Shown here piece after piece: positions 1-43,128 of a stretch of DNA of 43,128 nucleotides. The notes beneath the pieces are model-generated. The model did not search any database, had not been told where the DNA came from, and saw only the letters and a list, made by a program, of their open reading frames with translations. The stretch is taken from positions 1 through 43,128 of the forward strand of contig NZ_BCRA01000049.1 of the NCBI RefSeq assembly GCF_001552355.1. Reading direction: 5' to 3'. Source of the stretch: Microbacterium resistens NBRC 103078. GTDB lineage: Bacteria; Actinomycetota; Actinomycetes; Actinomycetales; Microbacteriaceae. How positions within the stretch are numbered: the first letter of the stretch is position 1; each line of letters starts with the position of its first letter. The position numbers and the translations under genes were made by a program.

Positions 1-1
1 G

Positions 2-1399
2 ACCGACGGCGCCGCGGCCGCCTCGTCGGATCGCGGGCGCCGACCACGGTTCGCGCTGCTGCTGGGCGGCGTGCTGGGGGCCCTCGTGCTGCTCGTCGGG
101 GGGCTGAGCGCGGTGAGCCTGATCCAGGGGCCTCGCGTGAGCAGCGTGTCGGTGGACCCGCGCGCGGCGATCGAGTCGTCCGGCACCCGGCTCATCCTCC
201 GGGCCAACGAGCCGCTGGCCGAGGTCGCCCCCGAGCAGGTGACGATCGAGCCCGCCGTGCCCTTCACCCTCGACACCGCCGGCCGAGCACTCGGGATCCG
301 CTTCACCGTGCCGCTGGACGACGACACCGAGTACGCCGTCACCGTGGCGGACGTCACCGGCACCGGCGGCGGTCCGGCCGGGGCGCTGCACACGACCTTC
401 CGCACCCCCCAGTCGCAGATCTTCCTCCTCCAGCGCGACGCCGAGGGCGACGACACCATCTTCCGGACGGACCTGGGCGGAGAGCGCGCCGTGCCGGTGT
501 ACAGCGCCGCGCAGATCCAGGACTTCCGCGCGACCGCCGATCGGCTGGTGGTCGCGGTGGAGAAGGGCGGCCTGTCGTCGTTGCGGGTGATGGACCTCGA
601 CGGCACGCACGAGGAGGAGCTGCCGCTCCCGGGCGACGGCTACCTGTCCATGCTGCAGGTCTCCGATCGGGGCGGCCTGGTCGGCTACACCTTCACGGAC
701 GAGAAGATCTCCGCCACGAGCGGGCGTGCGAGCGTGCTCGTGACGCAGTCGGTCCGCGGCGGAGACCCCCGCATCGTCGAGGTGGGCGGATCCACGCCCA
801 GCGTCGCGGAGTGGCAGTTCGTCCCGGACACGTCGTCGGCGCTGTTCGTGGACTTCACCGGCACCCTGTGGGTGGACGACCGCTCGGCGGAGGCCGGGGC
901 GACCAACCTCGGACTGGCGCAGTCGATCCTCGGGATCTCGCGGGGCACGTACACCGCGATCATCGAGCGCTCCAACACGCTGCTGGAGCTCGATCTCGCC
1001 GACGGATCGGAGAAGCCGCTGGCGCCGTCGAACCCGGACTACGGACTGTCCACGTCGATCACGCCGTTCCCCGGCGGCACTCTGCGCCACACGGTGGACC
1101 GCGACGCCTCGGGCCTGCCGACGGGTCAGGGCATCGCGCGCGTGGACGACGACGGCACGGCGCAGATGCTGCTGTCCGTCACCGGATCGGATGCGATCAT
1201 GCAGGCGTGCCCCTCGCCGAGCGGCCAGTACTCCGCGATCGTGGTGGCGCCGAACCTCGTCGAGAACCCGTACGACCGCTCCCTGCTGCCGCTGCCGAAG
1301 ACGCTGCAGACGCACATCCTGGACACCCGCACCGGCGAGGAGAAGGTCGTCCTCGCCGGGTTCGACGCGTCGTGGTGCGCCGTGGGGCCCCGCCGATGA
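2..1399 (+). CDS. Membrane-anchored extracytoplasmic protein with SbsA/Big_5-like domain and propeller-like repeats (5' partial)
   Basis: The frame is open from the window edge, so the true start probably lies upstream; at least 465 residues are present. A basic stretch (RGRRPRF) precedes a hydrophobic segment (LLLGGVLGALVLLVGGLSAV), which looks like an N-terminal signal anchor. A GTG at 71 would remove the basic residues and is less likely. After the anchor, roughly residues 45-135 resemble a bacterial Ig-like SbsA/Big_5 domain (strands around RLILRANEPLAEV, then RFTVPLDDDTEYAVTV). The rest is repetitive beta-rich sequence with WD40/TolB-like blades (SSLRVMDLDG, STLWVDD-type strands). It probably sits on the outer face of the membrane. 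Substrate and function are unknown. The stop overlaps the next start by 4 bp (ATGA), so it is translationally coupled to the DNA glycosylase gene, a pairing that does not explain its function. Confidence 0.7.
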   Translation, partial: TDGAAAASSDRGRRPRFALLLGGVLGALVLLVGGLSAVSLIQGPRVSSVSVDPRAAIESSGTRLILRANEPLAEVAPEQVTIEPAVPFTLDTAGRALGIRFTVPLDDDTEYAVTVADVTGTGGGPAGALHTTFRTPQSQIFLLQRDAEGDDTIFRTDLGGERAVPVYSAAQIQDFRATADRLVVAVEKGGLSSLRVMDLDGTHEEELPLPGDGYLSMLQVSDRGGLVGYTFTDEKISATSGRASVLVTQSVRGGDPRIVEVGGSTPSVAEWQFVPDTSSALFVDFTGTLWVDDRSAEAGATNLGLAQSILGISRGTYTAIIERSNTLLELDLADGSEKPLAPSNPDYGLSTSITPFPGGTLRHTVDRDASGLPTGQGIARVDDDGTAQMLLSVTGSDAIMQACPSPSGQYSAIVVAPNLVENPYDRSLLPLPKTLQTHILDTRTGEEKVVLAGFDASWCAVGPRR

Positions 1400-2109
1400 C
1401 GCGGACGCCCGGCGCGGCGTCCCGGCATCACCGCGCGACGCGCGCCGAGCTGGCCGATCTCCCCGTGGAGGTCGCCCCGCGTCTGCTCGGATCGAGACTG
1501 CGCACGGTGCTCGACGGCGAGGAGACGGTCCTGCGCATCACCGAGGTCGAGGCGTACCACGGCAAGGGGACCGGGGAGACCGCGGATCCCGGCTCCCATG
1601 CGCGGATGGGGCGGACGGCCCGCAACGCCACGATGTGGGGCGAGCCGGGTCATCTGTACGTGTACCTCAGTCACGGGATCCACTCCTGCGTCAACGTCGT
1701 CTGCGGCCCCGAGGGGTCGGCCGGCGGGATCCTCCTGCGCGCAGGCGAGGTCGTCGAGGGCGTCGAGACCGCCGCGCGACGCCGTGGCGCCGCGACGCCT
1801 CTCACCCCCGTCGCCGCCCGGGATCTCGCGCGCGGCCCCGGCCGGTTCGGACAGGCCTCGGGCCTTCGCCATCCGGCGCACGACGGGATCGACGCGGTCA
1901 CCGGCGCCGAGCGCGCCGGCGCCGTCGCCGAGCTGTGGCTCGCGGACGTCGACGCGGATCCGCTCCCGATCGCGCGGGGCCCCCGCGTCGGGGTGGCAGG
2001 GCTCGCGGGCACCGCGGCGTTCCCGTGGCGGTTCTGGATCGAGGGCGACCGCACCGTCTCTCCCTTCCGCTGGGGGCGCGGCGCGGCCGAGGCGGCTGCG
2101 GCGCTCTAG
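1396..2109 (+). CDS. DNA-3-methyladenine glycosylase (AAG/Mpg family)
   Basis: A monofunctional base-excision glycosylase that removes alkylated purines such as 3-methyladenine and hypoxanthine. The 237-residue length is typical of bacterial AAG-family enzymes. Visible family motifs are LLGSRL near the N terminus, the active-site block ITEVEAYHG with the catalytic Glu, the substrate/DNA-binding stretch [32 protein letters not shown], and the late [13 protein letters not shown] segment that corresponds to the family's LxxGPGKLxxAxG. The start ATG overlaps the upstream stop. The enzyme is cytosolic and acts on the chromosome. No alkylation-response operator was recognised. Family assignment is secure; exact substrate range is not readable from sequence. 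Confidence 0.93.
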
Positions 2110-2142
2110 CCGGACGCGTCAGGCCCGGGAGTCGCGCCGTGC

Positions 2143-2148
2143 TAGACT
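2143..2148 (+). promoter_or_regulatory. -10 box of the rpmB-rpmG-rpsN operon
   Basis: TAGACT matches the actinobacterial TAnnnT -10 pattern. The -35 region is not convincing. A start about 7 nt downstream would fall near 2155, exactly where the 5' strand of the leader's closing stem begins. Confidence 0.5.
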
Positions 2149-2154
2149 GACTCT

Positions 2155-2227
2155 TTGTCTGCGCACGCTCCTGTGCGTAGTTCGTATGCCTCCCCGTTCC
2201 GAATGTGCGGACGAGGCGTGCAGACAA
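2155..2227 (+). ncRNA. Structured 5' leader RNA of rpmB (three-way junction)
   Basis: The 5' segment TTGTCTGC (2155-2162) is perfectly complementary to GCAGACAA (2220-2227). Between them lie two hairpins: CGCAC/GTGCG (2162-2166 with 2173-2177, one base shared with the closing stem) and a longer arm GCCTC/GAGGC (2188-2192 with 2213-2217) topped by TCCG/CGGA (2198-2201 with 2208-2211) and loop AATGTG. Together they give a closed three-way junction starting at the predicted transcription start. It is followed by a GGCC/GGCC hairpin (about 2243-2254) and the Shine-Dalgarno sequence. This is the layout of ribosomal-protein autoregulatory leaders. I do not recognise it as a named family. The ligand (L28, another protein, or none) is unknown. 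Confidence 0.5.
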
Positions 2228-2278
2228 GGGATCTTGGGTGGGGCCGTCCGGCCTCACGGTAATGAAGGAGTCACCATC

Positions 2279-2515
2279 ATGGCAGCAGTGTGCCAGGTGA
2301 CCGGTGCTGTTCCCGGCTTCGGTCACAACGTCTCGCACTCGCACCGCCGGACGAAGCGCCGCTTCGACCCGAACGTGCAGAAGAAGACCTACTACGTCCC
2401 GTCCCTCGGCCGTAAGGTCACCCTGAACGTGTCCGCCAAGGGCATCAAGGTGATCGACGCGCGCGGCATCGAGAACGTGGTCAAGGACCTCCTTGCGAAG
2501 GGTGTGAAGCTCTAA
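2279..2515 (+). CDS. rpmB: Large-subunit ribosomal protein bL28, cysteine-poor (zinc-independent) form
   Basis: A 78-residue L28. The N-terminal CQVTG block, the [13 protein letters not shown] segment and the [13 protein letters not shown]-terminal block are diagnostic. Only one Cys is present, so the paired CxxC zinc ribbon of C+ paralogues is absent. The start is ATG at 2279 with GAAGGAG centred about 9 nt upstream. The stop TAA overlaps the rpmG start (TAATG). In actinobacteria this C- L28 is typically co-transcribed with C- L33 and S14, often under Zur control. That gene order is seen here, but no Zur-like palindrome was found in the leader. It may be the only L28 of this genome or a zinc-starvation paralogue; the window cannot tell. 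Confidence 0.96.
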
Positions 2516-2685
2516 TGGCGAAGAAGGCTCAGGACGTCCGTCCGATCATCAAGCTGCGCTCGACGGCGGGCACGGGGTACACCTACGTGACCAAGAAGAA
2601 CCGCCGCAACACCCCCGACCGCCTCGTGCTGAAGAAGTACGACCCGGTGGTTCGCAAGCACGTCGAATTCCGCGAGGAGCGTTAA
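2515..2685 (+). CDS. rpmG: Large-subunit ribosomal protein bL33, cysteine-free form
   Basis: A 56-residue L33 recognised from [27 protein letters not shown] and [13 protein letters not shown]. The usual Cys pairs are absent, so it does not bind zinc. Its ATG shares a base with the rpmB stop, indicating translational coupling. It is too short for many ORF callers but has clear family sequence throughout. It assembles near the E site of the 50S subunit. Confidence 0.95.
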
Positions 2686-2687
2686 TC

Positions 2688-2993
2688 ATGGCCAAGAAGA
2701 GCAAGATCGCTCGCAACGAGCAGCGCAAGGCGGTCGTCGACCGCTACGCCGAGCGTCGTCTGGAGCTCAAGAAGGCTCTGGTCGACCCGAACTCGACCGA
2801 CGAGCAGCGCGAGGCCGCCCGCGTCGGCCTGCAGAAGCTTCCCCGCAACGCGTCGCCGGTGCGTCTGCGCTCGCGCGACGTCATCGACGGCCGTCCGCGC
2901 GGTGTCCTCACGAAGTTCGGCATCTCGCGTGTCCGCTTCCGTGACATGGCGCACCGTGGGGAGCTCCCCGGCGTGACCAAGTCGAGCTGGTAA
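2688..2993 (+). CDS. rpsN: Small-subunit ribosomal protein uS14, long zinc-free form
   Basis: A 101-residue S14, the long C- form without the CxxC...CxxC zinc finger of the ~61-residue type. Diagnostic blocks are [45 protein letters not shown] and the C-terminal [11 protein letters not shown]. It starts 2 nt after the rpmG stop; a purine-rich GAGGAGCG at the end of rpmG serves as its ribosome-binding site. It is the last gene of the operon and is followed at once by a strong UUCG-loop terminator. It is placed in the 30S head. Confidence 0.96.
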
Positions 2994-3007
2994 GCACGAC
3001 GCCTTCG

Positions 3008-3041
3008 GAAGGGGCGAGGATCTTCGGATCCTCGCCCCTTC
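3008..3041 (+). terminator. Terminator after rpsN
   Basis: Perfect 15-bp stem (3008-3022 with 3027-3041) closed by a TTCG tetraloop (3023-3026), beginning 15 nt after the rpsN stop. There is no long T-tract, which is common in high-GC actinobacteria. Confidence 0.88.
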
Positions 3042-3064
3042 TGCGTCTCTGCCCGTCTCCCTTG

Positions 3065-3107
3065 CCCTGCCGCGCTGCCGCGCTCCCTGCCCTGCCGCGT
3101 TGCCGCG
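3065..3107 (+). repeat. Short tandem duplication upstream of hup
   Basis: CCCTGCCGCG followed by TGCCGCG occurs at 3065-3082 and again at 3090-3107 with one substitution, a 25-bp period. Probably a slippage product; no function inferred. Confidence 0.5.
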
Positions 3108-3310
3108 TCGGAGAACCCGCGCATCGGCGGTGGATCCGACGTGCGGCCTCCGCCGGAGTGGCAGTCGTCCGCTGTTGTGGCCGCCGCACGGGAAGGGGCG
3201 CGGGCACGTCTGGGGATCACGGGTGTGACTGGTGTGACGCATGAGGCGCGACACGCCGCCCCAATACGTGGAAACCCGCGAAATGACGCGGAAAAACGGG
3301 GCGGAGTTGA

Positions 3311-3316
3311 TACATT
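3311..3316 (+). promoter_or_regulatory. Candidate -10 box of hup
   Basis: TACATT fits TAnnnT in a locally AT-richer stretch. Predicted transcription would begin near 3323, giving an ~80-nt leader. No clear -35. Confidence 0.35.
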
Positions 3317-3339
3317 CGAGGCGGTCATTCGACCAACGG

Positions 3340-3392
3340 GGGGCGTCCGCCCCGCGGAACTTCGAAAAACAAGCGACGAGCCTTTCGTCGCT
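3340..3392 (+). promoter_or_regulatory. Hairpins in the hup leader, the second abutting the Shine-Dalgarno
   Basis: Two stems are visible: GGGGC/GCCCC (3340-3344 with 3349-3353) and AGCGACG/CGTCGCT (3372-3378 with 3386-3392, loop AGCCTTT). The second ends one base before the GGAGG at 3393-3397, so it could affect ribosome access. Confidence 0.4.
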
Positions 3393-3402
3393 GGAGGATG
3401 AC

Positions 3403-3690
3403 ATGGCTGACAAGTCCATCACCAAGACCGAGCTCGTCGCGAGCATCGCCAGCGCCACCGGTCAGAGCCAGGCTGCTGTCTCGGGCGTGCTCGACGCTCT
3501 GTTCGCCACGGTCTCGGACGCCGTTGCCAAGGGCAGCAAGGTCTCGATCCCGGGCTGGATCTCCTTCGAGCAGGTCGCGACCGCCGCGCGCACCGGCCGC
3601 AACCCGCAGACCGGTGCCGAGATCAAGATCCCGGCCGGCAAGCGCGTCAAGGTGACCGCCGGCTCCAAGCTCAAGGCCGCCGTCAAGTAA
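3403..3690 (+). CDS. hup: HU-family histone-like DNA-binding protein
   Basis: A 95-residue HU that binds and bends DNA as a dimer and compacts the nucleoid. It shows the N-terminal helix pair (KTELVASIASATGQSQAAVSG), the dimer-core strand GSKVSIPGWISFE and the DNA-binding arm with RTGRNPQTGAEIKIPA. It lacks the long Lys/Ala/Pro-rich C-terminal tail of mycobacterial and streptomycete HupB/HupS, so it is the short form. The ATG at 3403 is chosen over upstream in-frame starts because of GGAGG 5 nt before it and because family homology begins there. Flanked by its own promoter and terminator, it is monocistronic. Confidence 0.95.
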   Translation: MADKSITKTELVASIASATGQSQAAVSGVLDALFATVSDAVAKGSKVSIPGWISFEQVATAARTGRNPQTGAEIKIPAGKRVKVTAGSKLKAAVK

Positions 3691-3703
3691 GACGTCTCGC
3701 CTC

Positions 3704-3738
3704 GAAGGCCGTCCCGCAGTCGCTGGGGGACGGCCTTC
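3704..3738 (+). terminator. Terminator after hup
   Basis: GAAGGCCGTCCC (3704-3715) pairs perfectly with GGGACGGCCTTC (3727-3738) across an 11-nt loop, 13 nt after the hup stop. Confidence 0.82.
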
Positions 3739-3782
3739 AGCGTCCCCACCGGGCTGCGCCGGGGGCGCATAGGTGACGCGCC

Positions 3783-3788
3783 TAGGCT
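3783..3788 (+). promoter_or_regulatory. -10 box of a leaderless promoter for the CopD-CtaG gene
   Basis: TAGGCT is followed by exactly 6 nt and then GTG at 3795, so the predicted first transcribed base is the first base of the start codon. The purine run between them is too close to the GTG to act as a Shine-Dalgarno. Confidence 0.6.
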
Positions 3789-3794
3789 GGAGGG

Positions 3795-5855
3795 GTGAAC
3801 CGCCCGTCCAGTCCGCCCCCGACGAAGGGCGTCGTGTCGACGCAGGCCGCCGTCTCGCGCATCGCGGGACCCGTGATCCTCGTGGTGGCCGCCGTCGTCG
3901 CCGCGCTCGTCGGACTGGCCCTCGGCGGGGGCGCGGCTCCGGCCGTGATCGCCGACTCGGGGCCGGTGGTGCGCTGGGGGCTCCCGCTGGTGAAGCTGCT
4001 CAGCAACCTCAGCGGCGCCGTCATGCTGGGCTCGCTCGTGCTCGCGCTGTTCGGGCTGCAGAGCGGGAAGCGGTCGTTCGACGTGGCGCTGGACGCCGCA
4101 TCCATCGGCGCCGCGGTGTTCACGGTCTCGTCCGCGGGGGCGGCCTTCCTCACGTTCATGAACGTGTTCCCGGTCAAGCTCGACTCGGGGCCCGAGTTCG
4201 GTGCGCAGTTCGGGCGGTTCCTCGTCGAGACCAACCTCGGTCGCGCCTGGCTGATCACCGTCCTCGCCGCGGCCGTGATCACGATCTCCGCGTTCGCCTT
4301 CCGCAGCTGGCTCGCGGCCCTCCTCACCGCGATCCTCGCGGCGGCGGCCTTCATCCCGCTCGCCACCGAGGGACACGCGGGCGACCTCGCCGGGCACACC
4401 GCCGCGGTGAACTCGATCCTGCTCCACACGCTGGGCGCGGCCGTCTGGCTCGGCGGCCTGGTGCTGCTGGTGATCCTGCACGGCACGCGCACCGAGCTCA
4501 CCCGCTTCGGCCCGCTCCTGCGCCGATACTCCGCGATCGCCCTGGCGGCGTACGCCGTGGTCGCCGTCTCGGGCGTGGCCCGCGCCATCGTCGCCGTCGG
4601 CACCTGGGAAGCGCTGTGGTCCTCCGGATACGGCGCGCTCGTCATCGCGAAGGCGGTGCTGCTGCTCCTGCTGGGCGCGTTCGGCGCCTGGTACCGCACG
4701 CGGCTGATCCCCCGCATCGAGACCGCCGGGAACGCGACCCGCTGGTTCTGGACCCTGGTGCTCGCCGAGCTCGCGCTCATGGGACTGGCCTCGGGAGCGG
4801 CGGCGGCCCTGGCCCGCACGCCCCCGCCGACCGGGACCGAGCCGGCGTCGTCCCGGACGCCGGCGGAGATCCTCACCGGATCGCCCCTTCCGCCCGAGTT
4901 CACCCTCGACCGCTGGTTCACCCAGTGGAACATCGACCTGATCTGGCTGACCGCGGCGGCGTTCGGGATCGTCTTCTACCTCGCCGGCGTCCGCCGGCTG
5001 CGGGCCCGCGGCGACTCCTGGCCCGTGCACCGCACGGTCCTCTGGATCCTCGGCATGCTGCTGCTCGTCTGGGTCACCGGCGGGCCGATCAACGCCTATC
5101 AGGAGTTCCTCTTCAGCATCCACATGATGGGGCACATGATGCTGTCGATGGCGATCCCGTTGCTGCTGGTCTCCGGCGCGCCGGTCACCCTGGCGCTGCG
5201 TGCGATCGACAAGCGCGAGGACGGAACGCGCGGCGGGCGGGAGTGGATCCTCTGGGCCGTGCACTCGCCGTTCTCGAAGGTCGTCACGAACCCGTTCGCG
5301 GCCGCGGCCATCTTCATCGTGTCGCTGTGGGCGTTCTACTTCACAGACCTCGTGCGCTGGGCGATGAAGGACCACATCGGGCACCAGTGGATGACGATCC
5401 ACTTCCTCATCTCCGGCTACCTCTTCGTGCTCTCCCTCATCGGCGCCGATCCTGTGCCCAAGCGCCTGCCCTACCCCGGCCGGCTGATCACGCTCATCGC
5501 GGTCATGGCCATGCACGCCTTCTTCGGGATGGCGATTATGATGCAGTCCGGGCTCATGGTGGCGGAGTGGTTCGGATCGATGGGGCGGACCTGGGGGCCG
5601 ACGCCGATGGAGGACCAGTACATCGGCGGCGGCATCGCATGGTCGATCGGCGAGATCCCCACGCTCATCCTCGCCATCACCGTCGCGATCCAGTGGAGCC
5701 GCAGCGACGCCCGCGCGGAGAAGCGGGCCGATCGTCACGCGGACCGCACCGGCGACGCGGAGCTGGCCGAGTACAACGCGCGCCTGGCCGAGCTCGCGGA
5801 GAAGGACCGCCGCGCGGCGGAGCGGGAGGCGCGGCAGGCGCCCCGCCGGCGCTGA
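3795..5855 (+). CDS. CopD-CtaG fusion: copper import/cytochrome c oxidase assembly membrane protein
   Basis: A 686-residue polytopic membrane protein in two halves. Residues ~20-350 form a CopD-like copper domain (EGHAGDLAGH near 192-201, HTLGAAVWLGG near 210-220, LLRRYSAIALAAY). Residues ~375-640 form a CtaG_2 (caa3-type assembly) domain with HMMGHMM at 443-449 and MAMHAFFGMAIMMQ around 572-585, whose His and Met residues are plausible copper ligands. The tail after ~645 is charged and cytosolic (many Arg/Glu). Fusions of this kind are common in actinobacteria and are thought to deliver copper to the CuB/CuA sites of terminal oxidase. The GTG start sits 6 nt after a TAGGCT box, suggesting leaderless mRNA. 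No other oxidase gene is nearby. The role in copper delivery is inferred from the family. Confidence 0.88.
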   Translation: MNRPSSPPPTKGVVSTQAAVSRIAGPVILVVAAVVAALVGLALGGGAAPAVIADSGPVVRWGLPLVKLLSNLSGAVMLGSLVLALFGLQSGKRSFDVALDAASIGAAVFTVSSAGAAFLTFMNVFPVKLDSGPEFGAQFGRFLVETNLGRAWLITVLAAAVITISAFAFRSWLAALLTAILAAAAFIPLATEGHAGDLAGHTAAVNSILLHTLGAAVWLGGLVLLVILHGTRTELTRFGPLLRRYSAIALAAYAVVAVSGVARAIVAVGTWEALWSSGYGALVIAKAVLLLLLGAFGAWYRTRLIPRIETAGNATRWFWTLVLAELALMGLASGAAAALARTPPPTGTEPASSRTPAEILTGSPLPPEFTLDRWFTQWNIDLIWLTAAAFGIVFYLAGVRRLRARGDSWPVHRTVLWILGMLLLVWVTGGPINAYQEFLFSIHMMGHMMLSMAIPLLLVSGAPVTLALRAIDKREDGTRGGREWILWAVHSPFSKVVTNPFAAAAIFIVSLWAFYFTDLVRWAMKDHIGHQWMTIHFLISGYLFVLSLIGADPVPKRLPYPGRLITLIAVMAMHAFFGMAIMMQSGLMVAEWFGSMGRTWGPTPMEDQYIGGGIAWSIGEIPTLILAITVAIQWSRSDARAEKRADRHADRTGDAELAEYNARLAELAEKDRRAAEREARQAPRRR

Positions 5856-5879
5856 CCGTCACAGGGATCGGGCGGCCGG

Positions 5880-6956
5880 TCAGTCGCCGTCGTCGATGGG
5901 CAGGTCCGGGGAGCCGACGACGATGGAGGCGGCGCCGTCCGGGAGCACCTGGATCGTGGCATCGATCCGGAACCGCACGTCCTCGTCCACCTCGCGGATG
6001 CTGCCGTCGTACAGCGACTGGACGTCGACGACGATGTGCGCGACCGCGTCCGTCGGCGGGATCCGCCAGTTCGCGCCGTCGGGCTCCACGGAGACCTTCG
6101 GCATCTCCACGATCGACCAGTGCGGGTCGGAGGCGAGCTTGTTCTGCACCGTCATCCCGAACGGGCATCCCGCCGGCATGAGGACCTGCTGCGTGGCGCA
6201 CTGCGTGAGGAACTCGTCCACCCGCTGCTGCACCACCTGCACGAACTGGCCCGTCGGCTGGGCCTGGACGTCGACCGGGACGGTCGCACCGGGCGCGTCC
6301 GCGAGGACCCCGATCCCGGGCGTGGCCGACATCGGGGTGTCCACGCTCACGGAGTACAGGCCCGGGGAGAAGACGAGGAGCGGCACCGGCTCCAGCGGCG
6401 GCGCGTCCACGCCCCCGGCCGCGACCTGGCGCCGGTCGAGCTCGAATCCGTTCACCGTGAACTGCTCGGCGCCGCGCACCGTCAGCGACACGACCGCGAG
6501 GGGGCTCTGCGAGAACCGCCACGTCGGCGCGACACCGAGCCAGCCCTCCCTGGCGACGTGGAAGGTCGTCCGTCCGGCGTGCCCGCCAGCGCGGTACTCC
6601 ACGGTGACGAGGATCTCGTCCCCGTCCGCGTGCTCGTCGGCGACGGTGTAGTCGGTCAGGGGAGCGAGAGCCGTTCCGCGCAGGAGCGCGTCCGAGGCGG
6701 CGGCCGCATCCCCGTCCAGCGCCTCGCGATCCAGGGCCACCCCGGGCAGGCGCAGGGCGTCGGAGGCGCGATGCTGCGCGAGGAGGTCGAGGTAGCGCGT
6801 GACGAAGGCCGAGGGGCTGTAGAACTCGCGGTACAGGGTGACGCCGCCGGCGCCCAGCGCGGCGACGAGAACGAGCGCGACCACGCCCAGCAGCGCGAGA
6901 TCCGACGACAGGCGAGCCGGACGACGGCGCGTCGGGACGTCGCTCGGCTGCTCCAT
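5880..6956 (-). CDS. Membrane-anchored extracytoplasmic protein of unknown function
   Basis: A 358-residue protein with a basic N terminus (RRRPARL) and one transmembrane helix at about residues 21-43 (LALLGVVALVLVAALGAGG). The remainder is predicted outside the cell. No catalytic motif or named family is recognised. The outer part has two Cys in the segment FLTQCATQQVLMPAGCPFG, which could form a disulfide, and an overall beta-rich, repetitive look. Comparable anchored proteins with duplicated NTF2- or Ig-like folds are frequent in Microbacteriaceae, but that similarity is impression only. The ATG lies 7 nt after a minus-strand TAGACT, so the mRNA is probably leaderless. The gene converges on the CopD-CtaG gene; the stop codons of both lie in a 6-bp inverted repeat (5853-5858, 5877-5882). 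Confidence 0.75.
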   Translation of the reverse strand: MEQPSDVPTRRRPARLSSDLALLGVVALVLVAALGAGGVTLYREFYSPSAFVTRYLDLLAQHRASDALRLPGVALDREALDGDAAAASDALLRGTALAPLTDYTVADEHADGDEILVTVEYRAGGHAGRTTFHVAREGWLGVAPTWRFSQSPLAVVSLTVRGAEQFTVNGFELDRRQVAAGGVDAPPLEPVPLLVFSPGLYSVSVDTPMSATPGIGVLADAPGATVPVDVQAQPTGQFVQVVQQRVDEFLTQCATQQVLMPAGCPFGMTVQNKLASDPHWSIVEMPKVSVEPDGANWRIPPTDAVAHIVVDVQSLYDGSIREVDEDVRFRIDATIQVLPDGAASIVVGSPDLPIDDGD

Positions 6957-6963
6957 GGGCGCC

Positions 6964-6969
6964 AGTCTA
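6964..6969 (-). promoter_or_regulatory. -10 box of a leaderless promoter for the 5880-6956 gene
   Basis: Minus-strand TAGACT followed by 7 nt and ATG at 6956. Confidence 0.6.
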
Positions 6970-7077
6970 GGCAGTGGGACTGTGCCGAGCCCGAATGCCC
7001 TCGGAGAGGTGCGCCGCGCCCGGGGGAGGGCGCCGTACCATGGTGTGCGCATCCCCCGTCCGAGAGCCTGAGCATCC

Positions 7078-8463
7078 GTGAGCATCCCCACCCTGTCCGA
7101 CGAGCAGCACGAGCTGTTCCGCCTCATCGAGGACACCAGGGACCACGTGTTCGTCACCGGCCGCGCCGGGACGGGGAAGTCCACGCTCCTGCAGCACTTC
7201 GCCTGGAACACGAGCAAGCAGATCGCGGTGTGCGCGCCCACCGGGGTGGCCGCGCTGAACGTCGAGGGGCAGACGATCCACTCGCTCTTCCGCCTTCCCA
7301 TCGGGCTCATCGCCGACACCGAGCTAGATCAGTCCGATGCCACGCGGAGGATCCTGAACGCGATCGACACGCTCGTGATCGACGAGGTCTCGATGGTCAA
7401 CGCGGACCTCATGGACGGGATCGATCGATCCCTGCGCCAGGCTCGCGGGCGCCGGGGAGAGCCGTTCGGCGGCGTGCAGGTCGTGATGTTCGGCGACCCG
7501 TACCAGCTGGCGCCGGTGCCCCCGCGCGGCGACGAGCTGCGCTACATCCAGGACCACTACCGCTCGTTCTGGTTCTTCGACGCGAAGGTCTGGACCGGGG
7601 GCGCCGCCGACGAGGCGGGCATGCTGGACGTCGGCGAGCACGGGGCGCCTCTGCACGTGCGCGAGCTCGTCCGCATCCACCGGCAGGCCGACGACGGGTT
7701 CAAGGCGATGCTGAACGCCGTCCGGTACGGCCGGGTGACGGCGGAGATCGCGGGCGCGCTGAACGCCGCCGGAGCCCGGACGCCCCCGGAGCCGGAGCCG
7801 GGCGAGACGCCCATCATCACGCTCGCGACCCGCAACGACATCGTCAACAGCATCAATCGGCGTCACCTCGCCGCGCTCCCGGGGCGCGAGCAGACCGCGA
7901 AGGCCGAGGTGTCGGGCGACTTCGGACGCGGGGAGGCGAACTACCCCGCGGACGCCGAGCTCAAGCTGAAGGTCGGGGCGCAGGTGATGTTCCTGCGCAA
8001 CGACGCCGGCGTGCAGGGGGAGCCGCCCCGCTGGGTGAACGGCACGATCGGCACGGTCACGCGGATCCTGGGCGACACGGTGCGCGTCGAGATCGACGGG
8101 GAGGAGGTGGACGTCGAGCCCGCCGTGTGGGAGAGGTTCCGCTACGCCTACAACCCGGGGACCAAGACGCTGTCGCGCGAGGTCGTGGCCGAGTTCACGC
8201 AGTTCCCGCTCCGCCTCGCGTGGGCCGTGACGATCCACAAGTCGCAGGGCAAGACGTACGACCGCGCGATCGTGGACCTGGGCTCCGGCGCCTTCGCGCC
8301 CGGGCAGACGTACGTGGCGCTGTCCCGGCTCACCTCCCTCGACGGGCTGTACCTGTCCCGTCCGCTGCGTCCGAGCGACATCCGCGTGGACGAGGACGTG
8401 CGCCGCTTCATGCGCGCGGCCTGGGAGGCGCGGCAGGGCTCGACCCCGGTCCTTCCCGCCTGA
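7078..8463 (+). CDS. PIF1/RecD-like superfamily 1 DNA helicase
   Basis: A 461-residue ATPase. Walker A is GRAGTGKST (28-36), motif Ia CAPTGVAAL (52-60), Walker B IDEVSMV (101-107), motif III GDPYQLAPV (139-147). The late region has AVTIHKSQGKTYD and YVALSRL, the SF1B motifs V and VI that mark PIF1- and RecD-type 5'-3' helicases. A small beta-barrel-like insertion (VMFLRNDA, WVNGTIGTV) precedes them, as in PIF1/RecD2 relatives. The likely role is unwinding of DNA at stalled forks, G-quadruplexes or R-loops; this comes from the family and is not shown by context. The GTG at 7078 is used because homology begins right after it and no better start exists. The gene converges on heme oxygenase across a palindromic repeat cluster. 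Confidence 0.88.
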   Translation: MSIPTLSDEQHELFRLIEDTRDHVFVTGRAGTGKSTLLQHFAWNTSKQIAVCAPTGVAALNVEGQTIHSLFRLPIGLIADTELDQSDATRRILNAIDTLVIDEVSMVNADLMDGIDRSLRQARGRRGEPFGGVQVVMFGDPYQLAPVPPRGDELRYIQDHYRSFWFFDAKVWTGGAADEAGMLDVGEHGAPLHVRELVRIHRQADDGFKAMLNAVRYGRVTAEIAGALNAAGARTPPEPEPGETPIITLATRNDIVNSINRRHLAALPGREQTAKAEVSGDFGRGEANYPADAELKLKVGAQVMFLRNDAGVQGEPPRWVNGTIGTVTRILGDTVRVEIDGEEVDVEPAVWERFRYAYNPGTKTLSREVVAEFTQFPLRLAWAVTIHKSQGKTYDRAIVDLGSGAFAPGQTYVALSRLTSLDGLYLSRPLRPSDIRVDEDVRRFMRAAWEARQGSTPVLPA

Positions 8464-8477
8464 GCCTCCCGGCGGGG

Positions 8478-8689
8478 CGTTTCGTCTCGCTGCGCTCGCT
8501 CAACGACCGGGGGGCGGTTCTCGGTCGTTGAGCGAGGAGCGCAGCGACGAGTCGAAACGTGGTGACTCGGGGTGGGGGCGTTTCGTCTCGCTGCGCTCGC
8601 TCAACGACCGAGGAGGAGCGCAGCGACGAGTCGAAACGCGGTGACCCGGGGTGGGGGCGTTTCGTCTCGCTGCGCTCGCTCAACGACCG
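8478..8689. repeat. Cluster of palindromic intergenic repeat units (five copies, alternating orientation)
   Basis: A ~32-nt unit that begins CGTTTCGTCTCGCTGCGCTC and ends CTCAACGACCG occurs forward at 8478-8509, 8579-8610 and 8658-8689. It occurs inverted at 8522-8559 (38 nt, with an AG-containing insertion) and as a truncated inverted copy at 8612-8638. The spacer GGTGACYCGGGGTGGGGG occurs twice, so the segment ~8536-8610 was duplicated with a ~79-nt period to give ~8616-8689. Opposed copies form long hairpins between two convergent genes, consistent with a bidirectional terminator. Similar sequences are widespread between genes in Microbacterium as far as I recall. There is no associated protein or CRISPR-like regular spacing. 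Confidence 0.85.
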
Positions 8690-8696
8690 GCGGGCG

Positions 8697-9344
8697 TCAG
8701 GCGGCGAGGCGCTGCGCCTCGAGCTCCTCGAACAGCTCGGTGTTGAAACGGTAGGCGAGCAACACCTCGTCGATCACCCGCTCGCGCTCGGCCTCGTCCC
8801 ACGGAGCGGCGTCCAGCTGCTCGCGGTAGACGTCCTTGAAGGCGGCGGGGTCGGCGATGGCGTCGAAGAGGTAGAACCCGATCCCGTTGGTCTCGAAGCC
8901 GAATCGCCGGGCCATGACCCGGCCGATGAACAGGCCCCCGGACAGGTCGCCGAGGTAGCGGGTGTAATGGTGGGCGACGAAACCGCCGGGCCAGGTCGCG
9001 CCGACCTGGCGGATCCGCTCCACGTAGCGGGCGGTCGCCGGCAGCGGCGCGATGCGCTCTCGCCACTCGGGGCCGACGAGGAAGTCCAGGTCCGCTTCGA
9101 GGGCGGGCAGCCGGGTGAGCGCGTCGCTGAGGAAGACGGACGCGACGGGATCCTTCCGCATCCGTTCGCCCACCTCTTCGAGCGCCTCGTAGATGAAGTA
9201 GTGCTGGGCGACGAGGGAGACGTAGTCCTCCCGGGACGCCTCGCCGCTCAGGAGCGAGGCCATGAAGCCGGCGTGCTCACTGCGCGAGTGCGACCCGGAG
9301 GAGCGCTCGCGCAGCGCCGCGGAGAAGGAGACGATCTCGGCCAT
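8697..9344 (-). CDS. hmuO: Heme oxygenase (biliverdin-producing), HmuO/HO-1 type
   Basis: A 215-residue enzyme that degrades heme to biliverdin, CO and Fe2+ for iron acquisition in the cytosol. It aligns by eye with Corynebacterium diphtheriae HmuO: the proximal heme ligand corresponds to His19 in SGSHSRSEHAGFM, and the distal helix is HHYTRYLGDLSGGLFIGRVM, with the conserved YLGDLSGG that kinks over the heme. The C terminus (YRFNTELFEEL) also matches. The ATG at 9344 is preferred over an upstream start because it lies 6 nt after a minus-strand TACACT and homology begins there. A DtxR/IdeR-like site covers that promoter, so iron repression is likely. A DUF2470 heme-utilisation protein lies just upstream, but each gene appears to have its own promoter. 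Confidence 0.94.
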   Translation of the reverse strand: MAEIVSFSAALRERSSGSHSRSEHAGFMASLLSGEASREDYVSLVAQHYFIYEALEEVGERMRKDPVASVFLSDALTRLPALEADLDFLVGPEWRERIAPLPATARYVERIRQVGATWPGGFVAHHYTRYLGDLSGGLFIGRVMARRFGFETNGIGFYLFDAIADPAAFKDVYREQLDAAPWDEAERERVIDEVLLAYRFNTELFEELEAQRLAA

Positions 9345-9349
9345 GGCAC

Positions 9350-9368
9350 GAGTGTAAGGCACACCTAA
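9350..9368 (-). promoter_or_regulatory. DtxR/IdeR-like iron box over the heme oxygenase promoter
   Basis: The minus strand reads TTAGGTGTGCCTTACACTC. By my count 11 of 19 positions match the DtxR consensus TTAGGTTAGGCTAACCTAA, with the left arm TTAGGT exact. It overlaps the -10 (9351-9356) of a gene whose product is classically iron-repressed. Confidence 0.45.
9351..9356 (-). promoter_or_regulatory. -10 box of a leaderless promoter for heme oxygenase
   Basis: Minus-strand TACACT, 6 nt, then ATG at 9344. Confidence 0.55.
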
Positions 9369-9435
9369 CTTCCGCACCCAGCGAACGACGGGGATTCCGA
9401 GCCGGCGGATCGGGATCGCTCAGCCGGCTCGCAGG

Positions 9436-9744
9436 TCAGCCGTGCGGGCGAGCATCCACGCCGAGGGCGGCGCACGCGGCGTCATACAGGGCCACGACCT
9501 CGCGACGCACCTCGGGTCGCTCCTGGATGGGACCGCCCGGCCAGGGCACGCGCAGCGTCTCCGGAGCCCCGGACGTGCGGCTGACGGTCCACTCGCCGGC
9601 GTCCCCGTCGAAGCCGCGCATCGATGCCGAGACGATGTCGGCGCCGCCGAACGCGCGCGCGATGAGCAGGTTGTCGTCCTGATGATCGCCGTTCATGTGG
9701 CGGAGGACCGCCGCGACGACCTCGTCGGAGAAGGGGCTGGGCAT
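9436..9744 (-). CDS. DUF2470-domain protein (heme/iron utilisation related)
   Basis: A 102-residue protein matching the DUF2470 pattern: FSDEVVAAVLRHMNGDHQDDNLLIARAFGG near the N terminus (the HMNxDHxDxN signature), then VSASMRGFDGDAGEW, VPWPGGPIQERPEVRREVVALYDAA. The domain is found alone or fused to HugZ/HutZ-type heme-binding split barrels. Its biochemical role is not settled. The location next to heme oxygenase, on the same strand, supports a role in heme iron use. The ATG at 9744 lies 6 nt after minus-strand TAGAGT, so the mRNA is likely leaderless. No clear iron box was seen at this promoter. Confidence 0.88.
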   Translation of the reverse strand: MPSPFSDEVVAAVLRHMNGDHQDDNLLIARAFGGADIVSASMRGFDGDAGEWTVSRTSGAPETLRVPWPGGPIQERPEVRREVVALYDAACAALGVDARPHG

Positions 9745-9750
9745 GGCCCC

Positions 9751-9756
9751 ACTCTA
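9751..9756 (-). promoter_or_regulatory. -10 box of a leaderless promoter for the DUF2470 gene
   Basis: Minus-strand TAGAGT, 6 nt, then ATG at 9744. Confidence 0.55.
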
Positions 9757-9855
9757 CGCACGAGGGGAGGTCCCGGACCCGGCCCGCCGCCGGTCCGCGC
9801 AGGGGCGGGATCGGGATCATCCGTAGGGATGACGAGGACGCGGAGGCCCGGCCCT

Positions 9856-9861
9856 TAGACT
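9856..9861 (+). promoter_or_regulatory. -10 box of the serine-hydrolase-like lipoprotein gene
   Basis: TAGACT, predicting a start near 9868 and a ~20-nt leader carrying AGGGGGG 5 nt before GTG 9888. -35 is weak. Confidence 0.45.
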
Positions 9862-9887
9862 CTCCTCAGACATCCAGGGGGGTTTCT

Positions 9888-11216
9888 GTGCACGGACGGA
9901 CCATGCGTCGTACGCGCATCGCGGCAGCGGGAGCGGTGATCGTCGCGCTCGCGCTGACGGGATGCGCCCCCGAGTCGACCCCCGCGTACACGCCGGCTCC
10001 GCAGGTCGAGGGCGCGCTGCCGGAGGACCTCCAGACGCAGCTGCACGACGCCGTCGCGCACGCGATGGCCGCCAGCGGTTCCTCGGGCGCGGTCGTCGGC
10101 GTGTGGGCGCCATGGAGCGGCTCGTGGGTCACCGGGATCGGGACCGCGGGCCCCGGGGACGAGACTCCCGCCAGCACGGACATGGCCTTCCGCATCGGCG
10201 ACGTCACCCGGCTCATGACCTGCGACGTGCTCTACGCGCTGGCCGACCGCGGCACCGTGGCCCTGGAGGACTCCGTGACGACGTGGGTCGCCGGCGTCCC
10301 CGATCTGGCCGACGTGACGCTCCTGGACCTCTGCAACGGCACGTCCGGCCTGGGGCTGAGCTCGTCGATCGCGGAGTCGAACTGGCTCTCGAACCCCACG
10401 CGCATGTGGAACCCGAAGGAGCTCGCGAGCTACGGGATGGAGCAGCAGCGCACGGCCCCGGGCGGCGGTTTCCGGGACTCCGACGCGGCGTACCTTCTCC
10501 TCGGCCAGGCGCTCGAGCGAGCGAGCGGCCAGAGCGCCGCGTCCCTGATCCGCACCTACGTCACGGGTCCTCTGGGCCTGAACAGCACGAGCCTCCCCTC
10601 GGCGCGGCCGGCCGCGCCGAGCGACGGGCCCGTGCTCGCGGGCACGTACGCGCCGCGGACGCCGGAGGGCGGCTACGACTGCGCCGCTCCGGTGGACGTC
10701 ACGGTGAGCTCCGCGAGCATCGGGTTCACCGACTCGGGCGTGGTCTCGACGATCGAGGACCTCGGCCGCTACGCGCAGGCCGAGGCGAAGCAGGCGCTGC
10801 GCACCAAGGACGAGCCCGCCCGCTTCGGCGCGCCCCTGCCGGCCTATGACGGCGCGCCGTCCTGGTTCCAGGCGACGGGAGGCGGGTACCTCGTGGGGAC
10901 GATGGTGGGACAGCAGGGCTGGGCGCCCGGCTACCTCACCGCCGCGTACTCGGACCCGGCGAGCGGCTTCACGGTCGCCGTCGTGCTCAACGGCTCCTCG
11001 GGCGGCGGTGCGCTGATCTCGGCGCTTGCCTTCGAGCTCGCCGCGATCGGGTCGAAGGCCCCCGCCGCCAAGGGCGCCGCCGCCCCCGAGTTCGGGCTCC
11101 CCTTCACCGCGGAGCAGTACCACGAGGTGATCGGCAGCCAGGCGATCTGCCCCGTCGACCAGCCGGCCGCGGAGGAGCCCGCCGGGGAGGACGAGGGCGA
11201 GGGCGACGACGACTGA
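9888..11216 (+). CDS. Beta-lactamase/DD-peptidase-fold lipoprotein with degraded active site (probable pseudoenzyme)
   Basis: A 442-residue lipoprotein: basic N terminus, hydrophobic core and lipobox LTGC with Cys26. The body follows the class C beta-lactamase/serine hydrolase family order: FRIGxVT near 101-107, LLDLCNGTSGL (145-155, family LLxHTSGL), the GGF..SDAAYLLLG block (192-206, family YSNxxYxLLG), and VGQQGWAPGY near 340-349 (family GHxGxTPGY). At each catalytic site the key residues differ. The SxxK pair is D105 and R108, the Tyr-x-Asn is F195-R-D197, and the third motif His is Gln. Serine acylation is therefore not expected. The frame is intact and the fold-defining glycines remain, which suggests a binding or regulatory role at the cell wall. 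An acidic, low-complexity tail ends the protein. Start: GTG 9888 has the better Shine-Dalgarno; ATG 9903 is an alternative that leaves the signal peptide intact. Confidence 0.85.
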   Translation: MHGRTMRRTRIAAAGAVIVALALTGCAPESTPAYTPAPQVEGALPEDLQTQLHDAVAHAMAASGSSGAVVGVWAPWSGSWVTGIGTAGPGDETPASTDMAFRIGDVTRLMTCDVLYALADRGTVALEDSVTTWVAGVPDLADVTLLDLCNGTSGLGLSSSIAESNWLSNPTRMWNPKELASYGMEQQRTAPGGGFRDSDAAYLLLGQALERASGQSAASLIRTYVTGPLGLNSTSLPSARPAAPSDGPVLAGTYAPRTPEGGYDCAAPVDVTVSSASIGFTDSGVVSTIEDLGRYAQAEAKQALRTKDEPARFGAPLPAYDGAPSWFQATGGGYLVGTMVGQQGWAPGYLTAAYSDPASGFTVAVVLNGSSGGGALISALAFELAAIGSKAPAAKGAAAPEFGLPFTAEQYHEVIGSQAICPVDQPAAEEPAGEDEGEGDDD

Positions 11217-11256
11217 CTGTCGGTCGTCCCCCGAGCCGAGCGAGGAGGAGGCGTCG

Positions 11257-12273
11257 ATGGCGATCGTCGACAACGGCATCTACGTCGACGGCGTGCGCAC
11301 GGAGAACCCGGCGTCGCTCGCGGAGACCTTCGAGCTGATGCATGCCCGCGGAGGCATGGGATGGATCGGGCTCTACCGGCCCAGCGAGGAGGAGGTGCGC
11401 CAGGTCGCGGCCGAGTTCGGACTCCACGAGCTGGCGGTGGAGGACGCGCTGACCGGGCACCAGCGCTCGAAGCTGGAGCGCTACGGCGACACGCTCTTCC
11501 TGGTCCTGCGCCCCGCTCGGTACCTGGACGACGTGGAGGAGGTGGAGTTCGGGGAGCTCCACGTGTTCGTGGGCCCCACGTTCGTCGTCACGATCCGCCA
11601 CGCCGAATCCCCGAGCCTGGGCCGGGTGCGCCACCGGCTGGAGAACGACCCCGCGCTGCTGGCGCGGGGCCCGGAAGCGGTGCTGTACGCGATCCTCGAC
11701 GAGGTCGTAGACGAGTACGCGCCGGTCGTGGCGGGCCTGGAGAACGACATCGACGAGATCGAGGCGCAGCTGTTCGTGGCCGAGTCCGACCTCACTCAGC
11801 GCATCTACGAGCTCTCCCGCGAGGTGATCGGCTTCCAGCGGGCGACGCAGCCGCTGCGCGAGATGCTCGAGGCGCTGCTGCGGGGATCCGAGAAGTACGC
11901 CGTCGACGGCGAGCTGCAACGCTACCTGCGCGACGTCCTCGACCACACCATCCGGGTGATCGACCGCTCGGCCACCTTCCGCACGGTGCTGGACAACGCC
12001 CTCACGGTGGAGTCGACGATCGTCGCCCGCCGCCAGAACGACGAGATGCGGCGGATGACCGAGGAGAGCATCCGGCAGGGCGAGGAGGTCAAGAAGATCT
12101 CCAGCTGGGCCGCCATCTTCTTCGCCCCGACGATCGTCGCGGGCGTCTACGGCATGAACTTCGATGCGATGCCGGAGCTGCACTGGGTCTTCGGGTACCC
12201 CATGGCCATCGGGCTCATGGTGGGCGGCGCGTTCGTGCTGTACCTCGTCTTCAAGCGCAAGGGCTGGCTCTAG
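11257..12273 (+). CDS. corA: CorA-family magnesium/divalent cation transporter
   Basis: A 338-residue homologue of the pentameric CorA Mg2+ channel. The long cytosolic N-terminal domain ends in the stalk helix (region RSATFRTVLDNALTVESTIV, then RRMTEES). The first transmembrane helix (ISSWAAIFFAPTIVAGV) runs into the signature YGMNF, with GMN at residues 299-301, and the second helix follows (YPMAIGLMVGGAFVLYLVF) with the positive C terminus KRKGWL. Length and order are typical. GAGGAGGAG lies 6 nt before ATG 11257. No M-box-like leader could be recognised in the 40-nt gap to the previous gene, with which it may be co-transcribed. Co2+ or Zn2+ transport by relatives is possible. Confidence 0.95.
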   Translation: MAIVDNGIYVDGVRTENPASLAETFELMHARGGMGWIGLYRPSEEEVRQVAAEFGLHELAVEDALTGHQRSKLERYGDTLFLVLRPARYLDDVEEVEFGELHVFVGPTFVVTIRHAESPSLGRVRHRLENDPALLARGPEAVLYAILDEVVDEYAPVVAGLENDIDEIEAQLFVAESDLTQRIYELSREVIGFQRATQPLREMLEALLRGSEKYAVDGELQRYLRDVLDHTIRVIDRSATFRTVLDNALTVESTIVARRQNDEMRRMTEESIRQGEEVKKISSWAAIFFAPTIVAGVYGMNFDAMPELHWVFGYPMAIGLMVGGAFVLYLVFKRKGWL

Positions 12274-12316
12274 GACGCCGCCTCCTTCCGGATCCAGAGC
12301 GGCCGAATGCGGCGTC
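12274..12316. terminator. Candidate bidirectional terminator after corA
   Basis: GACGCCGC (12274-12281) pairs with GCGGCGTC (12309-12316) across a 27-nt internal segment, filling the 45-nt gap between convergent genes. Long loop, so only moderate support. Confidence 0.45.
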
Positions 12317-12318
12317 GG

Positions 12319-12981
12319 TCAGAGTGCCGGAACGGTGATGCGGCGCAGGTAGGGACCGCTAGCGCCGTGGTGCACGCGTCGGAGCGCGTGGAGGTCGAAC
12401 TTCTGGAACGGCAGGAGATCCCGGATCGAGGAGAGGTAGTCCTGGAACTCTCCCTGATCCTCGAAAGGGAACAGCCACTCGGGCATCCCTGTCGACCGCC
12501 GCGCGAGAAACACGGACAGAAGGGAGTTGGGGTAGCGACGCAGACCACCACCGGGCCGCGGGACGGGAACGGAGTCCTGGCCGGGAAGCGGCGCTCCCGT
12601 TGCGGGATCCGTGAAAGCGAAGAAGTAGTCGAGCCGCGTCTCGACGAGAGGACGGACGGCAGGCTCGCTCACGTCCGTGGTGAAGGCGAATGCCAGGATG
12701 GCGTCGAGCATGGTGACGGACGGATCCCACGCGTGCTGCGTGTAGAGCCCGTCGAAATGAACCCGCGCCGCTCCGAACTGGCTCTCGAGCCGCTCGCGGA
12801 GGGTCCGGGTGCTCCGGTCGGGGTGGTCGTTCACCGTGACTCTGATGCTCTCGGGCGATTGTGCCGTCGTTGTCGTGCAGCGGGCCAGGAAGGTCGAGAC
12901 GTTCCGGAAGGCGGCTTCCGGGCGTGTGCCGTTGCGTAGCGCCTGGACGGCCTTCGACGGGGGGAGCTCATAGCTGAACAC
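12319..12981 (-). CDS. Protein of unknown function
   Basis: A 220-residue soluble protein with no signal peptide, membrane segment or recognised motif. The start is GTG at 12981 with a weak purine run upstream. The sequence is balanced in charge and has aromatic-rich patches (RLDYFFAFTD, MPEWLFPFEDQGEF), like a folded cytosolic protein. Codon use has slightly more A/T at third positions than its neighbours, consistent with a recently acquired or sporadically distributed gene. It lies downstream of and on the same strand as the YeiH-type transporter gene, 88 nt away, and converges on corA. It could be a strain-variable accessory gene; nothing in context suggests a role. Confidence 0.6.
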   Translation of the reverse strand: MFSYELPPSKAVQALRNGTRPEAAFRNVSTFLARCTTTTAQSPESIRVTVNDHPDRSTRTLRERLESQFGAARVHFDGLYTQHAWDPSVTMLDAILAFAFTTDVSEPAVRPLVETRLDYFFAFTDPATGAPLPGQDSVPVPRPGGGLRRYPNSLLSVFLARRSTGMPEWLFPFEDQGEFQDYLSSIRDLLPFQKFDLHALRRVHHGASGPYLRRITVPAL

Positions 12982-13069
12982 CGCTTCATCATGGCATCCA
13001 CCCCGATCTGGGCTCCGTGACCGCCTGGTTGCCGTCGACCGTCGTCTCCGGACGGTCTCGTCGCCGTCG

Positions 13070-14086
13070 TCAGAGCAGGGCGATCGTCGCCAGGGACGCC
13101 GCCGTGACCAGGATCCACAGGATCGCCCCGAGCGCCAGGGGGCGCCAGCCGGCCCTGCGCAGGGCCGCGACGTCGGTGGACAGCCCGATCGCGGCGAGGG
13201 CCATCGCGATGAGGAAGCCGCTCACCGCCGACAGGCCGTCTCGGACGGTCGCAGGGACGATCCCCGTGGAGGTGGCGGCGGCGACGAGGAGGAAGCCCAC
13301 GAGGAACCAGGGCACGAGCCGGACGACCCCTCCCGGCGTCAGCCGGCGCCCGCGGGAGTGGCGACGGGCTTCGGCGATCGAGAGCCCGATGCTGATCGGG
13401 ATGATCATGAGCGTGCGCACGAGTTTCACGACGACCGCGAAGCCCAGCGCCGCGGCGCCGTAGACGGCCGCGGTCGCCACGACCGAGCTGGTGTCGTTGA
13501 CCGCGGTGCCGGCGAGCAGGCCGAAGGTGTGCGGATCGAGCTGAAGCGCATGTCCGAGCAGGGGGAAGAGGACCACGGCCAGCACGTTGAACAGGAAGAT
13601 CGTGGACATGGCGTAGGCGATCTCGGCTCCCGTCGCCGCGATCACGGGGGAGACGGCCGCGATCGCGGAGGCGCCGCAGATGCCCGTGCCCACACCGATC
13701 AGCGTGGTGAGGCGGCGCTCGACCCGCAGCGCCCGACCGAGGATCCACGCCCCGAGGAGGCACACGGCGAGGCTCGTCAGCATGACCGGGAGGGACTCCA
13801 GCCCGACGCGCAGGACGTCGGCGACGGACATCTGCACACCGAGCAGGACGACCGCGGTCTGCAGGAGGAGGCGACCGGAGACCGCGAGGCCCGGGGCGAG
13901 CAGGGGGCCGGGCCGACGCCACAGCGAGATCACGACGCCGATGAGCAAGGCGGGCAGCGCGGACCCGACGACCGGCGCCAGACCGCCGATCACCGTCGAC
14001 ACCGCGGCGATGAGGGCCGTCAGGCCGACTCCGGGGACGACGGCGAGGAGGCGCGGGCGATCGGCGGACGCGGCAGGGGAGAGCAT
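13070..14086 (-). CDS. YeiH-family putative sulfate/sulfonate exporter
   Basis: A 338-residue protein with about ten hydrophobic segments. It matches the YeiH/YeeH family (Cons_hypoth698) through ALPALLIGVVISLWRRP, LLQTAVVLLGVQMS, the core GVGTGICGASAIAAVSPVI, AGTAVNDTSSVVATAAVYG (the AxNDTxxVVA motif) and the late FLIAMALAAIGLSTDV. The location is the cytoplasmic membrane. Family members are proposed to export sulfite/sulfate, for example near taurine or cysteine metabolism, but evidence is limited. It is transcribed divergently from a LysR regulator 76 bp away, which very probably controls it. The start ATG at 14086 follows the family start closely. Confidence 0.88.
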   Translation of the reverse strand: MLSPAASADRPRLLAVVPGVGLTALIAAVSTVIGGLAPVVGSALPALLIGVVISLWRRPGPLLAPGLAVSGRLLLQTAVVLLGVQMSVADVLRVGLESLPVMLTSLAVCLLGAWILGRALRVERRLTTLIGVGTGICGASAIAAVSPVIAATGAEIAYAMSTIFLFNVLAVVLFPLLGHALQLDPHTFGLLAGTAVNDTSSVVATAAVYGAAALGFAVVVKLVRTLMIIPISIGLSIAEARRHSRGRRLTPGGVVRLVPWFLVGFLLVAAATSTGIVPATVRDGLSAVSGFLIAMALAAIGLSTDVAALRRAGWRPLALGAILWILVTAASLATIALL

Positions 14087-14162
14087 GGATCCAGCGTGCG
14101 CGAGCCGTCCTGCGCCGGGTAGCCGGGTGGTGCCGGTGGAGATACAGGGTCAGACTGTGGGG

Positions 14163-15092
14163 ATGGAGACGATGCGGACGGTGCCGGATCTGCCCGCCCT
14201 GGAGCTGCTCGCGGCGGTGGCGCGGCACGGGTCGATCTCGGCGGGGGCGCGGGAGGTCGGCGTCACGCAGCAGTCGGCGTCCGCGCGACTGCGGAGCGTG
14301 GAACGACAGGTCGGGCTGGAGCTCTTCCGCCGTTCGCCCGGCGGGGTCCGCCCGACGCCGGCGGGCGAGGTCGTCGTCAGCTGGGGCGAGGAGGTCCTCG
14401 CGGCCGCCTCCCGTCTCCGAGCGGGGATCGAGACCCTGCGCGAGGAGAGCCGGCGCGAGCTGACGGTCGCCGCGAGCCAGACCGTCTCGGCCCATCTGCT
14501 CCCGGGCTGGCTCGTCGATCTCCGCGGGCGTCAGCAGGACGAGGGGCGCATCCCCACCGCCGTGACCCTGGCGACCGGCAACAGCGAGTCCGTGATCGCG
14601 CGGGTGCGCTCGGGGGCGGCGGACCTCGGATTCATCGAGACGCCCCGCGTGCCCGACGACCTCGCGTCCACGGCCGTGACCACCGACGAGCTGGTCCTTG
14701 TCGTGGGGCCCGGGCATGCGTGGTCGCGGAGGGACGAGGTGTCGTTGGCGGAGGTCGCCGCCGCGCCGATCGTCGCGCGCGAGCCCGGCAGCGGCACCCG
14801 CGATGCCTGGGAGCGGACCGTCCGGAAGCGCCTGGGATATGACGCGCCGGAACCGGCGGCCGTGCTCCCCACCTCCGCGGCCGTGCGCTCGGCCGTCGCG
14901 GGCGGGCTCGGCGTCGCCCTCCTCTCCGGGCGCGCGGTCGCCGACGACATCAGGCTCGGCCGCCTGCACGTCGTGCCGATCGCGGGCGAGCGGCTGATCC
15001 GACCGATCACGGCGCTCTGGCGGGGAACGACGAGAGACCTCACGCCGACGAGCCGGACGCTCCTGGAGGTCGCCGCCGCCGGGGGATCCTGA
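14163..15092 (+). CDS. LysR-family transcriptional regulator
   Basis: A 309-residue LysR regulator. The winged helix-turn-helix covers residues ~8-66 (LELLAAVARHGSISAGAREV, VTQQSASARLRSVERQVG, LELFRRSPGGVRPTPAG). The effector domain has the usual AADLGFIE strand, ELVLVVGPGHAWS, EPGSGTRDAWE and VAGGLGVALLSGRAV. It is divergent from the YeiH-type transporter, the classic LysR-target arrangement, so it probably activates that gene in response to a sulfur compound or amino acid (inference). ATG 14163 is chosen; it lies 6 nt after CAGACT, which would make the mRNA leaderless if that box is a -10. GTG 14157 is an in-frame alternative. Confidence 0.9.
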   Translation: METMRTVPDLPALELLAAVARHGSISAGAREVGVTQQSASARLRSVERQVGLELFRRSPGGVRPTPAGEVVVSWGEEVLAAASRLRAGIETLREESRRELTVAASQTVSAHLLPGWLVDLRGRQQDEGRIPTAVTLATGNSESVIARVRSGAADLGFIETPRVPDDLASTAVTTDELVLVVGPGHAWSRRDEVSLAEVAAAPIVAREPGSGTRDAWERTVRKRLGYDAPEPAAVLPTSAAVRSAVAGGLGVALLSGRAVADDIRLGRLHVVPIAGERLIRPITALWRGTTRDLTPTSRTLLEVAAAGGS

Positions 15093-15130
15093 GGGGCCGC
15101 CGCACCGATATCCTCAGCGGTGGGCGTGCG

Positions 15131-15147
15131 GACACCGAGGAGGTGTC
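15131..15147 (+). promoter_or_regulatory. Hairpin in the leader of the antiporter gene
   Basis: GACACC (15131-15136) pairs with GGTGTC (15142-15147), loop GAGGA. A TATCCT at 15109-15114 could be the -10, giving an ~80-nt leader containing this hairpin. Function unknown. Confidence 0.3.
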
Positions 15148-15201
15148 GGACGGGACCCGCGGGCCGAGGCATCGGCGGAGGCGGGGGGAGAAGGAGCGGC
15201 G

Positions 15202-16515
15202 ATGTCCCCATTGGTGCTGATCGGCCTGGTGGCCGTGCTGCTCTGGTCGCTCGTCTCGCATCGCATGGAGCGGTGGGGCGTCGCCGGTCCTGCCGCCCTC
15301 CTCGTGATCGGCGCGGCGGCGGCCACGCTGGATCTGCCCGCCTTCGAGAGCGCGATCGATGCGGAGTGGAGCGAGAAGGTCGTCGAGGTCGTGCTCGCGA
15401 TCCTGCTGTTCGTCGATGCGACGGAGGTGCGGGGGAGGGGCATCTTCGGCGGTGAGGGCCGGATCACGCTCCGCCTCGTGCTGATCGCCCTGCCGCTGTC
15501 CCTGATCCTCGCCGCGGTGGCCGGGATCTTCATCCTTCCGGACACGATCGTCGTCCTCATCGTCATCCTCGTGATCGTGTGCATCGTCATGCCCACGGAC
15601 TTCGCGCCGGCCGCGAGGATCCTCCGCCTGGGGCACGTCCCGGCGAGGGTCCGGCAGATCCTCAACGTGGAGAGCGGGTACAACGACGGCGTCGTGTCGC
15701 CGTTGTTCGCGATGTCCCTGGCGATGTCGGTGGGGCTGGTCGAACTGGTCCGGGCGAAGCCGGCGGAGCGGGAGTCCATCGCGGTGGACGGGATGATCCA
15801 TATGGGTGAGGCCCTCGTCACCGCCGTGCCCGCCACGCTCACGGCGATCGCTGTCGGCGTGGTGCTGGGCGCGCTCGTGGGCTGGGGCGTGAAGGCGCTG
15901 CACCGTCGGGGATTCGCCGACGACGCCGGCGTGCGCTTCGTCATGCTGCTGGTGCCGCTCATCGCGTACGGCGGCGCCGTGGCCATCCCCGTGGTGCACG
16001 CGAACGGGTTCGTCGCCGCCTTCGTCGCCGGGGTCGCCTACCGTGCGGTCCGCACCCGCGGAGCCGGGGGGTCGATCCCGCACGCGGAGCTCCTCCTCGT
16101 CGAGGAGGTCGGCGTTCTCGCCGCCAATCTCGTGTGGTTCGTGCTGGGAGCGTCCGCCGTGGTCGTGTTCGTCGGCGGGGTCGATCCGTCGCTGTTCCTC
16201 TTCGCCGCGCTCGTTCTCACCGTGCTCCGCATCGGCCCGGTGTACGTGTCGCTCCTGGGCAGCGGCATCAGGCCGCGGGACCGTCTGCTCATCGGTGCCC
16301 TCGGTCCTCGCGGGACCGCCTCCATCGCGTTCGGGCTGCTCGCGTTCAACGCCTTCCCGCCGAACAGCGCCGAAGGCGATCTCGTCCTCGACGTCATGGT
16401 CGTCACGGTCGTCGCGAGCGTGCTGCTGCACGGTGCGGTCGCGCCGGTGCTGCTGCGCCGACTCGACCGCGGCAGCGCCCTGTCCGCAGCGGGCGCAGAC
16501 CGCGCGCCGCACTGA
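15202..16515 (+). CDS. CPA1-family cation:proton antiporter
   Basis: A 437-residue membrane protein with about 11-12 hydrophobic segments and no long cytosolic tail. Recognisable elements are LLFVDATEV, the region MPTDFAPAARILR equivalent to the TDP(V/A) motif of CPA1 transporters, and LNVESGYNDGVVSPLF, the counterpart of the ESxxNDGxxxxxF ion-binding motif with the acidic residue present. The late GALGPRGTASIAFGLLAF matches the GxRG(A/L) segment. It probably exchanges Na+ or K+ for H+ at the cytoplasmic membrane. AAGGAG lies 6-7 nt before ATG 15202. No partner genes. Confidence 0.88.
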   Translation: MSPLVLIGLVAVLLWSLVSHRMERWGVAGPAALLVIGAAAATLDLPAFESAIDAEWSEKVVEVVLAILLFVDATEVRGRGIFGGEGRITLRLVLIALPLSLILAAVAGIFILPDTIVVLIVILVIVCIVMPTDFAPAARILRLGHVPARVRQILNVESGYNDGVVSPLFAMSLAMSVGLVELVRAKPAERESIAVDGMIHMGEALVTAVPATLTAIAVGVVLGALVGWGVKALHRRGFADDAGVRFVMLLVPLIAYGGAVAIPVVHANGFVAAFVAGVAYRAVRTRGAGGSIPHAELLLVEEVGVLAANLVWFVLGASAVVVFVGGVDPSLFLFAALVLTVLRIGPVYVSLLGSGIRPRDRLLIGALGPRGTASIAFGLLAFNAFPPNSAEGDLVLDVMVVTVVASVLLHGAVAPVLLRRLDRGSALSAAGADRAPH

Positions 16516-16543
16516 GGCGTCCGTTCGGCGTCGCCGTCCGGCG

Positions 16544-16672
16544 TCAGGTCGTGTGGGGCGTCGGGCCCTCACCGGAGGACCGCGGCAACAGCACGGTCAC
16601 CCGGAAGCCTCCGGCGGCGTGCTCGGCGTAGACGATCCGGTATATCGGAAGTAATCCTATGAGGTTGGTCAC
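16544..16672 (-). pseudogene. Possible remnant of a sensor histidine kinase C terminus
   Basis: A 42-codon minus-strand frame starting at GTG 16672 and ending at 16544. Its sequence IVYAEHAAGGFRVTVLLPRS looks like the last strand and exit of a HATPase domain (family ...GGxFxVxLP). The upstream ATP-binding N, G1 and G2 boxes are missing. Either it is a decayed kinase end or a chance resemblance in a small ORF. Confidence 0.25.
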
Positions 16673-16712
16673 ATCATCCTGCCGACGGATGCGCCGGGGG
16701 CGGCGGAGTCAA

Positions 16713-16718
16713 TACGGT
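16713..16718 (+). promoter_or_regulatory. Candidate -10 box for the lipoprotein-ABC operon
   Basis: TACGGT in an AT-richer stretch, predicting a start near 16725 and a ~39-nt leader with AAGGAG 6 nt before ATG 16764. Confidence 0.4.
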
Positions 16719-16763
16719 GTGGGGAAGACCTGGCGCTGACGTGCCCGGAACGAAGGAGCCCCG

Positions 16764-17789
16764 ATGCGCACATCCGCACCCCGACTCGTCGTCGTCCTCG
16801 CCGCGACGGCCCTGGCCCTGACCGCCTGTTCCGGCGGTCCCGGCGGAGGCGAGCTCGACTACGAGGACTCCCCGCTCAACACGTATCTGTCCGCGGCCTA
16901 CGGCGGCGACGCCTCCCCCGAGGAACAGCAGAAGAAGTTCGACGAGCAGCAGAAGAAGCAGGAAGAGCTCATGGCCGAGTGCATGGCCGAGCAGGGCTTC
17001 GAGTACAAGCCGAACATCCAGGACAGCGGCGCGATCTTCACCAGCGGCGACGGCGACTGGGACCCGGAGAACAAGGAATGGGTCGAGAAGTACGGCTACG
17101 GCGCGGTGAACAGCCCGTGGCAGGAGCGCAACGCGGAGCAGGAGCCGGCGACCTACCAGGACCCGAACCAGAAGTACATCGATTCCCTCAGCGAATCCGA
17201 GAAGACGGCGTACTACGAGACGCTGTACGGACCGCAGCCGGATCCGGCGGAGATGAGCGAGGACGGCAGCTTCGAGTACAAGTGGGAGAACGCAGGCTGC
17301 CAGGGCAAGGCGCAGCACGAGGTCCAGGGCGACGACCCGTGGCAGCAGGACGAGTTCGCCGACCTGCGCACGCGCATGGAGGAGTTCTGGACCTCGACGC
17401 AGGAGTCGTCGGAGATGGCGGACCTGAACGCCGAGTGGGCCGCGTGCATGACCGATGCCGGTGAGCCCGGATTCACCAACCAGATGGACGCCGCACAGTC
17501 CATCTACGACGAGCAGAGCAAGATCTACGAGGCCGCCTACGGAGACGGCTCCGAGGAGATGACGGCCGAGCAGATGGAGGCCGCCGACCCGAGCAAGAGC
17601 CCCGAGATGAAGAAGCTCGGCGAGCGGGAGATCGAGCTGGCGCTGAAGGACCACGAGTGCCGTCAGAAGACCTCCTACCTGCAGAACTCCCTGAAGATCC
17701 AGTTCGCCCTCGAAGAGCAGTTCATCAAGGAGAACAAGGCGGATCTCGAGGCCTTCAAGACCGCGGCCGAGCAGGCCCAGGCCCAGTGA
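16764..17789 (+). CDS. Cys-containing acidic lipoprotein, first gene of the ABC transporter operon
   Basis: A 341-residue lipoprotein: signal peptide with lipobox LTAC (Cys22), then a soluble, highly charged Glu/Gln/Asp/Lys-rich domain. No named family is recognised. Four further Cys occur in related settings: AECMAEQGFEYKP, NAGCQGKAQHE, AACMTDAGEPGF and KDHECRQKT. The first and third share a C-M-x(3-5)-G-x-F pattern, so two disulfides or an internal duplication are plausible. Coiled-coil propensity is high near the N terminus (EEQQKKFDEQQKKQEEL) and C terminus. The stop overlaps the adaptor start (GTGA), so it is translationally coupled to an adaptor, ATPase and permease. It may be their extracytoplasmic receptor or accessory subunit (inference). 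Confidence 0.78.
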   Translation: MRTSAPRLVVVLAATALALTACSGGPGGGELDYEDSPLNTYLSAAYGGDASPEEQQKKFDEQQKKQEELMAECMAEQGFEYKPNIQDSGAIFTSGDGDWDPENKEWVEKYGYGAVNSPWQERNAEQEPATYQDPNQKYIDSLSESEKTAYYETLYGPQPDPAEMSEDGSFEYKWENAGCQGKAQHEVQGDDPWQQDEFADLRTRMEEFWTSTQESSEMADLNAEWAACMTDAGEPGFTNQMDAAQSIYDEQSKIYEAAYGDGSEEMTAEQMEAADPSKSPEMKKLGEREIELALKDHECRQKTSYLQNSLKIQFALEEQFIKENKADLEAFKTAAEQAQAQ

Positions 17790-19468
17790 TCCGGCCCGCA
17801 GGCCGGGGCGCGGGCGAGCCCGACGAGCCGGAGTCCGGCGAGACCGGCGCCGTCGACCCGTCCGCCGGAGCCGGAGAAGCGACCGCCGACCCGCCCGTGG
17901 CCGCCGGCGAGTCGGCGACCACCGACGAGTTCGACCGCCTGATCCGCGAGGACGGCGAGGAGGCCGAGGACGCGGCGTCCTCCGGCGGCTCCTCGCGCGT
18001 CCGGGGATGGGGGCGGGTCTTCCGCGGCAACAAGTCGCTGTGGATCGTCGCCTCCCTCGCGGTCGTGAGCCTCGTCGCGGGACTGCTGATCGGGACCTTC
18101 CTGATCTCCCCCGCCGACGCGAAGGGGCCGCCCCCGAAGCCGGGGCTGGTCACGGTCCCGGTGGAGTTCGGCCCGCTCAGCAACGACGTCACCCTCCGCG
18201 CGGACGTGGGCTACGCCGACGCGGTCGAGGTGACGCTCGACACGTCCGCGGTCTCCGGCGCCGCCGTCGTCACGGGGCAGGTGCCGGAGGTCGGGGCCAC
18301 GTTGTCCCCGCTGTCGATCGCCCTGGAGGTCGTGGGGCGTCCGGTCATCGTCCTGCCGGGCGAGCTGCCCGCCTACAGGACGCTGCGCCTGGGCGTCTCC
18401 GGGCCGGACGTGGTCCAGCTCAAGCAGGCGCTCGCCGCGGTCGGGATCGATCCCGGCGACGTGGGCTCGAACCAGTTCGACGAGGCCACCGCCAACGCCG
18501 TCGCGCAGCTCTACGCGCAGGCCGGCTATCCGGCGCCGCCCGCTCCGGACGGCGCGGCGGAGACCTTCCGCGCCGCGCAGGAGGGCGTCCGCAGCGCGGA
18601 GAGCGGCGTGGCCTCGGCGCAGAGCGCGCTGGATCAGGCGGGGGCCGGACCGACGGACGTCCAGATCTGGGAGGCGGACGTCGCCGTGGCCGAGGCCGAG
18701 CGCAAGGTCGCGGAGGCCAAGGCCACCCAGGGCGACGTGCAGGCCGCCGAGTGGGCGTTGCGCACCGCGCAGCTGCAGCGCGAGGCGCTGTGGAACGGCA
18801 AGGACACGAGCAGCGAGCGAGCGGCGCTCGATGCCGCCCACGCCCAGGTGCAGTCCGCGAACGAGGCGCTCGAGGAGGCCCGGCAGGCGATGCTGCCGTA
18901 CCTGCCGTCCAGCGAGGTGCTGTTCCTTACCGAGCTCCCGCGCCGCGTGGACGCGGTCGAGGTCAAGCGCGGGACGGTGCTCCAGGGCAAGGCGATGACC
19001 GTGTCCGGTGCGACCGTGCGGCTGACCGGCGCGGCGGCCGACGCCGACGCGCGACTGCTCTCGGTCGGCGCGGAGGCGACGTTCGAGCTTCCCGACGGCA
19101 CCGAACACCGCGCCGTGATCAGCGCCCTCAACGCGGGCAAGGACGCCAAGGCCCGCTGGGAGGTGCTGTTCGAGCCCGACCCGCTGTCGCCGGAGCAGAT
19201 CCAGCAGCTCCAGGGCACGAACGTCCGGGTGAAGATCGCCGTCGGCGCCACGGACGGCGACGTGCTGTCCGTGCCGCTGGCCGCGCTCACCGCCGGTCCG
19301 GGTGGGGAGTCCCGGGTCGAGGTGGTCGAGTCCGACCCCAAGGAGGGGGAGGACGCGAAGACGCGGATGGTCGTCGTGGAGACCGGCCTGGCCGCCCGCG
19401 GCGCGGTCGAGGTCCGACCGACCGAGGGCGCGCTCGAGGAGGGCGACCTCGTGGTGGTGGGGCGGTGA
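17786..19468 (+). CDS. Membrane-fusion-type efflux adaptor with peptidoglycan-binding domain
   Basis: A 560-residue protein. It has a ~80-residue acidic cytosolic N terminus, one transmembrane helix at about 85-107 (SLWIVASLAVVSLVAGLLIG) and a beta-rich HlyD/RND-adaptor-like body. A PG_binding_1-type helical domain sits near 200-255 (LRLGVSGPDVVQLKQALAAV...), followed by a long Ala/Glu/Gln-rich coiled-coil hairpin (~265-370) and a C-terminal beta-barrel with VLSVPLAALTAG and VVVETGLAARGAVEV. In a monoderm there is no outer membrane channel, so the coiled-coil and PG-binding modules probably span or grip the cell wall. GTG 17786 is used because it overlaps the upstream stop by 4 bp. It overlaps the ATPase gene in the same way. 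Confidence 0.85.
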   Translation: MIRPAGRGAGEPDEPESGETGAVDPSAGAGEATADPPVAAGESATTDEFDRLIREDGEEAEDAASSGGSSRVRGWGRVFRGNKSLWIVASLAVVSLVAGLLIGTFLISPADAKGPPPKPGLVTVPVEFGPLSNDVTLRADVGYADAVEVTLDTSAVSGAAVVTGQVPEVGATLSPLSIALEVVGRPVIVLPGELPAYRTLRLGVSGPDVVQLKQALAAVGIDPGDVGSNQFDEATANAVAQLYAQAGYPAPPAPDGAAETFRAAQEGVRSAESGVASAQSALDQAGAGPTDVQIWEADVAVAEAERKVAEAKATQGDVQAAEWALRTAQLQREALWNGKDTSSERAALDAAHAQVQSANEALEEARQAMLPYLPSSEVLFLTELPRRVDAVEVKRGTVLQGKAMTVSGATVRLTGAAADADARLLSVGAEATFELPDGTEHRAVISALNAGKDAKARWEVLFEPDPLSPEQIQQLQGTNVRVKIAVGATDGDVLSVPLAALTAGPGGESRVEVVESDPKEGEDAKTRMVVVETGLAARGAVEVRPTEGALEEGDLVVVGR

Positions 19469-20139
19469 CGGCGCCTCTCGTCGAGCTCCGTGACGTCACC
19501 CGATCCTTCCCCGGGCCGCCGGAGGTGCAGGCGCTCAAGGGAGTCAGTCTCGCGGCGGAGACCGGCGACTACCTCTCCATCGTCGGGCCGAGCGGGTCGG
19601 GCAAGTCGACCATGCTCAACATCCTGGGGCTCCTGGACCGGCCGAGCGTGGGGGAGTACCGCCTGGCGGGCGCGCTGACCGGCGATCTCTCCGACGACGA
19701 CCGCGCCGCGGTGCGGGCGCGCTTCATCGGCTTCGTCTTCCAGTCGTTCCACCTCATGGCGCGGCGCACGGTGCTCGACAACGTGCTCATGCCGATGCTC
19801 TACAGCGGCGTCCCGCGTGCGGAGCGGGAGGGGCGCGCGGAGCAGGCGCTGATCCGGGTGGGGCTCGGCCATCGGATCGGGTTCTTCCCGAACTCGCTGT
19901 CCGGCGGCGAGCGGCAGCGGGTGGCGGTGGCGCGCGCCGTCGTGAGCGGCCCGCGGCTGCTCCTGGCGGACGAGCCCACGGGAAACCTCGACCAGAAGAC
20001 CTCGGGCGAGGTGATGACCCTGTTCGAGGAGCTCAACGCGGACGGTCTGACGCTCATCGTCATCACCCACGACGACGCCGTGGCGCGCCGGGCCGCCCGG
20101 CGGATCCGCATCGCCGACGGCCGATTGAGCGAGCTGTGA
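19465..20139 (+). CDS. ABC transporter ATP-binding protein, MacB/LolD type
   Basis: A 224-residue ATPase with Walker A GPSGSGKST, Q-loop VFQSFHLM, signature LSGGERQRVAVARA, Walker B LLLADEPTGNLD and H-loop VITHD. The NILGLLDRP and DEPTGNLD wording places it in the MacB/LolD/FtsE-like group that works with FtsX-fold permeases and powers mechanotransmission rather than classical transport. It is coupled by 4-bp overlaps to the adaptor before it and the permease after it. The GTG start is fixed by that overlap. Confidence 0.95.
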   Translation: MTAPLVELRDVTRSFPGPPEVQALKGVSLAAETGDYLSIVGPSGSGKSTMLNILGLLDRPSVGEYRLAGALTGDLSDDDRAAVRARFIGFVFQSFHLMARRTVLDNVLMPMLYSGVPRAEREGRAEQALIRVGLGHRIGFFPNSLSGGERQRVAVARAVVSGPRLLLADEPTGNLDQKTSGEVMTLFEELNADGLTLIVITHDDAVARRAARRIRIADGRLSEL

Positions 20140-21584
20140 GGCTGTGGCCGCGCCGGCGGGACGCCGGCCCGCCGGATGAATCCGCCGGGGCCGACGCCGC
20201 GGACGCCGAGACGGCCGAGGACGGATCGCTCCTCGACGGCATGACCGCCAAGGCTCCGAAGAGGAGGAGGGGCCGACGGATCGGTCGACGCGGAGGCGGC
20301 GCGGGGGACGCCGGGGCGACCGGGAACCCGTCCGCCTCGTCCCTGGTCCCCGCCGTGCGGCACGCGGACCGGTTCACGTTCCAGGACCTCGTCGCGGAGG
20401 CGACGTCGGACATCGGATCCCGGCCCGCGCGCCTGGTCATGACGATCCTCGGCACCGTGCTCGGGATCGGATCCCTCGTGGCCACGATCGGGTTCGCGCA
20501 GACCGCCGCCGGGCAGATCGCCCGGCAGTTCGACGGCGTGGCCTCGACGCAGGTCGTCGTGACTCCGGCCGAGGCGCGCACGGGCGGGCAGAACAAGACG
20601 GTCGCGGCGGGGCGGATCCCCTGGGACGGCGCCGACCGCGTCATGCACCTCGCCGGCGTCGAGGACGCCGCGCTGATCGCCGACGTGACGCTGAACGACG
20701 CCGACACGATCACCGCCGTCCCGGTCAACGACCCCTCTGCACCGGTCCCCGCCTCGCCCACACTGTTCGCCGCCTCGGGCGGCCTCCTCCCCGCCGTCGA
20801 CGGCGGGCTCGTGACCGGGCGGGCCTTCGACGCCGGGCACGACCGGCGCGCGGACCGCGTCGCGATGCTCGGGGAGAAGGCGGCGGAGCGCCTGGGGATC
20901 AACCGCGTGGACTCCCAGCCGTCGATCTTCATCGGCGGGGTGGCCTACGCCGTGATCGGGATCATCGACGGCATGGAGCGCCGCAGCGACCTCCGCGACG
21001 GCGTCATCATCCCGATGGGCGCGGCCCGCGCGGACTTCGACGTGATCGCCCCGTCCGAGCTCGCCATCCGGATCACGGTCGGCGCCGGTCCTCAGGTGGC
21101 GAAGCAGGCCGTGCTCGCGCTGCAGCCCGACGAGCCGGACACCCTCAAGGCGCGGGCGCCCGCTGCGGCCTCGGATCTCAGCCAGAACGTGCAGGCCGAC
21201 GTGAACGTCGTCTTCCTCATCCTCGGCGCGATCGCGCTGCTGGCCGGAGGACTCGGCATCGCGAACGTCACGCTGCTGTCGGTGATGGAACGGATCGGCG
21301 AGATCGGCCTGCGGCGGGCGCTCGGCGCGACCCGGAAGCAGATCGGTCGTCAGTTCATGGTGGAGTCGATCGTCATCGGCCTTATCGGCGGGCTGATCGG
21401 CGCCTCGCTCGGCGTGATCGCGGTGGTGGTCGTCGCGGCCGTCCAGGGATGGGCGCCCGTGACCGATCCCCTCGTCGCCGTGGCCGGCGCGCTGCTGGGC
21501 GCCGTGGTGGGGTGGGCCTCCGGCTGGTATCCGGCCTGGCGGGCGACGCGGATCGAACCCGTGACGGCCCTCCGCGGCGGCTAG
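20136..21584 (+). CDS. FtsX/MacB-fold ABC transporter permease
   Basis: A 482-residue permease. A long basic/acidic cytosolic N-terminal extension (~75 residues, Arg-rich KRRRGRRIGRRGGG) is followed by TM1 near 100-125 (RLVMTILGTVLGIGSLVATIGF), a large extracytoplasmic MacB_PCD domain, and three closing helices. The closing region has the FtsX signature IGEIGLRRALGATRKQIGRQF. The C terminus PAWRATRIEPVTALRGG is typical of MacB. With the adaptor and ATPase it forms a MacAB-like machine for a single-membrane cell. Substrate is unknown: peptide, lipid or antibiotic are all possible. The terminal CTAG (21581-21584) holds the stops of this gene and of the convergent hydrolase gene. Confidence 0.92.
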   Translation: MRLWPRRRDAGPPDESAGADAADAETAEDGSLLDGMTAKAPKRRRGRRIGRRGGGAGDAGATGNPSASSLVPAVRHADRFTFQDLVAEATSDIGSRPARLVMTILGTVLGIGSLVATIGFAQTAAGQIARQFDGVASTQVVVTPAEARTGGQNKTVAAGRIPWDGADRVMHLAGVEDAALIADVTLNDADTITAVPVNDPSAPVPASPTLFAASGGLLPAVDGGLVTGRAFDAGHDRRADRVAMLGEKAAERLGINRVDSQPSIFIGGVAYAVIGIIDGMERRSDLRDGVIIPMGAARADFDVIAPSELAIRITVGAGPQVAKQAVLALQPDEPDTLKARAPAAASDLSQNVQADVNVVFLILGAIALLAGGLGIANVTLLSVMERIGEIGLRRALGATRKQIGRQFMVESIVIGLIGGLIGASLGVIAVVVVAAVQGWAPVTDPLVAVAGALLGAVVGWASGWYPAWRATRIEPVTALRGG

Positions 21585-22204
21585 CGCCGGGCCGCGGGCG
21601 GCGATCCGGCCGCCTCCTGGACCGGCGTCTCCGGGGTCGCCGGCTCCGGTGCGTCTCCGAAGAGCTCGGCCAGGGGCGGGAGAGCCGTGAAGCCCTGGCT
21701 CGCGAGGAAGTGCCCCGCGCCGGGGACCACGACGATGTCGGCGTCGAGCGCGCGTCCGAGCGCCCGGGAGTGCGCGGGCGGCACGATCGCGTCGTCGTCG
21801 GAGTGCAGCATCACCCTGCGGCGGATGCGCGAGGCCAGGTGCTCCAGGTCGGGCGCGGGGGACACGAAGGGATCGAGCTCCGGCAGGGTCGGAAGCGGAT
21901 CGGCGAAGCCCGAGACGCCGACGAACATCCCGAGCGGCTCGGAGTCGCTGAGCCGGTCGAGCGCATGCAGGGCGGTGACGGCGCCCAGGCTGTGGGCGAC
22001 GACCGCCGTCCGTTCGTCGGCGGTACCCAGTGCATCCCGCACGGCGGCGACCCACCGTTCGCGGTCCGGGGCCGTGGTGCCCGGAAGCGCCGGGATCACG
22101 GTGTCGATGCCCTGCTCCCGGAGGCGGTCCGCGAGCCAGGCGAACCAGTGGTCGGCGGGGGTGGCGGAATAGCCGTGGACGATGATCGCGCGGTCGATGC
22201 TCAC
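21581..22204 (-). CDS. Alpha/beta hydrolase, RBBP9/YdeN-like
   Basis: A 207-residue serine hydrolase. The fold starts with RAIIVHGYSATPADHWFAWLAD, the HGY oxyanion region. The nucleophile elbow is AHSLG; the acid is in the segment HSDDDAIVPP; the His is in PGAGHF. Spacing fits the small RBBP9/YdeN (Ser_hydrolase) family; substrate is unknown. The GTG start at 22204 precedes the first strand directly. The C terminus ends in a Pro/Ala-rich tail. It converges on, and shares a CTAG stop palindrome with, the ABC permease gene. Confidence 0.85.
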   Translation of the reverse strand: MSIDRAIIVHGYSATPADHWFAWLADRLREQGIDTVIPALPGTTAPDRERWVAAVRDALGTADERTAVVAHSLGAVTALHALDRLSDSEPLGMFVGVSGFADPLPTLPELDPFVSPAPDLEHLASRIRRRVMLHSDDDAIVPPAHSRALGRALDADIVVVPGAGHFLASQGFTALPPLAELFGDAPEPATPETPVQEAAGSPPAARR

Positions 22205-22286
22205 GTCCGGGCCAACACCGGCACGGCCCCGAGGATTCCGCGGCGACAGCGGGGATGGAGCCGGCCGGTCGGAAAGGGGCGGGGCG

Positions 22287-22589
22287 TCACTCCATGTGCT
22301 CGGGGATGAGCTTGATGCCGCCGGAGGAGTGCGCGGAGTGGGCGAGCTCGTCGATCCACTTGCGGCTCAGGGGCGGCTGCTCGGGCTCGTCGAACACGAA
22401 GCGCAGCGGGATGGAGGGGTGCACCCAGATGGTGCTGCGCCCGCGCGGCTGCTCCTCCGGATGCGTCCACGAGACGGTGAAGCTCTCGTTGCGGCGCAGT
22501 TTGGTCGCGATCACGATCTTCAGGTGCGCCAGTGCTCGATCCTCGATCTCGATCGGGGCCTCGGCGCTGCCGTAGTAGAGAGTTCCCAT
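22287..22589 (-). CDS. Small conserved actinobacterial protein (DUF7882-like)
   Basis: A 100-residue protein beginning MGTLYYGSAEAPIEIEDRAL and continuing with RRNESFTVSWTHPEEQPRGR, WVHPSIPLRFVFDEPEQP and WIDELAHSAHSSGGI. I recall near-identical small proteins across Microbacteriaceae. They are often mislabelled as ATP-dependent DNA ligase and now assigned to DUF7882; no ligase motif (KxDG) is present. The biochemical role is unknown. The ATG lies 6 nt after minus-strand TACGGT, so the mRNA is likely leaderless. Confidence 0.85.
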   Translation of the reverse strand: MGTLYYGSAEAPIEIEDRALAHLKIVIATKLRRNESFTVSWTHPEEQPRGRSTIWVHPSIPLRFVFDEPEQPPLSRKWIDELAHSAHSSGGIKLIPEHME

Positions 22590-22595
22590 GAGTGA

Positions 22596-22601
22596 ACCGT
22601 A
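22596..22601 (-). promoter_or_regulatory. -10 box of a leaderless promoter for the DUF7882-like gene
   Basis: Minus-strand TACGGT, 6 nt, then ATG at 22589. Confidence 0.6.
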
Positions 22602-22687
22602 TCTGTGTCAGGGGGAGGGCCAGGGACGGGTTTCGGGGGCTTGACGGCGGCGCACCCTGTGCAATATGGGCGCGCCGCCGTGCGGCG

Positions 22688-22912
22688 TCAGGCGCCGACG
22701 AGCTCGCGCTCGGCCGGGGCGCCGTCGCTGCCCTCGCCGATGGCCCGGCGGATCTGCCACCACGAGTCGTAGCTGCGCTCGGGGAGGTCCTGGACGACGA
22801 GGAGATCCGTCATCGGCAGGCCCTCGCGGCGCGCCTCGCGGACCAGATCGTCCTTCTCCGCCGGGTACTCCATCTCGGCGAGGAAGCGGTTGAGTGAGGG
22901 GGAGAGCATCAT
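22688..22912 (-). CDS. DUF2795-domain small protein
   Basis: A 74-residue protein. The core YPAEKDDLVREARREGLPMTDLLVVQDLPERSYDSWWQIRRAIGE, quoted only as end points YPAEKDDLV and YDSWWQIRRAIG, matches the DUF2795 pattern (YPAxKxdLvxxAxxxgaxxxvlxxLexLPdxxYxsxxdV). Function is unknown; the family often sits near stress genes, as here beside hsp20. Two in-frame ATGs (22912, 22909) follow AAGGAGCAGGAG; the first is used. Confidence 0.82.
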   Translation of the reverse strand: MMLSPSLNRFLAEMEYPAEKDDLVREARREGLPMTDLLVVQDLPERSYDSWWQIRRAIGEGSDGAPAERELVGA

Positions 22913-22946
22913 GCTCCTGCTCCTTCCGTGGACGGGGCGCCGCCGA

Positions 22947-22974
22947 CCGGGGCGTCCGGATCCGGACGCCCCGG
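22947..22974. terminator. Perfect 28-bp palindrome, terminator of hsp20
   Basis: The half-site CCGGGGCGTCCGGA (22947-22960) is followed immediately by its reverse complement (22961-22974). It lies 17 nt after the hsp20 stop on the minus strand and before the DUF2795 gene. Confidence 0.7.
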
Positions 22975-22990
22975 GGCGGTCGCCAGGGGA

Positions 22991-23413
22991 TCAGGCGGTG
23001 AGGGACGCTGTCTGGTCCGCGGACGCGACGGCGATCTTGCGCGGCTTCGCCCGTTCGCTCACGGGGATGATCACGGTGAGCACGCCGCTCTCGTACGACG
23101 CCGAGATCTTCTCCAGATCGACGCCGTCCCCGAGGGTGAACTGGCGCAGGAAGGACCCCGCCGTGCGCTCGCGGTTCAGCCAGCGCACGCCCTCGCCGGA
23201 GTCCGCGGTGCGCTGGGCGCGGATCGTCAGCAGCGACCCGTCCAGATCGATGTCGATCGATCCGGGGTCCACGCCGGGCAGGTCGGCGTGAAGGATGTAT
23301 CGGTCGCCGTCACGGGCGAGGTCGACCGGCATGAATCGGGGTGCGCGGCCGGAGTCCAGCACGCTCGCGGCGAAGCGATCGAGCTGACTGATCGGGTCGA
23401 AGTTCAATGCCAT
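22991..23413 (-). CDS. Small heat-shock protein, Hsp20/alpha-crystallin family
   Basis: A 140-residue chaperone that holds unfolding proteins. The alpha-crystallin domain covers ~28-125: MPVDLARDGDRYILHADLPG at the start, IDIDLDGSLLTIRAQR, the linker with GSFLRQFTLGDGVDL, and ASYESGVLTVIIPV, the A-x-x-x-n-G-v-L motif. The usual I-x-I/V tail is weak. ATG 23413 follows AAGGAG. It is divergent from an HspR-like MerR gene, which probably represses it. A palindrome terminates it. Confidence 0.93.
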   Translation of the reverse strand: MALNFDPISQLDRFAASVLDSGRAPRFMPVDLARDGDRYILHADLPGVDPGSIDIDLDGSLLTIRAQRTADSGEGVRWLNRERTAGSFLRQFTLGDGVDLEKISASYESGVLTVIIPVSERAKPRKIAVASADQTASLTA

Positions 23414-23451
23414 GATGTGCTCCTTTCGTGCGGCCCGAATCGGGCGGTGGG

Positions 23452-23470
23452 GATGCAGGTAATCTGCATC
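23452..23470. promoter_or_regulatory. Candidate operator between hsp20 and the MerR regulator
   Basis: Perfect 7-5-7 dyad: GATGCAG, GTAAT, CTGCATC. It sits over the -35/spacer region relative to a TAGATT (23479-23484) that could be the regulator's -10, the position used by MerR-family proteins. It is not the HAIR sequence of Streptomyces HspR. Confidence 0.5.
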
Positions 23471-23534
23471 ATGTGCTATAGATTTACTCATACAACACAT
23501 CGAACCGATCTGCAAGTACCCGATGAGGATCACC

Positions 23535-23849
23535 ATGACTGAGCGCGACTCCGGGACGCCGGTGTACGGCATCGCCATCGCCGCGCAGCTGGTGGGGATG
23601 CCGATCCCCACACTCCGGCTGTTCGAGAGCAAGGGGCTGCTGACGCCTTCCCGCAGCGACGGCGGGACCCGCCAGTACAGCGACGACGACATCGACCGGC
23701 TCAAGCGTGCGGGCCGGCTCCGCGACGAGGGGCTCAACATCGCCGGGATCAGCCGGGTGCTGGATCTCGAGGACGCGAACGCCCAGCTGCAGGCGGAGCT
23801 GTCCGAGAGCCGAGGCGCGGACGGAGGGGGCGAGCGGCCCGCGTCCTGA
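23535..23849 (+). CDS. MerR-family regulator, HspR-like
   Basis: A 104-residue protein. The winged helix is IAIAAQLVGMPIPTLRLFES, then KGLLTPSRSDGGTRQYSDDD, and DEGLNIAGISRVLDLE, closely following HspR wording. A short coiled coil (DANAQLQAELSES) and a disordered tail end it. ATG 23535 is preferred to ATG 23523 because GAGGA lies 7 nt upstream of it. Divergent from hsp20, with a perfect dyad in between; it probably controls hsp20 and itself. HspR itself pairs with DnaK, which is not in this window, so this may be a dedicated paralogue. Confidence 0.85.
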   Translation: MTERDSGTPVYGIAIAAQLVGMPIPTLRLFESKGLLTPSRSDGGTRQYSDDDIDRLKRAGRLRDEGLNIAGISRVLDLEDANAQLQAELSESRGADGGGERPAS

Positions 23850-23889
23850 GCCGCGCGGGAGTGGTCTGTCCGGCCGCGCGTCACCAGGA

Positions 23890-23911
23890 GTTCAGCCGGC
23901 GTTCCGTTCGC
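23890..23911 (+). promoter_or_regulatory. PHO-box-like direct repeat upstream of phnD
   Basis: GTTCAGCCGGC (23890-23900) and GTTCCGTTCGC (23901-23911) are adjacent 11-bp units resembling the GTTCAYYYRS repeats bound by actinobacterial PhoP. The second unit is a poor match. Placement before a phosphorus-compound importer is suggestive. Confidence 0.3.
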
Positions 23912-23921
23912 GGTACGCCGG
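23896..23921 (+). terminator. Candidate terminator after the MerR gene
   Basis: CCGGCGT (23896-23902) pairs with ACGCCGG (23915-23921), loop 12 nt, about 46 nt after the MerR stop. It overlaps the PHO-box-like repeat, so the two readings compete. Confidence 0.35.
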
Positions 23922-24003
23922 TCTCGTAATTCCCCGTCACCTTCCGGAGTTGGAATACCGGTGATCTCGCAATGGCGAGGCACCCTCCTCCCGAAAGGTC
24001 ATC

Positions 24004-24906
24004 ATGCGCCGCTTCACCCTGCCCGCCGTGGGCCTCCTCGGCGTCGCCGCTCTCGCCCTCACCGGCTGCCAGGGCGCCACCGCCCAGGCCGCCCCCGCCG
24101 ATTCCGACGCCCCCATCACCATCGCCACCCTCCCGATCGGGGAGGACCCCACCGCGGAGAACCCGATCGAGGTCTTCGCCGAGCTCTTCGAGGAGGCCAC
24201 CGGCCGCGCGGTGGAGGTCACCGACGTCCCGGACTACCTCAGCGTGGTCGAGGCGATCCGCGCCGACCACGTCGACATCGGGATCATGAGCGGGTTCCCC
24301 TCCGCGCTCGCGGTCAACACCGGCGAGGTCGACCCGCTCGTGGCCTTCCGCGGCGACGACAAGCCCGTCTCCACCTGCGTCGTCCTGAAGGACTCGCCCG
24401 TGCAGAAGCCCGAGGACCTGAAGGGCAAGACCGTGGCCTTCGCGGACCAGGCGTCGAGCTCCGGCTACTTCATGCCCGTCTACATGCTGCACGAGGCGGG
24501 GCTGGAGCAGGGCGAGGACTACGAGGCGATCTTCGCCGGCGGTCACGAGGGGTCCTTCGCCGCCCTCGCGCAGGGACAGGTCGACGCCGCCTGCACCGCC
24601 ATCATGCTCACCCAGCTGGGCGCCCCGATGTTCCCGTTCGCCGACGGCGAGTGGCGCGCCGTGGGCGAGAGCCCGTCGATGGCCGTCCAGGGCACGGTGC
24701 TCGGGCGCCAGTCGCTCGACGAGGAGACGCGGACCGTGATCGCGGACGGCATCGCCGCGGTCTTCTCGCCGGAGAACGCCGAGCGCCTGGGCGCGATGGG
24801 CAGCTTCGCGACCCTGGAGCAGACCGTGGCCCCGGAGGCGTCCACCTACGCGTCCTTCGCCGAGATCGCGGGCGTCGCGGGCGTCGAGCTGAAGGATCTG
24901 AAGTGA
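24004..24906 (+). CDS. phnD: Phosphonate/phosphate-type ABC transporter substrate-binding lipoprotein
   Basis: A 300-residue PhnD/PtxB-type receptor with lipobox LTGC. The body matches the family: ITIATLPIGEDPT near the N terminus, YLSVVEAIRADHVDIGIMSG, LKGKTVAFADQASSSGYFMP (the family's S-S-x-S-G-Y/F-xxP ligand loop) and AALAQGQVDAACT. It captures a phosphorus oxyanion outside the membrane; phosphonate, phosphite or a small organophosphate cannot be told apart. GAAAGG precedes ATG 24004. First gene of a five-gene coupled operon. Confidence 0.9.
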   Translation: MRRFTLPAVGLLGVAALALTGCQGATAQAAPADSDAPITIATLPIGEDPTAENPIEVFAELFEEATGRAVEVTDVPDYLSVVEAIRADHVDIGIMSGFPSALAVNTGEVDPLVAFRGDDKPVSTCVVLKDSPVQKPEDLKGKTVAFADQASSSGYFMPVYMLHEAGLEQGEDYEAIFAGGHEGSFAALAQGQVDAACTAIMLTQLGAPMFPFADGEWRAVGESPSMAVQGTVLGRQSLDEETRTVIADGIAAVFSPENAERLGAMGSFATLEQTVAPEASTYASFAEIAGVAGVELKDLK

Positions 24907-25775
24907 CGACGGTGCGCATCGACGGGTCGGAGGCGAACATCTCCGGCCCGGGGGTCCCCGTCCGCTCGTCGGCTCCGGTCGTGGCCGAGCGCACGCCCAC
25001 CGCGGAGGTGCGCCACGCGCTGCCGCGGGTGAGCGTCCGCGGCCTCGGCGTCGCCTACGACGGGACCGCCGTGCTCGACGGCGTGGACCTGGACCTGTTC
25101 GCCGGGGAGACGGTGGCGCTGCTCGGCGCGTCCGGCTCGGGCAAGTCGACGCTGATGCGGAGCCTCACCGGCTTCGCCCCGGTCTCGTCCGGCACCGTGC
25201 GCGTCGCGGGCCACGACGTCGTGAACCTCCGTCGCGGCGAACTGCGCCGGCTGCGCGCGGACGTCGGCCAGGTCTTCCAGCAGTTCCACCTCATCCCGCG
25301 GCTGAGCGTGCTGACGAACGTGCTCACGGGCGCGCTGCACGGCGCCGGACCGGTGAACCTCGTCGGCGGCTTCTCCCGCGCGGACCGCACCCGTGCCCTG
25401 GACCTGCTCGACCGCGTCGGCATCGCGCACAAGGCCACGGCGCCGGCGCGCTCCCTCTCCGGCGGACAGCAGCAGCGGGTCGCGATCGCCCGCGCCCTCA
25501 TGCAGCAGCCGAAGGTGATCCTGGCGGACGAGCCCGTCGCCTCCCTGGATCCGCGGCTCGCCGACTCGGTGCTGGAACTGCTGCGACGGATCGCGACCGA
25601 GGACGGGATCCCCGTGCTCGTCAGCCTGCACGTGCTGCCCCTCGCCCTCGCCCACAGCGACCGCATCGTGGGCCTGCGGCAGGGGCGGATGATCGTGTCG
25701 GACGCCACGACGCGTCTCGACGCCGCGGCGCTGGCACCGCTCTACGACAGCGAGGAGCACGGCGATGAGCGTTGA
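24903..25775 (+). CDS. phnC: Phosphonate-type ABC transporter ATP-binding protein
   Basis: A 290-residue ATPase with Walker A GASGSGKST, Q-loop VFQQFHLIPRLSVLTNVL (PhnC wording), signature LSGGQQQRVAIARA, Walker B VILADEPVASLDP and H-loop VSLHV. The first ~40 residues are a low-complexity extension not usual for PhnC, beginning at a GTG that overlaps the phnD stop by 4 bp; a shorter start is possible but would break the coupling. Confidence 0.92.
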   Translation: MTTVRIDGSEANISGPGVPVRSSAPVVAERTPTAEVRHALPRVSVRGLGVAYDGTAVLDGVDLDLFAGETVALLGASGSGKSTLMRSLTGFAPVSSGTVRVAGHDVVNLRRGELRRLRADVGQVFQQFHLIPRLSVLTNVLTGALHGAGPVNLVGGFSRADRTRALDLLDRVGIAHKATAPARSLSGGQQQRVAIARALMQQPKVILADEPVASLDPRLADSVLELLRRIATEDGIPVLVSLHVLPLALAHSDRIVGLRQGRMIVSDATTRLDAAALAPLYDSEEHGDER

Positions 25776-26598
25776 CGCGCCGGCCCGCACCGCAGCGACA
25801 GCACTCGACCCCGCCGAGCGCCGACGGCTCGAGAGCGCCTTCCGCGTGCCCCGCACCCGGTTCCTCCTGGGGCTGCCCGTCGCCCTCCTGGTGCTGATCT
25901 GGTCCTTCCAGGGCGCAGGCTTCGACTTCGTGAAGCTCGGCGACGGCGCGGTGAACATGGGAGAGTTCCTCTCGCGGCTCTTCCCGCCCGACTTCTCGAA
26001 GATCGGCACGATCCTGTCGCTGCTGCTGGAGACGTTCCAGATGGCCGTCGTGGGGACGGTTCTCGGCGCCGTGCTCTCGCTGGTGGTCGCGTTCGGAGCG
26101 GCGTCGAACATCGCCCCGCGCTGGCTCTACTACCCGACGCGCTGGGTGATGAACATCATCCGGTCGGTGCCCGATCTGGTCTTCGCGCTGATGTTCGTCT
26201 CCGCGGTGGGCCTCGGGCCGTTCGCGGGGATCCTGGCCATGACGCTCGGGTCCCTCGGGTCGATCGGCAAGATCTTCGCGGAGGCGATGGAGCAGGTCGA
26301 CCGCGGACCGGTGACCGCGATGCAGGCCGTCGGCGCCTCGAAGAGGCAGGTGATCCAGTACGGAGTCCTGCCGCAGGCGGCGCCGCTGCTCACCTCGTAC
26401 ACCCTGCTGCTGTTCGAGGGGAACGTCCGCGGGGCCACCATCCTCGGCCTCGTCGGCGCGGGCGGCATCGGCCTCGAGCTCACCACCGCCATGCGCATGT
26501 ACGACTACGGCCACCTCAGCGCCATCATCATCTGCATCATCGTGCTGGTCACGCTGATCGACCAGGGCAGCGCCCTCATCCGAAGGAGGATCACATGA
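25765..26598 (+). CDS. phnE: Phosphonate-type ABC transporter permease
   Basis: A 277-residue permease with about six hydrophobic segments. It carries the PhnE wording LLLETFQMAVVGTVLGAVLS, MNIIRSVPDLVFALMFVSAVGLGPFAG, the EAA loop EAMEQVDRGPVTAMQAVGASKRQ, and GATILGLVGAGGIGLEL. It overlaps phnC by 11 bp and the phosphatase gene by 4 bp. Only one permease is present, so it probably works as a homodimer. Confidence 0.93.
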   Translation: MSVDAPARTAATALDPAERRRLESAFRVPRTRFLLGLPVALLVLIWSFQGAGFDFVKLGDGAVNMGEFLSRLFPPDFSKIGTILSLLLETFQMAVVGTVLGAVLSLVVAFGAASNIAPRWLYYPTRWVMNIIRSVPDLVFALMFVSAVGLGPFAGILAMTLGSLGSIGKIFAEAMEQVDRGPVTAMQAVGASKRQVIQYGVLPQAAPLLTSYTLLLFEGNVRGATILGLVGAGGIGLELTTAMRMYDYGHLSAIIICIIVLVTLIDQGSALIRRRIT

Positions 26599-27365
26599 CC
26601 GTCGTCGACACCACCCCCGCCGTGCCCCTGAGCGCCCCCGTCAACCTCCGCGACCTCGGCGGCATCCGGATCGACGGCGGCGTGCTGCGCCGCGGCGTCG
26701 CCATCCGCACCGACGACCTGGCCTATGCCACGGAGGAGGTGGCGGACCGGCTGGTCGCCGACGGCCTCGCCGCCGTGATCGACCTGCGCTCGCCCCTCGA
26801 GGCATCGGTCACCGGACGCGGGCCGCTCGGTGCCCTCCCCGTGGCCTACCACCACCTGCCGCTGATCGCGGACGTGGGGACGTCGATGAAGGAGGACCGG
26901 CCGGCGCTCGGCCACGAGGCGATGGGCGCCATGTACGTGCGGATGGCGGAGGGGGCCGCGGCGCCGCTGGTGACCGCCCTCGCCGTCATCGCGCACGCGC
27001 CCGGAGCGGTGGCGTTCCACTGCGCCGCCGGGCGGGACCGCACGGGCGTCCTCGCCGCGATGCTGCTGCTCGCCCTCGGGGCCGACGACGAGGCGATCGT
27101 CGCCGACTATGCCCGCACCGGCGAGAACATGCCGGCGATCATGCGCCGGAACGAGCCCGTCATGGGTGCGATGTGGCGCGCGCTGGGGATCGACGTGGAC
27201 GCGCACGACGGCAGCGCGCTGCTGGGCGACGGGATGGACGCCTCGATGCGGATCCTGCTCGGCATGCTTCGCGAGCGCCACGGCGATCCGCTGGCGCCGT
27301 TGCGGGCCGCGGGGCTCTCCGACGACCTCGTCGCCCGGCTCCGGTCGCGGGCGCTCGCCGCATGA
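26595..27365 (+). CDS. Tyrosine-phosphatase-fold phosphohydrolase (Y_phosphatase3 type), coupled to phnDCE
   Basis: A 256-residue enzyme starting VNLRDLGGIRIDGGVLRRG, the NxRDLGG opening of the Y_phosphatase3 (PF13350) family. The general-acid region is around HHLPLIADVG. The phosphate loop is HCAAGRDRTG with nucleophile Cys143 and Arg149 (CX5R). C-terminal helices follow. Family members include MptpB-like protein/lipid phosphatases. Here it is translationally coupled to an importer for a phosphorus compound, so it may instead dephosphorylate the imported substrate (inference). It lacks the long lid and secretion features of virulence phosphatases. GAAGGAGGA precedes ATG 26595. Confidence 0.88.
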   Translation: MTVVDTTPAVPLSAPVNLRDLGGIRIDGGVLRRGVAIRTDDLAYATEEVADRLVADGLAAVIDLRSPLEASVTGRGPLGALPVAYHHLPLIADVGTSMKEDRPALGHEAMGAMYVRMAEGAAAPLVTALAVIAHAPGAVAFHCAAGRDRTGVLAAMLLLALGADDEAIVADYARTGENMPAIMRRNEPVMGAMWRALGIDVDAHDGSALLGDGMDASMRILLGMLRERHGDPLAPLRAAGLSDDLVARLRSRALAA

Positions 27366-27994
27366 CGATGCTCGCAGCCGAGGCGACCGGGGCCGCACGA
27401 CGAGGCCCCGGTCGTCCTCGCGATGCGGAGATCGACGGCCAGATCATCGCCGCGACGCTCGCGATCATCGATGCCGGGGAGGACGTCACCGTGAGCCGGG
27501 TCGTGGCGCGCGGCGGCGTCAGCCGCGCCGCCCTGTATCGCCGATGGCCCTCCCTCACGACCCTCATCGCGCAGGCGCTGGACGTCGGCAGGGAGGTGCC
27601 CCCGGAGTATCCGGAGGGGCAGGATCTCCGCGAGGCGGTGCTCGCCAGCCTGGGGCTCGGGCCGGACGGCGTGGCCCCGTCGGCGCCGGGATACTCGGAG
27701 GAGCGGTTCCGCCAGCGGATCCGTCTCGTCATGGCCGACCGGGCGCTGCAGCGCGCGTACTGGGCCTCGCACGTGTCGCGGCGCCGTGTGCCCCTGGAGA
27801 ACGCGCTGCGCCGGGGGATCGCGCGAGGGGAGCTGCGCGCGGACCTCGACGTGGAGGCCTGTTTCGATGCGATCGCCGGCGCGGCGTACTACCAGCTCGT
27901 CGTCCGCGGGGAGCGCATCGACGATCCGTCCACGAACGCCCGGCTGCGCTCGGCGCTCGAGATGATCTGGCGCGGGATGGTCGCGCCGGACTGA
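27362..27994 (+). CDS. TetR-family transcriptional regulator of the phn operon
   Basis: A 210-residue TetR regulator: DNA-binding helices at about 20-65 (TLAIIDAGEDVTVSRVVARG, VSRAALYRRWPSLTTLI) and a C-terminal ligand domain resembling TetR_C_16/33 types (AYYQLVVRGERID). It is the last gene of the operon and overlaps the phosphatase stop by 4 bp (ATGA); ATG 27368 is an alternative. Probably autoregulates the operon; no clear palindromic TetR operator was found upstream of phnD. Confidence 0.85.
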   Translation: MTMLAAEATGAARRGPGRPRDAEIDGQIIAATLAIIDAGEDVTVSRVVARGGVSRAALYRRWPSLTTLIAQALDVGREVPPEYPEGQDLREAVLASLGLGPDGVAPSAPGYSEERFRQRIRLVMADRALQRAYWASHVSRRRVPLENALRRGIARGELRADLDVEACFDAIAGAAYYQLVVRGERIDDPSTNARLRSALEMIWRGMVAPD

Positions 27995-28000
27995 TCCGGA

Positions 28001-28492
28001 TCAGGCGGGGTGACCGTCGCGGATCTCCTCGTCCGCGGTCGAGGGCTGGGACGTGGCGGTCGCCTTCCCCTCGGCGAGGTACGCGAGCCGGTGCAGGGTC
28101 TCGCGGTTGCGCCAGGACAGGACCAGATCCAGGAGCGGGCGCGGCGCGAACCGGCCGGGACCGGCGACGGCCTCCTCCCGGATCCGCACGATGCAGCCGT
28201 CGCCCCGGGGCTTCACGTCGATGACGACCCGTGCCTCGCCGATCGGCCAGCCCTTCGGACGCATGACCAGCCGCCGCGGCTCGTCGCGCTCCTCCACGAC
28301 GGTCACGTCGTCGATGAGCAACGGCCACACACCGAAGGAATGGTGCAGGCGGGCGCCCGGGGCGGGCCACGCCTCGTCGACCTCCCGCATCCGGGAGGCG
28401 CCGACGACCCAGGAGGGGAAGATCCAGCCGTCGCCGAGCACCCGGAACACGTCCTCCGGGGTGCAGCGCAGCGTGCGGACGGTAACGGACAT
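28001..28492 (-). CDS. SRPBCC-family (START-like) ligand-binding protein
   Basis: A 163-residue protein of the polyketide cyclase/SRPBCC superfamily. The opening VTVRTLRCTPEDVFRVLGDG, the WVVGASRMREVD stretch, ARLHHSFGVWPLLIDD and the late RFAPRPLLDLVLSWRNRETLHRLA helix fit the helix-grip fold that binds hydrophobic ligands. No enzymatic residue is recognisable. ATG 28492 is preceded by GAGGA; a GTG one codon earlier is possible. Converges 6 bp from the TetR gene; divergent from the NTF2-like gene. Confidence 0.82.
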   Translation of the reverse strand: MSVTVRTLRCTPEDVFRVLGDGWIFPSWVVGASRMREVDEAWPAPGARLHHSFGVWPLLIDDVTVVEERDEPRRLVMRPKGWPIGEARVVIDVKPRGDGCIVRIREEAVAGPGRFAPRPLLDLVLSWRNRETLHRLAYLAEGKATATSQPSTADEEIRDGHPA

Positions 28493-28687
28493 CACCGGTG
28501 TCCTCGCGGGAGAGCGCGCATGGCCTCAGGCTTGCGCTGCGGCCGACCTCGGCCAAGGTGCTGGACATCACGACGGCGGGGCGCTATAGACGCCGTGGTC
28601 GCCGGCGGCGCTCCCGCCGTCTGCCTTCGGTGTCAACCGGGTGGCCGATCCGACCCGGAGCCGTGATCCTCTCGGGGAGGAGGGATC

Positions 28688-29062
28688 ATGAGGACCACGA
28701 CCGACGTCATTCACGACCATCTGCGCAGACGGCTCGACGGCGACCTGGACGGCGACACCGAGAACTACGGCGAGGACGTCGTCCAGCTCACGGCGTCGGG
28801 CATCTACCGCGGCCGTTCCGGCGTCCGGGACTGCGCCGCCGAACTGCAACGGCTGGTCGGATCGGCGACCTTCACGTACCGCCAGACTCTCGTCGACGGT
28901 CCGTACGCGTTTCTCGAGTGGACGGCGGAGAGCGACGAGATCACTGTCGGAGACGGCGCGGACAGCTTCGTCGTCCACGACGGCCGCATCGTGCTGCAGA
29001 CCATCCACTACACGCCCCGGCGCGCGGAGTCGGCCGACGACCCGGGGGCGGATGACAGGTGA
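28688..29062 (+). CDS. NTF2-like/SnoaL-fold protein
   Basis: A 124-residue protein: helical start (TDVIHDHLRRRLDGDLDGDT), the strand VQLTASGIYRGRSGVRDC, and two long strands ending FVVHDGRIVLQTIHYT. This is the SnoaL/NTF2 cone fold that appears in ketosteroid-isomerase-like enzymes and ligand-binding proteins. Active-site residues cannot be assigned. GGGGAGGAGGG precedes ATG 28688. The 3' end lies just upstream of the iron-regulated SIP gene, which has its own promoter. Confidence 0.78.
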   Translation: MRTTTDVIHDHLRRRLDGDLDGDTENYGEDVVQLTASGIYRGRSGVRDCAAELQRLVGSATFTYRQTLVDGPYAFLEWTAESDEITVGDGADSFVVHDGRIVLQTIHYTPRRAESADDPGADDR

Positions 29063-29077
29063 CAGGTGTGGATTGAT

Positions 29078-29096
29078 TTAGGTAAGGCTAACCTTG
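29078..29096 (+). promoter_or_regulatory. DtxR/IdeR iron box before the SIP-domain gene
   Basis: TTAGGTAAGGCTAACCTTG matches the consensus TTAGGTTAGGCTAACCTAA at 16 of 19 positions by eye. It covers the -10 TAACCT (29089-29094). Confidence 0.8.
29089..29094 (+). promoter_or_regulatory. -10 box of a leaderless promoter for the SIP-domain gene
   Basis: TAACCT, 6 nt, then ATG at 29101, embedded in the iron box. Confidence 0.6.
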
Positions 29097-29100
29097 GGAC

Positions 29101-29532
29101 ATGATCCCTACCGATCTCGATCGAGAGCACTATGTCCTCGCGGGCGTCGGCACCGACGTCCCGTTCCTCAACCGGCTGCTCGGCGCCCTTCCCCTGGACG
29201 GGTACGGGCAGGTGTTCATCGAGAGCGCGGGGCCGATGACCCTCCGCGGATGGCCGGGTCCGCCCGGAGTCATGCCGATCCAGGTGCGCCAGGACCTCGC
29301 TCCCGCGCGGGACGGACGGCTTCCCCGACCCGGCGAGGTGCTGGCGGATGCGCTGGGAAGCTGGGCGGAGGAGTGGCTGCCCGAGCCCGGGACGCGCCGG
29401 CCTCTCCCGTTCACCCTGTGGATCGGGGCCGCGGGGCATCCCGCCGTGGACCGGCTGTGCGCTCGTCTCACGCGGGAGCATCCCTGGTTGCACCTGCATC
29501 ACCCGACCGGCGCCACGGCCTCCGGACGGTGA
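29101..29532 (+). CDS. Stand-alone SIP (siderophore-interacting protein) domain protein
   Basis: A 143-residue protein resembling only the C-terminal NAD(P)H-binding SIP domain of siderophore-interacting ferric reductases. Supporting pieces are HYVLAGVGTDVPFLNRLLGALP, the first strand and helix of the Rossmann-like half, a second strand YGQVFIESAG, and LPFTLWIGAAGHPAVDRLCARL. The FAD-binding beta-barrel that normally precedes SIP is absent and there is no room for it. It might bind NAD(P)H or a ferri-siderophore on its own or pair with a separate flavin subunit. The near-consensus iron box over a leaderless promoter shows it is part of the iron-starvation response. Family call is moderately sure; function is inferred. 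Confidence 0.75.
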   Translation: MIPTDLDREHYVLAGVGTDVPFLNRLLGALPLDGYGQVFIESAGPMTLRGWPGPPGVMPIQVRQDLAPARDGRLPRPGEVLADALGSWAEEWLPEPGTRRPLPFTLWIGAAGHPAVDRLCARLTREHPWLHLHHPTGATASGR

Positions 29533-29551
29533 CGACGTCACGGCACCGAGG

Positions 29552-29557
29552 TACCGT
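29552..29557 (+). promoter_or_regulatory. -10 box of a leaderless promoter for the 29564 lipoprotein
   Basis: TACCGT, 6 nt, then GTG at 29564. Confidence 0.6.
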
Positions 29558-29563
29558 GAACGG

Positions 29564-30313
29564 GTGAACCGCACGGTCTCCTCGGGGCGCCCGACGGCGC
29601 TGGTCTCGCTCGTGCTCGTGATGGCCGCCAGTGGTCTGCTCGCGGGGTGCGTGCCGTCCGCCGGTACCCCGGATCCTTCGTCGTCACCGATCGCCTCCCT
29701 CACCGCCACGCCGACGACGGCTCCCTCCGCGCAGGCGGGAGAGTCGCTGAGCGTCGCCGACAGCGCGTACGGGCGCGTGCCGGGCGAGCTGGGCTTCTTC
29801 TGGTACGTCGTCGTGATCGACAACCCGGAGGACAAGGGGATCTATCCGGTCGCCGGCGTGCAGATCGACGCCCTGGACGCGGACGGCGAGGTCGTCGACT
29901 CGGCGACGCACCGCCGCATCATCCCGGAGGGGCGATCCGCCGTCGGCGGGTCGTTCACCCGTGTCGGCGATGCGGAGATCGCCGAGCTCCGGGTCACCCT
30001 GCCGGATCCTGACCGCGCCGTGGACGAGCCGGAACCAGAGACGGCATCGGTGGCCGTGAGCGACCTCGTCGCCGAGACGCCGACCGGCGGGCGCACCGCC
30101 GTGTCCGGCGTCCTCACCGGACCTTTCACCGATCCGGACCAGGCGATCACGGTCGTGGTGATCGCTCGGGATCCGGAGGGCCGCATCATCGGCGCCGACG
30201 TCGGTCATCCCGAGCCGCGTCAGACGGGCGAGACGCTCCCGTTCGACGTGCTGTTCCCGGAGGGGCTCCCCGAGGACACCGTGTACGAGGCCTACGCGGG
30301 CGCGCCCGACTGA
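29564..30313 (+). CDS. Lipoprotein of unknown function with FxLyD-like Ig fold
   Basis: A 249-residue lipoprotein: signal peptide ending in lipobox LAGC, then a Ser/Thr/Pro-rich linker (SAGTPDPSSSPIASLTATPT). One or two beta-sandwich domains follow, with phrases such as FFWYVVVIDNPEDKGIYPVAGVQI and AITVVVIARDPEGRIIGADV, typical of FxLyD/DUF-type Ig-like domains (NP...v..v.v.a.ld.dG.vl). It is probably anchored to the outer leaflet. The GTG start is fixed by the TACCGT 6 nt upstream and by the signal peptide. No neighbour suggests a partner. Confidence 0.78.
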   Translation: MNRTVSSGRPTALVSLVLVMAASGLLAGCVPSAGTPDPSSSPIASLTATPTTAPSAQAGESLSVADSAYGRVPGELGFFWYVVVIDNPEDKGIYPVAGVQIDALDADGEVVDSATHRRIIPEGRSAVGGSFTRVGDAEIAELRVTLPDPDRAVDEPEPETASVAVSDLVAETPTGGRTAVSGVLTGPFTDPDQAITVVVIARDPEGRIIGADVGHPEPRQTGETLPFDVLFPEGLPEDTVYEAYAGAPD

Positions 30314-30319
30314 CTCGTC

Positions 30320-30336
30320 GCCCGTCGCCGACGGGC
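30320..30336. terminator. Short bidirectional terminator hairpin
   Basis: GCCCGTC (30320-30326) pairs with GACGGGC (30330-30336), loop 3 nt, in the 25-nt gap between convergent genes. Confidence 0.5.
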
Positions 30337-30338
30337 CG

Positions 30339-31193
30339 TCAGGCGGTCCGGACCGCTCCGCGGACGAGCTCGGCCGGAAGGGCCGTGGGGCGGCCGGAGG
30401 CGTAGAGGTAGAGCTGGGTCGTGACGTAGGCCTTGATCGTGCTCAGGAACGCGAGGGCGCAGACGAGCACGAGGACGCCCAGCACCATGATGCAGACGCC
30501 CGCCACCTCGTTCACCGCGCCCATCGTGATCGCGCCGACGAAGACGAGGAGGATCGCCACGAGGATCGCCGGGAGCAGGATCAGCCCGAACCGCAGCGTC
30601 ACCCGGACCGCGCTGCCCCAGGTCGTCTTCAACAACGTGGCCGACTGCTTCACGGCGGCGATGGGTCCGATGCCCTCCGACACGACGGCCGGCAGGGCGA
30701 GGAAGGCGGCTGCGCTCCAGGCGAGGCCGCCCGCCGCGGAGAGGATGCTGGTGAAGACGTTGTTGCGGTCTCGGATCAGCGACAGCACGACGTTGACCGA
30801 CGCGACGACGAACCCCCACTGCAGGAGTCGTCCGAAGCGCCGGTTCGCTCCGCCCAGCGCCTGACCGACGGAGGTGGGCTCGCCGGCCGCCTGCTGGAGC
30901 GCCGCGCTCACGACGGCGCCCTGGAAGTAGGTCACCGCGAGCGTCGCGGCCACGGCGCCCACGATCGCGGCGATGGTGAGCACGATCGTCCGCGTGTGAT
31001 CGTCGGGGACGGCGACGACGCCCGCCACGATCCCGGGGCCCGCGAACAGGAGGAACAGGACCGTGCCGGCGACCCCGCCGAGCACGGGGAGCGCGGCCAC
31101 GCCCGGAACGGTCTTGAGGTGACGCCATGCCTCGCGCAGCAGCTGCCTGCCGGTCGGGGCGGCGGAGGGGCGGGCGTGGTCGTCGAGCGTCAT
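30339..31193 (-). CDS. DUF6159-like multi-pass membrane protein
   Basis: A 284-residue protein with about six hydrophobic segments. The pattern LREAWRHLKTVPGVAALPVLGGVAG at the start, LAWSAAAFLALPAVVSEGIGP, and AVKQSATLLKTTWG is that of the DUF6159/glycerophosphoryl-diester-type membrane domain family (repeated W..l...p.l..lPl). Function is unknown. The ATG at 31193 begins just before the first amphipathic helix. Divergent from the gene at 31383. Confidence 0.78.
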   Translation of the reverse strand: MTLDDHARPSAAPTGRQLLREAWRHLKTVPGVAALPVLGGVAGTVLFLLFAGPGIVAGVVAVPDDHTRTIVLTIAAIVGAVAATLAVTYFQGAVVSAALQQAAGEPTSVGQALGGANRRFGRLLQWGFVVASVNVVLSLIRDRNNVFTSILSAAGGLAWSAAAFLALPAVVSEGIGPIAAVKQSATLLKTTWGSAVRVTLRFGLILLPAILVAILLVFVGAITMGAVNEVAGVCIMVLGVLVLVCALAFLSTIKAYVTTQLYLYASGRPTALPAELVRGAVRTA

Positions 31194-31348
31194 GTGGTCT
31201 CCCCTGTGCGGTGGCTCCGGCGGATCCGGCTGTTCCGGGCTCCGTGTGATGGGGGTCGCGGTGGCTCGGCACCTCGATTCAACCGGTGCCGCGGCCCGCG
31301 AGCCTCCGGAGCTACGTGCTTCCCCGTAACGCGTCGCGCCCGCTCGGC

Positions 31349-31362
31349 TGAATGCTCATTCA
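31349..31362. promoter_or_regulatory. Perfect palindromic operator overlapping the -35 of the 31383 gene
   Basis: TGAATGCTCATTCA reads TGAATG-CT-CATTCA, the shape of TetR-family operators. With a 17-bp spacer the -35 hexamer of the downstream promoter (-10 at 31371) would be 31348-31353, inside this palindrome. Confidence 0.6.
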
Positions 31363-31370
31363 ACCTTCGA

Positions 31371-31376
31371 TACGCT
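31371..31376 (+). promoter_or_regulatory. -10 box of a leaderless promoter for the 31383 gene
   Basis: TACGCT, 6 nt, then GTG at 31383. Confidence 0.6.
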
Positions 31377-31382
31377 CTCTGC

Positions 31383-32357
31383 GTGGACAGCATCGAGACG
31401 TATGTGTCATCCCTTCCCCCGCGGCGCGCCGACCTGTTCCGGACGCTGACTGCACGGGCATCGACGCTCGCGGCGGACCGCCCCGACATCCAGGACTTCG
31501 TCTTCGTCCCCGGGCACGCGCATCCGACCTGGGAGGACGGGCAGAACGTGCTGTGGCGGGCCGTCCAGCAGATGATGCTCGTCTCGCCCGCCGGCGACGA
31601 CGAGCTCCCCGTCATCTGGGTGGGATACGACGTCGCGTCGCGGTTCACGAACAAGAGGGAGGCGCAGGGGTTCCTGGTCACCGATCGCCGGCTCATCGCC
31701 AAGGACAGCGTGGACCTCGTGTTCGGCAAGGGCGAGGCGCGGCAGTATCCGCTCTACGTCGGACCGAACGGCGTCGCGGGCACCGCCGGTGCGATCGCGT
31801 CGACCGCGATCGGCGACTACGACTGGGACACCGCCGGCTCCCTCGTCGACGAGGAGGACGCCGAGTGGTTCAGCCAGCTGCTCGTCGCCGTGATCACGAT
31901 GACGCTGGAGACTCTCGGGAGCACGGGGGAGGAGATCGCGGACGCCCCCGCCACGGCGGGAGACGTCCGCGGCAGGGTGAGCGAGCTCGGCCTCACCGGT
32001 GCGGTGAAGTACCCCGACGACCCGAAGCAGGCGAAGCACTTCGCGAAGTTCGCGAAGAAGATGCCGCTCGACGCGGGGGAGCGGATCCTCGCCTGCTTCA
32101 GCGCCAGCACGCTGGCGGGCCCCTACGGGCTCATGCTCACGGATCGCCACCTGCGCTCCCGTGATCTCGGCGAGGATCCCGTCGTGACTCCGCGATCCCA
32201 GGTCGACGCCGGCGCCGTGCGCGCGGACCCCGAGAACGGGAGCCGGATCATCGCCGCGCCCGGTGCGGTGCACCATCTCCCGGGACATCTGGGCGAGCGC
32301 GAGATCGGCGCCGTCGTCACGCTCATCAAGGAGTGGGCCGAGGGCCGCGTCGACTGA
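31383..32357 (+). CDS. Unrecognised soluble protein (possible stress or host-defence related)
   Basis: A 324-residue protein with no signal peptide or membrane segment. It has two similar phrases that look like duplicated PH-like or YokE-like domains: VASRFTNKREAQGFLVTDRRLIAKD in the first half and AGERILACFSASTLAGPYGLMLTDRHLRSRDLG in the second (both with a L-(V/L)TDR-x-L strand pair). This TDRxL element is reminiscent of bacterial PH/YvbH/YokE domains, but the assignment is uncertain. GTG 31383 is set by the leaderless promoter, and a perfect palindrome covers the -35, so it is regulated. No partner genes. Confidence 0.65.
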   Translation: MDSIETYVSSLPPRRADLFRTLTARASTLAADRPDIQDFVFVPGHAHPTWEDGQNVLWRAVQQMMLVSPAGDDELPVIWVGYDVASRFTNKREAQGFLVTDRRLIAKDSVDLVFGKGEARQYPLYVGPNGVAGTAGAIASTAIGDYDWDTAGSLVDEEDAEWFSQLLVAVITMTLETLGSTGEEIADAPATAGDVRGRVSELGLTGAVKYPDDPKQAKHFAKFAKKMPLDAGERILACFSASTLAGPYGLMLTDRHLRSRDLGEDPVVTPRSQVDAGAVRADPENGSRIIAAPGAVHHLPGHLGEREIGAVVTLIKEWAEGRVD

Positions 32358-32375
32358 CGGTACGGGACGACCGCG

Positions 32376-32906
32376 TCACGCCCCGCCCACCGGACGCGAC
32401 AGCATCCGCCGGCGTCGATGTTCCTGGCGGCCCGACCGCGGGTGCACACGGACCTCGCTCGTCGGAAGCCACCCGTTGCGCTCGTAGACCTCGACCGCCC
32501 TGGTGTTGTCGGAATACACCCACAGATCGACGGAGGGGTGGGATCTCTGCTGAGCCAGGTGGGCAGCGGCGTCGAGCAGACGGGTCGCGACCCGGCGGCC
32601 CCAGGCCTCCGGGTCGACCGCCAGGTAATGCACAGTGGCAGCGTCCACGCAGCCGTCGAGGATGGCGAATCCGAGAGGTGCGCCGTCCGCGACGGCGTTC
32701 AGAAGGACGGAGTGAGGCTCCCGCAACGCTGTGTCGATGATCGGCCTGCTCTCTGACGCGGGTGGCACGGAGACCGAGCCGTCGCGGTGGGCCGTCGCTG
32801 CGCTCCAGATCGCGGCGGCGGCGGTTCGCCACACCGGTCCGTCATCCACGAGGATGCCGACGTGTCGTCCGCTCGACGCGCGCGTGGAATCGTCGACGGT
32901 CGGCAC
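32376..32906 (-). CDS. GNAT-family N-acetyltransferase
   Basis: A 176-residue acetyltransferase. The acetyl-CoA binding core is VHYLAVDPEAWGRRVATRLLDAAAHLA (with Q/R-x-x-G-x-G/A reduced to WGRRVA) and VDLWVYSDNTRAVEVYERNGWLP, the N-x-x-A-x-x-F/Y-Y-x-x-x-G-F motif. Substrate is unknown. GTG 32906 is preferred to GTG 32966 because GGAGG lies 6 nt upstream; the longer form would add 20 basic residues without homology. Confidence 0.85.
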   Translation of the reverse strand: MPTVDDSTRASSGRHVGILVDDGPVWRTAAAAIWSAATAHRDGSVSVPPASESRPIIDTALREPHSVLLNAVADGAPLGFAILDGCVDAATVHYLAVDPEAWGRRVATRLLDAAAHLAQQRSHPSVDLWVYSDNTRAVEVYERNGWLPTSEVRVHPRSGRQEHRRRRMLSRPVGGA

Positions 32907-33119
32907 TCCTTCCCTCCTCCGGGCTCGCGCCGCGTCCGCAGCATCGGGCGAGGTCCGGTTCGCCACGGTGCCCGGTCTTCGAAGGATACCGCTCCGGTCC
33001 CTGACGTCATCCCGGCGTCATCCCGGGGTGAGGCCGGGGTGAATTCCCCGCACCGGTGCCCCGCGCGTGGCTAGAAAGGAGCCGGATCAGCTCGATACCA
33101 GGGCGTGGGAGGGAAACTC

Positions 33120-36100
33120 GTGGGACGATCTTGGCTGCCTGCAGGCACGGCGACGAACGACAAGAGGGCGGTGCCCGGCGCATCGCGTACGCGGAGAGGA
33201 CTCGGCGTCGTGGCGGCCCTGGCCGGCCTGCTCGGCTCTCTCCTCCCCGCAACGGCCGCACAGGCGGCGCCGCTGTCCACGCACGAGATCACCGCGGTCT
33301 GGGCCGGCGACCCGGCGCCGACGGAGGCCCCGTACGGCCAGCCCGTGATCGCCGAATGGCGCGTCAACACCAACGACGTCGACGACCCCTACTCGAACGA
33401 GCCGGTCGACAATGTGCGGCTGACCCTGACCGCCGGCAACGGCGTGTTCACGAGCATCCCGGAGATCTGCAAGACGCGGGACGTGGCGCCCCTCTCTGAG
33501 ATCTCCGCCGACGGCACGACCCTGCTCTGCAACATCGGAACGGTCAAGGAAGGCACAGCGAGCGTCATCCAGACGCCGGTGCGCGGGTCCTCGGCGAGCG
33601 GCGGGGAACTCACCATCAATGGGACGGCCACGTCGGACTCCGCCGCATCGGCGGCCGGGCCGGCGGACCCGGGTCCGCTGCCGATCACGTACAGCCGTGG
33701 CATGGATCTGTCTCTCGTCTCCGCGCCGGGGCAGCAGTATCAAGGCGGGGTGAAGGCCAGCCGGACCGGCGGAGAACGGACCTTCGTCCTGATGAACTTC
33801 TCCCTCGTCCTCGCCGCGGGGAGCATTCCGGGACCGGACACGTACTCGTTTCCGGTGACGGTCGGATCCAACGTTCCCTCCGCCGTCAACGGTCTCCAAT
33901 GGGAGAGCTGCCGACCGATCGACTCCTCCTCACGGTCGACGGGTCAGCCTTTCTCCGACTCCGCTCAGAGCGACCGCACGAACTTCCCGACGTGCGCTGT
34001 CAGCGGTGCGGGAACGAACTACACCGTTTCGCTGTCCGATCTCGACTACACCCTCGTCCAGACTCCGTCCAACGACAGCCTGGGGCAGCCCCTGCCCGGG
34101 AACGGCTCGTACGTCGCGTCCGGAACCGTCGAGTTCAGCATCCCCGCCCAGGTGTCGCAGATCACGAACTTCACCTTCACCGCAGCGCCGGGCCCGTTCT
34201 CGTTCACGGACGGGAGCTCTGCGCCCGACGGTGACCCCGCCAACAACGCATCCGACACGACCCTCGTCCCGCCGGGAGGGTTCAGCAACTCGTGGAACGG
34301 CACCCCGGCGAACTCGCGCTCGGCCTGGGACGCGAACCTCTGGGTGAGCCCGGGGACGAGCCAGGGAGTTCCGCTTCCGCAGCCGGGCATCGATGACAGG
34401 GCGGATTGGGACGAGGCAGTCGCCAACGGCACCGCTCAGACCACCCTGCCGCTGTATCACCAGGCCAACAGCGCGATGTGGAACTCGTATCAGGGACCGG
34501 GCGGAGAACAGCTCGCGGGGATCTGCACGATGTCACAGAACCCGTCGTTCGTGGCGACCTCGTTCGACGGCGGCGGATGGGACCCTGGTCTGAGCTACCT
34601 CACCTACACGACGGCCCGCTTCTTCTACACGACCCAGTCGATCGACACCAAGACCGAGACGTGCGGGGACACCGCACCGAGCGCGAAGTGGGTCGAGGTC
34701 GTGCCTCCGGCAGGCAAGACGCTGGACGATCCGCGCATCGGAAGCGACATCCTCATGACGCTCCCGGCCGGTGTCACCGCGGTCAAGATGACCTGGGACC
34801 CGACGGTCGACCGCCCGCGTTCCAGCAGAGGGTACGCGTTCCTGCGGGCGTTCGGGCACATCGATCAGAATGCCCCGACGAGCGGAGAAGGCTGGACGAT
34901 CGGCGCCTTCAACTCGCCGTTGGACCCGGCGCTGCACTGGCCCGGTTACCCGACCCTGAACGGGTATGTGAACGTCAGCACCTACCCGGGGGGAGTGGAC
35001 CTGCCCGGCAGCACCTACGGTCCGAACATGAACGGGCACCGCGACGCGTTCCGGCTGCAGGGTCCTCAGGGGCTGATCGAGAAGTCCGTCTCCGACACCA
35101 CCGCGCAGCCGGGCATCCCGGTCACCTATACGCTGCGCGCTCAGGCGCAGAACACCGTGACCAGCCCCCCGCCGGTCTCCTTCCGCGTCGTGGACACACT
35201 GCCCGACGGGATGGTCTACGTCGACGGTTCGGCGCAGCCGGCGCCGACCGCTGTGAGCGCTGACCGTCGCACGCTGACCTGGGACGTCGTCGACGCCGAA
35301 GCCAACGTGTTCCAGACGATCCGCTATCAGGCCCAGCGCCCTGCGGACAGCGTGCTCGCACCGGGGACGCAGCTCACCAACACGGCCGTCATCGACGTTC
35401 CCGGAGACAACCGCCCGTCGAACACTCCGGGCCGACAGGCGTCCGCGACGGTCACGGTCCCCAGCGCCTCCGCGACGGTCTTCGGAAAGTCGGCGGAAGC
35501 GAACCTCCTCTCCTTCGACGGCGACAGCTCGGCGTGGGTTCTGACGATCAGCTCGCAGGATCCCGTCGCCAGCGATTTCACCGACACCATCGACATCCTG
35601 CCCGCGCTCGGGGACGGACGCGGGACGACGATCGACGGGTCCTACACGGTGACGGGAGTGGACGCGCCTACCGGGTCGACGGTGTACTACACGACCGCGC
35701 CGCTGACGACCCTGAGCAACGACCCGCGTGATGCCTCGAACGGCGCGCCGGGATCCGTCGCCGGCAACTCGGTCGGATGGACGACGACCGCGATGGCGAA
35801 CCCGACCGCGGTCCGGGTGATCGGGCCGCGGCTCGACCCCGGTGCGACGCAGACGATTCGCATCGCTTACACGACGGCGTCGGGTGCGAACTGCCAGGCC
35901 CCGGCGCCCGGTGACAACAAGCCCGGTCAGATCCTGGTGAACTCGGCGAGCTCGTGGGCCGGTCACACCGCGCTGCCCATGCTCTCGTCCGCCGTCACCG
36001 AAATCGCGAGCTGTTACGCGGTGAGCCTCAAGAAGTTCGTGCAAGACGCTGAGGGAAACTGGCACGACGCGAACACCCTGGCAGACTTCCCTGCCTATCG

Positions 36101-39100
36101 CGTGGGCGATGAGGTGCCGTACCGGATCGTTGTGGAGAACATCGGTCAAGGCACGGTCACCGACCTCGAGATCACGGATGACCTGTTCCCGTCCGGTTCC
36201 TTCACGGTCGAGCGCCTGGCCCGCGGCGAGCAGGAGGTGCACGAGTACACCGCGGTCATGACCGGCGGCGGGAACGTCGTGAACACGGCCTGCGGGACGG
36301 CGGCGAGCCCGCCTGACGCCGAGGCGCCGACGATCCTCTGCGACCCTGCTGGGGTCGTGGTGACGAATTACACGACGGTGAAGTCGTCGGACCCGGCGTC
36401 GGGCGCGACGGTGAAGCCCGGTGACACGATCACGTACGCGGTGACCGTGACGCAGGAGGGCGACGTGCCCGCGATCGCGGAGTTCACGGACACCCTCGCG
36501 AACGTGCTCGACGACGCCGTCTACAACGGCGACGTGACCGCGTCGATCGGCACGGCCACGGTGACGGGCGACGTGCTGTCCTGGAACGGCACCGTCCCGG
36601 TCGGGGAGGCGGCGACCATCACCTACTCGGTGACGGTCAAGGACTCGGCCGCGCTCGCGGCGGACGGTGACTACCGCGTCGGCAACCAGGTGACGAGCCC
36701 GGGCTGCGTCGAGGCCGCCGACTGCGCGACGGAGCACCCGGTCGCGGACTACACCGTGGTGAAGTCCTCCGACCCGGCGGACGGCTCGAACGTCGCCGAG
36801 GGGGACACCATCGCGTACACCCTGACGGTCTCGCAGGTCGGCGGGGGAGCCTTCACCGGCGCCTCCCTGACCGACGACCTGTCGGACGTGCTGGACGACG
36901 CGACCTGGAACGGCGACCTGACCGCCTCGGCGGGCACGGCCGGCTTCGACCCGGCGACGGCGACCCTGACCTGGTCGGGAGACCTGGCGGTCGGCCAGGT
37001 GGTGACGATCACCTACTCGGTGACCGTGACCGCCGCCGGTGACACGCACCTGCACAACGTCGTCGCCAGCGACGGCTGCGCGTCGCAGGACACGTGCGAG
37101 ACCGAGCACTTCACCGCCACCTACACGACGGTGAAGACGAGCGACCCGGCTCCGGGGACGGACGTGAAGATCGGCGACGTGATCACGTACACCGTCACCG
37201 TGACGCAGTCCGGCGAAGGACGCGTGGTCGGCCAGTTCTTCACCGACGACCTCGCGAACGTCCTCGACGACGCGGTCTACAACGACGACCTCGCCGCCGA
37301 CAACGGCACGGCGACGTACGACCCGGCGACGGGCGTCATCAGCTGGACGGGCGACCTGGGGCCGGGCGACGTGGCGACCGTCACGTACTCGGTGACGGTG
37401 ACCGCCGCCGGCGACACGCTGATCGGCAACACCGTGCAGTCCCCGGGCTGCGAGTCGGCCGCGGACTGCGAGACCGAGCACAAGACCGGGCGGTACGAGA
37501 CGGTGAAGACGAGTGATCCCGCCTCCGGGTCCGATGTGCAGGCGGGCGACGTGATCGAGTACACGGTCACGGTGTCCCAGGTCGGCGAGGCGGCCGTGGC
37601 CGGAGCGTCCTTCAGGGACGACCTCACCGCAGTGCTGGACGACGCGGCGTGGAACGACGACCTCGCGGCCAGCGCCGGCACGGTCTCGTATGGTGCGCCG
37701 GCGGTGACCTGGTCCGGGGACCTGAAGGTCGGCCAGGTGGTGACCGTGACCTACTCCGTCACGGTGACCGGCGCGGGCGACATGACCCTGCGCAACGTCG
37801 TCACCAGCGACGGATGCGCGGACGAGGGATCCTGCACGACGACCCACCAGACCGGTGACTACACGGTGTCCAAGACCGCGGTCGCGGCTCCGGGCAGCAC
37901 GGTCGCGGTGGGCGACACGATCACCTACACGGTGACGGTGGCACAGCGGGGCCCGGGTGCGGTCGAGGGTGCGACGTTCGTCGACGACCTCACCGCGGTC
38001 CTGGACGACGCGACCTGGAATGACGACACGGTCGCGTCGGCCGGAACGGCCTCGTTCGCCGCCGGTGCGAAGCAGCTGACCTGGACGGGCGACCTGGCGG
38101 TCGGCGAGGTGGTGACGGTGACGTACTCGGTCACGGTGACCGGCGCGGGCGACATGACCCTGACCAACGTCGTGGCGCCGGGAGAGAACGGCGAATGCGT
38201 GCCGGCCGGGGACCAGAACCCGGACTGCACCACGACGCACCAGACCGGCCGGTTCACCTACTCGAAGATGGCCGATCCCGCGCACAACTCCGACGTCCGC
38301 GCCGGCGACGTCGTGACCTACACGGTCACGGTCGCCCAGGAGGGGCCGGCCTCGGTGGCGGCTTCCCTGGTGGACGACCTGTCGGACGTGATCGACGACG
38401 CCGACTACAACGGCGACGTCGCGGCGAGCGCCGGGACGGCCGCCGTGGACGGGGCGACCCTGTCCTGGTCCGGCGACCTGGCGCCGGGCGATGTGGTCAC
38501 CATCACGTACTCCGTGACGGTCACGGGCTCGGGGAACACGACGCTCGCCAACGTGGTGACCTCGCCGTCTCCCGCGGGCGAGTGCGTCCCGGCGCCGGAC
38601 GGCACGGAGGACTGCCGGACGATCCACAAGACCGGCGGATACGTCTACGCCAAGACCGCCGACCCGGCGTCGGGCACGGAGGTCGCGCTCGGCGACCGCG
38701 TCACCTACACGCTCACGGTCGCCCAGCGCGGCGACGGGGCGGTCGCGGACGCGATCGTGGTCGACGACCTCTCCGACGTCCTGGACGACGCGTCATGGAA
38801 CGACGACGCGACCGCCAGCAGCGGGGCCGTGACCCGAGTGGGCGACACGCTCACCTGGAAGGGCGACCTGGCGGTGGGCCAGACGGTGACGGTGACGTAC
38901 TCGGTCACGGTGACCTCTGCCGGTCCGGCCGAGCTGCGCAACGTCGTCACGAGCCCGGACGTCCGCGCGATCTGCGATCCGGCGGGCGTCTGCGAGACCG
39001 AGCACGAGGTGCCCCCGACGCCTCCGCTCGCGATCACCGGCGGGGTGCTCGGTTGGGGACTGGGAGTCCTCGCCGGTGGACTCCTGATCGCGGGGGCGAT

Positions 39101-39149
39101 GCTGATCGGCATCCGCCGCCGTCGACAGGACGACGCGGTCACCCGCTGA
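33120..39149 (+). CDS. Giant cell-wall surface protein with DUF11/Ig-like repeats and LAxTG sortase signal
   Basis: A 2009-residue protein. GTG 33120 follows GGGAGGG; a signal peptide (RRGLGVVAALAGLLGSLLPA, cleavage after AQA) is present. Residues ~45-650 are a large beta-rich head. A DUF11-like domain lies near 655-770 (PVSFRVVDTLPDGMVYVDGS), with further Ig-like domains to ~1080. Seven tandem repeats (starting near residues 1084, 1211, 1335, 1459, 1581, 1712, 1841) share VKxSDPxxGxxVxxGDxITYTV, DDLxxVLDDAxxNxD, and VTxTYSVTV, and each carries a Cys pair near its end followed by a TEH/TTH/TIH-type motif. Each keeps a Lys in the first strand and an Asn in the last (GNQV, HNVV, RNVV...). The C terminus has LAITG (1970-1974), a hydrophobic helix and RRRR, the signal for class E sortase. 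It is likely an adhesin or stalk. Confidence 0.9.
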   Translation: MGRSWLPAGTATNDKRAVPGASRTRRGLGVVAALAGLLGSLLPATAAQAAPLSTHEITAVWAGDPAPTEAPYGQPVIAEWRVNTNDVDDPYSNEPVDNVRLTLTAGNGVFTSIPEICKTRDVAPLSEISADGTTLLCNIGTVKEGTASVIQTPVRGSSASGGELTINGTATSDSAASAAGPADPGPLPITYSRGMDLSLVSAPGQQYQGGVKASRTGGERTFVLMNFSLVLAAGSIPGPDTYSFPVTVGSNVPSAVNGLQWESCRPIDSSSRSTGQPFSDSAQSDRTNFPTCAVSGAGTNYTVSLSDLDYTLVQTPSNDSLGQPLPGNGSYVASGTVEFSIPAQVSQITNFTFTAAPGPFSFTDGSSAPDGDPANNASDTTLVPPGGFSNSWNGTPANSRSAWDANLWVSPGTSQGVPLPQPGIDDRADWDEAVANGTAQTTLPLYHQANSAMWNSYQGPGGEQLAGICTMSQNPSFVATSFDGGGWDPGLSYLTYTTARFFYTTQSIDTKTETCGDTAPSAKWVEVVPPAGKTLDDPRIGSDILMTLPAGVTAVKMTWDPTVDRPRSSRGYAFLRAFGHIDQNAPTSGEGWTIGAFNSPLDPALHWPGYPTLNGYVNVSTYPGGVDLPGSTYGPNMNGHRDAFRLQGPQGLIEKSVSDTTAQPGIPVTYTLRAQAQNTVTSPPPVSFRVVDTLPDGMVYVDGSAQPAPTAVSADRRTLTWDVVDAEANVFQTIRYQAQRPADSVLAPGTQLTNTAVIDVPGDNRPSNTPGRQASATVTVPSASATVFGKSAEANLLSFDGDSSAWVLTISSQDPVASDFTDTIDILPALGDGRGTTIDGSYTVTGVDAPTGSTVYYTTAPLTTLSNDPRDASNGAPGSVAGNSVGWTTTAMANPTAVRVIGPRLDPGATQTIRIAYTTASGANCQAPAPGDNKPGQILVNSASSWAGHTALPMLSSAVTEIASCYAVSLKKFVQDAEGNWHDANTLADFPAYRVGDEVPYRIVVENIGQGTVTDLEITDDLFPSGSFTVERLARGEQEVHEYTAVMTGGGNVVNTACGTAASPPDAEAPTILCDPAGVVVTNYTTVKSSDPASGATVKPGDTITYAVTVTQEGDVPAIAEFTDTLANVLDDAVYNGDVTASIGTATVTGDVLSWNGTVPVGEAATITYSVTVKDSAALAADGDYRVGNQVTSPGCVEAADCATEHPVADYTVVKSSDPADGSNVAEGDTIAYTLTVSQVGGGAFTGASLTDDLSDVLDDATWNGDLTASAGTAGFDPATATLTWSGDLAVGQVVTITYSVTVTAAGDTHLHNVVASDGCASQDTCETEHFTATYTTVKTSDPAPGTDVKIGDVITYTVTVTQSGEGRVVGQFFTDDLANVLDDAVYNDDLAADNGTATYDPATGVISWTGDLGPGDVATVTYSVTVTAAGDTLIGNTVQSPGCESAADCETEHKTGRYETVKTSDPASGSDVQAGDVIEYTVTVSQVGEAAVAGASFRDDLTAVLDDAAWNDDLAASAGTVSYGAPAVTWSGDLKVGQVVTVTYSVTVTGAGDMTLRNVVTSDGCADEGSCTTTHQTGDYTVSKTAVAAPGSTVAVGDTITYTVTVAQRGPGAVEGATFVDDLTAVLDDATWNDDTVASAGTASFAAGAKQLTWTGDLAVGEVVTVTYSVTVTGAGDMTLTNVVAPGENGECVPAGDQNPDCTTTHQTGRFTYSKMADPAHNSDVRAGDVVTYTVTVAQEGPASVAASLVDDLSDVIDDADYNGDVAASAGTAAVDGATLSWSGDLAPGDVVTITYSVTVTGSGNTTLANVVTSPSPAGECVPAPDGTEDCRTIHKTGGYVYAKTADPASGTEVALGDRVTYTLTVAQRGDGAVADAIVVDDLSDVLDDASWNDDATASSGAVTRVGDTLTWKGDLAVGQTVTVTYSVTVTSAGPAELRNVVTSPDVRAICDPAGVCETEHEVPPTPPLAITGGVLGWGLGVLAGGLLIAGAMLIGIRRRRQDDAVTR
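36369..39008 (+). repeat. Seven tandem repeats of 366-393 nt within the surface protein gene
   Basis: Units begin at 36369, 36750, 37122, 37494, 37860, 38253 and 38640. Units share long identical stretches at DNA level, so recombination could change copy number. Units 5 and 6 have longer Cys-to-Cys loops (eight residues rather than four or five). Confidence 0.9.
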
Positions 39150-39158
39150 CCGCGTCCT

Positions 39159-39203
39159 GACCGGACGCCGCCTCCCTCCCCCCCGGTGAGGCGGCGTCCG
39201 GTC
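39159..39203 (+). terminator. Strong terminator after the surface protein gene
   Basis: Perfect 16-bp stem (39159-39174 with 39188-39203) with a C-rich 13-nt loop, 9 nt after the stop. Confidence 0.88.
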
Positions 39204-39245
39204 GCGGCCGTGAGCGCAGCGATCCTCGAGATGAGGCGTGCGCAC

Positions 39246-39251
39246 TAGCAT
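39246..39251 (+). promoter_or_regulatory. Candidate -10 box of the LuxR-type regulator gene
   Basis: TAGCAT, predicting a start near 39258 and a ~48-nt leader. Confidence 0.4.
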
Positions 39252-39273
39252 GGTGGCGATCGGTCCTTTCTGG

Positions 39274-39296
39274 GGGGTGGACCACATTCTCACCCC
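39274..39296 (+). promoter_or_regulatory. Hairpin in the leader of the LuxR-type regulator
   Basis: GGGGTG (39274-39279) pairs with CACCCC (39291-39296), loop 11 nt, ending 9 nt before ATG 39306. No Shine-Dalgarno lies between hairpin and ATG. Confidence 0.35.
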
Positions 39297-39305
39297 GACG
39301 AAACA

Positions 39306-40967
39306 ATGACGATCACAGACCCTCGCGACGCGCCGCGACACCGACCCGATCCAGTGTCGCCGGAGCTCCTCGCCAGCCTGCCCGCAGGCGCCCAGGTGAC
39401 GATTCGGGATGCGGTGGCGCGAGGAGAGCTCGGGGAGGCGCTCCGCGCAGCGGTGGATGCGGATGACCTCGATCTGGCCGTCGACATCCTTCGCATCGGT
39501 TGGTTCGATCTGCTCAAGGACGATGGCCGTCAGCGCAGTCGCGACACGCTGGAACGGCTCTCCGCCTCGCAGCTCATGGGCCACCCCCTCCTTGCCATGG
39601 CCCTGGGAATCCTGATCAACGCCGACAGCCTGCGCCGGACCAAGGCGGCCTATTACTTCGGCCTCGCCGCGACAGGGGTGCGGACGCGTTCCCCAAGGAC
39701 CAGCCCGGCCCAGCGGGCCCTCGTCCTCGCGAGCGAGAGTGCGGCCCTGCGTCTAATGGGGCAGGGCTCGGCTTCCGTCGCATCCGCTCGAGCCGCCCTG
39801 CGGGCGCTCGACGCGATCCACGACGAACGCCGCAACCTGATCGGCTATCTCCCCCGGGTCTACTCCCAACTGGGCACGAGCCTCTACTACGGCGGGCAGG
39901 AGACCGAGGCGCTGCATGTGTTCGCTCGCGGCTACGCCGAGTCCGGAACGGCGGAGCGCTCCAGCTTCGGGAACCTGTCGATGGCGGCCGGGATTCATGC
40001 GTTACAGGGCAACCTCACCGACGCGACGGAGGCGGTCATGATCGCGCGCGGAGACCCGTGGAGCGACGAGCAGCGCCGCATGTACACCGGCACTTTCTAT
40101 CGGATCGCCGAAGCCGTGCTCGCCCTGGAACGATTCGACGTCGCCACGGCGCGCGCGCACCTGGACGCGATGGAACACGATCGGCGGAGCATCGAGCACT
40201 GGACGGTGATCGCCCACGTGCAGTCGTTGGTCGCGGTCGTCGGGCGAGACCCGGCGGCGGGACTCGCCGAACTGGAGGAGTACGCGGCCCTCCGAGGAGC
40301 AGAGGCGCAGACCCGCGCGGCCCGACTGCGACTGGCCTCGTCGCGCGGGCTCCTCCACCTCGCCCTGGGAAACTTCGAGGCGGCGGAGCGGGTCCTCCGC
40401 AGCGATACGGGAAGACGGCCGCAGGACTACGTCGACCGTGCGCGACTTCTGCTGGCGACGAGCCGCACCGGCGAGGCGCTACGGGAGCTGCGGACGATCG
40501 CCGGTCGCTCCCAGAGCATCCGCACCGCTCTCGAGGCGCTGAGCATCGAGGCCGCGGTCGGGCTGCGCGCGGGGATGGATCGCCGGACCGAGACGGTTCT
40601 GCGTCAGCTCGCCGCCACGATGCGCCGAACCGGTCAGCGTCTCGCCCTCCGGCTGCTGCCGCCGGTCGACGCGGCGGCGATCGTCGAGTCCCTCCGCACG
40701 ACGGGGGCGGCGGATGTCGTGGACGAGGGCGGCCCGTCTCTGCTCGCGGAACCCGATCTGCCCGAGCTCACCGACCGGGAGCTCGCCGTGCTGGAGGCGC
40801 TCTCGCGAACCAGTGCGACGAGCGACATCGCCGCCGAGCTGTTCGTCTCCGTCAACACCGTCAAGACCCACCGGAAGAGCGTCTACCGCAAGCTCGGCGC
40901 ACGCACGCGCGAGGAGGCGCTGGCTGTCGCGTTCCACCGGCACCTGATCTCGACGCACCGCCGATGA
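39306..40967 (+). CDS. LuxR-type transcriptional regulator with helical-repeat (TPR-like) sensor region
   Basis: A 553-residue protein. Residues ~35-470 are all-helical with repeated Ala/Leu-rich helix pairs (RALVLASESAALRLMGQGS, LPRVYSQLGTSLYYGGQETE, LGNFEAAERVL), like the TPR region of MalT-family regulators. The C-terminal LuxR HTH is LTDRELAVLEALSRTSATSDIA and LFVSVNTVKTHRKSVYRKLG (~485-545). Unlike MalT/LAL proteins there is no NB-ARC or AAA ATPase domain and no receiver domain. The ATG at 39306 has no Shine-Dalgarno and follows a hairpin. It overlaps the next gene by 4 bp. It follows the surface protein gene and might control it (inference). Confidence 0.88.
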   Translation: MTITDPRDAPRHRPDPVSPELLASLPAGAQVTIRDAVARGELGEALRAAVDADDLDLAVDILRIGWFDLLKDDGRQRSRDTLERLSASQLMGHPLLAMALGILINADSLRRTKAAYYFGLAATGVRTRSPRTSPAQRALVLASESAALRLMGQGSASVASARAALRALDAIHDERRNLIGYLPRVYSQLGTSLYYGGQETEALHVFARGYAESGTAERSSFGNLSMAAGIHALQGNLTDATEAVMIARGDPWSDEQRRMYTGTFYRIAEAVLALERFDVATARAHLDAMEHDRRSIEHWTVIAHVQSLVAVVGRDPAAGLAELEEYAALRGAEAQTRAARLRLASSRGLLHLALGNFEAAERVLRSDTGRRPQDYVDRARLLLATSRTGEALRELRTIAGRSQSIRTALEALSIEAAVGLRAGMDRRTETVLRQLAATMRRTGQRLALRLLPPVDAAAIVESLRTTGAADVVDEGGPSLLAEPDLPELTDRELAVLEALSRTSATSDIAAELFVSVNTVKTHRKSVYRKLGARTREEALAVAFHRHLISTHRR

Positions 40968-41518
40968 GCCGCACCGGCCTCGCGACCGATCGTCGCCCGC
41001 GTCTGACGACGAGGGTCCTCCTCGTCTGCGCGGCGCTCGCCGCCGTGCAGGCCGTGCTGTCGGCGACCGTGTCGGCGGTCACCCCCGCGGTGGCCGCTGT
41101 CCTTCCGCCCGCCTACGCGCTGATCGCGGCCGTGCACAGCGTCATGCCCTTCCTCGCGCGGCTGCTGACGGGCGCGTCCTGGTCCGCGACGATCACGGCC
41201 GGGATCGCGGGCGTGCTGATGTGGCCGGTCAGCGCGGTGGGGCCGCTCGTCCTCGTCGTGTTCCTCAGCGGCGCGGTCGCCTTTGACGCGGTTCTGAGAG
41301 GGCGTCCTGGTCCGACGGTCCGCCGCATGCTCACGGCGGCCGCAGCCTCCGCCGTCGTCCTGTTCGCGGTGTCGCTGCCGGTGTTCTCGCCGGGCCATCT
41401 CACCGCAGGCATGCTCGCGGCGACCCTCGCCGCCCGTCTGTGCGCCCAGGGGGCGGCGGCGTTGGGAGCGCGGGGCCTCGCTGCGGCCCTGCGCCGGGTC
41501 GGCGTCCGGGGGCACTGA
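40964..41518 (+). CDS. Small multi-pass membrane protein, possible ECF-type S component
   Basis: A 184-residue protein with about five hydrophobic helices (LLVCAALAAVQAVLSATVSA, AYALIAAVHSVMPFLARLLT, GIAGVLMWPVSAVGPLVLVV, MLTAAAASAVVLFAVSLPVF, and a last one). Size and topology resemble vitamin-transport S components or YkoE-like proteins, but no ligand motif is seen. Its ATG overlaps the LuxR stop (ATGA), so the two are co-translated; it may signal to or be controlled by the regulator. A strong terminator follows. Confidence 0.72.
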   Translation: MSRTGLATDRRPRLTTRVLLVCAALAAVQAVLSATVSAVTPAVAAVLPPAYALIAAVHSVMPFLARLLTGASWSATITAGIAGVLMWPVSAVGPLVLVVFLSGAVAFDAVLRGRPGPTVRRMLTAAAASAVVLFAVSLPVFSPGHLTAGMLAATLAARLCAQGAAALGARGLAAALRRVGVRGH

Positions 41519-41523
41519 GACAG

Positions 41524-41561
41524 GACGCCCCGCCCCGACGGGTCGACCGGGGCGGGGCGTC
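41524..41561. terminator. Strong bidirectional terminator
   Basis: Perfect 14-bp GC stem (41524-41537 with 41548-41561), loop 10 nt, between convergent genes. Confidence 0.85.
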
Positions 41562-41574
41562 GTCGCGTCTCGGA

Positions 41575-41973
41575 TCAGGCGGTCTTGCGGAAGTAGTCGT
41601 TGGATGCGGGGAGCCACATCAGCACGACGGCGACGAGGCCGATGGCCACGGCGATGATGGTCCAGATCGACTGGTCGTTGAACAGCACGAACAGCCCGAG
41701 GATCTCGAAGACGGTGATGAGGATGCGCGCCCAGTTCTTGCCCGCCTTCATCTTCCACAGCACGATCAGCTGGATGACGGCGATGGCGAGCTGGCCGATG
41801 GAGATCCACAGCAGCGCGGTGCCGCCCGTCGCGACGGTCGCGTCTCCGGACGCCCCACCGGCGGCGGCGATGAAGGAGCTCCCGGCCACCCCGATGATCG
41901 AGAGGGCGATGTCCAGCAGGGCTCCGAGGAGGAAGATCCAGAAGGCGACCTTGACGGTCGTGGGAACGGTCAT
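41575..41973 (-). CDS. Small four-helix membrane protein
   Basis: A 132-residue protein with four hydrophobic segments (VAFWIFLLGALLDIALSIIG, ALLWISIGQLAIAVIQLIVL, WARILITVFEILGLFVLF, IIAVAIGLVAVVLMWLP) and a short polar tail (SNDYFRKTA). The WKMKAGKNWARI loop between helices 2 and 3 is typical of small actinobacterial membrane proteins of unknown function. ATG 41973 follows a GGAGC. Not assigned. Confidence 0.8.
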   Translation of the reverse strand: MTVPTTVKVAFWIFLLGALLDIALSIIGVAGSSFIAAAGGASGDATVATGGTALLWISIGQLAIAVIQLIVLWKMKAGKNWARILITVFEILGLFVLFNDQSIWTIIAVAIGLVAVVLMWLPASNDYFRKTA

Positions 41974-42074
41974 GTGTGCTCCAGTCGAACGAAGGGCGCG
42001 ACGGGGGCGTCGCTGCGCTCAGAATCGCACACTGTGAATTCGCTGAAGTCCGGTATACGGGATTTCCCTGATTC

Positions 42075-42099
42075 CCGGGCGCGCAGATTCGTCGCCCGG
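42075..42099 (-). terminator. Candidate terminator after the small acidic protein gene
   Basis: CCGGGCG (42075-42081) pairs with CGCCCGG (42093-42099), loop 11 nt, directly after the minus-strand stop at 42108. Confidence 0.5.
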
Positions 42100-42107
42100 A
42101 CCTCCGG

Positions 42108-42284
42108 TCAGTCGACGTCTCCCTCGGCGGCGATCCGGTCGGCCTCGGCGCTGTCGACGAGCTCGTCGGCGGCGTCCGGATCGAGCGTCTCCCTGCCGTC
42201 CTCCTCCCGCAGCGCGGCGTCGGGGACGGTCTCGTCGTCGTCCGGGTCCTCCGGGACCAGGGGCACCATCGGGTTGTTCGTCAT
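42108..42284 (-). CDS. Small highly acidic protein of unknown function
   Basis: A 58-residue protein, MTNNPMVPLVPEDPDDDE at the start and ending AADRI-like EADRIAAEGDVD, with roughly 40% Asp plus Glu and almost no basic residues. It has no domain and is probably disordered. The strong GGAGAGGAG 7 nt before ATG 42284, a leader hairpin, a candidate -10 and a terminator hairpin all support it as a real gene. I recall similar short acidic proteins in Microbacterium genomes. Role unknown. Confidence 0.7.
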   Translation of the reverse strand: MTNNPMVPLVPEDPDDDETVPDAALREEDGRETLDPDAADELVDSAEADRIAAEGDVD

Positions 42285-42305
42285 GATCGGTCTCCTCTCC
42301 GGCGA

Positions 42306-42327
42306 GGCGGATCGTCGGCGATCCGCC
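42306..42327 (-). promoter_or_regulatory. Leader hairpin and upstream -10 of the acidic protein gene
   Basis: GGCGGATC (42306-42313) pairs with GATCCGCC (42320-42327), loop 6 nt, just 5' of the Shine-Dalgarno on the minus strand. A minus-strand TAGCGT (42342-42347) upstream could be the -10. Confidence 0.4.
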
Positions 42328-42566
42328 GGGGCGTTGCGGGTACGCTACGCGCCGGCCCGCCCTTCCGCGCCCGGATTGCCCCCGGCCCGGGCCGGGTGCT
42401 AGGCGTCGGAGCGCGCCGCGCGGGTGAAGCGTCGCCTCCGCCTCGCCGTCCTGCGTCTGCGCCGGCGACGGGACCCACTCGGGCGCGGCGGGGGAGGCGC
42501 GGCCTTGCGCTCGTCCGGGCGCTGCCCCCAGACTGGCGTCGTCCGCGTCCGCCGACGAAGGAAGCA

Positions 42567-43128
42567 ATGAACGCCACGAGACCGCACCGCGTCGTGGTCG
42601 TCGGCGGCGGCATCCTCGGGGCCTCGGCCGCCGCTCACCTGGCCCGTCGGGGAATGGCGGTGACCCTCGTGACCTCCGGCGACCTCGCCGACGGTGCGTC
42701 GGGTCGATCGCTGTCGTGGCTGAACTCCTCGGGGGAGCGGTCGGAGGCGTATCACCGGCTGCGGCTGCTCGGCATCGATCGCTACCGGACCTGGGCCGCG
42801 CGGCATCCGGACAGCGCCGACCACCTCCGGTTCGACGGGGCGATCAAGTGGGCGAGACCGGGATCCAGTCTGCAGCCGACCTTCGCGCGGGAGCGCTCGC
42901 GGGGGTACGACGCGATCTGGGTGCCGAGGAATCGGATCGCCGAGCACGCCCCCGACGTCCGTCCCGGCGCGGTCGCCGAGGAAGGGGCGATCGTCAATCC
43001 CGGGGAGGGATGGGTCGATCTCCCGCCGCTGGTCGCCGATCTCGTGGCCGAGGCCGTCGCCGGAGGCGCACGGCTCGTCGCCCGCACCGCGGTGCGGGCG
43101 GTGGCGACGGACGCCGGCGGCGTCGTCG
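42567..43128 (+). CDS. FAD-dependent amino-acid oxidase-like oxidoreductase, DAO family (3' partial)
   Basis: The first 187 residues of a gene that runs past the window end. The FAD-binding motif is VVVVGGGILGASAAAHLARRG (GxGxxG with the usual downstream spacing), then DGASGRSLSWLNSSG, the DAO-family SxxNxG-like segment, and NPGEGWVDLPPLVADLVAEA, which matches the family's region before the second FAD strand. Relatives include D-amino-acid, glycine and sarcosine oxidases; substrate cannot be told from this half. GAAGGAAG precedes ATG 42567. Divergent from the acidic protein gene. Confidence 0.88.
   Translation, partial: MNATRPHRVVVVGGGILGASAAAHLARRGMAVTLVTSGDLADGASGRSLSWLNSSGERSEAYHRLRLLGIDRYRTWAARHPDSADHLRFDGAIKWARPGSSLQPTFARERSRGYDAIWVPRNRIAEHAPDVRPGAVAEEGAIVNPGEGWVDLPPLVADLVAEAVAGGARLVARTAVRAVATDAGGVV

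What the first reader, a model, noticed from the sequence alone, without database searches (positions are those of the whole stretch)
2143..2278. Three-way-junction leader RNA at the transcription start of rpmB-rpmG-rpsN
Seen: a TAGACT -10 places the start at ~2155, the first base of a perfect 8-bp stem (2155-2162 with 2220-2227) enclosing two hairpins, followed by another hairpin and the Shine-Dalgarno. Known: many ribosomal-protein operons use structured leaders for autogenous control (L1, L10, L20, S15, actinobacterial L31). Inferred: this is a new or little-described L28-type leader, sensing L28 or another operon product. Its compact closed form and its exact start at the mRNA 5' end are unlikely by chance.
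Basis: partly seen in the sequence, partly recalled or inferred. Interest (0 to 1): 0.7.

Follow-up and report, generated by a model that had tools for sequence, protein, structure and literature searches.

The report
Hairpin RNA leader of ribosomal-protein genes
In front of the genes for ribosomal proteins L28, L33 and S14, the Microbacteriaceae genomes examined carry a conserved RNA made of four hairpins; it is likely a feedback brake that one of these proteins is predicted to bind, a kind of control not found described for them in the RNA library and papers searched.

Summary
The window holds the TAGACT box, the 8-bp repeat (2155-2162/2220-2227) and the hairpins described. Aligning the same leader from 94 chosen loci shows four consecutive hairpins: H1, H2, P4 (CAAG/CUUG, unchanged in 94 of 94) and P5, then GGUA and the Shine-Dalgarno (SD). 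Of 23 pairs, 17 change on both sides; covariation score 0.549 against 0.196 shuffled, 0 of 500. Rfam has no match. The core motif occurs in 34 of 34 family genomes drawn and, beside L28, in 0 of 362 genomes of other families of the order. The operon is this genome's only L28-L33-S14 set and lacks zinc motifs; eleven zinc-free second copies from sister families mostly carry a Zur-like box (8 of 11), absent here. Best reading: a new ribosomal-protein leader, probably autogenous. Ligand unproven (L28, L33 or S14); no rRNA mimicry found.

The parts
2143..2148 (+). -10-like box TAGACT, 6 nt before TTG at 2155
   Evidence: Read; same spacing in 163 of 182 anchored leaders, partly by construction of the anchor rule. 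Start not mapped.
2155..2261 (+). whole leader RNA as matched by covariance model R1
   Evidence: R1 match 101.9 bits; the window was in the seed, so its own match is by construction; 94 of 94 chosen sources match
2159..2180 (+). hairpin H1 (2159-2166 with 2173-2180), loop GCUCCU 2167-2172
   Evidence: MFE fold, pair probabilities 0.88-0.97; all 6 counted pairs of the helix change on both sides in A4
2184..2221 (+). hairpin H2 (2184-2192 with 2213-2221), apical part variable in length
   Evidence: MFE fold; 5 of 6 counted basal pairs change on both sides in A4
2225..2236 (+). hairpin P4, CAAG-GGAU-CUUG
   Evidence: stem letters unchanged in 94 of 94 rows, so covariation neither supports nor opposes it; pair probability 0.85-0.86 in the window
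2238..2257 (+). hairpin P5 (2238-2245 with 2250-2257), loop GUCC
   Evidence: 6 of 7 counted pairs change on both sides, the seventh (G-C) never varies
2258..2261 (+). conserved GGUA after P5
   Evidence: GGU in 94 of 94 rows, final A in 93 of 94
2265..2270 (+). Shine-Dalgarno AAGGAG; 2266-2271 AGGAGU is complementary to the H1 loop
   Evidence: duplex -9.0 kcal/mol; no leader-specific covariation
2279..2515 (+). rpmB (L28), no CxxC
   Evidence: Pfam PF00830; only match in the genome; 1 cysteine
2515..2685 (+). rpmG (L33), no cysteine
   Evidence: Pfam PF00471; only match in the genome
2688..2993 (+). rpsN (S14, 101 aa), no cysteine
   Evidence: Pfam PF00253; only match in the genome

Best explanation
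A conserved RNA of four consecutive hairpins stands directly upstream of rpmB-rpmG-rpsN in this family, and it likely acts as an autogenous translational brake: an operon product (L28 is the leading guess) is predicted to bind the unchanging P4-P5-GGUA module and would keep ribosomes off the adjacent Shine-Dalgarno. Shown here: the leader-operon arrangement, three hairpins (H1, H2, P5) by covariation, the unchanging module beside the SD, and the restriction to one family within the genomes sampled. Inferred: that a protein binds, which one, and that binding represses. In the window the H1 loop could pair with the SD (GCUCCU with AGGAGU), a possible way to hide it; this is untested and has no leader-specific covariation behind it. 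P5 is not followed by a run of U, so control by transcription termination looks less likely.
For: Covariation: 17 of 23 pairs change on both sides (3 of 500 shuffles reach 17), score 0.549 vs 0.196, 0 of 500 (alignment fitted to the model); independently aligned set 16 of 24, 0 of 500. 94 of 94 chosen sources match once. Core upstream of rpmB in 108 of 109 other loci L002-L110 and 79 of 80 further regions; the two exceptions are variants. 34 of 34 family genomes vs 2 of 362 others, neither with L28 in its locus. Single copy in the genome. L28, L33 and S14 are all single there. No Zur-like box at 2 or fewer mismatches in 189 family leaders.
Against: No binding or expression data. No rRNA site resembles the module beyond chance: best own-rRNA score -2.0, shuffled best mean -1.3. 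None of the three proteins is listed as an r-leader ligand in the passages seen, and E. coli rpmB-rpmG is reported not to respond to its products (PMC10931766, passage). The SD is not buried by the four conserved hairpins themselves. P4 has no variation to test it.
Confidence: 0.58

Rival explanations
1. Autogenous leader as above, but the ligand is S14 or L33 (or a complex), not L28.
For: The three genes lie together in the 146 loci tested that hold L28, so position cannot separate them; the nearest gene is a poor guide to the ligand (PMC7247131 section 7).
Against: Nothing here favours one of them; rRNA look-alikes of the core in E. coli 16S (1195) and 23S (1648) and in the own 23S lack the P4 hairpin.
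Confidence: 0.3
2. The leader is not a regulator: H1 at the extreme 5' end stabilises the mRNA and the rest keeps the start site open, giving high constant expression of an essential operon.
For: H1 starts about 4 nt from the predicted 5' end and its letters vary freely while pairing is kept.
Against: Does not explain the unchanging P4, GG and GGUA letters, which a plain stabiliser would not need.
Confidence: 0.2
3. A ligand other than a ribosomal protein (a metal such as zinc, or a metabolite) is sensed, in keeping with the zinc history of the operon.
For: The zinc-free set is Zur-controlled elsewhere; a Fur-like C-terminus lies just upstream in 42 of 189 family loci.
Against: With a single zinc-free copy there is no zinc-dependent choice left to make; the leader is found with this one operon only.
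Confidence: 0.07
4. The reader's three-way junction is a second state that switches with H1/H2/P4 in the Microbacterium lineage.
For: All 8 pairs form in 47 of 79 anchored named loci and 52 of 182 anchored leaders; 37 of 20000 shuffles contain such a stem; its 3' strand overlaps P4, as a switch would need.
Against: 0 pairs with a change on both sides; pair 4 12.5% and pair 6 25% of 72 representatives; own partners no better than swapped ones, p 0.27; probability 0.03-0.09 in the window.
Confidence: 0.1

Closest known systems
Ribosomal-protein leaders (r-leaders), e.g. the actinobacterial L31 leaders of Eckert and Weinberg 2020 (PMC7247131: abstract, passages and section 7 seen)
   Same: Conserved structured RNA in the 5' UTR of ribosomal-protein genes, confined to one lineage, supported by covariation
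   Different: Other genes and another fold; L28, L33 and S14 are not named as ligands in the passages seen; protein binding not shown here
Zur-controlled zinc-independent rpmB-rpmG-rpsN operon of M. smegmatis (PMC7174638, passages)
   Same: Same three zinc-free proteins, in one operon
   Different: There a back-up set switched by zinc at a Zur box; here the only set, no Zur-like box, RNA leader instead
E. coli rpmB-rpmG operon (PMC10931766, passage)
   Same: L28 and L33 genes together
   Different: Reported not to respond to increased synthesis of its products

Membership tests
Ribosomal-protein leader (r-leader) | Lies directly upstream of ribosomal-protein genes | tested here: met
   108 of 109 other loci L002-L110, 79 of 80 further regions, the two exceptions being variants
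Ribosomal-protein leader (r-leader) | Conserved secondary structure shown by covariation | tested here: met
Ribosomal-protein leader (r-leader) | Bound by a protein that the operon encodes | not testable with these tools
   needs binding assays
Ribosomal-protein leader (r-leader) | Excess of that protein lowers expression | not testable with these tools
   needs reporter assays
Ribosomal-protein leader (r-leader) | Resemblance to the protein's rRNA site (frequent, not required) | tested here: not met
   best own-rRNA score -2.0 vs shuffled best mean -1.3; look-alikes sit in long-range helices; sequence and secondary structure only, no 3D contacts compared
Any Rfam 15 family | Score above the family's gathering threshold | tested here: not met
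   0 matches in the window; at E up to 10 only a mir-4716 match at 14.4 bits, threshold 76
Zur-controlled zinc-free operon | Zinc-free L28-L33-S14 operon | tested here: met
   1, 0 and 0 cysteines
Zur-controlled zinc-free operon | Zur box upstream of rpmB | tested here: not met
   of 189 family loci, own included, 1 at 3 mismatches and 188 none; 9 of 11 sister zinc-free copies at 3 or fewer
Three-way-junction leader (reader) | Covarying closing stem | tested here: not met

The most novel reading that the evidence does not exclude
When these bacteria lost the zinc-binding copies of L28, L33 and S14, the once zinc-switched back-up operon became the only source of three ribosomal proteins, and its Zur control was replaced by a new feedback RNA with a ligand not seen before in an r-leader. 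Two other families of the order that also have only a zinc-free L28 carry different conserved leaders at the same place, so such RNAs would have been invented more than once.
Probability: 0.35. Interest if true: 0.75.

Novelty: new member of a known kind. Interest (0 to 1): 0.56.

Why it matters
None of L28, L33 or S14 appears as an r-leader ligand in the passages read, so a confirmed ligand would add a new RNA-protein contact and a control point for an operon found across a whole family. The contrast with Zur-boxed second copies in sister families makes a general question testable: how a back-up gene set acquires housekeeping control once the primary set is gone.

Tried and rejected
H1 loop with SD: loops are more SD-complementary than their own shuffled letters (-3.89 against -3.36, sd 0.20) but own pairs are no better than swapped ones (-4.13), so kept only as a possibility. 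rRNA mimicry: E. coli 16S 1195 and 23S 1648 and the own 23S stretch CACAAGGGAGCUUG resemble the core in letters; the two 23S stretches lie in long-range helices. Weak R1 matches elsewhere (window 35669, L083 3610, L084 4450; L119, no L28 in that locus) judged chance.

Errors of mine: the 'MPG' query was in the wrong frame and its counts are discarded (right frame). One search printed P5 and H2 probabilities at wrong indices; only the fold, H1, P4, stem and duplex lines are used. One search found L28 in only 4 of 17 loci by a strict pattern and was redone by tblastn.

Rows dropped: 7 of 189 leaders without a clear start anchor or start codon; L179 and L191, mis-anchored; also leaders with the core 120 nt or more from the start (171 of 182 kept, 72 representatives); one search kept 180, 74 representatives. 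One search was given 69 sources and 94 sources, chosen for diversity from those then held. L002-L030 and L031-L110 overlap in species, so loci are not independent.

Full report
What is in the sequence. The genes are L28, L33 and S14 by Pfam; upstream is a methylpurine-DNA glycosylase gene, downstream an HU-type gene. The single-sequence fold is moderately stable: z -2.08, 6 of 200 shuffles fold as well. An 8-bp stem starting at base 1 appears in 37 of 20000 shuffles.

Relatives. A scan of named genomes gave the best 80 loci (capped list), mostly Microbacterium with some Agromyces, Curtobacterium, Salinibacterium, Leucobacter and others; the lineage of one of them was checked as Microbacteriaceae. 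A search of 299 same-family genomes found L28 in 292. The core motif stands upstream of rpmB in 108 of the 109 other loci L002-L110; L026 has the variant CAAGUCAUCUUGGG. Eighty further upstream regions, at places listed, were fetched: 79 of 80 have the core with at most one substitution, and L134 has a five-base P4 loop and CGGAGA in place of CGGUA.

The fold. RNAalifold on 28 aligned leaders gives four consecutive hairpins, not a closed junction. On that alignment 16 of 24 pairs change on both sides, 95.5% of cells pair, and 0 of 500 shuffles reach the observed value in any of the five measures. A covariance model built from it (R1) matches each of 94 chosen sources once. On the resulting alignment, which is fitted to the model and so leans towards it, 17 of 23 pairs change on both sides (3 of 500 shuffles reach 17), and the score is 0.549 against 0.196 shuffled (0 of 500) and at most 0.159 with slid partners. 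H1, H2 and P5 covary. P4 never varies in 94 rows, so covariation says nothing about it. Its stem letters, the GG that follows and GGU after P5 are the same in 94 of 94 rows, the final A in 93. Unchanging letters beside freely changing stems suggest a recognition site (inference).

On the same 28 leaders it shows no pair with a change on both sides. In 72 representatives pair 4 forms in 12.5% and pair 6 in 25%, and own partners do no better than permuted ones (duplex energies p 0.27). It is complete in 52 of 182 anchored leaders, 47 of them among 79 named loci. In the window it lies 2.1 kcal/mol above the best fold. It may be an alternative state in one lineage; nothing here shows selection for it.

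Specificity. Rfam 15 has no match. R1 finds one place in the own genome. In 396 genomes of the order the core pattern occurs in 34 of 34 drawn family genomes and in 2 of 362 others; neither of those two loci of about 3 kb holds L28. In 396 genomes of the phylum R1 hits seven, six of this family and one weak match whose locus has no L28; that search used strict filters that lose weak matches.

Where the operon comes from. L28, L33 and S14 each have one match in the own genome, with 1, 0 and 0 cysteines. In 149 genomes of the order the 10 drawn genomes each of f1 (this family), f2 and f79 have a single close L28; among the remaining 119 there are genomes with two matches, with a distant one only, five without a match and a few with a single close one (e.g. 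G742, G770). Eleven copies without CxxC and six with CxxC were fetched from other families. All 11 without CxxC have L33 and S14 beside them; 8 have a Zur-like palindrome at 2 or fewer mismatches and one more at 3. Of the 6 with CxxC none has either within the 1.1-1.4 kb fetched. Of 189 family loci one has a box at 3 mismatches and none at fewer. In M. smegmatis the zinc-independent rpmB, rpmG and rpsN are Zur-controlled (PMC7174638, passages), and Zur control of such sets is tabulated for other actinobacteria (PMC6103462, passages). I infer that the family's only operon descends from such a set and lost its zinc switch.

A parallel. The 19 f2 and f79 loci examined also have a zinc-free L28 with L33 and S14 beside it and no Zur-like box. 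Upstream they have long stretches with conserved blocks of other sequence; 13 of them were scanned, without a leader match in Rfam up to E = 1. Whether these are structured RNAs was not tested by covariation, and f2 holds at least two types.

Mechanism. An autogenous leader fits best: an unchanging module right before the SD, one copy in the genome, found with this operon only, no run of U after P5. The ligand is open. L28 is preferred only for position, which the r-leader survey calls a poor guide (PMC7247131 section 7). None of the three proteins appears as a ligand in the passages seen, but its Table 1 was cut at the end of the passage. rRNA resemblance was sought in E. coli and in the own rRNA operon and does not exceed shuffled sequence; the two 23S look-alikes lie in long-range helices. 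In the window the H1 loop GCUCCU can pair with AGGAGU at the SD, -9.0 kcal/mol. Across 74 representatives H1 loops are SD-like in composition, but own pairs are no better than swapped ones.

Literature. Searches of the open-licence PMC library listed no report of this leader; listings were capped, and subscription journals and preprints are not in that library. E. coli rpmB-rpmG is reported not to respond to its products (PMC10931766, passage).

Verdict. A real, family-wide, uncatalogued leader RNA of a known kind, with a fold other than the one drawn and an unproven ligand.

Noticed in passing
L236, L239, L244, L249, L251, L254 (family f2), about 200 nt upstream of rpmB: Conserved leader with blocks such as CUUCACCGU..UUCCCGCGG..CUCACCC and, in five of the six, GGUGGCGGGACGC, suggesting nested long-range pairing (CACCG/CGGUG, CCCGC/GCGGG); L250, L252 and L253 of the same family have a different conserved leader. 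No Rfam match in the seven f2 loci scanned.
   Followed up: partly
L237, L238, L240-L243, L245-L248 (family f79), upstream of rpmB: Another conserved leader: GGUGAGACAUC near its start, GAUGUCU near its end in most rows, and AACUGGAGGAGAG before the start codon; no Rfam match in the leaders of the six loci scanned.
   Followed up: partly
42 of 189 family loci, e.g. L026, L027, L134, L141: A Fur-family-like C-terminus (VDVFGxCxxC type, motif recalled) ends just upstream of the leader, so a Zur-like gene is a frequent neighbour although no Zur-like box is found at the leader.
   Followed up: partly
H2 tip in L032, L042, L054, L065, L075, L077, L081, L089: By eye, the variable tip of H2 holds repeat-like pieces (e.g. 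GGTCCCTGAGCTTGTCGAAGGGC or TTTCGACTCGC...GCTCAACGACCGG), as if mobile palindromes can be tolerated there.
   Followed up: no
L080: Record titled Planococcus sp. APC 4015 holds a Microbacterium-like rpmB operon and leader; probably a mislabelled or mixed assembly.
   Followed up: no
L095, L106, L107, L110 (Curtobacterium), L133, L182, L200: Leaders are longer (core about 150-180 nt from the start against mostly 55-110), with conserved extra blocks between H1 and the core and CCAGG before CAAG in most of them.
   Followed up: no
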